From NCBI GenBank assembly GCA_017437905.1, contig JAFRWY010000024.1, forward strand, positions 1-42,824: a stretch of DNA of 42,824 nucleotides, in the 5' to 3' direction. The DNA is from Eubacterium sp. Its GTDB lineage: Bacteria > Bacillota > Clostridia > Lachnospirales > Lachnospiraceae. The notes beneath the pieces were generated by a model, which searched no databases, had not been told where the DNA came from, and saw only the letters and a list, made by a program, of their open reading frames with translations. This document shows, piece by piece, positions 1 to 42,824 of the stretch; position 1 is the stretch's first letter; each line of letters opens with the position of its first letter. The position numbers and the translations under genes were made by a program.

Positions 1-467
1 ATATATTCATTATGGTAGGTTACATAGGGATCGTCCATGTCAGCCCAGAAGCCGACCTTGCCGGAGAACTGCTCCCACATCCCCTTGTACTGCCATACGG
101 ATTCCTTACATTTCTTGATGAACGGCTCGATACCGTACTCCTCGATCTGTTCCTTGCCGTCGATGCCGATCTCCTTCTCCACTTCCAGCTCCACCGGAAG
201 TCCATGGGTATCCCAGCCCGCCTTACGGATGATCTTATGGCCCTTCATGGTCTGATAACGCGGGATCATATCCTTAATGACCCGGGTCAGCACGTGGCCG
301 ATATGCGGCTTACCATTTGCCGTCGGAGGTCCGTCGTAGAAAGTATAGGTGGGAAGATCCTGCTTCTCCTCGATACTCTTCTGAAAGACCTTGTTCTCGT
401 TCCAGAACTCCAGCACCTTCGCCTCGTTCTCTACGAATGCAAGCTTGTTCGAAACCTTGTCGTACAT
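1..467 (-). CDS. ileS: Isoleucyl-tRNA synthetase, N-terminal part (cut by window edge)
   Basis: Charges tRNA-Ile with isoleucine in the cytoplasm. About 155 N-terminal residues are visible, starting [15 protein letters not shown]. They hold the class I synthetase HIGH signature ([11 protein letters not shown]), preceded by the typical [12 protein letters not shown] segment, and continue through [18 protein letters not shown], which is characteristic of IleRS. The start at 465-467 is preceded by a GAAAGGATC ribosome binding site. A good promoter lies about 110 bases upstream. I looked for a T-box leader (the conserved AGGGTGGNACCGCG stretch), often found ahead of ileS in this phylum, and do not see one between the promoter and the start codon. 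The rest of the gene lies outside the window. Confidence 0.97.
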
Positions 468-576
468 AATCGATTGATCCTTTCGATATTCTGTGTGATC
501 ATTTCCGTCAGGCTGCCCCGGATTGAAGATGAAAGGCCGGATTTCGGCAGAATGATGGGAGGATACACACTTCACA

Positions 577-606
577 AGTATACCACTATCCGTTTCCGCG
601 TGTCAA
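577..606 (-). promoter_or_regulatory. Sigma-A type promoter of ileS
   Basis: Minus strand TTGACA (601-606), 18-bp spacer, TATACT (577-582). The predicted start near 570 gives a leader of about 100 bases before ileS. Confidence 0.75.
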
Positions 607-778
607 ACCGTAGTAAGTAGAAAAATATACGAAATGCTGTCCCATTTTGTACATTCTTACTACCGGAAAGCGGGTTTTGGGGAAAATAGTTCACATAATA
701 TCATATATGAAGGAAAACCGGACCCTTTCCTCCGCATTTTCGTGAGATCCCCGGGAACTCTTCCGCGGAAAGCCACTC

Positions 779-808
779 TTGACAAATCCTATGAAATGGG
801 GGTAAAGT
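779..808 (+). promoter_or_regulatory. Promoter of the DUF1858 gene
   Basis: TTGACA (779-784), 18-bp spacer, TAAAGT (803-808), followed by the GGAGG ribosome binding site at 834-838. Together with the ileS promoter this accounts for most of the 379-base gap between the two divergent genes (468-846). I see nothing else in that gap. Confidence 0.5.
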
Positions 809-846
809 CTTTCAGTAGAATCATGGAACCATCGGAGGCAGACGGC

Positions 847-1251
847 ATGGAAAGCAATATCAAAACAGATTTCGTATCCTGGGATGAGGTACATAAAGGA
901 ACGGAAAAAGAAACGGAACCGGTTTCGGAAGCTGTTTCGAAAGAAGCATCTGCTCCGGAAACGCCGACCGAAAAAACCGCCGGGAAATATGATGATCTCC
1001 CCGTTGACGAGGACGGCATCCGCCAGTTCATCACCAAGGATATGCTGATCGGAGATGTGATCGAACTCTATCCCGAGGCTGCAAAAGCCCTTCTCTCCGT
1101 CGGAATGCACTGCGTCACCTGCGGAGTTGCACTGTATGAAAGCGTGGAAGAAGCAAGCTACGTCCACGGGCTGGATCCGGACGACGTGATCAAGGTCGTA
1201 AATGACATGCTGACCACGGAACTGATCGAGCATCCGGGAGAAACATTCTGA
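847..1251 (+). CDS. DUF1858 domain protein with acidic N-terminal tail
   Basis: A 134-residue protein. Residues 1-55 are acidic and rich in Glu, Ser, Pro and Thr, probably disordered. Residues 61-121 are a DUF1858 domain with the conserved paired cysteines C89 and C92 in MHCVTCGVALYES. DUF1858 occurs alone or fused to hybrid-cluster and other redox proteins; the cysteines suggest metal or redox chemistry, but its role is not established. The start was chosen at 847 because GGAGG (834-838) stands 8 bases before it and a promoter lies just upstream; a longer reading frame back to 634 has no such signals and would start before the promoter. A strong hairpin terminator follows. Confidence 0.8.
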   Translation: MESNIKTDFVSWDEVHKGTEKETEPVSEAVSKEASAPETPTEKTAGKYDDLPVDEDGIRQFITKDMLIGDVIELYPEAAKALLSVGMHCVTCGVALYESVEEASYVHGLDPDDVIKVVNDMLTTELIEHPGETF

Positions 1252-1269
1252 TCAGAATCCAATACGTGA

Positions 1270-1313
1270 AAGAAGCTCCCTTTCGACAACTCACAGTCGG
1301 AAGGGAGCTTCTT
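1270..1313 (+). terminator. Rho-independent terminator
   Basis: The 13-bp perfect stem AAGAAGCTCCCTT / AAGGGAGCTTCTT (1270-1282 and 1301-1313) is followed on the plus strand by ATATTTTTATT. It lies between the convergent DUF1858 and DUF4097 genes and may serve both, though the U-rich tail favours the plus strand. Confidence 0.85.
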
Positions 1314-1390
1314 ATATTTTTATTCAAATCCCGCGTGCGAAACCCGGCATGGGATTCGATTCTGCTTTATCCGGCAGAATTCCGGATAGA

Positions 1391-2239
1391 TTACTTTGCG
1401 TAGCTGACCGTGATATCTCCGGTGGAGGTATCGATGGTGCAGTTTCCGCCTTTCTCCGGACTCTCCGATACCTTTACCGAACCGGTGGAGGTATCCGTGT
1501 GAACGTCCTTTCCGGACAGGAATTCGCATTTCACGTCGCCGGTGGAGGTATCGATCCTTACGGAATCCGCATCACTCTTTGTCATCTTCACATCGCCGGT
1601 GGAGGTATCAACCTTCATCGCTCCGCGAACCTCGGTCTCGTTCATGGAGACACTGCCGGTGGAAGTATCAATGATCAGGCTGTCTGCCAGCACATTGTCC
1701 AGTTCAACTTCTCCCGTTGAAGCGTCCACCCTGAGCTCGCCCTTAACATTGACGTCATTGATTTTCGAGTCACCGGTGGTGGTGTCGATCTTAAGTCCAT
1801 CCAGCTCGTACTTTGTCTCTCTGCCGAGCTTCCGGGTCACGCCCTCTGCCTTCTTCTCCGGAAGGTAGATCACGATCTCCCGTTTGCCGCCGAATCCGAA
1901 TATTCCGATATACTCAAACCATTTTTTGTTATTCTTTTCCTTGATCACCAGCGTGCCGTTCTCCACGCTCACCTCATGCAGACGCTTCTCCGTTTCGTAG
2001 CATACAACCTTTACTTTTCCGTCGGTAGCGGTCTCGAACCGGATATCCGATGTACTGGTGGATATGTCGATCTTCGTAAAGTCTTCCGTCACCTCATGTT
2101 CATTTGTAACGGCCTTGCCGTCACTGCTCAGTTTTGTCACATCAAATCCTGCCATAACAAATCCTACAAATCCGAAGGCCACACCGCACAGGATCAGAAC
2201 AAGCGCGATCAGAACCCATAATTTCTTACTTCTTTTCAT
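1391..2239 (-). CDS. DUF4097 family beta-strand repeat protein, membrane anchored
   Basis: 282 residues. A hydrophobic segment at about residues 8-30 anchors the protein, and the remainder should lie outside the membrane. The C-terminal half is a right-handed beta-type repeat with about eight copies of a motif like IDTSTGDVK, IDTSTGSVS, VDASTGEVE and IDTTTGDSK at roughly 20-residue intervals. This is typical of the DUF4097 (putative adhesin) family. The function is unproven. The start ATG overlaps the stop of the DUF1700 gene (ATGA), and its AAGGAGG site lies within that gene's last codons, so the two are translationally coupled. It is the last gene of the PadR operon. Confidence 0.9.
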   Translation of the reverse strand: MKRSKKLWVLIALVLILCGVAFGFVGFVMAGFDVTKLSSDGKAVTNEHEVTEDFTKIDISTSTSDIRFETATDGKVKVVCYETEKRLHEVSVENGTLVIKEKNNKKWFEYIGIFGFGGKREIVIYLPEKKAEGVTRKLGRETKYELDGLKIDTTTGDSKINDVNVKGELRVDASTGEVELDNVLADSLIIDTSTGSVSMNETEVRGAMKVDTSTGDVKMTKSDADSVRIDTSTGDVKCEFLSGKDVHTDTSTGSVKVSESPEKGGNCTIDTSTGDITVSYAK

Positions 2240-3060
2240 ACGGCTGCCTCCTTTCTACGAAAAATGCCTGTGATCGCTCTGAAGATACCACGGCTTCCTG
2301 CCGCTGTTAATCTTACGACCCCTCCTGCAACCAGGAACATCAGGATACCGATGCCTGCCAGCAGAAGCCCTGCTCCGAAATGTACAAATCCTGCCGCAAC
2401 CTGTCCGCTAAAGATGAAGAAGATCAGGCTGATCGCACTTGCGATACCCGCCAGAATGAAGGAACCGGCTACTACAAAGAAGGAAAACGTCAGTGCCCAG
2501 ATGGTCACAAATGCGGAGAAGAGAAGTGCTCCTACCGTGATCACCAGCGGGAACCATAACGGGAAGAGGACGATCAGAAGGACCAGCTTGCCGACAGTCA
2601 TGCCGCCGGATTTACGCGGTGCTGCCTGCGTCTGTCCCGTGTATTCATCCAGCGCCTGTGCATATGCTTCCCGGTAGATCTCACCGTGATTCCGGCTGCT
2701 GTATGCGGAACTCCCCGTTGTGCGTCCGGCGGAACCGCCGTATCCTGCACCCTCCGGTGCCGATCCTGCTGTACTGTAGTATGCATCGCGTCCTGCCGTA
2801 TAGCCGGTGGTCGTTCCCATCTGCTGTGCATCCCCTGTGCCTTCGGCCTTCCGGATCTTCCGCTTCGGTGCATCCGCGATGATCTGCTTCGCCGCATCCT
2901 CCACGGATCCGATCTCGGCAACCGCATCCTCTTCGGACATTCCCGACTCAACACGGTCATCGATCATTTCGCTGTAATAATCCAGGGAGCGTTCCACATC
3001 TTCATTCGGCATATCAGACAGTTGCTTCCAAAGCGCCGTCAGGAACTCCTGTTTCTTCAT
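2236..3060 (-). CDS. DUF1700 / HAAS domain membrane protein
   Basis: 274 residues. Residues 1-65 are an HAAS-type domain (MKKQEFLTALWKQLSDMP, then VERSLDYYSEMIDDRVESGM and EEDAVAEIGS), known to be encoded next to PadR regulators. A Gly/Ser/Tyr-rich linker (about 75-150) follows, then three or four hydrophobic segments (about 155-260). Established context: PadR plus HAAS/DUF1700 plus DUF4097 operons are common in Firmicutes and are thought to form an envelope-responsive unit with the HAAS protein signalling to PadR. That role here is inferred from gene order. The start lies 47 bases inside the 3' end of padR. Confidence 0.9.
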   Translation of the reverse strand: MKKQEFLTALWKQLSDMPNEDVERSLDYYSEMIDDRVESGMSEEDAVAEIGSVEDAAKQIIADAPKRKIRKAEGTGDAQQMGTTTGYTAGRDAYYSTAGSAPEGAGYGGSAGRTTGSSAYSSRNHGEIYREAYAQALDEYTGQTQAAPRKSGGMTVGKLVLLIVLFPLWFPLVITVGALLFSAFVTIWALTFSFFVVAGSFILAGIASAISLIFFIFSGQVAAGFVHFGAGLLLAGIGILMFLVAGGVVRLTAAGSRGIFRAITGIFRRKEAAV

Positions 3061-3373
3061 CCCCCGTATCCTCCTTTACTATAAACTCGTAAATGGAAAC
3101 GATTTCGTTCCACTCCTCTTTAAACTCCTCGATCCGGTTCTTACCCTGTTCGGTGATCCGGTAGTATTTCCGGAGCCTTCCGTTATGCTCCGCCGTCCGT
3201 ACGGTCAGCTGGTTTGCCGATTCCAGCCTCCTCAGGATCGGATATAATGTAGATTCCGAGATCTCCACATAGGGTTTTATATCCCGGATGATCTGGTATC
3301 CGTAAGAGTCTGCCGATCGGATCGATGCAAGTACACAGACATCCAGCAGTCCTCGTTTCAGTTGAACATCCAA
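3014..3373 (-). CDS. PadR family transcriptional regulator
   Basis: 119 residues with the PadR winged-helix signature (RGLLDVCVLASIRSADSYGY, then SESTLYPILRRLE and GRLRKYYRITEQGK). It probably represses its own operon. The start codon is TTG at 3371-3373, chosen because the consensus AAGGAGG (3382-3388) stands 8 bases upstream. The C-terminus is acidic (KEDTGDEETG) and its last 47 bases overlap the next gene. A candidate operator lies in its promoter. Confidence 0.92.
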   Translation of the reverse strand: MDVQLKRGLLDVCVLASIRSADSYGYQIIRDIKPYVEISESTLYPILRRLESANQLTVRTAEHNGRLRKYYRITEQGKNRIEEFKEEWNEIVSIYEFIVKEDTGDEETGVPDGALEATV

Positions 3374-3466
3374 ATCGTTTTCCTCCTTTCCGGTGTATTA
3401 TTTTGCTCTGCACATTTAATCCTCGAAAGTGGCGTTTTTTCTTTGCGTTTGCCCTTCGTTGTGTCG

Positions 3467-3496
3467 TACTATACAGCACGTAGTATTACATGTCAA
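3467..3496 (-). promoter_or_regulatory. padR operon promoter with inverted repeat
   Basis: Minus strand TTGACA (3491-3496), 17-bp spacer, TATAGT (3468-3473). The inverted repeat TACTA-N9-TAGTA (3467-3485) overlaps the -10 box and spacer, a natural place for PadR to autorepress. The operator role is inference. It sits in the 335-base gap 3374-3708, which otherwise holds only the peroxiredoxin terminator and AT-rich sequence. Confidence 0.6.
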
Positions 3497-3591
3497 GCAG
3501 CTTCATGATATCTTAATCCAAATTAATCTAACGTTAATCTTTCCTTTATTTTCCGTTTAATTTACTCCCTTTTTTCATGAAAATGAGCACG

Positions 3592-3616
3592 AAAAAAGGA
3601 GCGGCAAAGCCGCTCC
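3592..3616 (-). terminator. Terminator of the peroxiredoxin gene
   Basis: GGAGCGGC-AAA-GCCGCTCC (3598-3616) forms an 8-bp perfect stem. Read on the minus strand it is followed by six T residues (3592-3597). Confidence 0.85.
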
Positions 3617-3708
3617 GGAATCATGTGGATACGCAGAGATCCGGATCGGAATTCTGTCAGCTGACGCTGCCCCGGATCTCGTGATAAGTCTCGCGAGCGA
3701 GACCTGAA

Positions 3709-4398
3709 TCACTCCATTTTCTTCATGGTAAGATACCACTCATACTGAGTCAGGGAAGGATCGCCGCTTTCGGCACGGCCCCTTGCCTCCTCCAGGGTCA
3801 GCGGGGAACCCAGCACCACCTGATCTCCCGGCTGCCAGTCCGCCGGCGTACTGACATTTTCGGCGTCGTGCAGCTGCAGTGAGCGTATGATCCGGAGAAT
3901 TTCCGGAAGATTCCTTCCGGTGCTCATGGGATAATAAAGGATCGCGCGGATCACACCCTGATCATCAATGATAAAGACCGCCCGGACCGTCTGTGTCTTC
4001 GCAACGGTCTGGAGCATGCCGTATTTCCGGGCAACATTCATACTGACATCCGCAATGATCGGAAATGAGATATCCACCTTCCCCTGCCCGTAGAGGTCGA
4101 TCTCTCCGATATTCTTCTCCCATGCCAGATGGGAATGCAGGGAATCGATGGAGAGTCCCAACAGCTTCGTGTTCAGGGCCGCGAATTCCCCTGCCAGCTT
4201 CTCAAAGCCGATGAATTCCGTGGTGCAGACCGGCGTAAAATCCGCAGGATGGGAGAAGAGCACCACCCAGGAGCCATTATAATCTCCGGGGAAATTCACC
4301 TTCCCCCTGGTCGTCATGGCCCGGAACTCCGGTGCCGGATCCCCGATCATGGGCATGGCGATCCTGTTCTCTGTCACATTTTCAGCATTCTTCTCCAT
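3709..4398 (-). CDS. Peroxiredoxin, 1-Cys (Prx6-like)
   Basis: Reduces hydrogen peroxide and organic hydroperoxides in the cytoplasm. 229 residues, the length of the Prx6 group. The peroxidatic Cys58 is in HPADFTPVCTTEF, the active-site Arg is likely in KTQTVRAVF, and the C-terminal Prx domain (STPADWQPGDQVV) is present. Cys58 is the only cysteine in the protein, so there is no internal resolving cysteine; many archaeal and clostridial relatives carry extra C-terminal cysteines. It would therefore need an external thiol reductant. It is a single gene with its own terminator. The upstream gap (4399-4560) holds two copies of a CTCAGTGTAAG motif and no clear promoter. Confidence 0.92.
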   Translation of the reverse strand: MEKNAENVTENRIAMPMIGDPAPEFRAMTTRGKVNFPGDYNGSWVVLFSHPADFTPVCTTEFIGFEKLAGEFAALNTKLLGLSIDSLHSHLAWEKNIGEIDLYGQGKVDISFPIIADVSMNVARKYGMLQTVAKTQTVRAVFIIDDQGVIRAILYYPMSTGRNLPEILRIIRSLQLHDAENVSTPADWQPGDQVVLGSPLTLEEARGRAESGDPSLTQYEWYLTMKKME

Positions 4399-4560
4399 AG
4401 TATCTGCTCCTGTCCTTTCATCTTATCTCAGTGTAAGCCCCCAACTCTTACTCTCGCCAATTCCCGCGGGCGAGACCAAAGCTCAGTGTAAGAAGCCCAC
4501 ACCACCCGGATTGCGTGTAGTATGGGATTTGTCCCAGTTGGGGTAAACGTTCCGTGTCTC

Positions 4561-5211
4561 TCAGGAAATGCCCTGCAGGATCTCCGGGATCTCCTCCGGC
4601 CGCTCCGCGAAGCAGTCCGCCCCCTCTTCCAGCAGGAACGCCTTCTCCCGGAAGCCCCAGAGCACCGTAATACACGGAAGTCCCGAGTTCCGGGCGGTGG
4701 CAAGATCCACCTCGGAATCCCCGATGTAGACTGCATCCTCCTTCGGTACACCCAGCTCCTCCAGCGTGGCGAAGACCATATCCGGTGCCGGCTTCCGGCG
4801 GATGTCCGCCCGGTTTCCGATGGCCACCTTTACATAGTCTCCGAAGAAATGCTCCGCCAGCGCCTTTACCGCCTCATCCAGCTTATTCGAAACGATCGCC
4901 ATCCGATAGCCCTGCTCCGCCAGGGTCTGCATCAGCGGAAGGATCCCTTCATAGGGCATGGTATTATCCATGGAGTGTTCCCCGTAATACGCCTTAAAAT
5001 GAGAAACCAGCTCGTCAATTTCCGCTTCCGGCAGCTCCGGAACCGCCTGCCGGAATGCGTAGCGGATCCCGTTTCCGAAGAACTGCCGCATTTCCTCCAG
5101 TGTATGCTCCGCAAGTCCCTTTGTACGAAGTGCGTAGTTCACGGCATCCTTCAGATCCTCCAACGTATAGAGCAGCGTACCGTCCAAGTCAAATATGATC
5201 GTGTGTCTCAT
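4561..5211 (-). CDS. HAD superfamily phosphatase, Gph-like
   Basis: 216 residues of the haloacid dehalogenase fold with an alpha-helical cap. Motif I is IIFDLDGTL (nucleophile D8, acid D10), motif II is AIVSNK, motif III the Lys in RRKPAPDM, and motif IV IGDSEVDL. It resembles phosphoglycolate phosphatases, but HAD substrate specificity cannot be read from sequence. The start ATG overlaps the stop of the upstream two-HTH gene (ATGA), with AAAGGA 6 bases ahead, so the pair is translationally coupled. Confidence 0.88.
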   Translation of the reverse strand: MRHTIIFDLDGTLLYTLEDLKDAVNYALRTKGLAEHTLEEMRQFFGNGIRYAFRQAVPELPEAEIDELVSHFKAYYGEHSMDNTMPYEGILPLMQTLAEQGYRMAIVSNKLDEAVKALAEHFFGDYVKVAIGNRADIRRKPAPDMVFATLEELGVPKEDAVYIGDSEVDLATARNSGLPCITVLWGFREKAFLLEEGADCFAERPEEIPEILQGIS

Positions 5212-6965
5212 GTCTCGTCCTTTCTTCCCCTGCCGTCACTGCGGTTTGAAATGAATTCTTCTATGGTCCGGACCAGATTCGGGTGTTTGATAACGAAGCA
5301 GACCAGCGGTGCATGGCTTTTCGACAGGATCACCGACTGACCGAACACCAGCTGAAGATTCACATTCCGGAGAGAGAGCCCGGGACCCGTAACGATCTCC
5401 AGATTCTTATACTCCTCTCCCATCCGCTTTGTGGCTTCCAGATGCGCCCAATATTCCTCATAGGAATAATCCACCACGATATCCTTTCCGATATCCGCAA
5501 AAGTCAGACTGACGGGACGTTTTTTGAACTCCTCCTCCGTCAGGTTTGGAATATCCAGCCGCATATGATACTCCCTAAGAAGCGCGGCCATCATTTTCTT
5601 TCGATATTCCACCCGCTTTTGGATCGCAGCCCTCCATTCCGGCTCCAGACCGGCCCGTTCCAGATACCGGTCGATCTCCTGATCCGTAAGTGCCGTGATC
5701 GGAAGAAAACTGCAAAGGAGCCGCCTGGAGCCCCGGAGATAGATATCCTTCTCGTCCTTCAACAACCGGATCCGTTCCTCGTCCCGGTAGATCTGCATCA
5801 AAGGTGCCGACTGCTCCAGCAGACGTTTTGCCCGTTTCTTCGCATAGCGAAGCTCCGCCGTATGATTCGTCAGGGTATACATACCCTCTCTGGGATAGCC
5901 GCTCAGCGCCTCCCCCATCAGTACCACACTTCCGGAGATCCAGAGCTTGTGTGAGAATACATCCCCATGATGACGGAGCAGATAATAGGAATCGATCTGT
6001 CCCGTCATAATAAGAGGGATGATGGTTTCAAGAACAAGGAACATTTCCGGCATCGGCCGGTTCATGTCATGAATGATACGGATCCGGAGACCACGCCGCA
6101 GGATCGCCAGGACGCCGAGCATCCATCTTCTCCGGAAATCCGGATCTCTGGCCTTATCCAGAACGGAAATGTCACTGAACAGAAATACCGGTTCCTCCGA
6201 GCGGTTCGCAGCCGACATCCGGAGAAACTCCAGTTCCGCTTCCATCAGGGAAGCCATGCCGAAGCATATCTTTCGTTTCGGCAGGTTCACCCGCGTGGTG
6301 GCGGGAGCGCGGAACTCATCCAGCCGAACCTCCCGGCTGTAATCATCTAAACTAAATCCATCCATTTCCCGGAGGAAATGACGAATCGGGCGGGCTGCAT
6401 CCTTCTCCGCATTGGAACCGAGCCAGTTCAGTACCGCCGCTTCTCTTTGTTCTTCATCCGTGAATTGATCCGCCGGAATCCTGAGCAGTTCTGCCAGAAT
6501 CCCGTTAAGGCCCTGTTCCCTGCTCTTCCTGCAGATCAGGGAAACGACCTGGGTATTAAAACTCCTAAGTTCCGCCGGCCGCCGTTTCCCGGACAGGATC
6601 CTTGAGATATAGGAAGGATCAAAGGACAGCTCCTTCGCCAGCTCGTTACTGCGGATCCCCATAACCTCCAGCAGCTGGTGGAGATTGTCCAGATAGACTT
6701 CATACGGTACCAGAAGACCCCGGCCGAGGATCCCGTTAAAATTCCGGAAGATTTCCTCTCCGGAGTATGGGATGTCGGAGACTGTCGCCGTCCGGATCAG
6801 CGCATCGGCCAATCGGTGCAGACGCTCTTCATCCGAAGAAGGCGTCCTCTCACCGCTTCGATAGCGGCTGAGGGCGCTTTCGGAGATCCCGGCCTCCCGG
6901 GCCAGTTCCCGGCTGCTGACGCCGAGCTCGGTCATATAAAGTTGAAGCTGTTCCGAAAATTTCAT
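5208..6965 (-). CDS. Large protein with two XRE-type HTH domains and an unknown C-terminal region
   Basis: 585 residues. HTH 1 spans about residues 5-60 (LGVSSRELAREAGISESALS, then RYRSGERTP). HTH 2 spans about 92-145 (MGIRSNELAKELSFDPSYIS, then RILSGKRRP). The remaining ~400 residues (from about 190) match no domain I can name. They include the conserved-looking stretches RIIHDMNRPMPEMF and PLIMTGQIDSYYL, and no transmembrane segment. The architecture suggests a cytoplasmic DNA-binding regulator with a large sensing or effector region. The ribosome binding site is weak and no promoter is evident in the repeat-filled gap upstream. It is coupled to the HAD phosphatase. Confidence 0.8.
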   Translation of the reverse strand: MKFSEQLQLYMTELGVSSRELAREAGISESALSRYRSGERTPSSDEERLHRLADALIRTATVSDIPYSGEEIFRNFNGILGRGLLVPYEVYLDNLHQLLEVMGIRSNELAKELSFDPSYISRILSGKRRPAELRSFNTQVVSLICRKSREQGLNGILAELLRIPADQFTDEEQREAAVLNWLGSNAEKDAARPIRHFLREMDGFSLDDYSREVRLDEFRAPATTRVNLPKRKICFGMASLMEAELEFLRMSAANRSEEPVFLFSDISVLDKARDPDFRRRWMLGVLAILRRGLRIRIIHDMNRPMPEMFLVLETIIPLIMTGQIDSYYLLRHHGDVFSHKLWISGSVVLMGEALSGYPREGMYTLTNHTAELRYAKKRAKRLLEQSAPLMQIYRDEERIRLLKDEKDIYLRGSRRLLCSFLPITALTDQEIDRYLERAGLEPEWRAAIQKRVEYRKKMMAALLREYHMRLDIPNLTEEEFKKRPVSLTFADIGKDIVVDYSYEEYWAHLEATKRMGEEYKNLEIVTGPGLSLRNVNLQLVFGQSVILSKSHAPLVCFVIKHPNLVRTIEEFISNRSDGRGRKDET

Positions 6966-6989
6966 ATTCGTTCCATAATGTGAAGATCT

Positions 6990-7072
6990 GAAATGCCTCG
7001 GGCTCCGCCCTCAGAATGACATGGCCTCCGTCATGCATCCCTCCATCTCCGACCGCAGAATGACAAAGTTAC
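6990..7072. repeat. Dispersed palindromic repeat, degenerate copy
   Basis: Contains GCCCTCAGAATGACAT (about 7007-7022) and a second CCGCAGAATGACA (about 7060-7072), both matching the end of the TGTCATYCTGAG element family seen at 28697, 30679, 37487, 38829 and 41323. It fills the gap between the ABC exporter and the two-HTH gene. Confidence 0.55.
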
Positions 7073-7077
7073 CATCC

Positions 7078-9009
7078 TCAGGCTGTCATTCCCGTATACA
7101 GGTTATAATACCGTCCCTTCTCTGCCAGAAGCTCCTCGTGGTTTCCGCGTTCCACCACGCGTCCCTTCTCCAGAACCAGGATACAGTCGCTGTTCCGGAC
7201 GGTGGACAGCCGGTGTGCGATGACAAATGTCGTCCTTCCCGCCATCAACCGGTCCATGCCCTCCTGTACGATCTTCTCCGTACGGGTATCGATGGAGGAG
7301 GTTGCCTCATCCAGGATCAGGGCCGGAGGATCCGCCACGGCTGCCCTGGCGATGGCCAGCAGCTGCCGCTGTCCCTGGGAGAGATTCCCGCCGTCTGCGG
7401 TAAGCACGGTATCATAGCCCTCCGGAAGCTGACGGATGAAGATATCCGCATTTGCCAGTTTCGCCGCTTCGATGCATTCCTCATCCGTGGCATCCAGACG
7501 TCCGTACCGGATATTCTCCATCACGGTTGCCGTGAAGAGATGTGTATCCTGCAGTACCAGTCCGAGAGATCTCCGAAGATCTCCCTTTTTGATCTTATTT
7601 ACATTGATCCCGTCATAGCGGATCTTGCCGTCCTGAATGTCGTAGAACCGGTTGATCAGATTTGTGATGGTGGTCTTCCCCGCGCCGGTGGAGCCTACGA
7701 AGGCGATCTTCTGTCCCGGCTTCGCGAAAAGGGAAACATTGTGAAGCACCATTTTATCCGGCACATAGCCGAAATCCACATCGTCCAGAACGATGGCACC
7801 TTCCAGCCGCTTGTACTCGATCTCGCCACTCTCCTGATGCTGATGCTTCCAGGCCCAGATCCCCGTCCGCTCCCGGCTTTCGGTGAGCGTTCCGTCCGGA
7901 AGCTCCTTCGCATTTACCAGCATGACATAACCGTCGTCCGTCTCCGGCTTCTCATCCAGAAGTTTGAAGACACGGTCCGCACCGGCCATGGCCATGATGA
8001 TGGAATTCAGCTGCATACTCACCTGATTGATGGGCATGTTGAACCGCTTGTTCAGCTGCAGGAAGGAGAACAGACCTCCGATGGTCAGGGGTGCAATACC
8101 CGCAAATACGGAGTCCTTGATACCGAAGCCTGTCATAATCAGTACCGCACCGATGACCGCACAGAGCACATAGCTTAAGTTTCCGATCTGCGCCATGGCA
8201 GGCATCAGGATATTTGCATATTTATTTGCATTGTAGGCACTGTCAAAGAGCTGGTCATTCAGCTGATCAAACTCCTCGATGCACTCCTCCTCATGATTGA
8301 AGACCTTCACCACCTTCTGGCCCGTCATCCGCTCCTCGATGAAGCCGTTCAGCGCACCAACGTCCTTCTGCTGTGCCACGAAATAGCTTCCGCTCTTCTT
8401 CGTGATCCCCTTGGTGGCAAAGAGCATGACACCCAGCATGATAAATGTAACAACAGTCAGCGGTACATTCAGGATGATCATGCATACGATCACGCCCACG
8501 ATGGTGATGGACGCATCGAACAGCTGCGGGATACTCTGGCTGATCATCTGGCGCAGGGTATCGATGTCGTTGGTGTACATGGACATGATATCGCCGCGGG
8601 TATTGGAATCAAAATAGCCGATGGGCAGGGATTCCATGTGATTGAACATGTCATCCCTGAGACGCCGGAGCGTGCCCTGGGTAACATTTACCATGATCCG
8701 GTTCTGGGCATAGGTGGCCGAGATACCGATGGCATAATAGCCGGCGGTCCGAAGGATCGCCCACATGAGTGGTTCAAAGTCCTTACTGCCGTTTTCCAGC
8801 ATGGGTTTGATATAATCGTCGATCAGAACCTGGAGGAACATGGTTCCCAGCAGATTCGCCAGTACACTGATGATAATGCAGACGAATACGGTGATCATAT
8901 GAACTTTATAAAAACGGAAGACATACCCCATCAGCCGTTTCAGGATCTTGCCCGGATTCTGAACGGTGGGTTTCATGCCCCGCGGTACTCTTTTATTCGG
9001 CCCTGCCAT
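7078..9009 (-). CDS. ABC exporter half-transporter (consensus ATPase site subunit)
   Basis: 643 residues: an N-terminal extension of about 30, six transmembrane helices (about 35-330), then a nucleotide-binding domain. Walker A is GSTGAGKTT, Walker B ILDEATSSID with a canonical catalytic Glu, the signature is degenerate (LSQGQ) and the switch His is in IAHRLS. A roughly 45-residue insert (KPETDDGYVML to GEIEYKRLEG) separates the transmembrane and ATPase domains, as in BmrD-type proteins. With the upstream subunit it should form a heterodimeric exporter; drug or peptide export is the family expectation and the substrate is unknown. GGGAGG stands 11 bases before the ATG, immediately after the 84-bp tandem array. 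Confidence 0.93.
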   Translation of the reverse strand: MAGPNKRVPRGMKPTVQNPGKILKRLMGYVFRFYKVHMITVFVCIIISVLANLLGTMFLQVLIDDYIKPMLENGSKDFEPLMWAILRTAGYYAIGISATYAQNRIMVNVTQGTLRRLRDDMFNHMESLPIGYFDSNTRGDIMSMYTNDIDTLRQMISQSIPQLFDASITIVGVIVCMIILNVPLTVVTFIMLGVMLFATKGITKKSGSYFVAQQKDVGALNGFIEERMTGQKVVKVFNHEEECIEEFDQLNDQLFDSAYNANKYANILMPAMAQIGNLSYVLCAVIGAVLIMTGFGIKDSVFAGIAPLTIGGLFSFLQLNKRFNMPINQVSMQLNSIIMAMAGADRVFKLLDEKPETDDGYVMLVNAKELPDGTLTESRERTGIWAWKHQHQESGEIEYKRLEGAIVLDDVDFGYVPDKMVLHNVSLFAKPGQKIAFVGSTGAGKTTITNLINRFYDIQDGKIRYDGINVNKIKKGDLRRSLGLVLQDTHLFTATVMENIRYGRLDATDEECIEAAKLANADIFIRQLPEGYDTVLTADGGNLSQGQRQLLAIARAAVADPPALILDEATSSIDTRTEKIVQEGMDRLMAGRTTFVIAHRLSTVRNSDCILVLEKGRVVERGNHEELLAEKGRYYNLYTGMTA

Positions 9010-9030
9010 TCGTTTACGCCTCCCTTGTCA

Positions 9031-9360
9031 ATGTATTGCCCCCTCGCTTCGCTCGGCGGCTCGTCGGTCGGCGCGATTTGTGTATGACTTCGTCATAACG
9101 CGCCTCCCATAACAATGTATTGCCCCCTCGCTTCGCTCAGCGGCTCGTCGGTCGGCGCGATTTGTGGATGACTTCGTCATAGCGCGCCTCCCATAACAAT
9201 GTATTGCCCCCTCGCTTCGCTCAGCGGCTCGTCGGTCGGCGCGATTTGTGTATGACTTCGTCATAACGCGCCTCCCCTAACAATGTATTGCCCCCTCGCT
9301 TCGCTCGGCGGCTCGTCGGTCGGCGCGATTTGTGGATGACTTCGTCATAGCGCGCCTCCC
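9031..9360. repeat. Four tandem copies of an 84-bp repeat between two ABC exporter genes
   Basis: Copies begin at 9031, 9115, 9199 and 9283 (exact period 84) and differ at only a few positions (GTGTATGAC or GTGGATGAC, CTCGGCG or CTCAGCG). On the minus strand each copy carries GGGAGGCGCG followed by an ATG, and the translation MTKSYTNRADRRAAERSEGA, so 84 bp is 28 codons. The first copy read (9277-9348) opens with an ATG overlapping the upstream ABC gene's stop and ends after 23 codons because one base change makes a TAG. The other three read through as a 78-codon frame (9028-9264) that stops just before the next ABC gene's Shine-Dalgarno. Whether the peptides are made is unknown. The array fills the whole 335-base gap. 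Confidence 0.95.
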
Positions 9361-11105
9361 TCATCAAAGTCTTTGCTGCCGCCCTGCTGCGATTCGTAGA
9401 CATCCCGGTAGATGGCATTTGTCTCCAGCAGCTCCGCATGGGTTCCGAAGCCGCTGACACGGCCGTTTTCCAGAACCAGTATCCGGTCCGCATCCATGAC
9501 GCTGGAAATACGCTGTGCGATGATCAGCTTCGTGGTCTCCGGGATAAACTCCCGGAAGCCCTTCCGGATCTTCGCATCCGTTGTGGTATCCACCGCACTG
9601 GTGCTGTCGTCCAGGATCAGTACCTTCGGTTTCTTTAAGAGTGCACGGGCGATACAGAGCCGCTGCTTCTGTCCGCCGGACAGATTCGTGGCTCCCTGCT
9701 CCAGTACAAGATCGTATTTCTGGGGGAAATTCTCGATAAATTCGTCCGCACAGGCCAGCCGGCATGCTTCCATACACTCCTCCAGAGTCGCATTTGGATT
9801 GCCCCAGCGCAGATTCTCCAGAATGGTACCGGAGAAGAGTACATTTTTCTGAAGAACCACGGCCACCTGGTCACGCAGTACCTTCAGGTCGTAGGAGCGG
9901 ACGTCCCTGCCGCCCACATAGACCGTTCCCTGACTGACGTCGTAGAGACGGCTGATCAGATTCACGAAGCTGGTCTTGGAGCTTCCGGTTCCTCCGATGA
10001 TACCGATGGTCTCTCCGGACCGGATCTCCAGGGTCACATCCTGCAGCACAGGCGCCTCAGCAGTATCATTGTATCGGAAATCCACATCGTCGAAACGGAT
10101 GCTTCCGTCCTCCACCTCGGTAACCGGCTCCTCCGGATTCCTGAGCGCGCTCTCCTCCTTCAGCACCTCGTAGATACGCTTCGCGCTGGGTACGGACATG
10201 GTGATCATGACCACCACCATGGAGAGCATCATAAGGCTCATCAGGATCTGCATGCAGTAGGTAAGCAGCTGTGTCAGGTTCCCGGTGGTAAGCTCCGCCT
10301 CGCCGGAATTCACGATGATCTTCGCTCCGACCCAGCTGACCATCAGGATACAGAAATATACGGTACTCTGCATAAGGGGAGCGATGGTTGCCATCAGCTT
10401 CTCCGCCTTGGAGAAAATCTTGTAGATCATGCTGCTGGTGGTTTTAAACTTCTCCTTCTCATGCTCTTCACGCACAAAACCCTTCACCACGCGGATACCG
10501 GTGATGTTCTCCTGCACGCTTTCATTCATCTTATCGTACTTCGGAAATGCTTCGCTGAAGATCTTCGTTACCTTCGGAATGATGAGGCATGCCATAAGGA
10601 TCAGGAAGACCACGGCTCCGAGATACACAAATGCCACCTTCGGACTGATGGTAAAGGCCACCGTCATACTGATGATCAGGTTGGAAGGCGCACGGGTCGC
10701 CATCCGGAGCAGCATCTGATAAGCGTTCTGCACATTTGTCACGTCCGTGGTAAGACGGGTCACCAGACTGGACGTGGAGAATTTGTCAATATTGGCAAAG
10801 GAATAGGTCTGGATGTTCCGGTACATGGACCGGCGCAGATTCCGGGCAAAGCCGGCCGATGCCCGCGCACCGTATTTTCCGCCCATGATACCTGCCCAGA
10901 GCGCACCGCCCGCCATGAGAAGCATGATCCCGCCATACATCAGGATCCTCCCCATATTCACGTCCTCCCCCTCGGAGAGATCGATCAGTTTGCCCATAAA
11001 CATGGGGATCAGCACATCGAAAATGACCTCCAGTATCATAAAACACGGGGTCAGGATGGAGTCCCTCTTAAATTCACCAACTTCTTTACCGAGTCGTTTG
11101 ATCAT
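9345..11105 (-). CDS. ABC exporter half-transporter (degenerate ATPase site subunit)
   Basis: 586 residues: six transmembrane helices (about 10-300), then an ATPase domain with canonical signature NLSGGQKQRL but Walker B ILDDSTSAVD, where Asp replaces the catalytic Glu, and a Walker A with Ser for the last Gly (GGTGSSKTS). This is the degenerate partner of the 7078-9009 subunit, as in BmrCD or TM287/288. The start was placed at 11105 (MIKRLGKEVGEFKRDSILTP) because AGAGG lies 6 bases upstream and family members begin this way; an ATG at 11132 adds 9 residues but has only a weak site. The last codons enter the 84-bp repeat array, and the stop overlaps the repeat's ATG. Confidence 0.92.
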   Translation of the reverse strand: MIKRLGKEVGEFKRDSILTPCFMILEVIFDVLIPMFMGKLIDLSEGEDVNMGRILMYGGIMLLMAGGALWAGIMGGKYGARASAGFARNLRRSMYRNIQTYSFANIDKFSTSSLVTRLTTDVTNVQNAYQMLLRMATRAPSNLIISMTVAFTISPKVAFVYLGAVVFLILMACLIIPKVTKIFSEAFPKYDKMNESVQENITGIRVVKGFVREEHEKEKFKTTSSMIYKIFSKAEKLMATIAPLMQSTVYFCILMVSWVGAKIIVNSGEAELTTGNLTQLLTYCMQILMSLMMLSMVVVMITMSVPSAKRIYEVLKEESALRNPEEPVTEVEDGSIRFDDVDFRYNDTAEAPVLQDVTLEIRSGETIGIIGGTGSSKTSFVNLISRLYDVSQGTVYVGGRDVRSYDLKVLRDQVAVVLQKNVLFSGTILENLRWGNPNATLEECMEACRLACADEFIENFPQKYDLVLEQGATNLSGGQKQRLCIARALLKKPKVLILDDSTSAVDTTTDAKIRKGFREFIPETTKLIIAQRISSVMDADRILVLENGRVSGFGTHAELLETNAIYRDVYESQQGGSKDFDEGGAL

Positions 11106-11165
11106 GTGAAACCTCTGTCTGTTCTTTGTCATTCCGGATATATTCTGTATAGAAAATCACCCTCT

Positions 11166-11194
11166 ATCATACCTTTTACGGATGTGGTACGCAA
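11166..11194 (-). promoter_or_regulatory. Promoter of the ABC exporter operon
   Basis: Minus strand TTGCGT (11189-11194), 17-bp spacer, TATGAT (11166-11171), about 60 bases before the start codon. Confidence 0.6.
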
Positions 11195-11313
11195 GTGAAT
11201 TTTTGTTTATCTCAGCGGGAGAATCCCCCCACCCGTATCTCCTTCCGGGCGGCCACAGGCGAAATGCGGCGCCTTCCATTCTACGTTCATCGTCTGATTT
11301 ACGAAAAATCCAT

Positions 11314-11342
11314 GTGACAAGTAAAACCGCCTGTGGTATCAT
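11314..11342 (+). promoter_or_regulatory. Promoter of aroD
   Basis: GTGACA (11314-11319), 17-bp spacer, TATCAT (11337-11342), about 50 bases ahead of aroD and divergent from the ABC promoter. Confidence 0.5.
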
Positions 11343-11393
11343 GAGAATCAGAAGGTTAGTTTGACACTTGATGATTCAGGCAGGTGATTTTAG

Positions 11394-12194
11394 ATGAATA
11401 AGATCATGATCAACAACATTTCGTTGGGGGACGAAGTGCCGAAGATCTGCGTTCCGGTCATCGGAAGGTCGGATGCGGAGATTCTGGAACAATCCGAAGC
11501 CATCGAGCGGGAGGCGGAACGTCTGGTTCAGGCGGGGATCCGTCCGGCACCGTGCGTTGATATCGTGGAGTTCCGTGCGGATTATTATGACAATATCTGT
11601 AACCAGACGCTTCTTACGGAGCTGTTGAAGAAATTAAAGGAACAACACAAAGACCGGCTTCTGCTCTTTACCTTCCGGACGGAAGAGGAAGGCGGAGAAC
11701 TCCGTCATGACCGGGCAGGCAGCATGCTGGATGACATTTATGCATGGGCCATGGTCAGCGGATACATCGATCTTCTGGATGTGGAGCTGCTGTCCGGCAA
11801 TTACCGGGTGGTCCGGACCGCAACCAAAGCCAAGGATCTGGGGATCGGCGTGGTCCTCTCCTATCATAATTTCGAAGAAACACCGCATACGAAGGATCTG
11901 GAAGAGATCCTCTGGGATATGGAACAGCTGGGGGGCGACATCCTGAAGATCGCGGTAACCCCGAAGACACAGTTCGATGTCCACCGGATCCTGGAACTGA
12001 CGGACCAGATCAAAAAAGGACGTGCGGCACAGCCCATTACAAAACCGGTGGTACTGATCTCCATGACCAAACTGGGGGAGAAGACAAGGACCGAAGGCGC
12101 AAAGCTCGGAAGTGCCTTTACCTTCGGAACCGTAAGCGCAGCATCCGCCCCGGGACAGATCCCGCTGGAAGCACTGGCGAAGGCCCTGAGTTAA
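11394..12194 (+). CDS. aroD: 3-dehydroquinate dehydratase, type I
   Basis: Third step of the shikimate pathway: 3-dehydroquinate to 3-dehydroshikimate through a Schiff base. 266 residues, the type I length. Schiff-base Lys185 is in GGDILKIAVTP, general base His158 in SYHNFEETP, and substrate-binding residues E59 and R61 (VEFRADYY), R95 (FTFRTEEEGG) and Q255 (SAPGQIP) are all present. It stands alone between a divergent ABC operon and a shared terminator, away from other aro genes. AGGTG lies 8 bases before the ATG. Confidence 0.97.
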   Translation: MNKIMINNISLGDEVPKICVPVIGRSDAEILEQSEAIEREAERLVQAGIRPAPCVDIVEFRADYYDNICNQTLLTELLKKLKEQHKDRLLLFTFRTEEEGGELRHDRAGSMLDDIYAWAMVSGYIDLLDVELLSGNYRVVRTATKAKDLGIGVVLSYHNFEETPHTKDLEEILWDMEQLGGDILKIAVTPKTQFDVHRILELTDQIKKGRAAQPITKPVVLISMTKLGEKTRTEGAKLGSAFTFGTVSAASAPGQIPLEALAKALS

Positions 12195-12258
12195 AACATA
12201 CCGCTCCGGCAACCTGCGATTCACCAAGAAGACGCTTATTTCGCAGGACCATACAGAA

Positions 12259-12302
12259 AAAAACACATGCCGTTTCATGAAAACATGAAGGCATGTGTTT
12301 TT
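12259..12302. terminator. Bidirectional terminator between aroD and the Gfo/Idh gene
   Basis: AAAAACACATGCC (12259-12271) pairs with GGCATGTGTTTTT (12290-12302), giving a U-tract on both strands between convergent genes. Confidence 0.9.
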
Positions 12303-12317
12303 TATTCCTGTGATCCG

Positions 12318-13352
12318 TTACTCGCTTTTCTTCGGATCGTCACTCTTCTCCGGTTCCTCCGGCTTCGGTTCTTCCGGAAGCGGGAAGAAGATCTTCCAGT
12401 TCTCACGCAGCTGGTCCATGAACTGCAGCATGCGGAGTGTTTCGATATGTGTGATCTCAGCCGGTTCGGGCTTCTCCATGATGATGGCATTTCTTGCCGC
12501 CAGGAACTCGTACTCGTAGCCGGTGATCTGCGACTCCGGAGGCATGGTCTCCTCAAGGATCTCTCCGTTCTCTCCGTAGACACGGACCCGTGTCGGAAGA
12601 TTTGTTCCCTCTACCTCGATCCGTCCTCTCGTTCCGTAGAAGACAGCACGGTTATCCAGCTCGTACATCATGGTTGTAAATGCCGTAGCCATCCGTCCCT
12701 GCGAGAAATTCATATGGATCGTATCGATGGCGTCCACATTACTGGACAGACGGTTGATGGAAGATGCACAGCTGACCGGGAAGTCTCCCATAGCCAGGAA
12801 GATCAAAGACAGCGGATAAATGCCGATGTCCAGAAGCGCACCGCCTGCCAGCTCCGGACGGAGCAGACGCGGCTTGTCGATCAGCTTGTAACCGAGGGTT
12901 GCCGTCGCATGACGGATCTCACCGATCACCTTCTGATCGATCAGCTCCTTGAAATGCAGCGTCAGCGGCATATACCGGGTCCACATGGCCTCGGCACAGA
13001 AGAGCTTCTGCTGCCGGGCAAATGCCATCACGGTCTGTGCCGTCTTGGCATTGTAGGAAAGCGGTTTCTCCACAAGTACCGGCTTACCGGCCTTCAGCGC
13101 TTCCACTGCCATGAAGGGATGCGCCGCATGAACGGATGCGATATAGACCAGTTCGATCTCCGGATCCTTCAGCAGATCCTCGTAACGTCCGTAGGCCTTT
13201 TCAATCCCGTACTTTGCTGCGAATTCATCCGCACGGCCCTGATCCTTCGATGCAATGGCCGCGATCCGGAAGCCGTCCAGCTTCTCGATCGTCTCGGCGA
13301 TCTTGCCGGCAATATGTCCGGCCCCCATAATACCTATATTAAAATCGATCAT
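12318..13352 (-). CDS. Gfo/Idh/MocA family NAD(P)-dependent oxidoreductase
   Basis: 344 residues. The N-terminal Rossmann fold has GAGHIAG (residues 10-16), the family EKPLS motif is at 95-99, and the C-terminal substrate domain includes the GGALLDIGIYPL segment typical of dihydrodiol dehydrogenase-like members. The substrate (sugar, polyol or related) is not predictable. The last ~20 residues are a charged Glu/Pro/Lys tail. AAAGGAG is 7 bases before the ATG. The gene follows the 703-residue membrane protein by 22 bases and is probably the last gene of the ptb-buk transcript. Confidence 0.92.
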   Translation of the reverse strand: MIDFNIGIMGAGHIAGKIAETIEKLDGFRIAAIASKDQGRADEFAAKYGIEKAYGRYEDLLKDPEIELVYIASVHAAHPFMAVEALKAGKPVLVEKPLSYNAKTAQTVMAFARQQKLFCAEAMWTRYMPLTLHFKELIDQKVIGEIRHATATLGYKLIDKPRLLRPELAGGALLDIGIYPLSLIFLAMGDFPVSCASSINRLSSNVDAIDTIHMNFSQGRMATAFTTMMYELDNRAVFYGTRGRIEVEGTNLPTRVRVYGENGEILEETMPPESQITGYEYEFLAARNAIIMEKPEPAEITHIETLRMLQFMDQLRENWKIFFPLPEEPKPEEPEKSDDPKKSE

Positions 13353-13374
13353 GTGGTAACTCCTTTAACTCTTA

Positions 13375-15486
13375 TCAGTGATCCTTCTCCCATTTCTGCA
13401 GGCGTTCCATGAAGGTCTTGTACCCTTCGCTGTTCGGATCGATCACGGTTGCGATCTCTTCCCTGGAAGCCGTAAATGCATTTACCACCTTCTTGGAGGA
13501 ATCCAGCGCATTCACGGACTTTCCGGAAGCATCGAGTGTGCTGATCGTCAGTTTCACGGCACCTTCAACCTCATTCTTATCCATACGGACGGCAATCTTT
13601 GTAAGATCGATGGTAACGGACTGTCCCTGGGTAAGCTCCGTCACCTCACCCTCCAGGTTCAGGGTCAGAACCGTGGAGCCTTCCGCCTGTACAGTACCGG
13701 AACCCGAGATCTTCTTCGTGGAAGGATCGTAGGTGTGACTGTAGTTCACCCGCATATAATCCCTTCCTGCCATGGTAAGATTTCCGTTCAGCTCCGTCAC
13801 ACAACTGTTCCCGGACTTCTTGGAGGTAACACCGGCAGAGAAATCTACGGTCTGCCCCATGATACCTACGGAACCATTCAGGGTAAAGGCCGACTTCTCA
13901 TCATCCGCATATACCACCATATCAAAGTTATAATCCAGAGATATGCCGGACAGCTTAAGCGTCCCATTTGCCTTCAGGGAAATGACCTTATCCTCATATA
14001 CATATGCATAGTAGATGAAGTCATCCGTGATCATGCTCTTGATCACGGAACGGTACTGCTCCAGCAGCTGCTTCAGCTGGGAAGCGGTAACACCGGCCTG
14101 TGACAGATAATCCGAATACTGGTCACTGTCCATAGCCGAAACAACCTGATCCATCAGCTTGCCGATCGCATCCTGCAGAGTTTCCTTCGGGATCGTAACC
14201 TCATATTTCGACGCCTTGACGGAATCCGAGCCGATGGTGATACTCTCACTTCCCGCACGGCTGACCTTGGACTTATCCCAGAGGTCCTTCGTGAAATCCC
14301 AGTCACCGAGACCGGAGAGTCCGGAAATGATGGGGCCTTCACCAAAGTAATCTATGCTGAAATCCGGAAGCATATCCAGCGCCTTCAGCGATGCGGAATC
14401 CACCAGTTGGGAGTTCTTCAGTGATGAAATGACATTCTTGTTACTGATGGCAATATATCCGTTCATCAGATCCTTCACGGTTACGTAGGTCAGTTCCTCG
14501 TCACCGTGGATCTCGGACTCAACGAGATTCTCGCCGTTCTGAACCAGATATCCTTCTGCCGACAACTGTTTTGCATTGCGGTCGACCACGCATTCCGCCT
14601 TCAGCTCGGTCTTGCCGGATTTCGTGCCGCCCATATCTCCGAGGTCCAGATCCAAAGCAAAATAGCCGCCGGATTTTTTGAAGTTCTCATTCAGGGTATC
14701 GAAACCCAGTTCCTTCGTCAGCGGTGTCTTCAGAAACTGTTCCGCGAGCGAAGACGACCCCAGCTTGAAGGAATTCTCAAATGCGGTATCCAACGTCTTC
14801 TTCGGCGGGAAGATCACAAGCGTAAACAGGAAATAAAGACCGACTGCCAGAGCTGCCAGACCGACGCCTCCGAAGATCAGTGCCTTCATCTTGCGGGACA
14901 TTTTCTTCTTCGGTGGCTTGGGGGGCTCCGGTGCCACTCCACCGTAGGAATCGCTTCCCCGGGAAGCGCCGTAAGGATCTGCCTGTCCTGCACCGTAGGG
15001 AGCACTGCCCTGTCCGGCCGATGCGTAAGGGTTCTTCGCAGCATACGGATCCGCTCCCTGCTGCGTAGTGCTGTAAGGATTTCCTCCCTGACCCGCACCT
15101 GCATAAGGATTCTTCGGTGCATACGGGTTTGCTCCCTGCCGGGATGCACCATAGGGATCTGTGCCCTGCTGTGCACCGCCATAGGAATTACCGCCCTGCT
15201 GGGACGTGCTATAGGGATTTCCTCCCTGAGCCGCGCCTCCGTAGGGATTCTTCGGTGCATACGGGTTCGCTCCCTGCTGTGCGCCGTAGGGATTTGTTCC
15301 CTGCTGTGCGCCACCGTAGGGATTACCACCCTGTTTTGATGCGCCGTAAGCGTTCTGACTCTGTGCAAAGGGAGTTCCCTGGGGTGCGCCGTTGGTCGGC
15401 ACACCACCGTAGGGATTTCCGCTCTGTGCGGCATTGCTGCCGTTATTCATGCTCTCCTCATATGGATTCCTGTTCTGCTCGTCCAT
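13375..15486 (-). CDS. Single-pass membrane protein with Asn-Pro-Tyr-Gly repeat tail, unknown function
   Basis: 703 residues. Residues 1-185 are low complexity, with many NPYG/NPYA/DPYG units and two longer near-copies of a block containing ANPYAPKNPY and QGGNPYST. A Pro/Lys stretch (PPKPPKKKMSRK) and one transmembrane helix (about 202-226) follow, then about 475 residues that should lie outside the cell, rich in Ser, Thr, Lys and beta-prone sequence. By the positive-inside rule the repeat tail is cytoplasmic. I cannot assign a family. GGGAGG directly abuts a first ATG at 15492, too close for use, so the second ATG (15486, spacing 6) is taken as the start. It is 30 bases downstream of buk. 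Confidence 0.82.
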   Translation of the reverse strand: MDEQNRNPYEESMNNGSNAAQSGNPYGGVPTNGAPQGTPFAQSQNAYGASKQGGNPYGGAQQGTNPYGAQQGANPYAPKNPYGGAAQGGNPYSTSQQGGNSYGGAQQGTDPYGASRQGANPYAPKNPYAGAGQGGNPYSTTQQGADPYAAKNPYASAGQGSAPYGAGQADPYGASRGSDSYGGVAPEPPKPPKKKMSRKMKALIFGGVGLAALAVGLYFLFTLVIFPPKKTLDTAFENSFKLGSSSLAEQFLKTPLTKELGFDTLNENFKKSGGYFALDLDLGDMGGTKSGKTELKAECVVDRNAKQLSAEGYLVQNGENLVESEIHGDEELTYVTVKDLMNGYIAISNKNVISSLKNSQLVDSASLKALDMLPDFSIDYFGEGPIISGLSGLGDWDFTKDLWDKSKVSRAGSESITIGSDSVKASKYEVTIPKETLQDAIGKLMDQVVSAMDSDQYSDYLSQAGVTASQLKQLLEQYRSVIKSMITDDFIYYAYVYEDKVISLKANGTLKLSGISLDYNFDMVVYADDEKSAFTLNGSVGIMGQTVDFSAGVTSKKSGNSCVTELNGNLTMAGRDYMRVNYSHTYDPSTKKISGSGTVQAEGSTVLTLNLEGEVTELTQGQSVTIDLTKIAVRMDKNEVEGAVKLTISTLDASGKSVNALDSSKKVVNAFTASREEIATVIDPNSEGYKTFMERLQKWEKDH

Positions 15487-15516
15487 ATCCATCCTCCCAA
15501 AAAAACAACTGCGATC

Positions 15517-16581
15517 TTAGTAAACCATCGCATTCTCTTCCTTGTTCATAACGCGGAGTGCACCCTGTGCAAGCGCAAGCAGCTCATCCTCGCCCGGATA
15601 GATTGTTACCGGAGCAATGAACTTCACGCGGTTTGCGATCTCCTCGGTCACATACTTACCGTAAGCGATACCGCCGGTCAGGATGATCTGGTCAACCTTA
15701 CCGGACAGAACTGCACCCATGGAGCCGATATCCTTGGCTACCTGCAGGATAAATGCATCGAAAACTGTCTTTGCATACGCATCGGTCTCAGCCATCTTTG
15801 CAACCTCACGCGCATCATTTGTGTGGAGATATGCATTGAAGCCGCCGTTACCGATCAGCATCTTCATGATATCCTTCTTCTCGTACTTGCCGGAGAAGCA
15901 CATATCAACCAGCGCTCCCGGAGGAACTGCACCTGCACGCTCCGGTGAAAATGCGCCGTCGCCGGACAGTGCGTTGAATACATCCACTACCTTGCCGCCG
16001 GTATGAGCGCCGACAGATACACCGCCGCCCATGTGAACAACGATCAGGTTCAGCAGCTCGTAGGGCTTTCCGATCTCCTTCGCATAGCGCTTTGCAACCG
16101 CTTTCTGGTTCAGCGCATGGAAGATGCTGACACGGGGAAGCTCCGGAACACCGGATACGCGGGCGATGTCCATCAGTTCGTCAACAACAACCGGGTCAAC
16201 GATATAAGACGGAACACCGATCTCATCTGCGATCTCTCTGGCCAGGATACCACCCAGGTTGGAAGCATGCTCGCCGCCCCGTGCGATCTCCAGGTCATGA
16301 ACCAGCTCGTCCGTTACGGCGTAGGTTCCGCTGGGGATCGGCTTCAGAAGGCCGCCGCGTCCTACGATCACGTCGAAGCTCTTAACATCCACGTCCTTCG
16401 CAGCCAGGAAATCCAGGATCATTTTCTTACGGAAATCCTTCTGGTCTACGATCTTGTCAAACTGCGCGATCTCCTCTGTGGTGTGGCGCAGTGTCTCTTC
16501 AAACAGCAGGGTCTCATCCTCGAAGATACCAAGCTTGGTGGAGGTGGAACCCGGATTGATAATAAGTGATTTGATTGCCAT
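15517..16581 (-). CDS. buk: Butyrate kinase
   Basis: Last step of one butyrate fermentation route: butyryl phosphate plus ADP gives butyrate plus ATP, in the cytoplasm. 354 residues, typical of Buk. ASKHA-fold phosphate motifs are seen: [12 protein letters not shown] at the N-terminus, [11 protein letters not shown] near the centre, and ILTGGIAYG near the C-terminus. The substrate-side segment [14 protein letters not shown] is characteristic. It lies about 105 bases downstream of ptb. AAAGGAG is 7 bases before the ATG. Confidence 0.97.
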
Positions 16582-16617
16582 GATTTTTCTCCTTTATTCT
16601 GTGTTACAACGATATAC

Positions 16618-16669
16618 GGATTGCTCCGCTGCTTCGCTGCTTCCGCAATCCTGCCCCGCCGGCGGGGCA
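16618..16669. other. Two palindromes in the ptb-buk intergenic region
   Basis: GGATTGC (16618-16624) pairs with GCAATCC (16645-16651), and TGCCCCGCC/GGCGGGGCA (16652-16669) is a perfect 18-bp palindrome. Neither is followed by a U-tract in the ptb-to-buk direction, so they look more like mRNA-stabilising or processing hairpins than terminators. This is inference. Confidence 0.4.
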
Positions 16670-16686
16670 TCGCCGGGCTATGACAC

Positions 16687-17613
16687 TTACATCGATGCGT
16701 TCTTCTTCAGCGAATCCGCCACCAGTGCGCCCAGCGCCAGGCTGTTCACCTTCACCTCGAAGGAATCGGATCTGGAGGTCAGGATAACCGGTGCTGCGGT
16801 ACCTGTGATCAGGTTTCCGTTCTTGCTCTTTGAGAAATGAACCAGTCCCTTGTACAGAATGTTTCCTGCATGGATATCCGGGAAGAGAAGTACATCTGCA
16901 TCACCGACGATCTTACGTCCGGATGCCCCCTTATGCTGTGCAGCCTCCGGGCAGGTAGCCAGATCCATGGACAGCGGGCCGTCCACGATGCAGCCTGTGA
17001 TCTCACCGGCCTCATTCATCTTGGTCAGCTGATCTGCATCTACGGTTGCAGGCATCTTCGGATTTACGACCTCAACGGCTGCCAGCGGTGCCACCTTCGG
17101 GTTCTCGATACCGCAGGCATTGCAGATCTCAACGGTATTGCGGATGATATTTGCCTTGTCCTCAAGCGTCGGATACGGAACAAATGCCACATCCGTCAGG
17201 AAGAGCAGATGATCCACGCCCTCGGTCTCGAATACACATACATGGGACAGGGGACGTCCGGTCCGGAGTCCTACTTCCTTATCCAGTACGCTGCGAAGGA
17301 AGTCCTTCGTATCGATCAGGCCCTTCATGTACATATCGGCCTTTCCGTCATGCACCTGCTGAACTGCAGTACGTGCAGCCTCGATGGGATCCTTCACATC
17401 GATGATCTCATAATCATCCAGATTCATGTTCAGCTCTGCAGCGATGGGAGCGATCTTGTCCGCATCACCCACCAGGATGCTGTCTGCGATTCCCTGCTCC
17501 TTTGCGGCCTTAACTGCCAGAAGCACCTCATTGTCCTGCGCAACTGCCACGGAAACCTTCTTCTTCGGGCACTGCTTCACCATAGCTAAAAGATCGTCAA
17601 AACTTTTGCTCAT
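16687..17613 (-). CDS. ptb: Phosphate butyryltransferase
   Basis: Converts butyryl-CoA and phosphate to butyryl phosphate and CoA, feeding buk. 308 residues, the normal Ptb length, of the phosphate acetyl/butyryltransferase family. Recognisable segments are ADMYMKGLIDTKDFLRSVL, LSHVCVFE, GPLSMDLA and DVLLFPDIHAGNILYK. Its neighbour is buk, in the usual ptb-buk order. A strong promoter with an extended -10 lies about 70 bases upstream. The pair marks the organism as using the kinase route; butyryl-CoA:acetate CoA-transferase is the alternative in many relatives. Confidence 0.97.
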   Translation of the reverse strand: MSKSFDDLLAMVKQCPKKKVSVAVAQDNEVLLAVKAAKEQGIADSILVGDADKIAPIAAELNMNLDDYEIIDVKDPIEAARTAVQQVHDGKADMYMKGLIDTKDFLRSVLDKEVGLRTGRPLSHVCVFETEGVDHLLFLTDVAFVPYPTLEDKANIIRNTVEICNACGIENPKVAPLAAVEVVNPKMPATVDADQLTKMNEAGEITGCIVDGPLSMDLATCPEAAQHKGASGRKIVGDADVLLFPDIHAGNILYKGLVHFSKSKNGNLITGTAAPVILTSRSDSFEVKVNSLALGALVADSLKKNASM

Positions 17614-17674
17614 TTTCCTTTTGTCCTTTCATGTTCTTAGGCTTTTAAATGGATAAAAGCCCATAGGTAGTTGT

Positions 17675-17703
17675 ATTTTAGCATTTTCTACATTGTTATG
17701 CAA
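17675..17703 (-). promoter_or_regulatory. ptb-buk promoter
   Basis: Minus strand TTGCAT (17698-17703), 17-bp spacer, TAAAAT (17675-17680) preceded by TGC, an extended -10. The leader contains a GGGCTTTTA...TAAAAGCC hairpin. The -35 box sits right beside the terminator of the preceding gene. Confidence 0.7.
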
Positions 17704-17704
17704 G

Positions 17705-17737
17705 AAAAAGAGGGGACGTCCCATAGAACGTCCCCTC
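17705..17737 (-). terminator. Terminator ahead of ptb
   Basis: GAGGGGACGT (17710-17719) pairs perfectly with ACGTCCCCTC (17728-17737). On the minus strand it is followed by five T residues, ending the wall-protein transcript. Confidence 0.88.
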
Positions 17738-17746
17738 CCGGTAACC

Positions 17747-17992
17747 TTATTCTTCCTTGTCCTTGCCGATCATGTCCGTCAGAGCGGTAAATACCGCGCT
17801 GACCACAGCCAGCCCGATGGCGATGAGCGACAGCGTCTTCTCGGCACTGGTCTTCTTCAATGCCTTCTCGTAGGCCTTCCGCTCTCTCTTTACGGACCGC
17901 TTCTCCTTCTTCTGCTTCGGCGGCTTCGGTTGCTTTACCTTCTTCGTGTCCTTCGCCTTCTTGGCCCGGACCACCTTGTTCTTTTCAGCCAT
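17747..17992 (-). CDS. Small Lys-rich single-pass membrane protein
   Basis: 81 residues. Residues 1-50 are very rich in Lys (KKAKDTKKVKQPKPPKQKK), followed by one hydrophobic helix (about 53-76, LSLIAIGLAVVSAVFTALTD) and an acidic end. I do not recognise a family. GGAGG stands 5 bases before the ATG. It lies 29 bases downstream of the wall-binding protein, and a terminator follows at once, so it is probably cotranscribed. The basic tail should face the cytoplasm and could contact nucleic acid or phospholipid; that is speculation. Confidence 0.75.
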   Translation of the reverse strand: MAEKNKVVRAKKAKDTKKVKQPKPPKQKKEKRSVKRERKAYEKALKKTSAEKTLSLIAIGLAVVSAVFTALTDMIGKDKEE

Positions 17993-18021
17993 ATGCTCCT
18001 CCAGGTTTCCTGTGCTGCTTT

Positions 18022-21000
18022 TTAATAATCGAAGTAGTAGATCTTACCGCCGATCTTCCATACGCCGTAATAAGACTTTCCATCTGCACCGAAGTAGTAA
18101 TAATGTCCGTCGATCTGCTTCAGGGTGTTTCTTAAGATCACGCCGTTGGAATCAGAGTGATAGTATCCGACGTGCTGATTCAGCGCCAGCTTACCCTCAC
18201 CGTCGAAGAGGTAGGTCTTTCCTCCGGAGGTTACAATCCCATTCGAAACAGCCTCTCCGTTATGGAAATAATACCAGTTGCCTTCGATCTGCTTCCAGCC
18301 TGATTCGTAATTAAAGGTCTTAACCAGCACGCCGTCGGAATCGAACTTATACAGCTTGCCCTGGATCAGCTGGATGCCGGTTGCCAGTCCGTCATACTTC
18401 TGATAATACAGTTTCCTGCCGGACAGGAGCCAGCCTCCGAAGTCCACCTTGTAACCTGCCTGGAAATAATACCACTTTCCATCGATCTGCTTCCAGCCGG
18501 TGTATTTTGCAGTTGCTCCCTTTGCGGTTGCGTAGTACTGTCCGTTCTCGTGGTAATAATTCATCCTGTGGTAAGTCCGGACAAATCCGGGTCCTGTCAG
18601 CAGACGGCTGTCGCTGAAGGAATACTCCTTACCGTCGATGGTCAGCGCACCATTTACAAGCGCTCCGCCCTTGAAGTAATAGTAATCATTTCCTGCCTTC
18701 TTCCATCCGTCCGGAAGGATCTTGCCGACCTTCACCTGATAGATTCCGTTGTCATCGAAAATGTACCAGATACCATCGATATACCGGGCACCGGATACAC
18801 AGTTGTAATTGTAGAAATAATACCACTTACCGCCGATCTGCAGCCATTCATCCTTGGCAAGCTTTCCACCGGACTTCGCATACATTCCGTTCTTCGTTCC
18901 GTCCACGTTTTTGATCCAGCCGGCAGTCTTCTGATATGCACCGGTCTGCCCTACCCAGTAACCGCTGGGTGTATAGGTATTCCGCATCATTTCGCCGCCC
19001 TTTACGTAGCAATCACCGACCCAGCCGGTAAAGGGAAGTCCGTTTTTGTAATAATAGTAGGTTCCGCCATGCAGTGTCCAGCCGTCAGCAAATTCCTTCT
19101 TTGCGGTAACCTCACCGGAGGATGCGATGCTGATGGCGGTCATCTGCTCCACAACATCCCGGACAACCATTCCTTCATAATTGAATTTGTAGGTTTTGCC
19201 GTTGATCTCTTTCTCCGTACCGGTTACCAGATTTCCGGTTTCGGGATCCACATAGTACCACCGGCCCTGCAGCTCATACCAGCCCTTCTTAACCTGATAA
19301 CCCTTACTGTTAAAGATCTTCATTCCGTCTTCCCAGATGGTGAAATCCGTCATCATCCGTCCATCGTAGTCGAAGTAATAGGTCTGCTTTCCGATGGTAC
19401 GCATTCCGGTTGCAATCTGACCGTCCTGCAGATAATACCAGGAACCGTTGACCTCGTTCCAGCCGTTCTTCGCCTTTGCGATCCAGACGCCGTCCAGACC
19501 GTAGAAATTGATCCCCGTTTCGGACTCAACCGGACCGGTCAGCATCATTCCTTCCGAATCGAAGCGGTACCACTTGCCGTCGATCTTCTGATCACCGGTA
19601 AGCAATGCTCCGGAGCCGGACACATAGTGGGTCATATTCCTATCCTTCACCCAGCCGCCGGAAACCATGGAACCGTCCTGATTGAAGTAGTAATACTTTC
19701 CGTCCACCTGATGCGCTCCGTAACGGTAAGCGTATCCGTCTTCACCGAAATAGTAATAGTTCTTACCGGACTTCTTCCATGCGTTCTTTAAAAGTGCATT
19801 GTTTTCCACACAGACAAAGTCACAGCGGTTGGCATCCTCATAGAAGAAGCCGTTCTTCGTGATCTCGGTCACGATGCACTTGGAATCCGCATGATAGAGC
19901 TTCCCGTCCAGTGCAAAATACTCATCCGAAATTGCCATGCCGCCCCGGAAGAAATACTTCTTGCCGCCTATGGTCTGGAAACCATCCGGTGCATACGCAT
20001 TCTTTGTATACATGTAGTTTCCGTACCATGCGCTGACATACAGTTCCCCGCCTGCCTTTGCACGGTAATAACGAACGATGCCATCGTTATCAGTCAGCTG
20101 GAACTCTTCATCATCATACATCCGGCCGTTCCAGCCGAATCCGTAGAACTTCGTACCGATCTTCTGAACCGAATACCTATATAAATGAGAATCCTTCGCA
20201 TAGTAATTGTCACCGTTGACAGTAGTCCAGCCGTTATTCTTTGCATCGTAGCAATTTCCGTTCTCGTCAATGATATAGCACTTCTCACCGTCTTCGATGG
20301 TCGTATCCGTGACCAGCCGGCCGTCACTGAAATAGTACTTCTTATCATTGATAACCGTAACTCCGTTCACAGCCGCGCCCTTCGCTCCGAAGTAGTAGGA
20401 GTTGTATCCTTCATGCAGCCACTGGTTGACCAGAAGTTGTCCGCCCTTTGCAGCGAAACAATGCTTTGTGGTGTGCTCCTCCGGATCCCACACCCAGGCG
20501 TGTGATTTCTCATACATGATACCCGATCCGTCAAAGGCATACCATGCATTCTTTACCTGAACAGTCTTGTTCGTGGCAAGTGAAAGAACCTTCTGTCCAT
20601 CCTGATCAAGTTCCTCGATATAATAATACTTTCCGTTTACCTTATGCCAGCCTGCTGTTTTCCCGATCACGGCGGCAACACCTTCCGAGTCGAGAGCATA
20701 CCAGGTATCCTCCACCCTGACCGTGGAATTCTTCATGAGCCGGCCTTCGTAGTCAAAGTAATACTGCTTCTTGGCAACGGTAAGGAGACCTCTTGCAGCT
20801 ATGCCGTCCTCACCGTAATAGAAGTAATTGCCGTACTCATCCTGCGCCCATGCATTCACATAAAGCCGGCCGGTTGCCCGTGCACGGTAATGATGTGTCT
20901 CATACGTGGTATAATCAAAGATGGTGAAGGGTTCGTCTTTATGCAGAAATCCATCCTCCGCGAATCCGTAGAGATACCCGTCGATCTGCATGACCGTCCG

Positions 21001-21291
21001 GGACACATAGGAGCCGTCCACATAATACCGGGTTCCGCCTTCTTCATCCACCCAGCCATCCTGGGTCACCGCAGTCTCTTCTGCTGCTTCCTCTTCCGAA
21101 TCCACAGCCTCTGCCGCACCGGTTTCATCCACCGCCGCAACACTCTCGTCCGCTTCTGTTCCGGACACCTCCGCTTCCGCCTCCACCTGGGATACGTCGG
21201 CCTCCGCAGCTTCCGTATCCATGGTCGCTGCAGGCACCATAATTCCCAGTGCAAGCATGAGGAGCGCAGCTTTCAGTCTCTTGTTCTTCAT
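18022..21291 (-). CDS. Secreted wall-binding protein made of choline/glucan-binding-type repeats
   Basis: 1089 residues. A signal peptide (MKNKRLKAALLMLALGIMVP) is followed by an acidic Glu/Ala/Val-rich stretch (about 22-75), and then essentially the whole protein is a chain of roughly 20-residue aromatic repeats such as GWKQIDGKWYYFQ, TIGGKKYFF and NGKYYYIEELD. These match the cell-wall/choline-binding and glucan-binding repeat families. No catalytic domain, LPXTG motif or transmembrane anchor is visible, so attachment is probably by the repeats themselves. The start at 21291 has AAGGAGG just upstream; an upstream in-frame ATG (21417) would precede the promoter's -35 box. The 81-residue membrane protein is encoded just downstream. 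Confidence 0.9.
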   Translation of the reverse strand: MKNKRLKAALLMLALGIMVPAATMDTEAAEADVSQVEAEAEVSGTEADESVAAVDETGAAEAVDSEEEAAEETAVTQDGWVDEEGGTRYYVDGSYVSRTVMQIDGYLYGFAEDGFLHKDEPFTIFDYTTYETHHYRARATGRLYVNAWAQDEYGNYFYYGEDGIAARGLLTVAKKQYYFDYEGRLMKNSTVRVEDTWYALDSEGVAAVIGKTAGWHKVNGKYYYIEELDQDGQKVLSLATNKTVQVKNAWYAFDGSGIMYEKSHAWVWDPEEHTTKHCFAAKGGQLLVNQWLHEGYNSYYFGAKGAAVNGVTVINDKKYYFSDGRLVTDTTIEDGEKCYIIDENGNCYDAKNNGWTTVNGDNYYAKDSHLYRYSVQKIGTKFYGFGWNGRMYDDEEFQLTDNDGIVRYYRAKAGGELYVSAWYGNYMYTKNAYAPDGFQTIGGKKYFFRGGMAISDEYFALDGKLYHADSKCIVTEITKNGFFYEDANRCDFVCVENNALLKNAWKKSGKNYYYFGEDGYAYRYGAHQVDGKYYYFNQDGSMVSGGWVKDRNMTHYVSGSGALLTGDQKIDGKWYRFDSEGMMLTGPVESETGINFYGLDGVWIAKAKNGWNEVNGSWYYLQDGQIATGMRTIGKQTYYFDYDGRMMTDFTIWEDGMKIFNSKGYQVKKGWYELQGRWYYVDPETGNLVTGTEKEINGKTYKFNYEGMVVRDVVEQMTAISIASSGEVTAKKEFADGWTLHGGTYYYYKNGLPFTGWVGDCYVKGGEMMRNTYTPSGYWVGQTGAYQKTAGWIKNVDGTKNGMYAKSGGKLAKDEWLQIGGKWYYFYNYNCVSGARYIDGIWYIFDDNGIYQVKVGKILPDGWKKAGNDYYYFKGGALVNGALTIDGKEYSFSDSRLLTGPGFVRTYHRMNYYHENGQYYATAKGATAKYTGWKQIDGKWYYFQAGYKVDFGGWLLSGRKLYYQKYDGLATGIQLIQGKLYKFDSDGVLVKTFNYESGWKQIEGNWYYFHNGEAVSNGIVTSGGKTYLFDGEGKLALNQHVGYYHSDSNGVILRNTLKQIDGHYYYFGADGKSYYGVWKIGGKIYYFDY

Positions 21292-21365
21292 GTCCCCCTC
21301 CTTCTTAAATAGTGGTGATAATCTTACGATCTCCCCAAAACAACATGTAAATAAATCTAATGAAT

Positions 21366-21395
21366 ATTTTACGTCAAACATGAATCCCGTGTCAA
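21366..21395 (-). promoter_or_regulatory. Promoter of the wall-binding protein gene
   Basis: Minus strand TTGACA (21390-21395), 18-bp spacer, TAAAAT (21366-21371). An overlapping TTGACG lies within the spacer. The leader is about 70 bases. Confidence 0.6.
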
Positions 21396-21464
21396 ACCTT
21401 TCATACGGGAAATGCAAAGGAAATGTGCCGTAAATCCATCATTCCCCGAAAAGAAACCGCCGGG

Positions 21465-22211
21465 TCACGTCATCCGGATATACTCCCGTCCGCTGCGGTA
21501 GGCCGCCGGCGTCTGTCCCATCAGCTGTTTAAAGGCCGTGGTAAAGGCACTCTGGGAGGAAAAACCCAGGGAATATGCTATATCCGAGATGGAATAATCC
21601 AGATTCCCCAGCATATTTGCCGCCGTCCGGACCTTCACCTGGAGGATGTAGGCCTTCACCGTGGTCCCAACCTCCTTCGCAAAGAGCTTCGAGAAGTAGC
21701 CGGGACTCAGCCCCTCCTTCTCCGCCAGCTCCTCCATCTTCAGGGGCTGGTGCAGATGATCGTAGATATAGTCGATGGCGTGCCGCACATAGAGGGAATA
21801 TTTCCCCGTTGTCTTCCGGAGCTTCCGCATCCGCTCCGCGAAATCCACATGCGCCTGGCCCAGCAGGTCCAGCACCTCATCCACGGTCTTCGACACATCC
21901 GCTTTCTGAATATAGATATCACTGATGGTGTATGCCTCCGAATGCGGAAGCCCCGCCTCCACACACATCCTGGCGATCACACCGATCGACACCACCAGAT
22001 GGTAAATGCTGTTCCGGAGAGGATTCTGCGACAGGACGCCCTTCCCCTCGAAAAAGTTTCCCCTTACCTCAGCATAGTTCCTCTTTGCCTTCTCCACATC
22101 CCCGCTCACAATGGTCTCATATCGCGAGAATTCCTGCCTGACATCCGTCCGGACGAATTCCTCGTCCCTCTGGATATAGAGTCTGTAATCCAGTTCCCGA
22201 TTTGTGTTCAT
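21465..22211 (-). CDS. AraC family transcriptional regulator
   Basis: 248 residues. The C-terminal ~100 residues are the AraC double helix-turn-helix (MEELAEKEGLSPGYFSKLF, then SISDIAYSLGFSSQSAFTTAF and MGQTPAAYR). The N-terminal half (about 1-140) is not a cupin I recognise and includes SIYHLVVSIGVIARMCVEAG; its ligand is unknown. The start at 22211 has GGAGG 7 bases upstream; earlier in-frame ATGs lack a site. It is divergent from the MATE transporter and is a natural candidate for its regulator. Confidence 0.88.
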   Translation of the reverse strand: MNTNRELDYRLYIQRDEEFVRTDVRQEFSRYETIVSGDVEKAKRNYAEVRGNFFEGKGVLSQNPLRNSIYHLVVSIGVIARMCVEAGLPHSEAYTISDIYIQKADVSKTVDEVLDLLGQAHVDFAERMRKLRKTTGKYSLYVRHAIDYIYDHLHQPLKMEELAEKEGLSPGYFSKLFAKEVGTTVKAYILQVKVRTAANMLGNLDYSISDIAYSLGFSSQSAFTTAFKQLMGQTPAAYRSGREYIRMT

Positions 22212-22373
22212 ATTGATACCTCCGGACAACCTGTCCGCCCCCTTCGGATGTCCCCCGTCAACCGCCGGAAATAAAGGCTCCATGACAGATATTTGACAGA
22301 AAAACAATCCACTTAAAACCCCACGTTCATATCATATCATGAAGGCAAAGATTATGCCATAGATTTTAAAAAA

Positions 22374-22388
22374 ACAGTATAAATCTGT
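22374..22388. promoter_or_regulatory. Inverted repeat between araC-type gene and MATE gene
   Basis: ACAG-N7-CTGT, in an AT-rich stretch of the 268-base divergent gap (22212-22479). A nearby direct TGACAGATATTTGACAGA repeat lies around 22280-22300. Either could be a regulator site. No convincing -35/-10 pair was found for either gene. Confidence 0.25.
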
Positions 22389-22479
22389 AAAACAATCATT
22401 TGGAATCGTGATTAAATGCGCATACAGACATACACGGAACTTACACCCGTTTTACGGTATAGGAAAGGACTGATACATC

Positions 22480-23865
22480 TTGGAAAAGACAGCTATGAAA
22501 AGCAAAAGCACCGTATCCGACTTCACAAAGGGAAGTCCGACCCGGCTCATCCTGAAGTTCTTCTGGCCGCTGCTTATGACCAGCATGCTTCAGCAATTAT
22601 ATAATTTTGTCGATACACTGATCGTCGGAAAGGGACTGGGCGACAACGCACTGGCCGCTGTGGGCAATATGGGGTCCCTCTTCTTCCTGATCATCGGATT
22701 CTCCCTGGGCCTCTCCAACGGCTTCGGTATCCTGATCGCACAGAGCTTCGGCGCAAAGCAGTATGACAGACTTCGCAGAAATATCGCATCCACCATCCAG
22801 CTGGCACTGGCGCTGACGATCCTTCTTACACTGCTCAGCCAGCTGCTGCTTCCCTCCGCACTGCGGCTGCTCCGGACGGATGAAGTGATCATGGATGACA
22901 GCCTGCGTTACGGCCGTGTGATCTTCGCAGGACTCTTCTCCGCCATCGCGTATAATGTATCCTCCGGAATGCTCCGTTCCCTGGGCGACAGCAAAACGCC
23001 CCTCAAGGCGATCCTTGTATCCTCGGTTCTGAATCTGGGGCTGGATTCCTTCTTCATCTTTATCCTGCACACCGGCGTGGAGGGTGCGGCCATCGCAACC
23101 GTAATCTCCCAGATCATATCCTCTCTGATCTGCATCCGGCAGCTGGTGAAGATCGAGATCATTCGCCTGCACCGGGAGGATTTCCGGAATGAGAAGTCCC
23201 TCTATTTCGGTCTTCTGAAGAACGGCCTGCCCATGGCATTCATGAATTCCATCACCGCCATCGGGTGTATGGTGGTACAGTTCTTCGTAAACGGCTACGG
23301 CGTGGTTTACACCAGCGCCTACTCCGTATGCAGCAAATACAACAACCTTTACATGAATCCGGCATTTACCGTAGGAAACGCCATGAGTGCCTACACCAGC
23401 CAGAACTTCGGCGCAAAAGAATACGAGAGGATCCGCGAAGGCCTCCGTGTCTGCCTTCGGGTCGCTCTCGTGTCATACCTCCTCCTCGGAAGTATCATGG
23501 TATTCTTCCCGCACCAGCTGGCCACCTTCCTTCTGGAGGGTGAAAGCTCGATCCGGCTCGTGGAAGCCTACCTTCCCCTCACCGGTATGATGATGATCTT
23601 CGTGGATTTCCTCTTCGTATTCCGAAGTGCCGTACAGGGCATGGGCTTCCCCTTCGTACCCATGTGCTCCGGCATCCTGGAAATGGTCCTGCGGATCCTG
23701 ACCATCGCATTCTTCATGGGAACCATCGGTTTCCAGGCAACCGCCTGGGCTGAGGTTGCAGCCTGGTCCGGCGCCATGCTGATGAACCTGGCGGCCTATC
23801 ACCGGGTTATGTCTATGCATCTTCCGAAGAAAGCGGCGCTGCGTCAGAGCTACGCCAGACTGTAG
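22480..23865 (+). CDS. MATE family efflux transporter
   Basis: 461 residues, 12 predicted transmembrane helices. It has the MATE N-terminal pattern (GSPTRLILKFFWPLLMTSML, then QQLYNFVDTLIVGKGLG and ALAAVG) and a second repeat half starting near KNGLPMAFMNSITAIG. It is expected to export drugs or metabolites using a Na+ or H+ gradient; the substrate is unknown. The start is taken as TTG at 22480 because AAAGGA lies 10 bases upstream; an ATG at 22495 would shorten it by five residues. It is divergent from an AraC regulator. The gap to tsaD (23866-24018) holds nothing I recognise. Confidence 0.92.
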   Translation: MEKTAMKSKSTVSDFTKGSPTRLILKFFWPLLMTSMLQQLYNFVDTLIVGKGLGDNALAAVGNMGSLFFLIIGFSLGLSNGFGILIAQSFGAKQYDRLRRNIASTIQLALALTILLTLLSQLLLPSALRLLRTDEVIMDDSLRYGRVIFAGLFSAIAYNVSSGMLRSLGDSKTPLKAILVSSVLNLGLDSFFIFILHTGVEGAAIATVISQIISSLICIRQLVKIEIIRLHREDFRNEKSLYFGLLKNGLPMAFMNSITAIGCMVVQFFVNGYGVVYTSAYSVCSKYNNLYMNPAFTVGNAMSAYTSQNFGAKEYERIREGLRVCLRVALVSYLLLGSIMVFFPHQLATFLLEGESSIRLVEAYLPLTGMMMIFVDFLFVFRSAVQGMGFPFVPMCSGILEMVLRILTIAFFMGTIGFQATAWAEVAAWSGAMLMNLAAYHRVMSMHLPKKAALRQSYARL

Positions 23866-24018
23866 CAGCTATATCGTTACAACGCCTGTACCAAACTGCA
23901 ACATCACAGACGAATCGCAACATACCCACCAAACTACAGCATTCCTGCCGGATCGGATCACGCTTACCAATTCACTGCATCCATACGAACTGCATTACTC
24001 GAATCGGGCGCGGATATC

Positions 24019-25068
24019 CTACCTGGCTCCAATGGGAAGACCCGGTACCGCATTCAATGACAGATCATCCCGGATCCCCCTCCTGTAATCGATATACCCG
24101 GCGGCGCCTATCATGGCGCCGTTGTCTGTACAGAAGATAAATGACGGGCAGACGAAACCGATCCCTTCTGCGGCAGCACGCTCCTGCATGGCTGTCCGAA
24201 GACCCGTATTTGCCGCCACACCACCGGCCAGAGCCAGGGTATTTACTCCATAGTCCTTCGCCGCTTTCACGGAACGTTCCGACAGCACATCGATCACTGC
24301 CTGCTGGAAGGACGCAGCCACATCCGCCTTGTTATAGGGGATATGCTTCATTTCACAACCGTTCAGATAGTTCAGCACCGCAGATTTAAGACCACTGAAG
24401 GAGAAGTCATAGGGTGCTCCCTCGATCACGGCCCGCGGGAACTCGATGGCATGGGGATCTCCCTCCCTCGCCAGCTTATCCACCTTCGGTCCGCCGGGAT
24501 ACCCCAGCCAAATGGCCCGTGCCACCTTGTCGAAGGCCTCTCCCGCTGCATCATCATGGGTCTGTCCGATGATCTCGTAAACTCCGTAATCCTTCACCAG
24601 AACAATATGCGAATGTCCGCCGGAGGCCACCAGGCACATAAACGGCGGTTCCAGCTCCGGATGCTCGATAAGGTTGGCGGAGATGTGTCCCTCGATATGA
24701 TGGACACCCACCAGCGGGATCTGCTTCGCATAGGCGATGGCCTTCGCTGCGCCGACGCCCACAAGAAGCGGCCCCACCAGACCCGGTCCGTAGGTTACGG
24801 CAATGGCATCCAGGTCTTCCCAGCTGCATTCCGCATCCGCCATGGCCTTCCGGATCACCTGATTCACTTTTTCGATATGCTTCCTGGATGCGATCTCCGG
24901 CACAACGCCGCCGTACAGCGTGTGGAGCGGAACCTGGGAGAAGATCACATTTGACCGGACCTCTCTTCCGTTCACCACCACCGCTGCCGCCGTCTCGTCG
25001 CACGAGGACTCAATGCCCAGGATCGTGACATCCTTACTTTCCTTTTTCGTTGCTGTATCGGTGCTCAT
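24019..25068 (-). CDS. tsaD: tRNA N6-adenosine threonylcarbamoyltransferase TsaD
   Basis: Transfers threonylcarbamoyl from threonylcarbamoyl-AMP to A37 of ANN-decoding tRNAs, acting with TsaB and TsaE. 349 residues. ASKHA/Kae1 fold: [15 protein letters not shown] at the N-terminus, the metal-binding HHIEGH at 123-128, GGHSH, and the C-terminal [13 protein letters not shown] plus [16 protein letters not shown] lies 6 bases before the ATG. It follows the unknown 116-residue gene and rnz rather than tsaB-rimI, which sits 2.7 kb upstream. Confidence 0.97.
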
Positions 25069-25137
25069 GTTCTGCCTCGTCTCTTTCTGTTTTATCGTTA
25101 TCGGTTTCCTTACCTTTTTTCCAGCCGGCGAAACAGC

Positions 25138-25491
25138 TTACCACTTATCATTATCGCCTTTCACCTTCTCCAGTGTCAGATCCCCTGCCGCCGTTGCCTT
25201 CTCCTTAACGAACTGTATCAGTGCCGTTACGTTGATCAGGCTCAGTTCATTGACGATCCGCTCGATGGTGGTTTCCCCTTCATTGATCTCGAACTGCTTC
25301 ACCAGCTCATACCGAAGCTGCCACTCCGTTAACTTCTCGTAATTCACCATGATATCCGCCGGCGTCGTATCGTCGGCATAGTAGATCACAAGCGCCGCAA
25401 GATCCTTCATGATGAAGGTTCTGTCGAGTCCGAAATCATTAAAGAAAATGTGTCTCAGCGCGCAGCTGAGTGCAAATCTGGTTCTGGCCAT
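25138..25491 (-). CDS. Conserved-looking small protein of unknown function between rnz and tsaD
   Basis: 117 residues from the ATG at 25491 (MARTRFALSCALRHIFFNDF). It is mixed alpha-helical and acidic with no transmembrane segment; features include RTFIMKDLAALVIYYADDT and the C-terminal LTLEKVKGDNDKW. I do not recognise a family. The start was chosen for its GAGGAGG site 5 bases upstream. An ATG at 25560, four bases after the rnz stop, would add 23 residues and also has a purine-rich stretch ahead. Its place between rnz and tsaD suggests cotranscription with RNA-processing genes. Confidence 0.7.
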   Translation of the reverse strand: MARTRFALSCALRHIFFNDFGLDRTFIMKDLAALVIYYADDTTPADIMVNYEKLTEWQLRYELVKQFEINEGETTIERIVNELSLINVTALIQFVKEKATAAGDLTLEKVKGDNDKW

Positions 25492-25563
25492 AGTATCCTC
25501 CTCTTCTTCGATCTGCCTTACTCCTTCCGGTGCAGCATCAACTGCTCTGTTCATTAACATTTT

Positions 25564-26481
25564 TCACTCTTCCTCGTCCTCGAAGTTCAGGACCTTCGTC
25601 ATGCGGTCCTTACCCATCTCGGTCCTGGGGAAGATTTCCCGCACCTTGTCCAGGTACTGCTTCGGCTTGATCAGGGACGGGGAGAAATGTGTGAGCCAAA
25701 GTTCTGCAACATCTGCGGTCTTCGCCAGCTCCGCTGCCTCGTACATAGTCATATGCTTCTTCTCTTTCGCCTTCTTCAATTCCTCGGGATCTCCGTACAT
25801 GCCCTCGGCGATGAAAAGATCCGAGCCTGCTGCATGCTCTGCAATCGAGGCAATCGGACGGGTGTCCGTGCAGTAGGTCACCTTCAGACCCTTCCGGTCC
25901 GCACCCATTACCATGTCGCTGGTGTATTCCTTACCCTCGTAGGTAACAGTATTCCCCTTCTGCAGAGGATTCCAGAGCTGTACCGGAAGCCCGAGAGCCC
26001 GGGCGGCTTCCACATCAAACTTCCCGCTGCGGGCCAGCTCGATACTGTAGCCGTAGCAGGTGATATTGTGGTTCACCTTAAAGGCTGTCACCTTGAGACC
26101 CACCAGGTTCATTACCTCTTCCTTCTCATGCAGCTCCACAAAACGGATCGGGAAGGGAAGCTCCGGCGCGATCACCCGGAGGCTGTTCACCACACGCTCC
26201 ACCCCCGGCGGGCCCACGATGGTAAGGGGTTCTGTACGCTCTGCATTTCCCATGGTGAGAAGCAGACCCGGAAGTCCGCTGATATGGTCTGCGTGGAAGT
26301 GTGTCACCAGCAGCACGTCGATGGGCTTAAAGCTCCAGCCCTGCCGCCGCACGGTGAGCTGCGTCGCTTCGCCGCAGTCGATCATTACAGTGCTTCCGTT
26401 ATATCTCACCATCAGGGATGTGAGGGCCCGGTTGGGGAGCGGCATCATACCGCCGCAGCCGAGCAGACAAATATCCAACAT
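25564..26481 (-). CDS. rnz: Ribonuclease Z
   Basis: Endonuclease that trims the 3' end of tRNA precursors. 305 residues, the short (bacterial) RNase Z form of the metallo-beta-lactamase fold. The zinc motif HFHADH is at residues 61-66, further ligands are likely His in FKVNHNITCYGY and Asp in TYCTDTRP, and the C-terminal LWLTHFSPS carries the last His. The exosite arm with KKAKEKKHMT is present. It begins 22 bases after the winged-helix/ATPase/STAS-like gene, so the two are probably on one transcript. Confidence 0.95.
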   Translation of the reverse strand: MLDICLLGCGGMMPLPNRALTSLMVRYNGSTVMIDCGEATQLTVRRQGWSFKPIDVLLVTHFHADHISGLPGLLLTMGNAERTEPLTIVGPPGVERVVNSLRVIAPELPFPIRFVELHEKEEVMNLVGLKVTAFKVNHNITCYGYSIELARSGKFDVEAARALGLPVQLWNPLQKGNTVTYEGKEYTSDMVMGADRKGLKVTYCTDTRPIASIAEHAAGSDLFIAEGMYGDPEELKKAKEKKHMTMYEAAELAKTADVAELWLTHFSPSLIKPKQYLDKVREIFPRTEMGKDRMTKVLNFEDEEE

Positions 26482-26503
26482 ACTCTATAATTTCCTCTTC
26501 TTT

Positions 26504-27541
26504 CTAACTCCCCATTTGCTTTTTTGCAAAGTCGGGGTTTACATGTTTCAGCATTACATTTACATCCGAATTCATATTGACCGGAATCAACCGGATCTCC
26601 GGATGCTGGTTCAGGAATACAACAAATATCTGATGCATAAATCCCTGTCCGGCCCAGCTTACATCTTCAAAATCAAAGACAACCTCTTCGAAATCCTCCA
26701 ACCGGTTGCACAGGCGTTTTGCCTGAGATCGGGAAACCGGAGCATTTTCAAAAACAGCCGAAAGTCGAACCTCCGTCCGCTGAAATCCTCCATCCTCATC
26801 CGTATAAGCATCAAATACTTCTTTCGCGGATCTTCTGCTGTTATTCGCCAGGGACATGAATACGAGTGTACCCTTCATTTCCCCTTTCGGAACAAATGCT
26901 TCCCACTCTTTACTGTATTTGTCTCTGGAATAATAATGGCCATCCGAGTATACGAAAAATGTATCCAGCAAACGGGAAGTGAAGAACAGGCCTTCTCCCG
27001 AGTGATGCTGTTCATCGGTTGTAAGTTTTCCTTTGGAAAGCTCGGCCACAATATCCGAAAAACTCTTGAAATGATAATACTCCGCCAGTTTGTGGAAGAT
27101 CCCGATTCCGTCGTCCCGAATGATGATGGTCGTTTCCTTTACATTTTGGAGGACCGTGATATAAACATTTTCCGCCTCAGAATGATCGATCACATTATTG
27201 ATCATCTCCGAAAATGCATAATCCCAGATTCCTCTTACCTGATCGGGACACGTCTCGATCAGCGGTTCGATCACATCTCCCAGAATAGCCATATCATCAT
27301 CCATCGAACCATCACTTCTTGTGAAGTGATACTCATACAGCTCATGATTCAACTGATATTCGCCACGCTTCACCCGTTTGATCTTTCCCTGTTGGATCAG
27401 TTCGGTGATATAGGAATGTACCGTATTCAGATTGATATCGAATTCCCCAGCCACATGATGAGGAACATCTTCTCTCCCCTCGGAGATCTTCTCCAGAAGA
27501 TACGAGAGAATGATTTCTTTTTTCTCCTTCGAAAACCTCAT
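26504..27541 (-). CDS. Regulator fusing a winged helix, a GHKL ATPase and a STAS-like (DUF4325) domain
   Basis: 345 residues. Residues 1-65 resemble a winged helix (DINLNTVHSYITELIQQGKI, then KRVKRGEYQL). Residues about 85-235 are a GHKL ATPase: N-box FSEMINNVIDHS (E112, N115, N116), G1 RDDGIGI (D143), and a G2-like SGEGLFF (182-188). Residues about 270-335 match the STAS-like DUF4325 pattern (WAGQGFMHQIFVVFLNQHPE, then NMNSDVNVMLKH). This is like an anti-sigma-type kinase and its STAS partner in one chain, with DNA binding added. Targets are unknown. The gene is clearly more AT-rich than its neighbours (sampled stretches near 43-47% GC, against well over 55% next door), suggesting transfer. 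Confidence 0.82.
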   Translation of the reverse strand: MRFSKEKKEIILSYLLEKISEGREDVPHHVAGEFDINLNTVHSYITELIQQGKIKRVKRGEYQLNHELYEYHFTRSDGSMDDDMAILGDVIEPLIETCPDQVRGIWDYAFSEMINNVIDHSEAENVYITVLQNVKETTIIIRDDGIGIFHKLAEYYHFKSFSDIVAELSKGKLTTDEQHHSGEGLFFTSRLLDTFFVYSDGHYYSRDKYSKEWEAFVPKGEMKGTLVFMSLANNSRRSAKEVFDAYTDEDGGFQRTEVRLSAVFENAPVSRSQAKRLCNRLEDFEEVVFDFEDVSWAGQGFMHQIFVVFLNQHPEIRLIPVNMNSDVNVMLKHVNPDFAKKQMGS

Positions 27542-27584
27542 GTTATCACCTCACGATAATACTTCGACCCGTCGCTTCACTCTA

Positions 27585-27648
27585 TTTATAATACTTTTTT
27601 CGCCATTCCGCAAGAGTTATTCGCCATAAAAAAAGAGAAATTCGCCAT
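27585..27648 (-). promoter_or_regulatory. Promoter with three TTCGCCAT repeats at 21-bp spacing
   Basis: Minus strand TTGCGG (27608-27613), 17-bp spacer, TATAAA (27585-27590). Exact copies of TTCGCCAT (plus strand) begin at 27599, 27620 and 27641, which is 21 bp apart or two DNA turns, so they present the same face. The first lies in the -10/-35 spacer and the second just upstream of -35. This is how tandem operator sites look. The gene's own winged helix is the obvious candidate binder, by inference. Confidence 0.6.
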
Positions 27649-27672
27649 AAAATATTTTATAACGAATTTCTC
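27628..27672 (-). terminator. AT-rich palindrome with U-tract, likely terminator of tsaB-rimI
   Basis: 27635-27672 is a 38-bp near-perfect palindrome (17 of 19 pairs), with outer arms GAGAAATTCG and CGAATTTCTC. On the minus strand it runs straight into seven T residues (27628-27634). It also contains one of the three TTCGCCAT repeats, so it may double as a regulatory site. Confidence 0.65.
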
Positions 27673-27728
27673 CATGTTTTTTTCTGTCATATCTCCAACA
27701 GTCAGAGATCCATCCGTTTTCGGATTCC

Positions 27729-29261
27729 TTATGATTCCGTGTCCCTCTTCATGATCACCGCATCCTCCTCCGGATCGCGGTAGTAATTCTTCCTGCGGTC
27801 GAGCTCCCGGAACTCACACGCGGTATAAAGAGCGATGGCCGCTGCGTTCCCGGCACGAACCTCAAGGAAAATGCTCTTAGGTTCCGCCTCTAACATACCT
27901 TCCGCAGAATCCGGATCCTGACGCTTCCCGGTCGAAGACACCGGAGTGTTCTTATTCCCTGTCCTGCGCAGAAGCTCCGCCATCAGCTGCTTCCCAAGTC
28001 CATGTCTCCGGAACTCCGGAAGCACCGCGATCCTGTGCAGCTCCGTCTCATCGGAGGGATCCGCGAAGATAAGATACCCGGCAGTCTTCTGCTCCTCTTC
28101 CCCGACCACAAAGGAATCCGCCACATCCTCTTCGGATACCAGCGGACGGATCTCACCTTCCGTGGAAATGAGCAGGATATGATTGTAGGGATACCGGATG
28201 CTGTCCGTCAGAGTCTCCAGGGACCATGCATCGGAGAACATCTCTTTCTCCATGGCGGCCACATCTGCCAGATCCTGCGCCTGCCGGGCTTTGGCTGCTG
28301 CCTCATGCTCCCGCTCCGCCTGGGATTTCCGGAGGTAGATGGGTTTGAAATCATCTGCGGATACCATGTGCCGTACACCGGCAGAGTTCCTTCCGGCTGC
28401 AGTTTCCCGAACTGCTGTATCTCCCGCTTCCGTTGCAGAGGAACCCTCTCCTGACGACCGGCCCTCTGTATCCGCTTTTGCATAGTACTCTCCGAGTGCC
28501 GCAACCGATGCTGCCCGCTGCAATGCGCTCTGCGGGGGTGCAAAGGCGTATGGTACCCTGCAGGTTTCTTCGATGGTCTTACGGAAGACGGGCACTCCGT
28601 CTCCCAGAAAGGTAACCGGCTCGCCATAGGAAGCCAGTTTCTCCAGCAGTTCCTCGATCGAAAAAGCCATCTGGTCCTCAACGACGGTGACCGGTGAACC
28701 TGTCATTTTAAGAATGCTGTCCGAAGAATCTTCCGACGGAGTGACAGGATCCTTCGCCTCACTGCTCAGGATGACAGGTTGTCCGTCTTCCTGAGGACTC
28801 TGTCCGAGGGATCTCCCGGCCATACCACCAACCCGGTAGATTCCCGTATAAACCTGCCCGCGCCTCGCATCCATGATCGGAACCACCAGACCCGGAAAGC
28901 CTGTATCCGTCTCCGTCCCGGTTCCTGCCGGAGCAAAGTAACAGCCGCTGCTGAGATTATAAGCCAGCCCCTCACAGGTGGGTATTGCGATCACCGGCTT
29001 CTCCAGCGCAAGCCCCAGCCCCTTCACCGTTGCGGCACCGATCCTGAGTCCCGTAAAGCTGCCCGGTCCCGCTGCCACGGCAACGGCATCAATCTCAGTA
29101 AGCTCAATGCCCGCATCCCGCACGATCTGATCCAGCATGGGAAGCAGCGTCTGGGAATGCGTCTTCTTATGGTTCATGGTATATTCCGCAACAAGAACTC
29201 CGTCCGCCACGTAAGCGACCGAAGCCACATTTCCGGAACTGTCCATACCGATTATCTTCAT
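27729..29261 (-). CDS. tsaB-rimI: TsaB-RimI fusion (t6A synthesis protein and N-acetyltransferase)
   Basis: 510 residues. Residues 1-~310 are TsaB: MKIIGMDSSG, AAGPGSFTGLRIGA (63-76), PIMDARRGQVYTGIY, FLGDGVPVF. TsaB is the scaffold partner of TsaD in making t6A37 tRNA. Residues ~325-510 are a GNAT domain of the RimI type (HRIAVLPEFRRHGLGKQLM at 409-427, then VRAGNAAAIALY), expected to acetylate ribosomal protein S18. The TsaB part carries an in-frame insertion (161-189) that is a copy of a dispersed palindromic DNA element, plus a Ser/Gly/Glu-rich linker (about 262-297). A shorter insert sits in the GNAT domain (436-462). The start at 29261 has AGGAG 8 bases upstream; a longer frame to 29351 includes the promoter. 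Confidence 0.92.
   Translation of the reverse strand: MKIIGMDSSGNVASVAYVADGVLVAEYTMNHKKTHSQTLLPMLDQIVRDAGIELTEIDAVAVAAGPGSFTGLRIGAATVKGLGLALEKPVIAIPTCEGLAYNLSSGCYFAPAGTGTETDTGFPGLVVPIMDARRGQVYTGIYRVGGMAGRSLGQSPQEDGQPVILSSEAKDPVTPSEDSSDSILKMTGSPVTVVEDQMAFSIEELLEKLASYGEPVTFLGDGVPVFRKTIEETCRVPYAFAPPQSALQRAASVAALGEYYAKADTEGRSSGEGSSATEAGDTAVRETAAGRNSAGVRHMVSADDFKPIYLRKSQAEREHEAAAKARQAQDLADVAAMEKEMFSDAWSLETLTDSIRYPYNHILLISTEGEIRPLVSEEDVADSFVVGEEEQKTAGYLIFADPSDETELHRIAVLPEFRRHGLGKQLMAELLRRTGNKNTPVSSTGKRQDPDSAEGMLEAEPKSIFLEVRAGNAAAIALYTACEFRELDRRKNYYRDPEEDAVIMKRDTES
28697..28780. repeat. 84-bp palindromic element inserted in frame in tsaB
   Basis: The terminal inverted repeats AACCTGTCAT (28697-28706) and ATGACAGGTT (28771-28780) are perfect. 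The interior has CGAAGAATCTTCC and GGATCCTTCGCCTCACTG, matching the dispersed intergenic family in this window. The length of 84 bp is 28 codons and the frame is open, encoding PVILSSEAKDPV and a Ser/Asp-rich stretch that interrupt the normal TsaB sequence in a likely surface loop. Confidence 0.85.
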
Positions 29262-29299
29262 CTTCCGTTCTCCTAAATTCCGATGTATTCTGCACCGAA

Positions 29300-29328
29300 A
29301 GTATATCACACCATATCCGTTCTGAAAA
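29300..29328 (-). promoter_or_regulatory. Promoter of tsaB-rimI
   Basis: Minus strand TTTTCA (29323-29328), 17-bp spacer, TATACT (29300-29305), about 40 bases before the start codon and directly downstream of a hairpin that may end the preceding transcript. Confidence 0.6.
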
Positions 29329-29333
29329 GGACA

Positions 29334-29365
29334 CCCCATCTGCATGTACATACATGCAAATGGGG
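29334..29365. terminator. 32-bp palindrome, possible terminator after the SGNH gene
   Basis: CCCCATCTGCATGTAC pairs with ATACATGCAAATGGGG with two mismatches. On the minus strand it is followed by TGTCCTTTTC, only a weak U-tract, so termination is probable rather than certain. Confidence 0.5.
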
Positions 29366-29375
29366 AGCCACCCAG

Positions 29376-30014
29376 TTACTTGATTTTCCGGACTTCCTCC
29401 GCCAGCGCCTCTGCCAGAGCTATATGGCTTTCCGGCGTGAAATGCAGGGAATCCTCTTCTGAAGCCTTGACATACTCCGCTGCATTTACGAATCTGCAGC
29501 CATAGGTCTCGGCTACCTGCCGGTACAACTTCGGGAATTCCCTGGAACGTCCCACGGGATCCTCGCTGAAGCTTTCGGAGAAAGGAGAGTTCGTGATTCC
29601 CTCACCCACCTCGGCGGGGGATATCAGTATTATCTCAGGTACCTTCTCCTGCTTCTCCTTCGTGAATTCCTGAATGATCTTCACCAACTCGGCTACACCG
29701 TTTGCGATATCCTGCGCGGATGCATGGAATACATCCTTCAGATCATTGCTTCCCAGCATCAGGATAAAGATATCCACCGGCTTATGGGAATTAAGGCATG
29801 GCCTGAGATACTCCTTCCCCGTCTTCCAGCCCTCCACGGGATCCTCGAAAACGGAGGTTCTGCCGTTACATCCCTCTTCGATCACGCGGTATCCGTCTCC
29901 CAGCAGCATCTGGAGTCTTCCGGTCCAGCGGATATCCGACGGATAACGAAGTCCGTTGGACGGGTTGTAACCGTATGTATTTGAATCTCCGTAACAAAGT
30001 ACTGTCTTCTGCAT
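29376..30014 (-). CDS. SGNH/GDSL hydrolase (arylesterase-like)
   Basis: 212 residues, no signal peptide. SGNH blocks: CYGDSNTYGYNP (block I Ser), the Asn/Gly region EEGCNGRTSVFEDP (block II Gly), MLGSNDLKDVF (block III Asn), and the C-terminal DSLHFTPESH with the catalytic Asp and His. The extended GYNPSNGLRYPSDIRWTGRL is typical of the arylesterase/acyl-CoA thioesterase-like subgroup that deacylates small esters or sugars. The true substrate is unknown. The Shine-Dalgarno is weak. It follows the PPOX-fold gene in the same direction. Confidence 0.9.
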   Translation of the reverse strand: MQKTVLCYGDSNTYGYNPSNGLRYPSDIRWTGRLQMLLGDGYRVIEEGCNGRTSVFEDPVEGWKTGKEYLRPCLNSHKPVDIFILMLGSNDLKDVFHASAQDIANGVAELVKIIQEFTKEKQEKVPEIILISPAEVGEGITNSPFSESFSEDPVGRSREFPKLYRQVAETYGCRFVNAAEYVKASEEDSLHFTPESHIALAEALAEEVRKIK

Positions 30015-30093
30015 AATTCTGTCATCCGTTTTCAGTCTGATTCATCATATGATCTCTGCCCTTTTCCCGGGATCCTGCAGACACTTCGCGTCT

Positions 30094-30486
30094 TCAGAAT
30101 GTCACAAGCTCCGGAGGTGCCGTAAAGGAACAGAAGGTTGCGGTTGCATCCTCAAAAAAGTACACAACGGTATTTCCGTCATCCGGGTCATACATTGCCT
30201 TCAGATCCGGATATGCATCCAGCATGGATACCCTTGCCTCGCGGCGGTCATCCTCCACCAGCTTACCGGCCAGGCGGATCCATGTTCCGTCCTTAAATGC
30301 GCTGATCTCCACCTTCGGATTTGCGGCGATCTGCTTTGCCACATTCTTCACCTTTCCGGTCTGGATGTAGAGTTTTCCTTCGAAAACATTCACCGTACCG
30401 AAGGGACGAACCCGCGGCTGGTCTCCGTCAACGGTTGCCAGGAAATACGTTCCCGCTTCCTTCAGAAACTTTGCTACCTTTTCCAT
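30094..30486 (-). CDS. Pyridoxamine 5'-phosphate oxidase-fold flavin protein
   Basis: 130 residues of the split-barrel flavin-binding family: EAGTYFLATVDGDQPRVRPF, then GKLYIQTGKVKNVAKQI, NPKVEISAF and WIRLAGKL. Members bind FMN or F420-like cofactors and act as small reductases; many are annotated only as general stress or putative oxidases. It is too short to be true PdxH. GGAGG stands 7 bases before the ATG. Confidence 0.88.
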   Translation of the reverse strand: MEKVAKFLKEAGTYFLATVDGDQPRVRPFGTVNVFEGKLYIQTGKVKNVAKQIAANPKVEISAFKDGTWIRLAGKLVEDDRREARVSMLDAYPDLKAMYDPDDGNTVVYFFEDATATFCSFTAPPELVTF

Positions 30487-30556
30487 GTTGATACCTCCTC
30501 ATCGTTTTATTCTTCGTGTCACGTGCGACCGACATTCCGTTCTCGGCACGTGAATC

Positions 30557-30680
30557 ATCATCCTGCACCATCCCAACATGTATGACCGGACTGCCATATC
30601 ATCCATAACACGCACCGCGTCACTCCTCTGCCATCCCGGTATATGTACCGGACTGCCGTATCATCCACAGCACGCTCCGG
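30557..30680. repeat. Two diverged copies of a 62-bp tandem repeat
   Basis: ACCGGACTGCC begins at 30585 and again at 30647. The surrounding CCATCCC...ATGTA...ATATCATCCATAACACGC pattern aligns over about 62 bp. It fills most of the 234-base gap between the aldo/keto reductase and the PPOX-fold gene. Confidence 0.7.
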
Positions 30681-30710
30681 ATCCTTCGCACTCCGGGCTC
30701 GGGATGACAG
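30679..30710. repeat. Dispersed palindromic repeat, half copy
   Basis: GGATCCTTCGCACTCCGG followed by GCTCGGGATGACAG matches the right arm of the family seen in tsaB and at 38829-38922. It ends just before the aldo/keto reductase stop codon. Confidence 0.65.
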
Positions 30711-30720
30711 GCTGTTCATA

Positions 30721-31917
30721 TTACTGCTTCCGCATGCGCCGGCCGAACATATATTTCCGCGCCACCGCGATCCCTGCCTTGTAGGGTAACGGACGAAGCG
30801 CCTTGTCTGCTTCCTTCAGCTTCTCGCGGATCGGAAGTCCCTGGGGACAGTGCAGCTCGCATTTTCCGCATTCGATGCACTGGCTCGGGAAGGCCGGCTC
30901 CTCGGTAAGGCCCACGGCCTGGGCGTATTGGAACCGTCCCGCATTCTTACCCTCGATGGCCATCATATTGTAGCAGTAGAAGGTGCCCGGGATGTCCACG
31001 CCCTTCGGACAGGGCATGCAGTACCGGCAGCCGGTGCAGCCCACCTTCTCATTGCGGCGGATCTCCCGTTTCACCACTTCGATCAATTTATTATCATGCT
31101 TCGTAAAATGTCCCGCTTCGGCCTCGTCTGCCACCCGGCAGTTCTCGCGGACCATTTCCACGGAATTCATACCGGAAAGGACACAGGTCACCTCCGGCTG
31201 GTTGTAGAGCCAGCGGAAGGCCAGCTCCGCCGGAGACCAGCCGTGGCCGTATTTTTCGATGGCCCGCTTCGCCCGAGAAGGCAGCAGGTTCACCAGCTTA
31301 CCGCCCCGCAGCGGTTCCATGATGACCACCGGAATCCCCTTTGCCGCTGCCGCTTTCAGCCCCCTCACTCCGGCCTGGGACACATCATCCAGGTAATTGT
31401 ACTGGATCTGGCAGAAATCCCAGTCGTAATCCTCCAGGATCTTCAGGAAATTCTCCGTATTTCCGTGGTACGAGAAGCCGATGTTCCGGATCTCCCCGGA
31501 AGCCTTCTTCTCGGCGATCCATTTCAGGATCCCCACGGATTTCAGCTTCTCCCACATGGCCACGTCGGTCAGATGGTGCATCAGATAGTAATCCACATAA
31601 GTGGTCCTGAGCCGGGACAATTCCTCGGTGAAATATTTGTCCAGCGCCTCCCGGTTCCGGATCAGGTACTGCGGCAGCTTCGTCGCAATATTTACCTTCT
31701 CCCGCAAATGATGCTTCTCCAGGATCTGCCCCAGGGCATCCTCGCTTCCCGGATAAATGTAAGCCGTGTCATAGTAGTTCACTCCGGCCTTGTAGGCTGT
31801 CAGGATCTCCCGCTCCGCCTTCCGAAGGTCGATCTTCGTCCCCTTCTTGGTAAACCGCATGCATCCGTAGCCGAGGAGCGATATCTTCTCCCCATGTTTA
31901 TCGGTTCTGTACTGCAT
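30721..31917 (-). CDS. Aldo/keto reductase with C-terminal 2x[4Fe-4S] ferredoxin domain
   Basis: 398 residues. The N-terminal TIM barrel (about 1-280) carries the AKR tetrad: Asp and Tyr in NYYDTAYIYP, Lys in IATKLP, His in YYLMHHL. The C-terminal domain has two cysteine clusters, CTGCRYCMPCP and CIECGKCELHCP, ligating two [4Fe-4S] clusters. This architecture is common in anaerobic Clostridia, where electrons may come from ferredoxin as well as NAD(P)H. The substrate is unknown. GGAGG lies upstream, and the gene begins 22 bases after the alpha/beta hydrolase. Confidence 0.94.
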   Translation of the reverse strand: MQYRTDKHGEKISLLGYGCMRFTKKGTKIDLRKAEREILTAYKAGVNYYDTAYIYPGSEDALGQILEKHHLREKVNIATKLPQYLIRNREALDKYFTEELSRLRTTYVDYYLMHHLTDVAMWEKLKSVGILKWIAEKKASGEIRNIGFSYHGNTENFLKILEDYDWDFCQIQYNYLDDVSQAGVRGLKAAAAKGIPVVIMEPLRGGKLVNLLPSRAKRAIEKYGHGWSPAELAFRWLYNQPEVTCVLSGMNSVEMVRENCRVADEAEAGHFTKHDNKLIEVVKREIRRNEKVGCTGCRYCMPCPKGVDIPGTFYCYNMMAIEGKNAGRFQYAQAVGLTEEPAFPSQCIECGKCELHCPQGLPIREKLKEADKALRPLPYKAGIAVARKYMFGRRMRKQ

Positions 31918-31939
31918 CCCTTCTCCTCCCGGGTTCCCC

Positions 31940-32719
31940 CTAATGCAAGAACGTGGCGGCTATAAAGTCCACCGTCTGCCGTTGCTGTTCCTCTGCAGAA
32001 ATGGTCGCTTCTCCGTCCCCTTTCTGAACCCCGTAGTTCCCGAACTGTGCGTGATTTCCACCCGCGATGCATAATTCCTTACAGTTTTCCGCCAGTTTTT
32101 TTCCTTCCTCCAGTTTCTCCTTCCGGACCACCTGATCCTCCGATCCGTAGATCATAAGTACCGGAACATCCTTCCCGATGGGTTTCGTGGAATAGGCTCC
32201 CAGCAGCACAAGTCCGCGGAAATCCGCCTCATGCTTCGCCACATAAAATGCCGCAAATGCGCCGCCCATGGAGTGTCCTCCGATGTACCAGTTGCTGTAG
32301 TTATACTCCTTCATCACGTCCTCAGCCCGTCCGCTTCCGAAGACCGCCAGTCGAAAGGGCATCTTCACAAGGCAGACATCCATTCCCCGCTCCGCCAGAA
32401 GGTGAAGCAAGGGCGCATAGGCTGTTTCCTCAACTCTTCCCCCCGGGTAGAAGACCAGCGCATCCTTCTCCGACGGACCGTCGAAATACCAGCCGTAATC
32501 CGTCTCCTCCACCCGGACCGATGCGTCCGAATTCAGTGCCTGCAGCGCCGAAGGATCCGCATGATAATAGGTGAGAAGATAGATCAACATAGCGCCGGTC
32601 AGGATAAGGAGCACTGCGGCAACGGAAATGAGGATCCATTTCTTTTTTCCGCGCTTTTTCTTTTCCTTTTTTTTCACCGGTTCCTGCTCCGGGCCCCGGT
32701 CAAATTCCTCTTCCTGCAT
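31940..32719 (-). CDS. Membrane-anchored alpha/beta hydrolase
   Basis: 259 residues. A Lys-rich cytoplasmic N-terminus (KKKEKKKRGKKK) and one transmembrane helix (28-50) precede an alpha/beta hydrolase domain with nucleophile Ser150 in GGHSMGG, acid Asp195 in IYGSEDQV and His223 in GGNHAQFGNYG. The triad is complete, so it should be an active esterase or lipase-like enzyme facing outward. The related family is the alpha/beta hydrolase 5 type. GGAGG is 5 bases before the ATG. It follows tsaE by 27 bases. Confidence 0.9.
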   Translation of the reverse strand: MQEEEFDRGPEQEPVKKKEKKKRGKKKWILISVAAVLLILTGAMLIYLLTYYHADPSALQALNSDASVRVEETDYGWYFDGPSEKDALVFYPGGRVEETAYAPLLHLLAERGMDVCLVKMPFRLAVFGSGRAEDVMKEYNYSNWYIGGHSMGGAFAAFYVAKHEADFRGLVLLGAYSTKPIGKDVPVLMIYGSEDQVVRKEKLEEGKKLAENCKELCIAGGNHAQFGNYGVQKGDGEATISAEEQQRQTVDFIAATFLH

Positions 32720-32746
32720 ACCGTCCTCCAGCTCCTTTGATCAGGG

Positions 32747-33185
32747 TCACTCGTTTTCCACCAGGATCCTCCGGTAGTTAAAGCCCTTCTCCGGCTCCTT
32801 CACTATGGTGATGCGCACCGCATCCTCCGGAAGGATCCCTTCGATCAGCTTCGACCACTCGATGAGGCAGACCGCATCCGGCCGGCCGGTCACATCGTAG
32901 AATCCGACCTCCTCCATCTCATCCTCGGAGCCGATCCGGTAAACATCAAAATGATACAGGGACAGTCTCCCGGCCTGATATTCCTTCAGTATGGTAAATG
33001 TGGGGCTGGCCATGGGTTCCGTGATCCCGAGGCCTGCGCCGAAGCCCTGGGCGAAGACGGTCTTTCCGACCCCCCAGATCCCCGTCCAGACAGAACACCT
33101 CACCGCCCTTTGCCTGTTCCGCCAGCTGCTTTGCAAAGGCGTGGGTCTCCTCCGCACTCCAAGTTTCTATCTCCTGACTCTTCAT
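32747..33185 (-). pseudogene. tsaE: tsaE, t6A synthesis ATPase, frameshifted at the P-loop
   Basis: TsaE is the ATPase that activates the TsaBD complex. From the ATG at 33185 (GAGG 6 bases upstream) the frame reads MKSQEIETWSAEETHAFAKQ to CLDGDLGG, then leaves the family. The other frame continues with VGKTVFAQGFGAGLG, SPTFTILKEY, HFDVYRIG and IEWSKLIEG, all TsaE motifs, to the stop at 32747. The switch lies in a run of six C (33070-33075, G6 on the coding strand). Removing one G gives an intact protein of about 145 residues with P-loop GDLGVGKT. tsaE is usually essential, so a sequencing error in the homopolymer, a recent mutation or a recoding site are the options. Confidence 0.88.
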
Positions 33186-33186
33186 C

Positions 33187-33336
33187 CTATTCCTCTCCCG
33201 GGTTCCTCTCTTCCGATGCCCCGGCTTCCTTCTCATTTTCAGATCCTGCCCGAAGTCCCTGACGCCGTCCCCTCCGTATCTGTCCCTCGATGGCACAGGT
33301 GATCAGGAAGACCACCGGACATCTGAAGCGTATCAT
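33187..33336 (-). CDS. Possible 49-residue protein between ycxB-like gene and tsaE
   Basis: MIRFRCPVVFLITCAIEGQI, then Arg-rich and Glu-rich stretches ending NPGEE. Its ATG begins two bases after the stop of the upstream gene, with AGAAGGAC ahead, and its TAG ends one base before the tsaE ATG, so it fits the operon exactly. It has no recognised family. The short hydrophobic start is not a convincing signal peptide. It could be a real small gene or a leader-like frame. Confidence 0.4.
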   Translation of the reverse strand: MIRFRCPVVFLITCAIEGQIRRGRRQGLRAGSENEKEAGASEERNPGEE

Positions 33337-33338
33337 AG

Positions 33339-33881
33339 TCAGTCCTTCTTTCTGTACTCCTTCAGATTACCCGACAGGATCGGGTGAAATTCCTGCGTGT
33401 ACTGCACCACGCGGGACAGAATGCTGGACTTTTCTGCCCCAAGCTCAGAGAGGGGCCAGACAAATGCGTTGATCCTGCTGGTGTAAACCGCCACCATTTT
33501 CCCTGTCATTTTGATCTTATAGATCAGCTCCCAGCCTACCTCCAGATGCTCCTCCCCCTGACAGACCTCCAGATATTCCGGGTAGAGGGTGTACTCAATG
33601 GGCTTCTTGTAGGAGTCGCTGTTCTCCAGCTGTCTCTTCGCCTTGGACAGCAGCGTGATGGGATTCGCCACAAGACAGATCAGGGCGATGATCACATAAA
33701 CCGCCAGGCTGGGAATATCCGTCTGTTCCCGGAAGAAGATCTCCCGCACGGCCATCCCCACGCCTGCCAGACCGAGAATGATGCTGAACCATCCGCCCAG
33801 CCGGCTGTAATAGGATGTCACCATGAAGCTGGTCAGTGCTTCCTTCGTCATATTTACCTGAAACTTCTTTTCCTGTACCAT
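33339..33881 (-). CDS. YcxB-like membrane protein
   Basis: 180 residues. Two hydrophobic helices at about 30-50 and 58-78 are followed by a soluble domain with the YcxB pattern (PIEYTLYPEYLEV, then WELIYKIKMTGKMVAVYTSR). The molecular role of this family is not established. It is the first gene of the tsaE-containing minus-strand group. Confidence 0.8.
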   Translation of the reverse strand: MVQEKKFQVNMTKEALTSFMVTSYYSRLGGWFSIILGLAGVGMAVREIFFREQTDIPSLAVYVIIALICLVANPITLLSKAKRQLENSDSYKKPIEYTLYPEYLEVCQGEEHLEVGWELIYKIKMTGKMVAVYTSRINAFVWPLSELGAEKSSILSRVVQYTQEFHPILSGNLKEYRKKD

Positions 33882-33943
33882 GGGTTCCTAAATCCTGTTC
33901 CTTCCAAAATCAAGCAGTTCCGTCCGTCTTCCGTTACGGCAGG

Positions 33944-34438
33944 TCAGATATCCAGAGTAATCCTTTTTCCCGCCGGAGGAAGCTGACGGTAGCGGACACC
34001 GGTGCGGTCAAACATCTGCTTCGAAGCGATGGTAGACTCGGAATCCGCATATTTATCCTCCCGGTACACCACCTCCGTGATCCCGCTCTGAATGATGGCC
34101 TTCGCGCATTCGTTGCAGGGGAAGAGGGTGACATACACCTTCGCACCCTTCATGGTGCCGGTGCCCCGATAATTCAGGATCGCATTTAACTCCGCGTGGC
34201 AGACGAACATGTACTTGGAATCCAACGCACTGCCGTCCCGGCCCCAGGGCATATCATCATCCTCGCAGCCCTGCGGCATGCCGTTGTAGCCTACCGACAG
34301 GATTCGGTTATCCTCTCCGACGATACAGGCTCCCACCTGGGTGTTCGGGTCCTTCGACCGCTCCGCCGACAGCAGGGCGATCCCCATGAAATACTGATCC
34401 CAGCTGATATAATCCGTACGCTTCGTGTCGTTACTCAT
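33944..34438 (-). CDS. dCMP deaminase (ComEB family)
   Basis: Deaminates dCMP to dUMP, supplying thymidylate synthesis. 164 residues. The zinc site is complete: His81 and Glu83 in CHAELNAI, Cys108 and Cys111 in PCNEC. The N-terminal WDQYFMGIALLSAERSKDPN and the nucleotide-binding GYNGMPQGCEDD are typical of deoxycytidylate deaminases. AGGAGG stands upstream of the ATG. A likely promoter lies in the gap shared with the divergent histidine kinase. Confidence 0.94.
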   Translation of the reverse strand: MSNDTKRTDYISWDQYFMGIALLSAERSKDPNTQVGACIVGEDNRILSVGYNGMPQGCEDDDMPWGRDGSALDSKYMFVCHAELNAILNYRGTGTMKGAKVYVTLFPCNECAKAIIQSGITEVVYREDKYADSESTIASKQMFDRTGVRYRQLPPAGKRITLDI

Positions 34439-34493
34439 CTTACTCCTCCTGATGCTCCGGGGCGCATCTCCCCGGCCTTCTCACGCTATTCCC

Positions 34494-34522
34494 ACTCTAT
34501 CACACTTCGGCCGGAATGAAAA
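34494..34522 (-). promoter_or_regulatory. Candidate promoter of the dCMP deaminase gene
   Basis: Minus strand TTTTCA (34517-34522), 17-bp spacer, TAGAGT (34494-34499), 56 bases before the ATG. The gap 34439-34647 must also hold the histidine kinase promoter; I find only weak candidates near GTACTATATGG (about 34583). Confidence 0.4.
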
Positions 34523-34647
34523 CTCCCTTTCTGAAAAACATCCGCCCCACATTTTCAACTGTTCAGAGCCCTTCAAATATGGTACTATATGGTCGGGGTA
34601 ATGTCATTTTCTGTGCAGGAAAAGCCACAGAAGGGAGAAGGAACAAC

Positions 34648-37281
34648 ATGGAGAAACGATTCAAGGGAAATACCGTACGCGTGGCCTTTATCGGAGGCAC
34701 GATCACGCTGCTGATCCTCCTCATCGGAACGATCTGGATGGGCCAGAGCGCCACGCGGGACACCTCGGAGGCAGTGCATTCCGTCAGTCTTCTCTATCTG
34801 GACGAGCTGGCCGGACGGCGGGAGCAGGTCGTTGAGAAGAACCTGCAGGACAACATCCAGGTGATCCGGATCGCTGTCAGCTCCCTTACCGAAGATGACC
34901 TCCATGATCTGGAGCATCTGGAGGATTTCCAGCGGAGGATGAAGGCCCTCTTCCATCTGGAGAAGTTCGCCTTTGTGGACGATGGCGGTCTGATCTACAC
35001 CTCCACCGGTACACAGACGAATCTGGACAGCTACTCTCTGGATCCTGAAATTCTGACCGAGCCGTCGATCTCCGTGATCAATCTGGGCTCCGAGGACATG
35101 CGGGCCATCATCGCGGTTCCCATCGAGCCGGTGGCATTTCAGGGAAAAAACCTTCTGGTCTGCTTCATGGAGATCACCATGGAGAAGCTGCTGGAGGGTG
35201 CTGCCATAACCACCAACCATTCCGAATCCACCTTCTGTAATATCTACACCATGAACGGCATCTCCCTCAGCAACAAGGTGCTGAGCGGTCAGGCAAATGT
35301 AAAGAACCTCTTCGAGGCTCTGGGCGAGGCGGAGTTCGACGAGGGCTATTCTCTGGATCATGTGAAGAGCGACTTCGCCTCCGGAACCAAGGGCGTGATC
35401 ACATTTACCTATCATGGGATCCAGGAGACACTGACCTACTTCCCCATCGACGGGACCGACTGGATGCTGACCTACCTGATCCGGGAGAGCGTCATCAGCG
35501 ACCGGATCAACAGCGTTACCCGGGGGACCATCATCCGGAGTATCATCCAGTCCCTGCTGACCATGGCCGTGCTTGTCACCATGCTCTTCATCATCATCCG
35601 TCAGACAAAGAGAAGCGCGTTACTGAAGCTGGAGAAGAAGACGCTGGAGGCGGAGAACCGCATAAAGCAGGAGGAAATGGAGCACCGCATGGCGCTCCAG
35701 GAGGATCTGCAGGAGGCGCTGGCCGCAGCCGAGCAGGCGAATAAGGCCAAGACCGCCTTCCTGTCCAATATGAGCCACGAGATCCGGACACCGATGAATG
35801 CGATCATCGGCCTGCAAAGCATCGTGCTGCATGATCCCACCATTTCCGAGCATACACGGGACCATCTGGAGAAGATCGGGGCCTCGGCGAACCATCTGCT
35901 CGGGATCATCAATGACATCCTGGATATGTCCCGGATCGAGTCCGGGCGGATGATCATCAAGAAGGAGGAGTTCTCCTTCCCGAAAATGCTCGAACAGGTA
36001 AATACCATGATCAGTGGCCAGTGCCGGGACAAGAATATCCGTTACGAGTGCCGTCTGCAGGGACGGATCGACGACCACTATATCGGGGACGATATGAAGC
36101 TCCGGCAGGTGCTTCTCAATATCCTCGGAAATGCGGTAAAGTTCACGCCCGAGGGCGGTGAGGTCACCCTTCTTGTGGAGGATGCGAACCGCTTTGATGA
36201 CAAGGCAACGCTCCGCTTCACCATGAAGGATACAGGAATCGGTATGAGTAAGGAATATCTGCCCCATCTCTTCGATCCCTTCAGCCAGGAGGATTCCTCC
36301 GCCACCAACCGCTACGGCAGTACCGGCCTCGGTATGCCCATCACCAAGAGTATCGTGGAGCTGATGAACGGACAGATCGAAGTGGAAAGCGAAAAGGGCG
36401 TCGGCACTACATTTCATGTGACTGTTACCCTCACGGAATCGGAGCATGCCTCCGGGACGGAGGATGCCGGGGAGCTTCCGCCCCACGAAATGCATGTCCT
36501 GGCTGTGGATGATGACCCGGTGGCCTGCGAGCATGCACAGATTGTTCTGGGGCAGGTGGGCATGACCTGCGAAACGGCGCTGTCCGGCGCGGAGGCGCTG
36601 GAGAAGGTACGGATCTCCCATGCCCGGGGCGAGGATTTCGACCTCATCCTGGTGGACTGGAAGATGCCGGAGCTGGACGGCGTGGAGACGACACGACGGA
36701 TCCGCGAGATCGTGGGCCACGATACTCCGATCATCATCCTCACCTCCTACAACTGGGATGACATCGCGGACGCCGCACGGCAGGCGGGCGTGGATACCTT
36801 TGTGGCAAAGCCGCTTTTTGCCGGCACGGTACTGGACGAGTTCCGTGAAGCCTTCCGGAAGAAGCGGGAGAAGACCGAGGAGCACCGGGCGGAGCTTACC
36901 GGCCGGCGGATCCTGCTGGCAGAGGATATGGAGGTCAATGCGGAGATCATGGTCATGGTGCTGTCCATGCGTGAAATGGAGGCGGATGTGGCCGAAAACG
37001 GAAGGATCGCCGTGGAGAAGTTTGCCGCCAGTCCCGAGGGCTACTATGACGCGATCCTGATGGATATGCGGATGCCGGAAATGGACGGCCTCGAAGCGAC
37101 GCGGGTGATCCGTGCCATGGACCGGGAGGATGCGGCAGCTATCCCGATCATTGCCCTTACAGCAAATGCCTTCGATGAGGATGTGCAGCGAAGCCTGCAG
37201 GCGGGCCTGAATGCACACCTCTCCAAGCCGGTGGAGCCGGATGTGCTGTTCCATACACTGGAAACGCTGATCCGCGACTAA
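34648..37281 (+). CDS. Hybrid sensor histidine kinase with two receiver domains
   Basis: 877 residues. Transmembrane helix 1 (about 12-31), an extracytoplasmic sensor region of about 260 residues with no family I can name, transmembrane helix 2 (about 298-318), a coiled coil, then HisKA with His377 in SNMSHEIRTPMN. The HATPase domain follows (NILGNAVKFTPEGG, DTGIGMS, GSTGLGM). Receiver 1 has Asp670 (LVDWKMPELDG) and receiver 2 Asp806 (LMDMRMPEMDG), and both look intact. There is no Hpt or output domain, so phosphotransfer to a separate partner is expected. The start at 34648 has AAGGA just upstream; a longer frame to 34516 would run through the promoter region. Confidence 0.92.
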   Translation: MEKRFKGNTVRVAFIGGTITLLILLIGTIWMGQSATRDTSEAVHSVSLLYLDELAGRREQVVEKNLQDNIQVIRIAVSSLTEDDLHDLEHLEDFQRRMKALFHLEKFAFVDDGGLIYTSTGTQTNLDSYSLDPEILTEPSISVINLGSEDMRAIIAVPIEPVAFQGKNLLVCFMEITMEKLLEGAAITTNHSESTFCNIYTMNGISLSNKVLSGQANVKNLFEALGEAEFDEGYSLDHVKSDFASGTKGVITFTYHGIQETLTYFPIDGTDWMLTYLIRESVISDRINSVTRGTIIRSIIQSLLTMAVLVTMLFIIIRQTKRSALLKLEKKTLEAENRIKQEEMEHRMALQEDLQEALAAAEQANKAKTAFLSNMSHEIRTPMNAIIGLQSIVLHDPTISEHTRDHLEKIGASANHLLGIINDILDMSRIESGRMIIKKEEFSFPKMLEQVNTMISGQCRDKNIRYECRLQGRIDDHYIGDDMKLRQVLLNILGNAVKFTPEGGEVTLLVEDANRFDDKATLRFTMKDTGIGMSKEYLPHLFDPFSQEDSSATNRYGSTGLGMPITKSIVELMNGQIEVESEKGVGTTFHVTVTLTESEHASGTEDAGELPPHEMHVLAVDDDPVACEHAQIVLGQVGMTCETALSGAEALEKVRISHARGEDFDLILVDWKMPELDGVETTRRIREIVGHDTPIIILTSYNWDDIADAARQAGVDTFVAKPLFAGTVLDEFREAFRKKREKTEEHRAELTGRRILLAEDMEVNAEIMVMVLSMREMEADVAENGRIAVEKFAASPEGYYDAILMDMRMPEMDGLEATRVIRAMDREDAAAIPIIALTANAFDEDVQRSLQAGLNAHLSKPVEPDVLFHTLETLIRD

Positions 37282-37287
37282 GCCGCA

Positions 37288-37431
37288 ACCGGTGATGGCG
37301 TGCATATGATGACGAAATGATGCATCCATGTTCGGTGACGGTGTGCATCCGGTGGCGAAATGCCGCTCATGTCCGATGACAGTATGCATACGGTGGCGAA
37401 ATGCTACTCACCTCCGGTGGCAGTGTGCATA
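37288..37431. repeat. Tandem repeat of about 41 bp, 3.5 copies
   Basis: Units start at 37288, 37331, 37372 and 37413 (spacing 43, 41, 41) with the core TCCGGTGACGGTGTGCAT followed by a GGTGGCGAAATGC segment. It lies directly after the histidine kinase stop codon and before the shared terminator, and is not visibly coding. Confidence 0.8.
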
Positions 37432-37433
37432 CA

Positions 37434-37476
37434 AAAAAACAAGCGTCCGGTATCGAGTGTGACTCGTTACCGGACG
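37434..37476. terminator. Terminator between the histidine kinase and lysC
   Basis: CGTCCGGTATCGAGT (37444-37458) pairs with ACTCGTTACCGGACG (37462-37476) with one mismatch and a 3-base loop. On the minus strand it is followed by a run of seven T (37433-37439), so it mainly ends the lysC transcript. The plus-strand tail is TTTGCTGTTT. Confidence 0.88.
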
Positions 37477-37486
37477 TTTGCTGTTT

Positions 37487-37545
37487 GGATCCTTCGCTTC
37501 GTGCTGCGCGCCCACCGGCACGCATACGCCCGCTCAGGATGACAT
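37487..37545. repeat. Dispersed palindromic repeat
   Basis: Starts GGATCCTTCGCTTCG and ends GCTCAGGATGACAT, with a GC-rich middle. It matches the right arm of the 38829-38922 element, here beside the 3' end of lysC. Confidence 0.7.
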
Positions 37546-37558
37546 CTCCCTGCGACGC

Positions 37559-38764
37559 TTATGATACATTTCCGAGATCGAACTTGTCATGGATCGCGTT
37601 CATGGCCCGCTCGGTATTCTTCTCATTGATCAGGACCGTAACGCGGATCTCGGATGTGGAGATCATGCGGATGTTGATGTTGGCATCATACAGAGCCTCG
37701 AACATCTTCGCAGCCACGCCTGCATTTGTCTGCATGCCGGCACCGACGATGGATACCTTTGCCACTTCCTTGTTCACGTCGATGGACTGGCACTCCATAT
37801 TGTCGGAGATGATCCTTGCCGCATCATCCGCATCTGCAGTGCTGCAGGTAAATGTGATGTCCTTGGTTCCCTCACGGCCTACGGACTGGAGGATCATATC
37901 GATATTGATATTGGCCTTAGCCAGTGCATTGAACAGCTTAAATGCAACGCCCGGCTCATCCTTCACGCCGATCACTGCTACTCTTGCGGCATCCGTATCA
38001 CATGCTACGCCGCTTACGATCATCTTCTCCATCTTATGTCCCTCCTTAACAACGGTTCCTTCATTCGTATTCAGACTGCTGCGTACAACCAGCTGTACGC
38101 CGTATTTCTTCGCCAGCTCTACGGAGCGGTTGTGGAGAACGCCCGCACCCAGGGTTGCCAGCTCCAGCATTTCATCATAGGTTACCTGATCCAGCTTCCG
38201 CGCGGTCTTTACGATCCGCGGATCTGCGGTGTAGACACCGTCCACGTCCGTGTAGATCTCGCACTTGTCCGCATGCAGCGCTGCCGCCAGGGCAACTGCC
38301 GTGGTATCGGAACCGCCGCGGCCGAGGGTGGTATAGTCATCGTACTTGTTCACACCCTGGAAGCCGGTGATGATCACGATCTTGTGCTGCTCCAGCTCGT
38401 TACGGATGCGCTCGCAGTCGATCCTCTTGAGCCGTGCATTTCCGTAAACGGATGTGGTGTGCATAGCCACCTGAAATGCATTCAGCGAGATCGCCGGAAC
38501 TCCCAGATTTGCCATCGCCATGGCCATCAGGGCTACCGACATCTGCTCGCCGATGGTGAAGAGCATGTCCATCTCACGCTTCGGCGGATTCTCATTGATG
38601 TCCTTCGCCATGGTGATCAGTTCATCTGTGTACTTACCCATAGCGGAAAGCACAACGACCACATCATTTCCCTTTTTGTACTCCTCGATACAACGGTTTG
38701 CCACATTGTAGATACGCTCTTTGTTGGCAACCGAGGTACCTCCGAACTTCTTTACTACCAGCAT
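37559..38764 (-). CDS. lysC: Aspartate kinase
   Basis: First step of the aspartate family pathway (Lys, Thr, Met, diaminopimelate): aspartate plus ATP gives aspartyl phosphate. 401 residues. The catalytic domain begins VVKKFGGTSVAN and includes GFQGVNKYDDYTTLGRGGSD and DVDGVYTADPRIV. Two ACT domains at the C-terminus (about 265-400) imply feedback control by an end product; which one cannot be told from sequence. It is downstream of hom in the same direction. AGGAGG lies 10 bases before the ATG. No lysine riboswitch is seen in the short, repeat-filled leader. Confidence 0.96.
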   Translation of the reverse strand: MLVVKKFGGTSVANKERIYNVANRCIEEYKKGNDVVVVLSAMGKYTDELITMAKDINENPPKREMDMLFTIGEQMSVALMAMAMANLGVPAISLNAFQVAMHTTSVYGNARLKRIDCERIRNELEQHKIVIITGFQGVNKYDDYTTLGRGGSDTTAVALAAALHADKCEIYTDVDGVYTADPRIVKTARKLDQVTYDEMLELATLGAGVLHNRSVELAKKYGVQLVVRSSLNTNEGTVVKEGHKMEKMIVSGVACDTDAARVAVIGVKDEPGVAFKLFNALAKANINIDMILQSVGREGTKDITFTCSTADADDAARIISDNMECQSIDVNKEVAKVSIVGAGMQTNAGVAAKMFEALYDANINIRMISTSEIRVTVLINEKNTERAMNAIHDKFDLGNVS

Positions 38765-38828
38765 GGTATATGTATTCCTCCTTATCCACGCACACCTTTC
38801 CGGGTGGCGGAATTATCATAAATTGTAT

Positions 38829-38922
38829 GTCATTCTGAGGCCGCAGGCCGAAGAATCTCTTCAATCGGAGCCCTTCTATGCGGATCCTTCCCGCGGGCTC
38901 CTTCGCTTCGCTCAGGATGACA
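38829..38922. repeat. Dispersed palindromic repeat, most complete intergenic copy
   Basis: Left end GTCATTCTGAGGCCGC then GGCCGAAGAATCTC; right end GGCTCCTTCGCTTCGCTCAG then GATGACAA. The ends are an 11-of-12 inverted match (TGTCATYCTGAG). It occupies the gap between lysC and hom. Confidence 0.85.
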
Positions 38923-38927
38923 ACCCG

Positions 38928-40148
38928 TCAGGAAAGACGGATCCTGCCGATCACGTTCACTCCCGTTGCAGCAACAGCCTCATCCAGTGCATTTTCGGTC
39001 ATGGCCTTCGTCAGGAACGCTGCCTCGCCGATCACACCTCTCGGTGCCACCAGACGGCCTGCGCCGCCGAGTGCATTTGCAAATGCAGCCAGCTTCTCTG
39101 CGTCGCCATCCTCCACACGAACCAGGAAGCGGAAGGGATATTCTTTGATATCTCCCATCTGCTGCGGTTCCTTGCTCCAGAGGATCTCCCTATGACTGCC
39201 CAGTCGCCGGATACAGTCCTGGATGTCGGATACAACCGCACTTGCCGTTGCTTCCTTACCGGCACCCTGACCGTAGAACATTACATTTTCAAGCATATCG
39301 CCGTGCAACTTGATGGCGTTGTAAACGCCGTTTACTGCATAGAGGGGATCGTTCGACGGTACCAGGATGGGTGCCACAAGGGCATACACCCTGCCGTCCT
39401 TCACCCGGGCAGAACCCAGCAGTCTCACTACGGACTCCAGCGACCGTGCGTACTCGAAATCCACATTCGTGATCTTCATGATCCCTTCCATGGAAAGGCC
39501 TTCGAAGCTTACCTGCTTTTCATAAGCCAGGGATGCGAGGATCGCGATCTTCCGGCCGGCATCGTGGCCTTCCACGTCCGCTTCCGGATTCCGCTCCGCA
39601 TAGCCCAGCTCCTGTGCCTCAGCCAGCACCTCATCGTACTCCACGCCCTCTTCCGCCATTTTGGTCAGCATGAAGTTCGTGGTTCCGTTCAGGATACCGG
39701 AGATCTCATCAAAATGATCCGCCGTCAGGCACTCGATCATGGGACGGATAATGGGGATTCCGCCGCCCACGGATGCCTCAAAGAAGAAGTTTGCGTTATG
39801 CTCCTTCGCGATCTCAATCAGTTCTGCGCCCTTTGCTTCCACCAGCACCTTGTTGGAGGTGCAGAAGCTGATGCCCTTCTCCAAAGCCTTCTTCGCGAAG
39901 GTATAGGCCGGTTCCAGACCGCCCATGGCCTCAGCAATGACGCGGATCTCCGGGTCATTTACGATGATGTCATAGTCATGGACCAGGACCTTCTCCACCG
40001 GATCCCCGGGGAATTCCCGAAGGTCCAGAACGTATTTCAGGTTGATCTCTTCGCCGGCTCTGCGGCTCACATGGCTGTGATTCTCCGTAAGGATCTTCAC
40101 CACGCCGCTGCCGACGGTTCCGTAACCGAGTACTGCTACATTTATCAT
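38928..40148 (-). CDS. hom: Homoserine dehydrogenase
   Basis: Reduces aspartate semialdehyde to homoserine with NAD(P)H, leading to Thr and Met. 406 residues. The Rossmann motif is VLGYGTVGSGVV at residues 6-17, and the catalytic region includes TSNKVLVEAKGAEL, FFEASVGGGIPII, GILNGTTNFM and DVEGHDAGRKIAIL. A C-terminal ACT-like domain (about 325-400, FRFLVRVEDGDAEKLA) suggests threonine feedback. AGGAGG lies 7 bases before the ATG. It follows prfB by 17 bases and is probably cotranscribed with it and with lysC. Confidence 0.96.
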   Translation of the reverse strand: MINVAVLGYGTVGSGVVKILTENHSHVSRRAGEEINLKYVLDLREFPGDPVEKVLVHDYDIIVNDPEIRVIAEAMGGLEPAYTFAKKALEKGISFCTSNKVLVEAKGAELIEIAKEHNANFFFEASVGGGIPIIRPMIECLTADHFDEISGILNGTTNFMLTKMAEEGVEYDEVLAEAQELGYAERNPEADVEGHDAGRKIAILASLAYEKQVSFEGLSMEGIMKITNVDFEYARSLESVVRLLGSARVKDGRVYALVAPILVPSNDPLYAVNGVYNAIKLHGDMLENVMFYGQGAGKEATASAVVSDIQDCIRRLGSHREILWSKEPQQMGDIKEYPFRFLVRVEDGDAEKLAAFANALGGAGRLVAPRGVIGEAAFLTKAMTENALDEAVAATGVNVIGRIRLS

Positions 40149-40165
40149 GGAGTCACCTCCTGGTG

Positions 40166-41290
40166 TTATTCCGTCTGACCGGAGGCTTTTACTGCCTGGT
40201 CTCTTAAATATGCATTGATAAAGGGATCGATCCCTCCGTCCAGCACGCGCTGTGCATCACCCACCTCACAGTTGGTCCGGTGATCCTTCACCAGTGTGTA
40301 GGGCTGGAGCACATAGGACCGGATCTGGCTTCCGAAGGCGTTATCCGTGATCTCGCCGCGGATACCGCTCAACTTCTCCATATTCTTCTGCTGTTCCAGA
40401 AGATACAGCTTCGCCTTCAGCATCTTCATGGCCTTGTCCCGGTTCTGGAACTGGGAGCGCTCGTTCTGGCACGCCACCACGGTTCCCGTGGGGATGTGCG
40501 TGAGACGCACCGCCGAAGATGTCTTGTTGATATGCTGTCCGCCGGCACCACTGGACCGGTAGGTATCCATTTTAATGTCCGCCTCATTGATCTCGATGTC
40601 GATATTGTCATCCAGCTCGGGCATGACATCCAGCGATACGAAGGAAGTCTGCCGCTTGCCCACCGCATTGAAGGGGGAAATGCGCACCAGCCGGTGTACA
40701 CCCTTCTCAGACTTCAGATACCCGTAAGCATGGTATCCGTTCACCTGAAATGTGACTGACTTTATACCGGCTTCGTCGCCGTCCTGATAGTCCAGCACTT
40801 CCACATCGAACTTATGCTTGTCCGCCCAGCGGGTGTACATGCGGTACAGCATGCTTGCCCAGTCGCAGGATTCGGTTCCGCCGGAACCTGCATGGATCGT
40901 GAGCACGGCGTTGTTCGTGTCAAACTCTCCGGAAAGCAGGGTCGCGATCCGGAACTCGTCGAAGGTCTCACTGAAATCCTCCAGCATCTTGCCGGCTTCC
41001 TCCACCAGCTCGTCCTCTCCGGCCTCTTCCGCCATTTCCAGCATGGCTCCGATGTCCTCGTAGGAACTGTAGAGCCTGTCATAATCCGCGATAGTGTCCT
41101 TCAGGTTTTTGATCTCCTTCATGACCTTGCCGCTCTCCTGGATGTTCTCCCAGAAGCCCGGCTCCTCGGTCCGCTTCTCCAGTTCGGCGATGCGGGCCTC
41201 TTTCCCGGAAATGTCCAGCGACTGACGGACTTCCTCCAGGGGGGCGGTGTATTCACTTAATTTGAATTTGTATTCGTCGATCGCGAGCAT
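40166..41290 (-). CDS. prfB: Peptide chain release factor 2
   Basis: Recognises UGA and UAA stop codons and triggers peptide release. 374 residues. The stop-codon SPF tripeptide is at 205-207 (RISPFNAV) and the catalytic GGQ at 250-252 (SSGAGGQHIN). The gene reads through as one frame, with no internal UGA near codon 25, so it lacks the programmed +1 frameshift that autoregulates prfB in many bacteria. AGAGG lies upstream of the ATG. It follows secA, as in many Firmicutes. Confidence 0.96.
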   Translation of the reverse strand: MLAIDEYKFKLSEYTAPLEEVRQSLDISGKEARIAELEKRTEEPGFWENIQESGKVMKEIKNLKDTIADYDRLYSSYEDIGAMLEMAEEAGEDELVEEAGKMLEDFSETFDEFRIATLLSGEFDTNNAVLTIHAGSGGTESCDWASMLYRMYTRWADKHKFDVEVLDYQDGDEAGIKSVTFQVNGYHAYGYLKSEKGVHRLVRISPFNAVGKRQTSFVSLDVMPELDDNIDIEINEADIKMDTYRSSGAGGQHINKTSSAVRLTHIPTGTVVACQNERSQFQNRDKAMKMLKAKLYLLEQQKNMEKLSGIRGEITDNAFGSQIRSYVLQPYTLVKDHRTNCEVGDAQRVLDGGIDPFINAYLRDQAVKASGQTE

Positions 41291-41322
41291 ATTATTCCTC
41301 TTTAATCATACAAATTTCCTAC

Positions 41323-41355
41323 AGAGATTCTTCGGCTGGCGCCTCAGAATGACAT
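41323..41355. repeat. Dispersed palindromic repeat, half copy
   Basis: AGAGATTCTTCGGC then GCCTCAGAATGACAT, the inverse of the left arm at 38829. It is in the 206-base gap between secA and prfB. Confidence 0.7.
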
Positions 41356-41442
41356 GGGTGTCCTGCAGAAATCCGACCACGCCCAGGGTTCGCTTGTCAC
41401 GCTGCGTTGCCTGTGGCAACTCCGCATACCAAGCTCCACCTG

Positions 41443-41494
41443 GCGAATCTGCTTTGCAGATTCGCAGCTTTCTTCGGCGCTGCGCGCCGAAGAA
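41443..41494. other. Two strong hairpins downstream of secA
   Basis: GCGAATCTGC-TTT-GCAGATTCGC (41443-41465) and TTCTTCGGCGC-TGC-GCGCCGAAGAA (41470-41494) are perfect stems a few bases after the secA stop. Neither has a U-tract on the minus strand, so a terminator role is uncertain; they may protect the secA 3' end. Confidence 0.5.
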
Positions 41495-41496
41495 GG

Positions 41497-42824
41497 TCAT
41501 TTACCGCAACACTTTTTATACTTAAGTCCCGATCCGCACGGACACGGGTCATTCGGCATGATCTTCTTATCTTTCTTGACAGGGCCCTTCTTTACGGTGT
41601 CGTCCTTGTTGGTTCCTGTCACCTTGGCAACTGCCTCACGGCGTACCAGTCTCTGGACTGCCGCATGGGTCTTACGCATATCCTCGGCAGACGGTCCCTT
41701 GGAGGGGCCTTCCTCTGCCGGGCCGCCGGGGCCTGCGGAATCATCGGAGTCATCATCCTGCGCATCCATCCACGGACCATAATTCGGATCATCGGAGGTC
41801 TCGGAATTCAGGTCCTTATCTGTCTTCGGGCCGTCACTCTCCGGTGACTTGCGCTCCGGCGGTCTCCGCTTCGGATCGTTGACCGGACCTTCCTCATCTC
41901 TCCGGACTGCGATATGCATGATAAAACGGGATGTATCTTCCTTGATGGAATCCATCATGGCGTTGAACATATCGAAACCTGCCAGCTTGTACTCAACTAC
42001 CGGATCCCGTCCACCCATGGACTGCAGGCCGATGCCCTGACGCAGCTGCGCCATGTCATCGATGTTGTCCATCCACTTCATATCAACCACCTTCAGCAGG
42101 GCCACACGCTCGATCTCGCGCATGTCGCCGCCGGCCTCGGTGATCTCCTTCTCTTTATCCTCGTAGAGTTTCTGTGTCTCATCCAGCAGGCGCTGCTTGA
42201 AGTCCTCTGCACGCACGCCCTTCTGCTCTTCCTCGGTGAGGCTGATCTTCTGCAGCGGAACGATGGGACGCAGCGTATCATTTAACTCACGAAGATCCCA
42301 CTCGGTCGGCGGAACCTCATCGGAAGCAACCTTATCAACATAGGTGGACACGGTATCCATGACCATCTTGTAAACGGTTTCGTGCATATCCTCGCCGTCC
42401 AGAACCTTGCGGCGCTCCGCGTAGATCACTTCACGCTGCTCGTTGTTCACCTGGTCGTACTCCAGCAGGTTCTTACGGATGGCGAAGTTGTTGGACTCGA
42501 TCTTCTTCTGAGCCTTCTCAACGAATCTTGTGATGGTCTTATGCTGGATCTCCTGACCCTCCGGGATACGCAGTGCATCATACACACGCATGACACGCTC
42601 GGAACCGAAGAGACGCATCAGGTCGTCCTCCAGGGACAGATAGAACTTGGAATGTCCCGGGTCACCCTGACGTCCGGAACGACCACGCAGCTGGTTGTCG
42701 ATACGACGGGACTCATGACGCTCGGTACCGATGACCTTCAGACCGCCCAGCTCCTTCACGCCCTCGCCCAGCTTGATATCCGTACCACGGCCGGCCATGT
42801 TGGTCGCGATGGTAACGTGACCCA
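41497..42824 (-). CDS. secA: Preprotein translocase ATPase SecA, C-terminal part (cut by window edge)
   Basis: Motor that drives secretory proteins through SecYEG. About 442 C-terminal residues are present. They start in the second ATPase domain ([16 protein letters not shown], then [18 protein letters not shown]), pass through the helical scaffold and wing domains ([34 protein letters not shown]), then a long acidic Pro/Ser/Asp-rich linker (about 110 residues, including [13 protein letters not shown]), to the zinc-binding tail [17 protein letters not shown] that binds SecB-like partners and phospholipid. The linker is longer than usual. The 5' part lies outside the window. Confidence 0.97.

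What the first reader, a model, noticed from the sequence alone, without database searches (positions are those of the whole stretch)
32747..33185. tsaE, normally essential, is frameshifted at a G6 run inside its P-loop
Seen: motifs before the P-loop lie in one frame and all later TsaE motifs in another. The switch is at six consecutive G on the coding strand (33070-33075), where five would give GDLGVGKT. Known: TsaE is required with TsaB and TsaD for t6A and is essential in most bacteria tested. TsaB and TsaD are otherwise complete here, so outright loss would be surprising. Options are a base-calling error in the homopolymer, slippage-based phase variation, transcriptional slippage or programmed frameshifting, or a second copy elsewhere.
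Basis: partly seen in the sequence, partly recalled or inferred. Interest (0 to 1): 0.72.

Follow-up and report, generated by a model that had tools for sequence, protein, structure and literature searches.

The report
One-genome frameshift in tsaE gene
A tRNA-modification gene in one draft bacterial genome carries a reading-frame break that was not seen in the relatives examined, so it is most likely a base-count error or a very recent mutation and not a special decoding mechanism.

Summary
On the minus strand, tsaE (32747-33185) changes frame at six G (33070-33075): the piece before matches TsaE profile 3-31, the piece after 31-123. No second copy was found in the assembly.

The break looks private. 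In 80 named relative loci the motif is in one frame and holds at most five G. Of 250 same-family genomes 243 have TsaE, this one scoring weakest. Against the nearest relative both halves differ mainly synonymously in their original frames (11:1 before, 14:8 after), so the gene was selected as one TsaE until very recently.

Programmed frameshifting or phase variation has no support: no conserved run, no unusual downstream fold. Yet the assembly is not riddled with breaks: tsaE is the only one over 100,707 compared bases, which speaks mildly against plain error.

Best reading: base-count error, otherwise a recent private indel; only reads decide. "Normally essential" needs qualifying: B. subtilis tsaE is reported non-essential (PMC6504816, passages).

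The parts
32747..33185 (-). tsaE locus, split between two reading frames
33069..33185 (-). upstream piece (39 codons from ATG 33185), TsaE profile 3-31
   Evidence: 11 synonymous and 1 nonsynonymous codon differences over the last 29 codons compared with L063
33070..33075 (-). run of six G on the coding strand where the frame changes, inside the P-loop codons
32747..33073 (-). downstream piece with P-loop GKT and the later TsaE motifs, TsaE profile 31-123
   Evidence: 14 synonymous and 8 nonsynonymous codon differences over 100 codons compared with L063
32747..33103 (-). possible restart ORF in the downstream frame from GTG 33103 (118 aa by its coordinates), keeping the pattern GIWGVGKT; speculative
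   Evidence: the Walker A consensus is recalled
27732..29258 (-). open frame with a PF00814 domain followed by a GNAT acetyltransferase domain; labelled TsaB-RimI by me
   Evidence: the TsaB and RimI labels are recalled, Pfam names the first domain TsaD
24022..25065 (-). TsaD, open, PF00814 profile 1-263 of 264

Best explanation
tsaE in the living organism is probably an ordinary full-length gene, and the frame offset at the G6 run is a base-count error in this draft assembly. Most relatives have another base interrupting the run; here the run is longer, which is the kind of place where a count goes wrong. Shown: the frame break, its absence in the relatives examined, conservation of both halves in their original frames, no second copy found. 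Inferred: that the change lies in the assembled sequence and not in the cell.
For: The break is a singleton: in 78 of 80 named loci the motif codons lie in one frame with at most five G in a row, and the other 2 are open through GNLGVGKT; 242 of 249 other same-family genomes have TsaE, each with a better E-value than this one. Compared with the nearest relative (89% DNA identity) the pieces differ by 11 synonymous and 1 nonsynonymous codons before the run and 14 and 8 after it. No second copy, while TsaC, TsaD and the TsaB-like gene are open. MutS and MutL have open frames of 947 and 734 aa, so no sign of a mutator strain. The authors of a survey of 1106 genomes expect homology-validated singleton frameshifts to be sequencing errors rather than genuine indels (PMC3711429, passages).
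Against: The assembly shows few frame breaks elsewhere: tsaE is the only one among 108 matched G002 proteins over 100,707 bases. Of 17 other G/C runs of 6 or more that could be assessed in coding sequence, 16 keep frame, 1 is unclear and none breaks it, so G6 runs are not systematically miscounted. None besides tsaE in 100 kb still allows roughly 3 breaks per 100 kb (95% bound, my arithmetic). Of the 9 nonsynonymous codon differences from L063, 6 are on the G000 side and 3 on the L063 side, which is too few to show or exclude slight relaxation. No reads were available, and the sequencing method of this genome is unknown to me.
Confidence: 0.55

Rival explanations
1. A real, very recent one-base indel in the sequenced strain or population has inactivated tsaE, and the cell tolerates it, as B. 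subtilis is reported to tolerate tsaE loss.
For: Low background of frame breaks in the part of the assembly compared and other G6 runs in frame; tsaE reported non-essential in B. subtilis (PMC6504816, passages); TsaE absent from a Mollicutes subgroup while TsaC and TsaD are kept (PMC4014445, passages).
Against: 243 of 250 same-family genomes keep TsaE and the 7 without a match are 90-95% complete; neither half shows clear decay, so the loss would have been caught almost as it happened.
Confidence: 0.33
2. The indel is real, and some TsaE activity survives by accident: leaky +1 slippage of the ribosome or slippage of RNA polymerase on the G run, or a restart at GTG 33103 that gives a 118-aa product with a Walker A pattern.
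For: The codons CTG GGG GGT would let a tRNA re-pair after a one-base slip (read); GTG 33103 has AAAGGG upstream; [quoted passage not shown]
Against: The 80 nt after the run fold no better than shuffles (z 0.21, 116 of 200 at least as stable); the run is not conserved; the upstream half was kept in its original frame, so a restart product is not an established protein.
Confidence: 0.08
3. Evolved programmed frameshifting or transcriptional slippage, or slippage-based phase variation, controls TsaE.
For: Only the presence of a short homopolymer at the break.
Against: Singleton; relatives have runs of 2-5 in the motif and one frame across it; the run is shorter than the 7-nt minimum used to report homopolymer repeats in PMC3711429 (passages); no unusual structure.
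Confidence: 0.03
4. A second intact tsaE elsewhere in the genome makes this copy a spare.
For: None found.
Against: Profile search of the 3.09-Mb assembly gives this locus plus one weak hit of 21.9 bits, in a 336-aa ORF that reads as RuvB by eye; DNA searches with the two pieces find only this place, apart from one 47-base match at 79% identity.
Confidence: 0.01

Closest known systems
TsaE (YjeE/YdiB), P-loop ATPase of the bacterial TsaD-TsaB-TsaE t6A complex
   Same: Both pieces match the TsaE profile in consecutive order, and the locus lies on one contig with tsaD and a TsaB-like gene.
   Different: The reading frame is broken inside the P-loop; the break was not seen in the relatives examined.
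Homology-validated singleton frameshift genes of the GeneTack survey (PMC3711429, passages)
   Same: One genome, no homologues with the same break among those examined, both sides matching one family.
   Different: Nothing seen that sets it apart, except that the family is usually retained.
Programmed +1 frameshift or slippage genes (prfB and dnaX, recalled as examples)
   Same: A homopolymer at the frame change.
   Different: Site not conserved in relatives and no significant structure after it.

Membership tests
TsaE (PF02367) | Profile match above the gathering score | tested here: met
   Downstream piece 101.8 bits against 26.6; whole-genome hit 104.2 bits
TsaE (PF02367) | Single continuous reading frame covering the profile | tested here: not met
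   Upstream piece 3-31 and downstream piece 31-123 lie in different frames
TsaE (PF02367) | Function in t6A synthesis | not testable with these tools
   Needs the strain, tRNA mass spectrometry or complementation
Programmed frameshifting or transcriptional slippage | Frame change conserved at the same site in relatives | tested here: not met
   0 of 80 named loci show it across the motif; longest G run 5
Programmed frameshifting or transcriptional slippage | Stimulatory structure 3' of the slip site | tested here: not met
   80 nt after the run, z 0.21, 116 of 200 shuffles at least as stable; signals 5' of the run were not tested
Slippage phase variation | Long repeat tract (7 nt or more in PMC3711429) | tested here: not met
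   Tract of 6 here, 2-5 in the motif of relatives
Slippage phase variation | Tract length varies between strains of the species | not testable with these tools
Singleton sequencing error or private indel | Break absent in relatives and both halves conserved in the original frames | tested here: met
Singleton sequencing error or private indel | Run length in raw reads | not testable with these tools
   No reads held

The most novel reading that the evidence does not exclude
The six-G allele is real and fixed in a living strain, and TsaE activity comes from leaky +1 slippage on the G run or from a restarted, N-terminally rewritten TsaE that keeps the Walker A motif, so that the t6A level would depend on slippage or restart efficiency.
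Probability: 0.06. Interest if true: 0.5.

Novelty: not a real feature. Interest (0 to 1): 0.14.

Why it matters
If the six G are real, the strain would be a natural test of whether such a cell can live without TsaE or with leaky expression of it. If they are an error, it is an annotation caution: a core gene would be listed as lost in this genome without being lost. The evidence leans to the second.

Tried and rejected
Second copy: rejected within this assembly. Mutator strain: MutS and MutL frames are open, so no support. Structure after the run: none of note.

Codon-usage HMM for frame breaks: 6 candidates in 369,003 bases of this genome at the strict setting (tsaE included), against 14 in 1,600,000 bases of G002 and 11 in 1,215,274 bases of the named loci with the same model, which was trained on this genome; with at least 90 nt on both sides the counts are 2, 5 and 1. 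The rate is thus somewhat higher here than in the controls. Only 71 of 200 simulated one-base deletions were recovered, so this census is weak and I rest on the homology census. Of the other 5 strict candidates I followed only L144:3399: its two sides match different families (PPDK_N and RelA_SpoT), and the second side lies in an open frame of 330 aa in G062; I read it as two neighbouring genes. The other 4 strict candidates and the rest of the 19 at the looser setting were not followed. The first training run was contaminated by shadow ORFs and was replaced. The run-by-run frame test also flags 30 shorter or A/T runs (22 A/T, 8 G/C of length 5) as lying between different frames; I take these as gene junctions without checking each. 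It did not assess the tsaE run, whose upstream coding part is too short.

A first P-loop regex had a wrong spacing and matched only the window; it was corrected. NCBIfam was not searched (one search failed and was not repeated). Structure prediction of the restart product was not run: it would not tell function.

Papers: PMC6504816, PMC4014445, PMC9654439, PMC4330362, PMC3711429, PMC5009743, PMC3386227, PMC8395126, PMC6242692 and PMC11648230 were seen as passages; others only in search listings. A search for papers on homopolymer indel errors in MAGs returned 0.

Full report
What is there. The window is contig 90 of a 133-contig draft genome of 3.09 Mb (handle G000). The nearest named relatives are titled uncultured Lachnospiraceae bacterium or Eubacterium sp., several from rumen, led by isolate RUG10588. 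On the minus strand an ATG at 33185 opens a TsaE-like frame that reaches six G at 33075-33070; the later TsaE motifs lie in another frame, which ends at 32747. Pfam TsaE matches the first piece at profile 3-31 and the second at 31-123.

Is there another tsaE? None was found in this assembly. The profile gives one good match (104.2 bits) and one weak match of 21.9 bits, inside a 336-aa ORF that I read as RuvB by eye. The two halves used as DNA queries find only this place, apart from one 47-base match at 79% identity. The other pathway genes are open: TsaD and a PF00814-GNAT protein that I label TsaB-RimI in the window, and a TsaC/Sua5-type gene on contig 76 with no stops inside.

Is the break shared? 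In 80 named relative loci, the longest G run within the 15 bases read of the motif is 2 in 16, 3 in 55, 4 in 4 and 5 in 3; in these 78 the motif codons lie in one frame by the way the pattern is built, with 20 codons open. The 2 that the pattern missed (L116, L121) are open through GNLGVGKT. Whole-gene integrity was not checked for each of the 80. The nearest relative (89% DNA identity over tsaE; 92% in the downstream protein piece) has a T interrupting the run. In 250 same-family genomes at least 90% complete, 243 have TsaE above the cut-off; G000 has the weakest best E-value (1.1e-29; the next weakest is 4.6e-33). The 7 without a match are 90-95% complete. The table of places in that answer was cut, so profile coverage of all 242 others was not seen. 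Among 41 genomes searched earlier, this one included, 36 are above the cut-off and the 5 others are 58-80% complete.

How old is the break? Compared with L063, the last 29 codons before the run differ by 11 synonymous and 1 nonsynonymous codons (the latter on the G000 side), and 100 codons from GKT on differ by 14 synonymous and 8 nonsynonymous (5 on the G000 side, 3 on the L063 side). The upstream half was kept in its original frame, which speaks against a long-standing protein restarted in the downstream frame, and neither half shows clear decay. The break is recent or not real.

Is the assembly full of such breaks? With 1032 predicted proteins from 1.6 Mb of the relative G002 as queries against 369,003 bases of G000 (the window plus a 326,179-base sample), 108 proteins matched at 45% identity or more over 100,707 bases, and tsaE was the only frame break; the reverse comparison (94 proteins) gave 0. 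Proteins from the 80 named loci (336 with hits, 24,674 bases) gave 28 break calls, all at tsaE. Of other G/C runs of 6 or more that could be assessed in coding sequence, 16 of 17 keep frame and 1 is unclear. This speaks mildly against the error reading but does not exclude a single error. The codon-usage census is weaker (71 of 200 simulated breaks found): 6 strict candidates here in 369 kb, against 14 in 1.6 Mb of G002 and 11 in 1.2 Mb of the named loci, a somewhat higher rate here; of the 6, one is tsaE, one looks like two neighbouring genes and 4 were not followed.

Programmed or phase-variable? The run is not conserved, the relatives examined lack the break, the 80 nt after the run fold no better than shuffles (z 0.21), and the tract is shorter than the 7-nt minimum for homopolymer repeats in PMC3711429 (passages). 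The codons CTG GGG GGT would allow re-pairing after a one-base slip, and GTG 33103 could restart a 118-aa product with a Walker A pattern; these are possible accidents, not evolved features.

Would loss be lethal? ygjD, yeaZ and yjeE (tsaE) are called essential and YjeE is required for in vitro t6A synthesis in E. coli (PMC4330362, passages); PMC8395126 (passages) calls TsaB and TsaE essential for bacterial viability. But PMC6504816 (passages) says that two groups reported tsaE non-essential in B. subtilis and that tsaB and tsaD could be disrupted there, with a caution about unknown factors, and PMC4014445 (passages) says that TsaE is missing in the Pneumoniae subgroup of Mollicutes. A real loss is therefore possible.

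Verdict. A singleton frame break at a homopolymer in a conserved gene found once in the genome, without clear decay. The authors of PMC3711429 expect homology-validated singletons to be sequencing errors (passages). Reads decide.

Noticed in passing
27732-29258: A PF00814 (TsaB-like) domain is fused in frame to a GNAT acetyltransferase domain (RimI label recalled); in the B. subtilis operon tsaB and rimI are neighbouring genes (PMC6504816, passages).
   Followed up: partly
29376-32719: tsaE is separated from the TsaB-like gene by several open frames, among them an alpha/beta hydrolase (31943-32716), so the B. subtilis tsaE-tsaB-rimI-tsaD order is interrupted here.
   Followed up: no
25141-25551: Predicted open frame of 137 codons next to tsaD with no Pfam match at E 0.001.
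   Followed up: no
L144:2611-4196: An open frame with a PPDK_N fragment is followed directly by one with a RelA_SpoT region; the latter is 95% identical in G062 and 63% in G002.
   Followed up: partly
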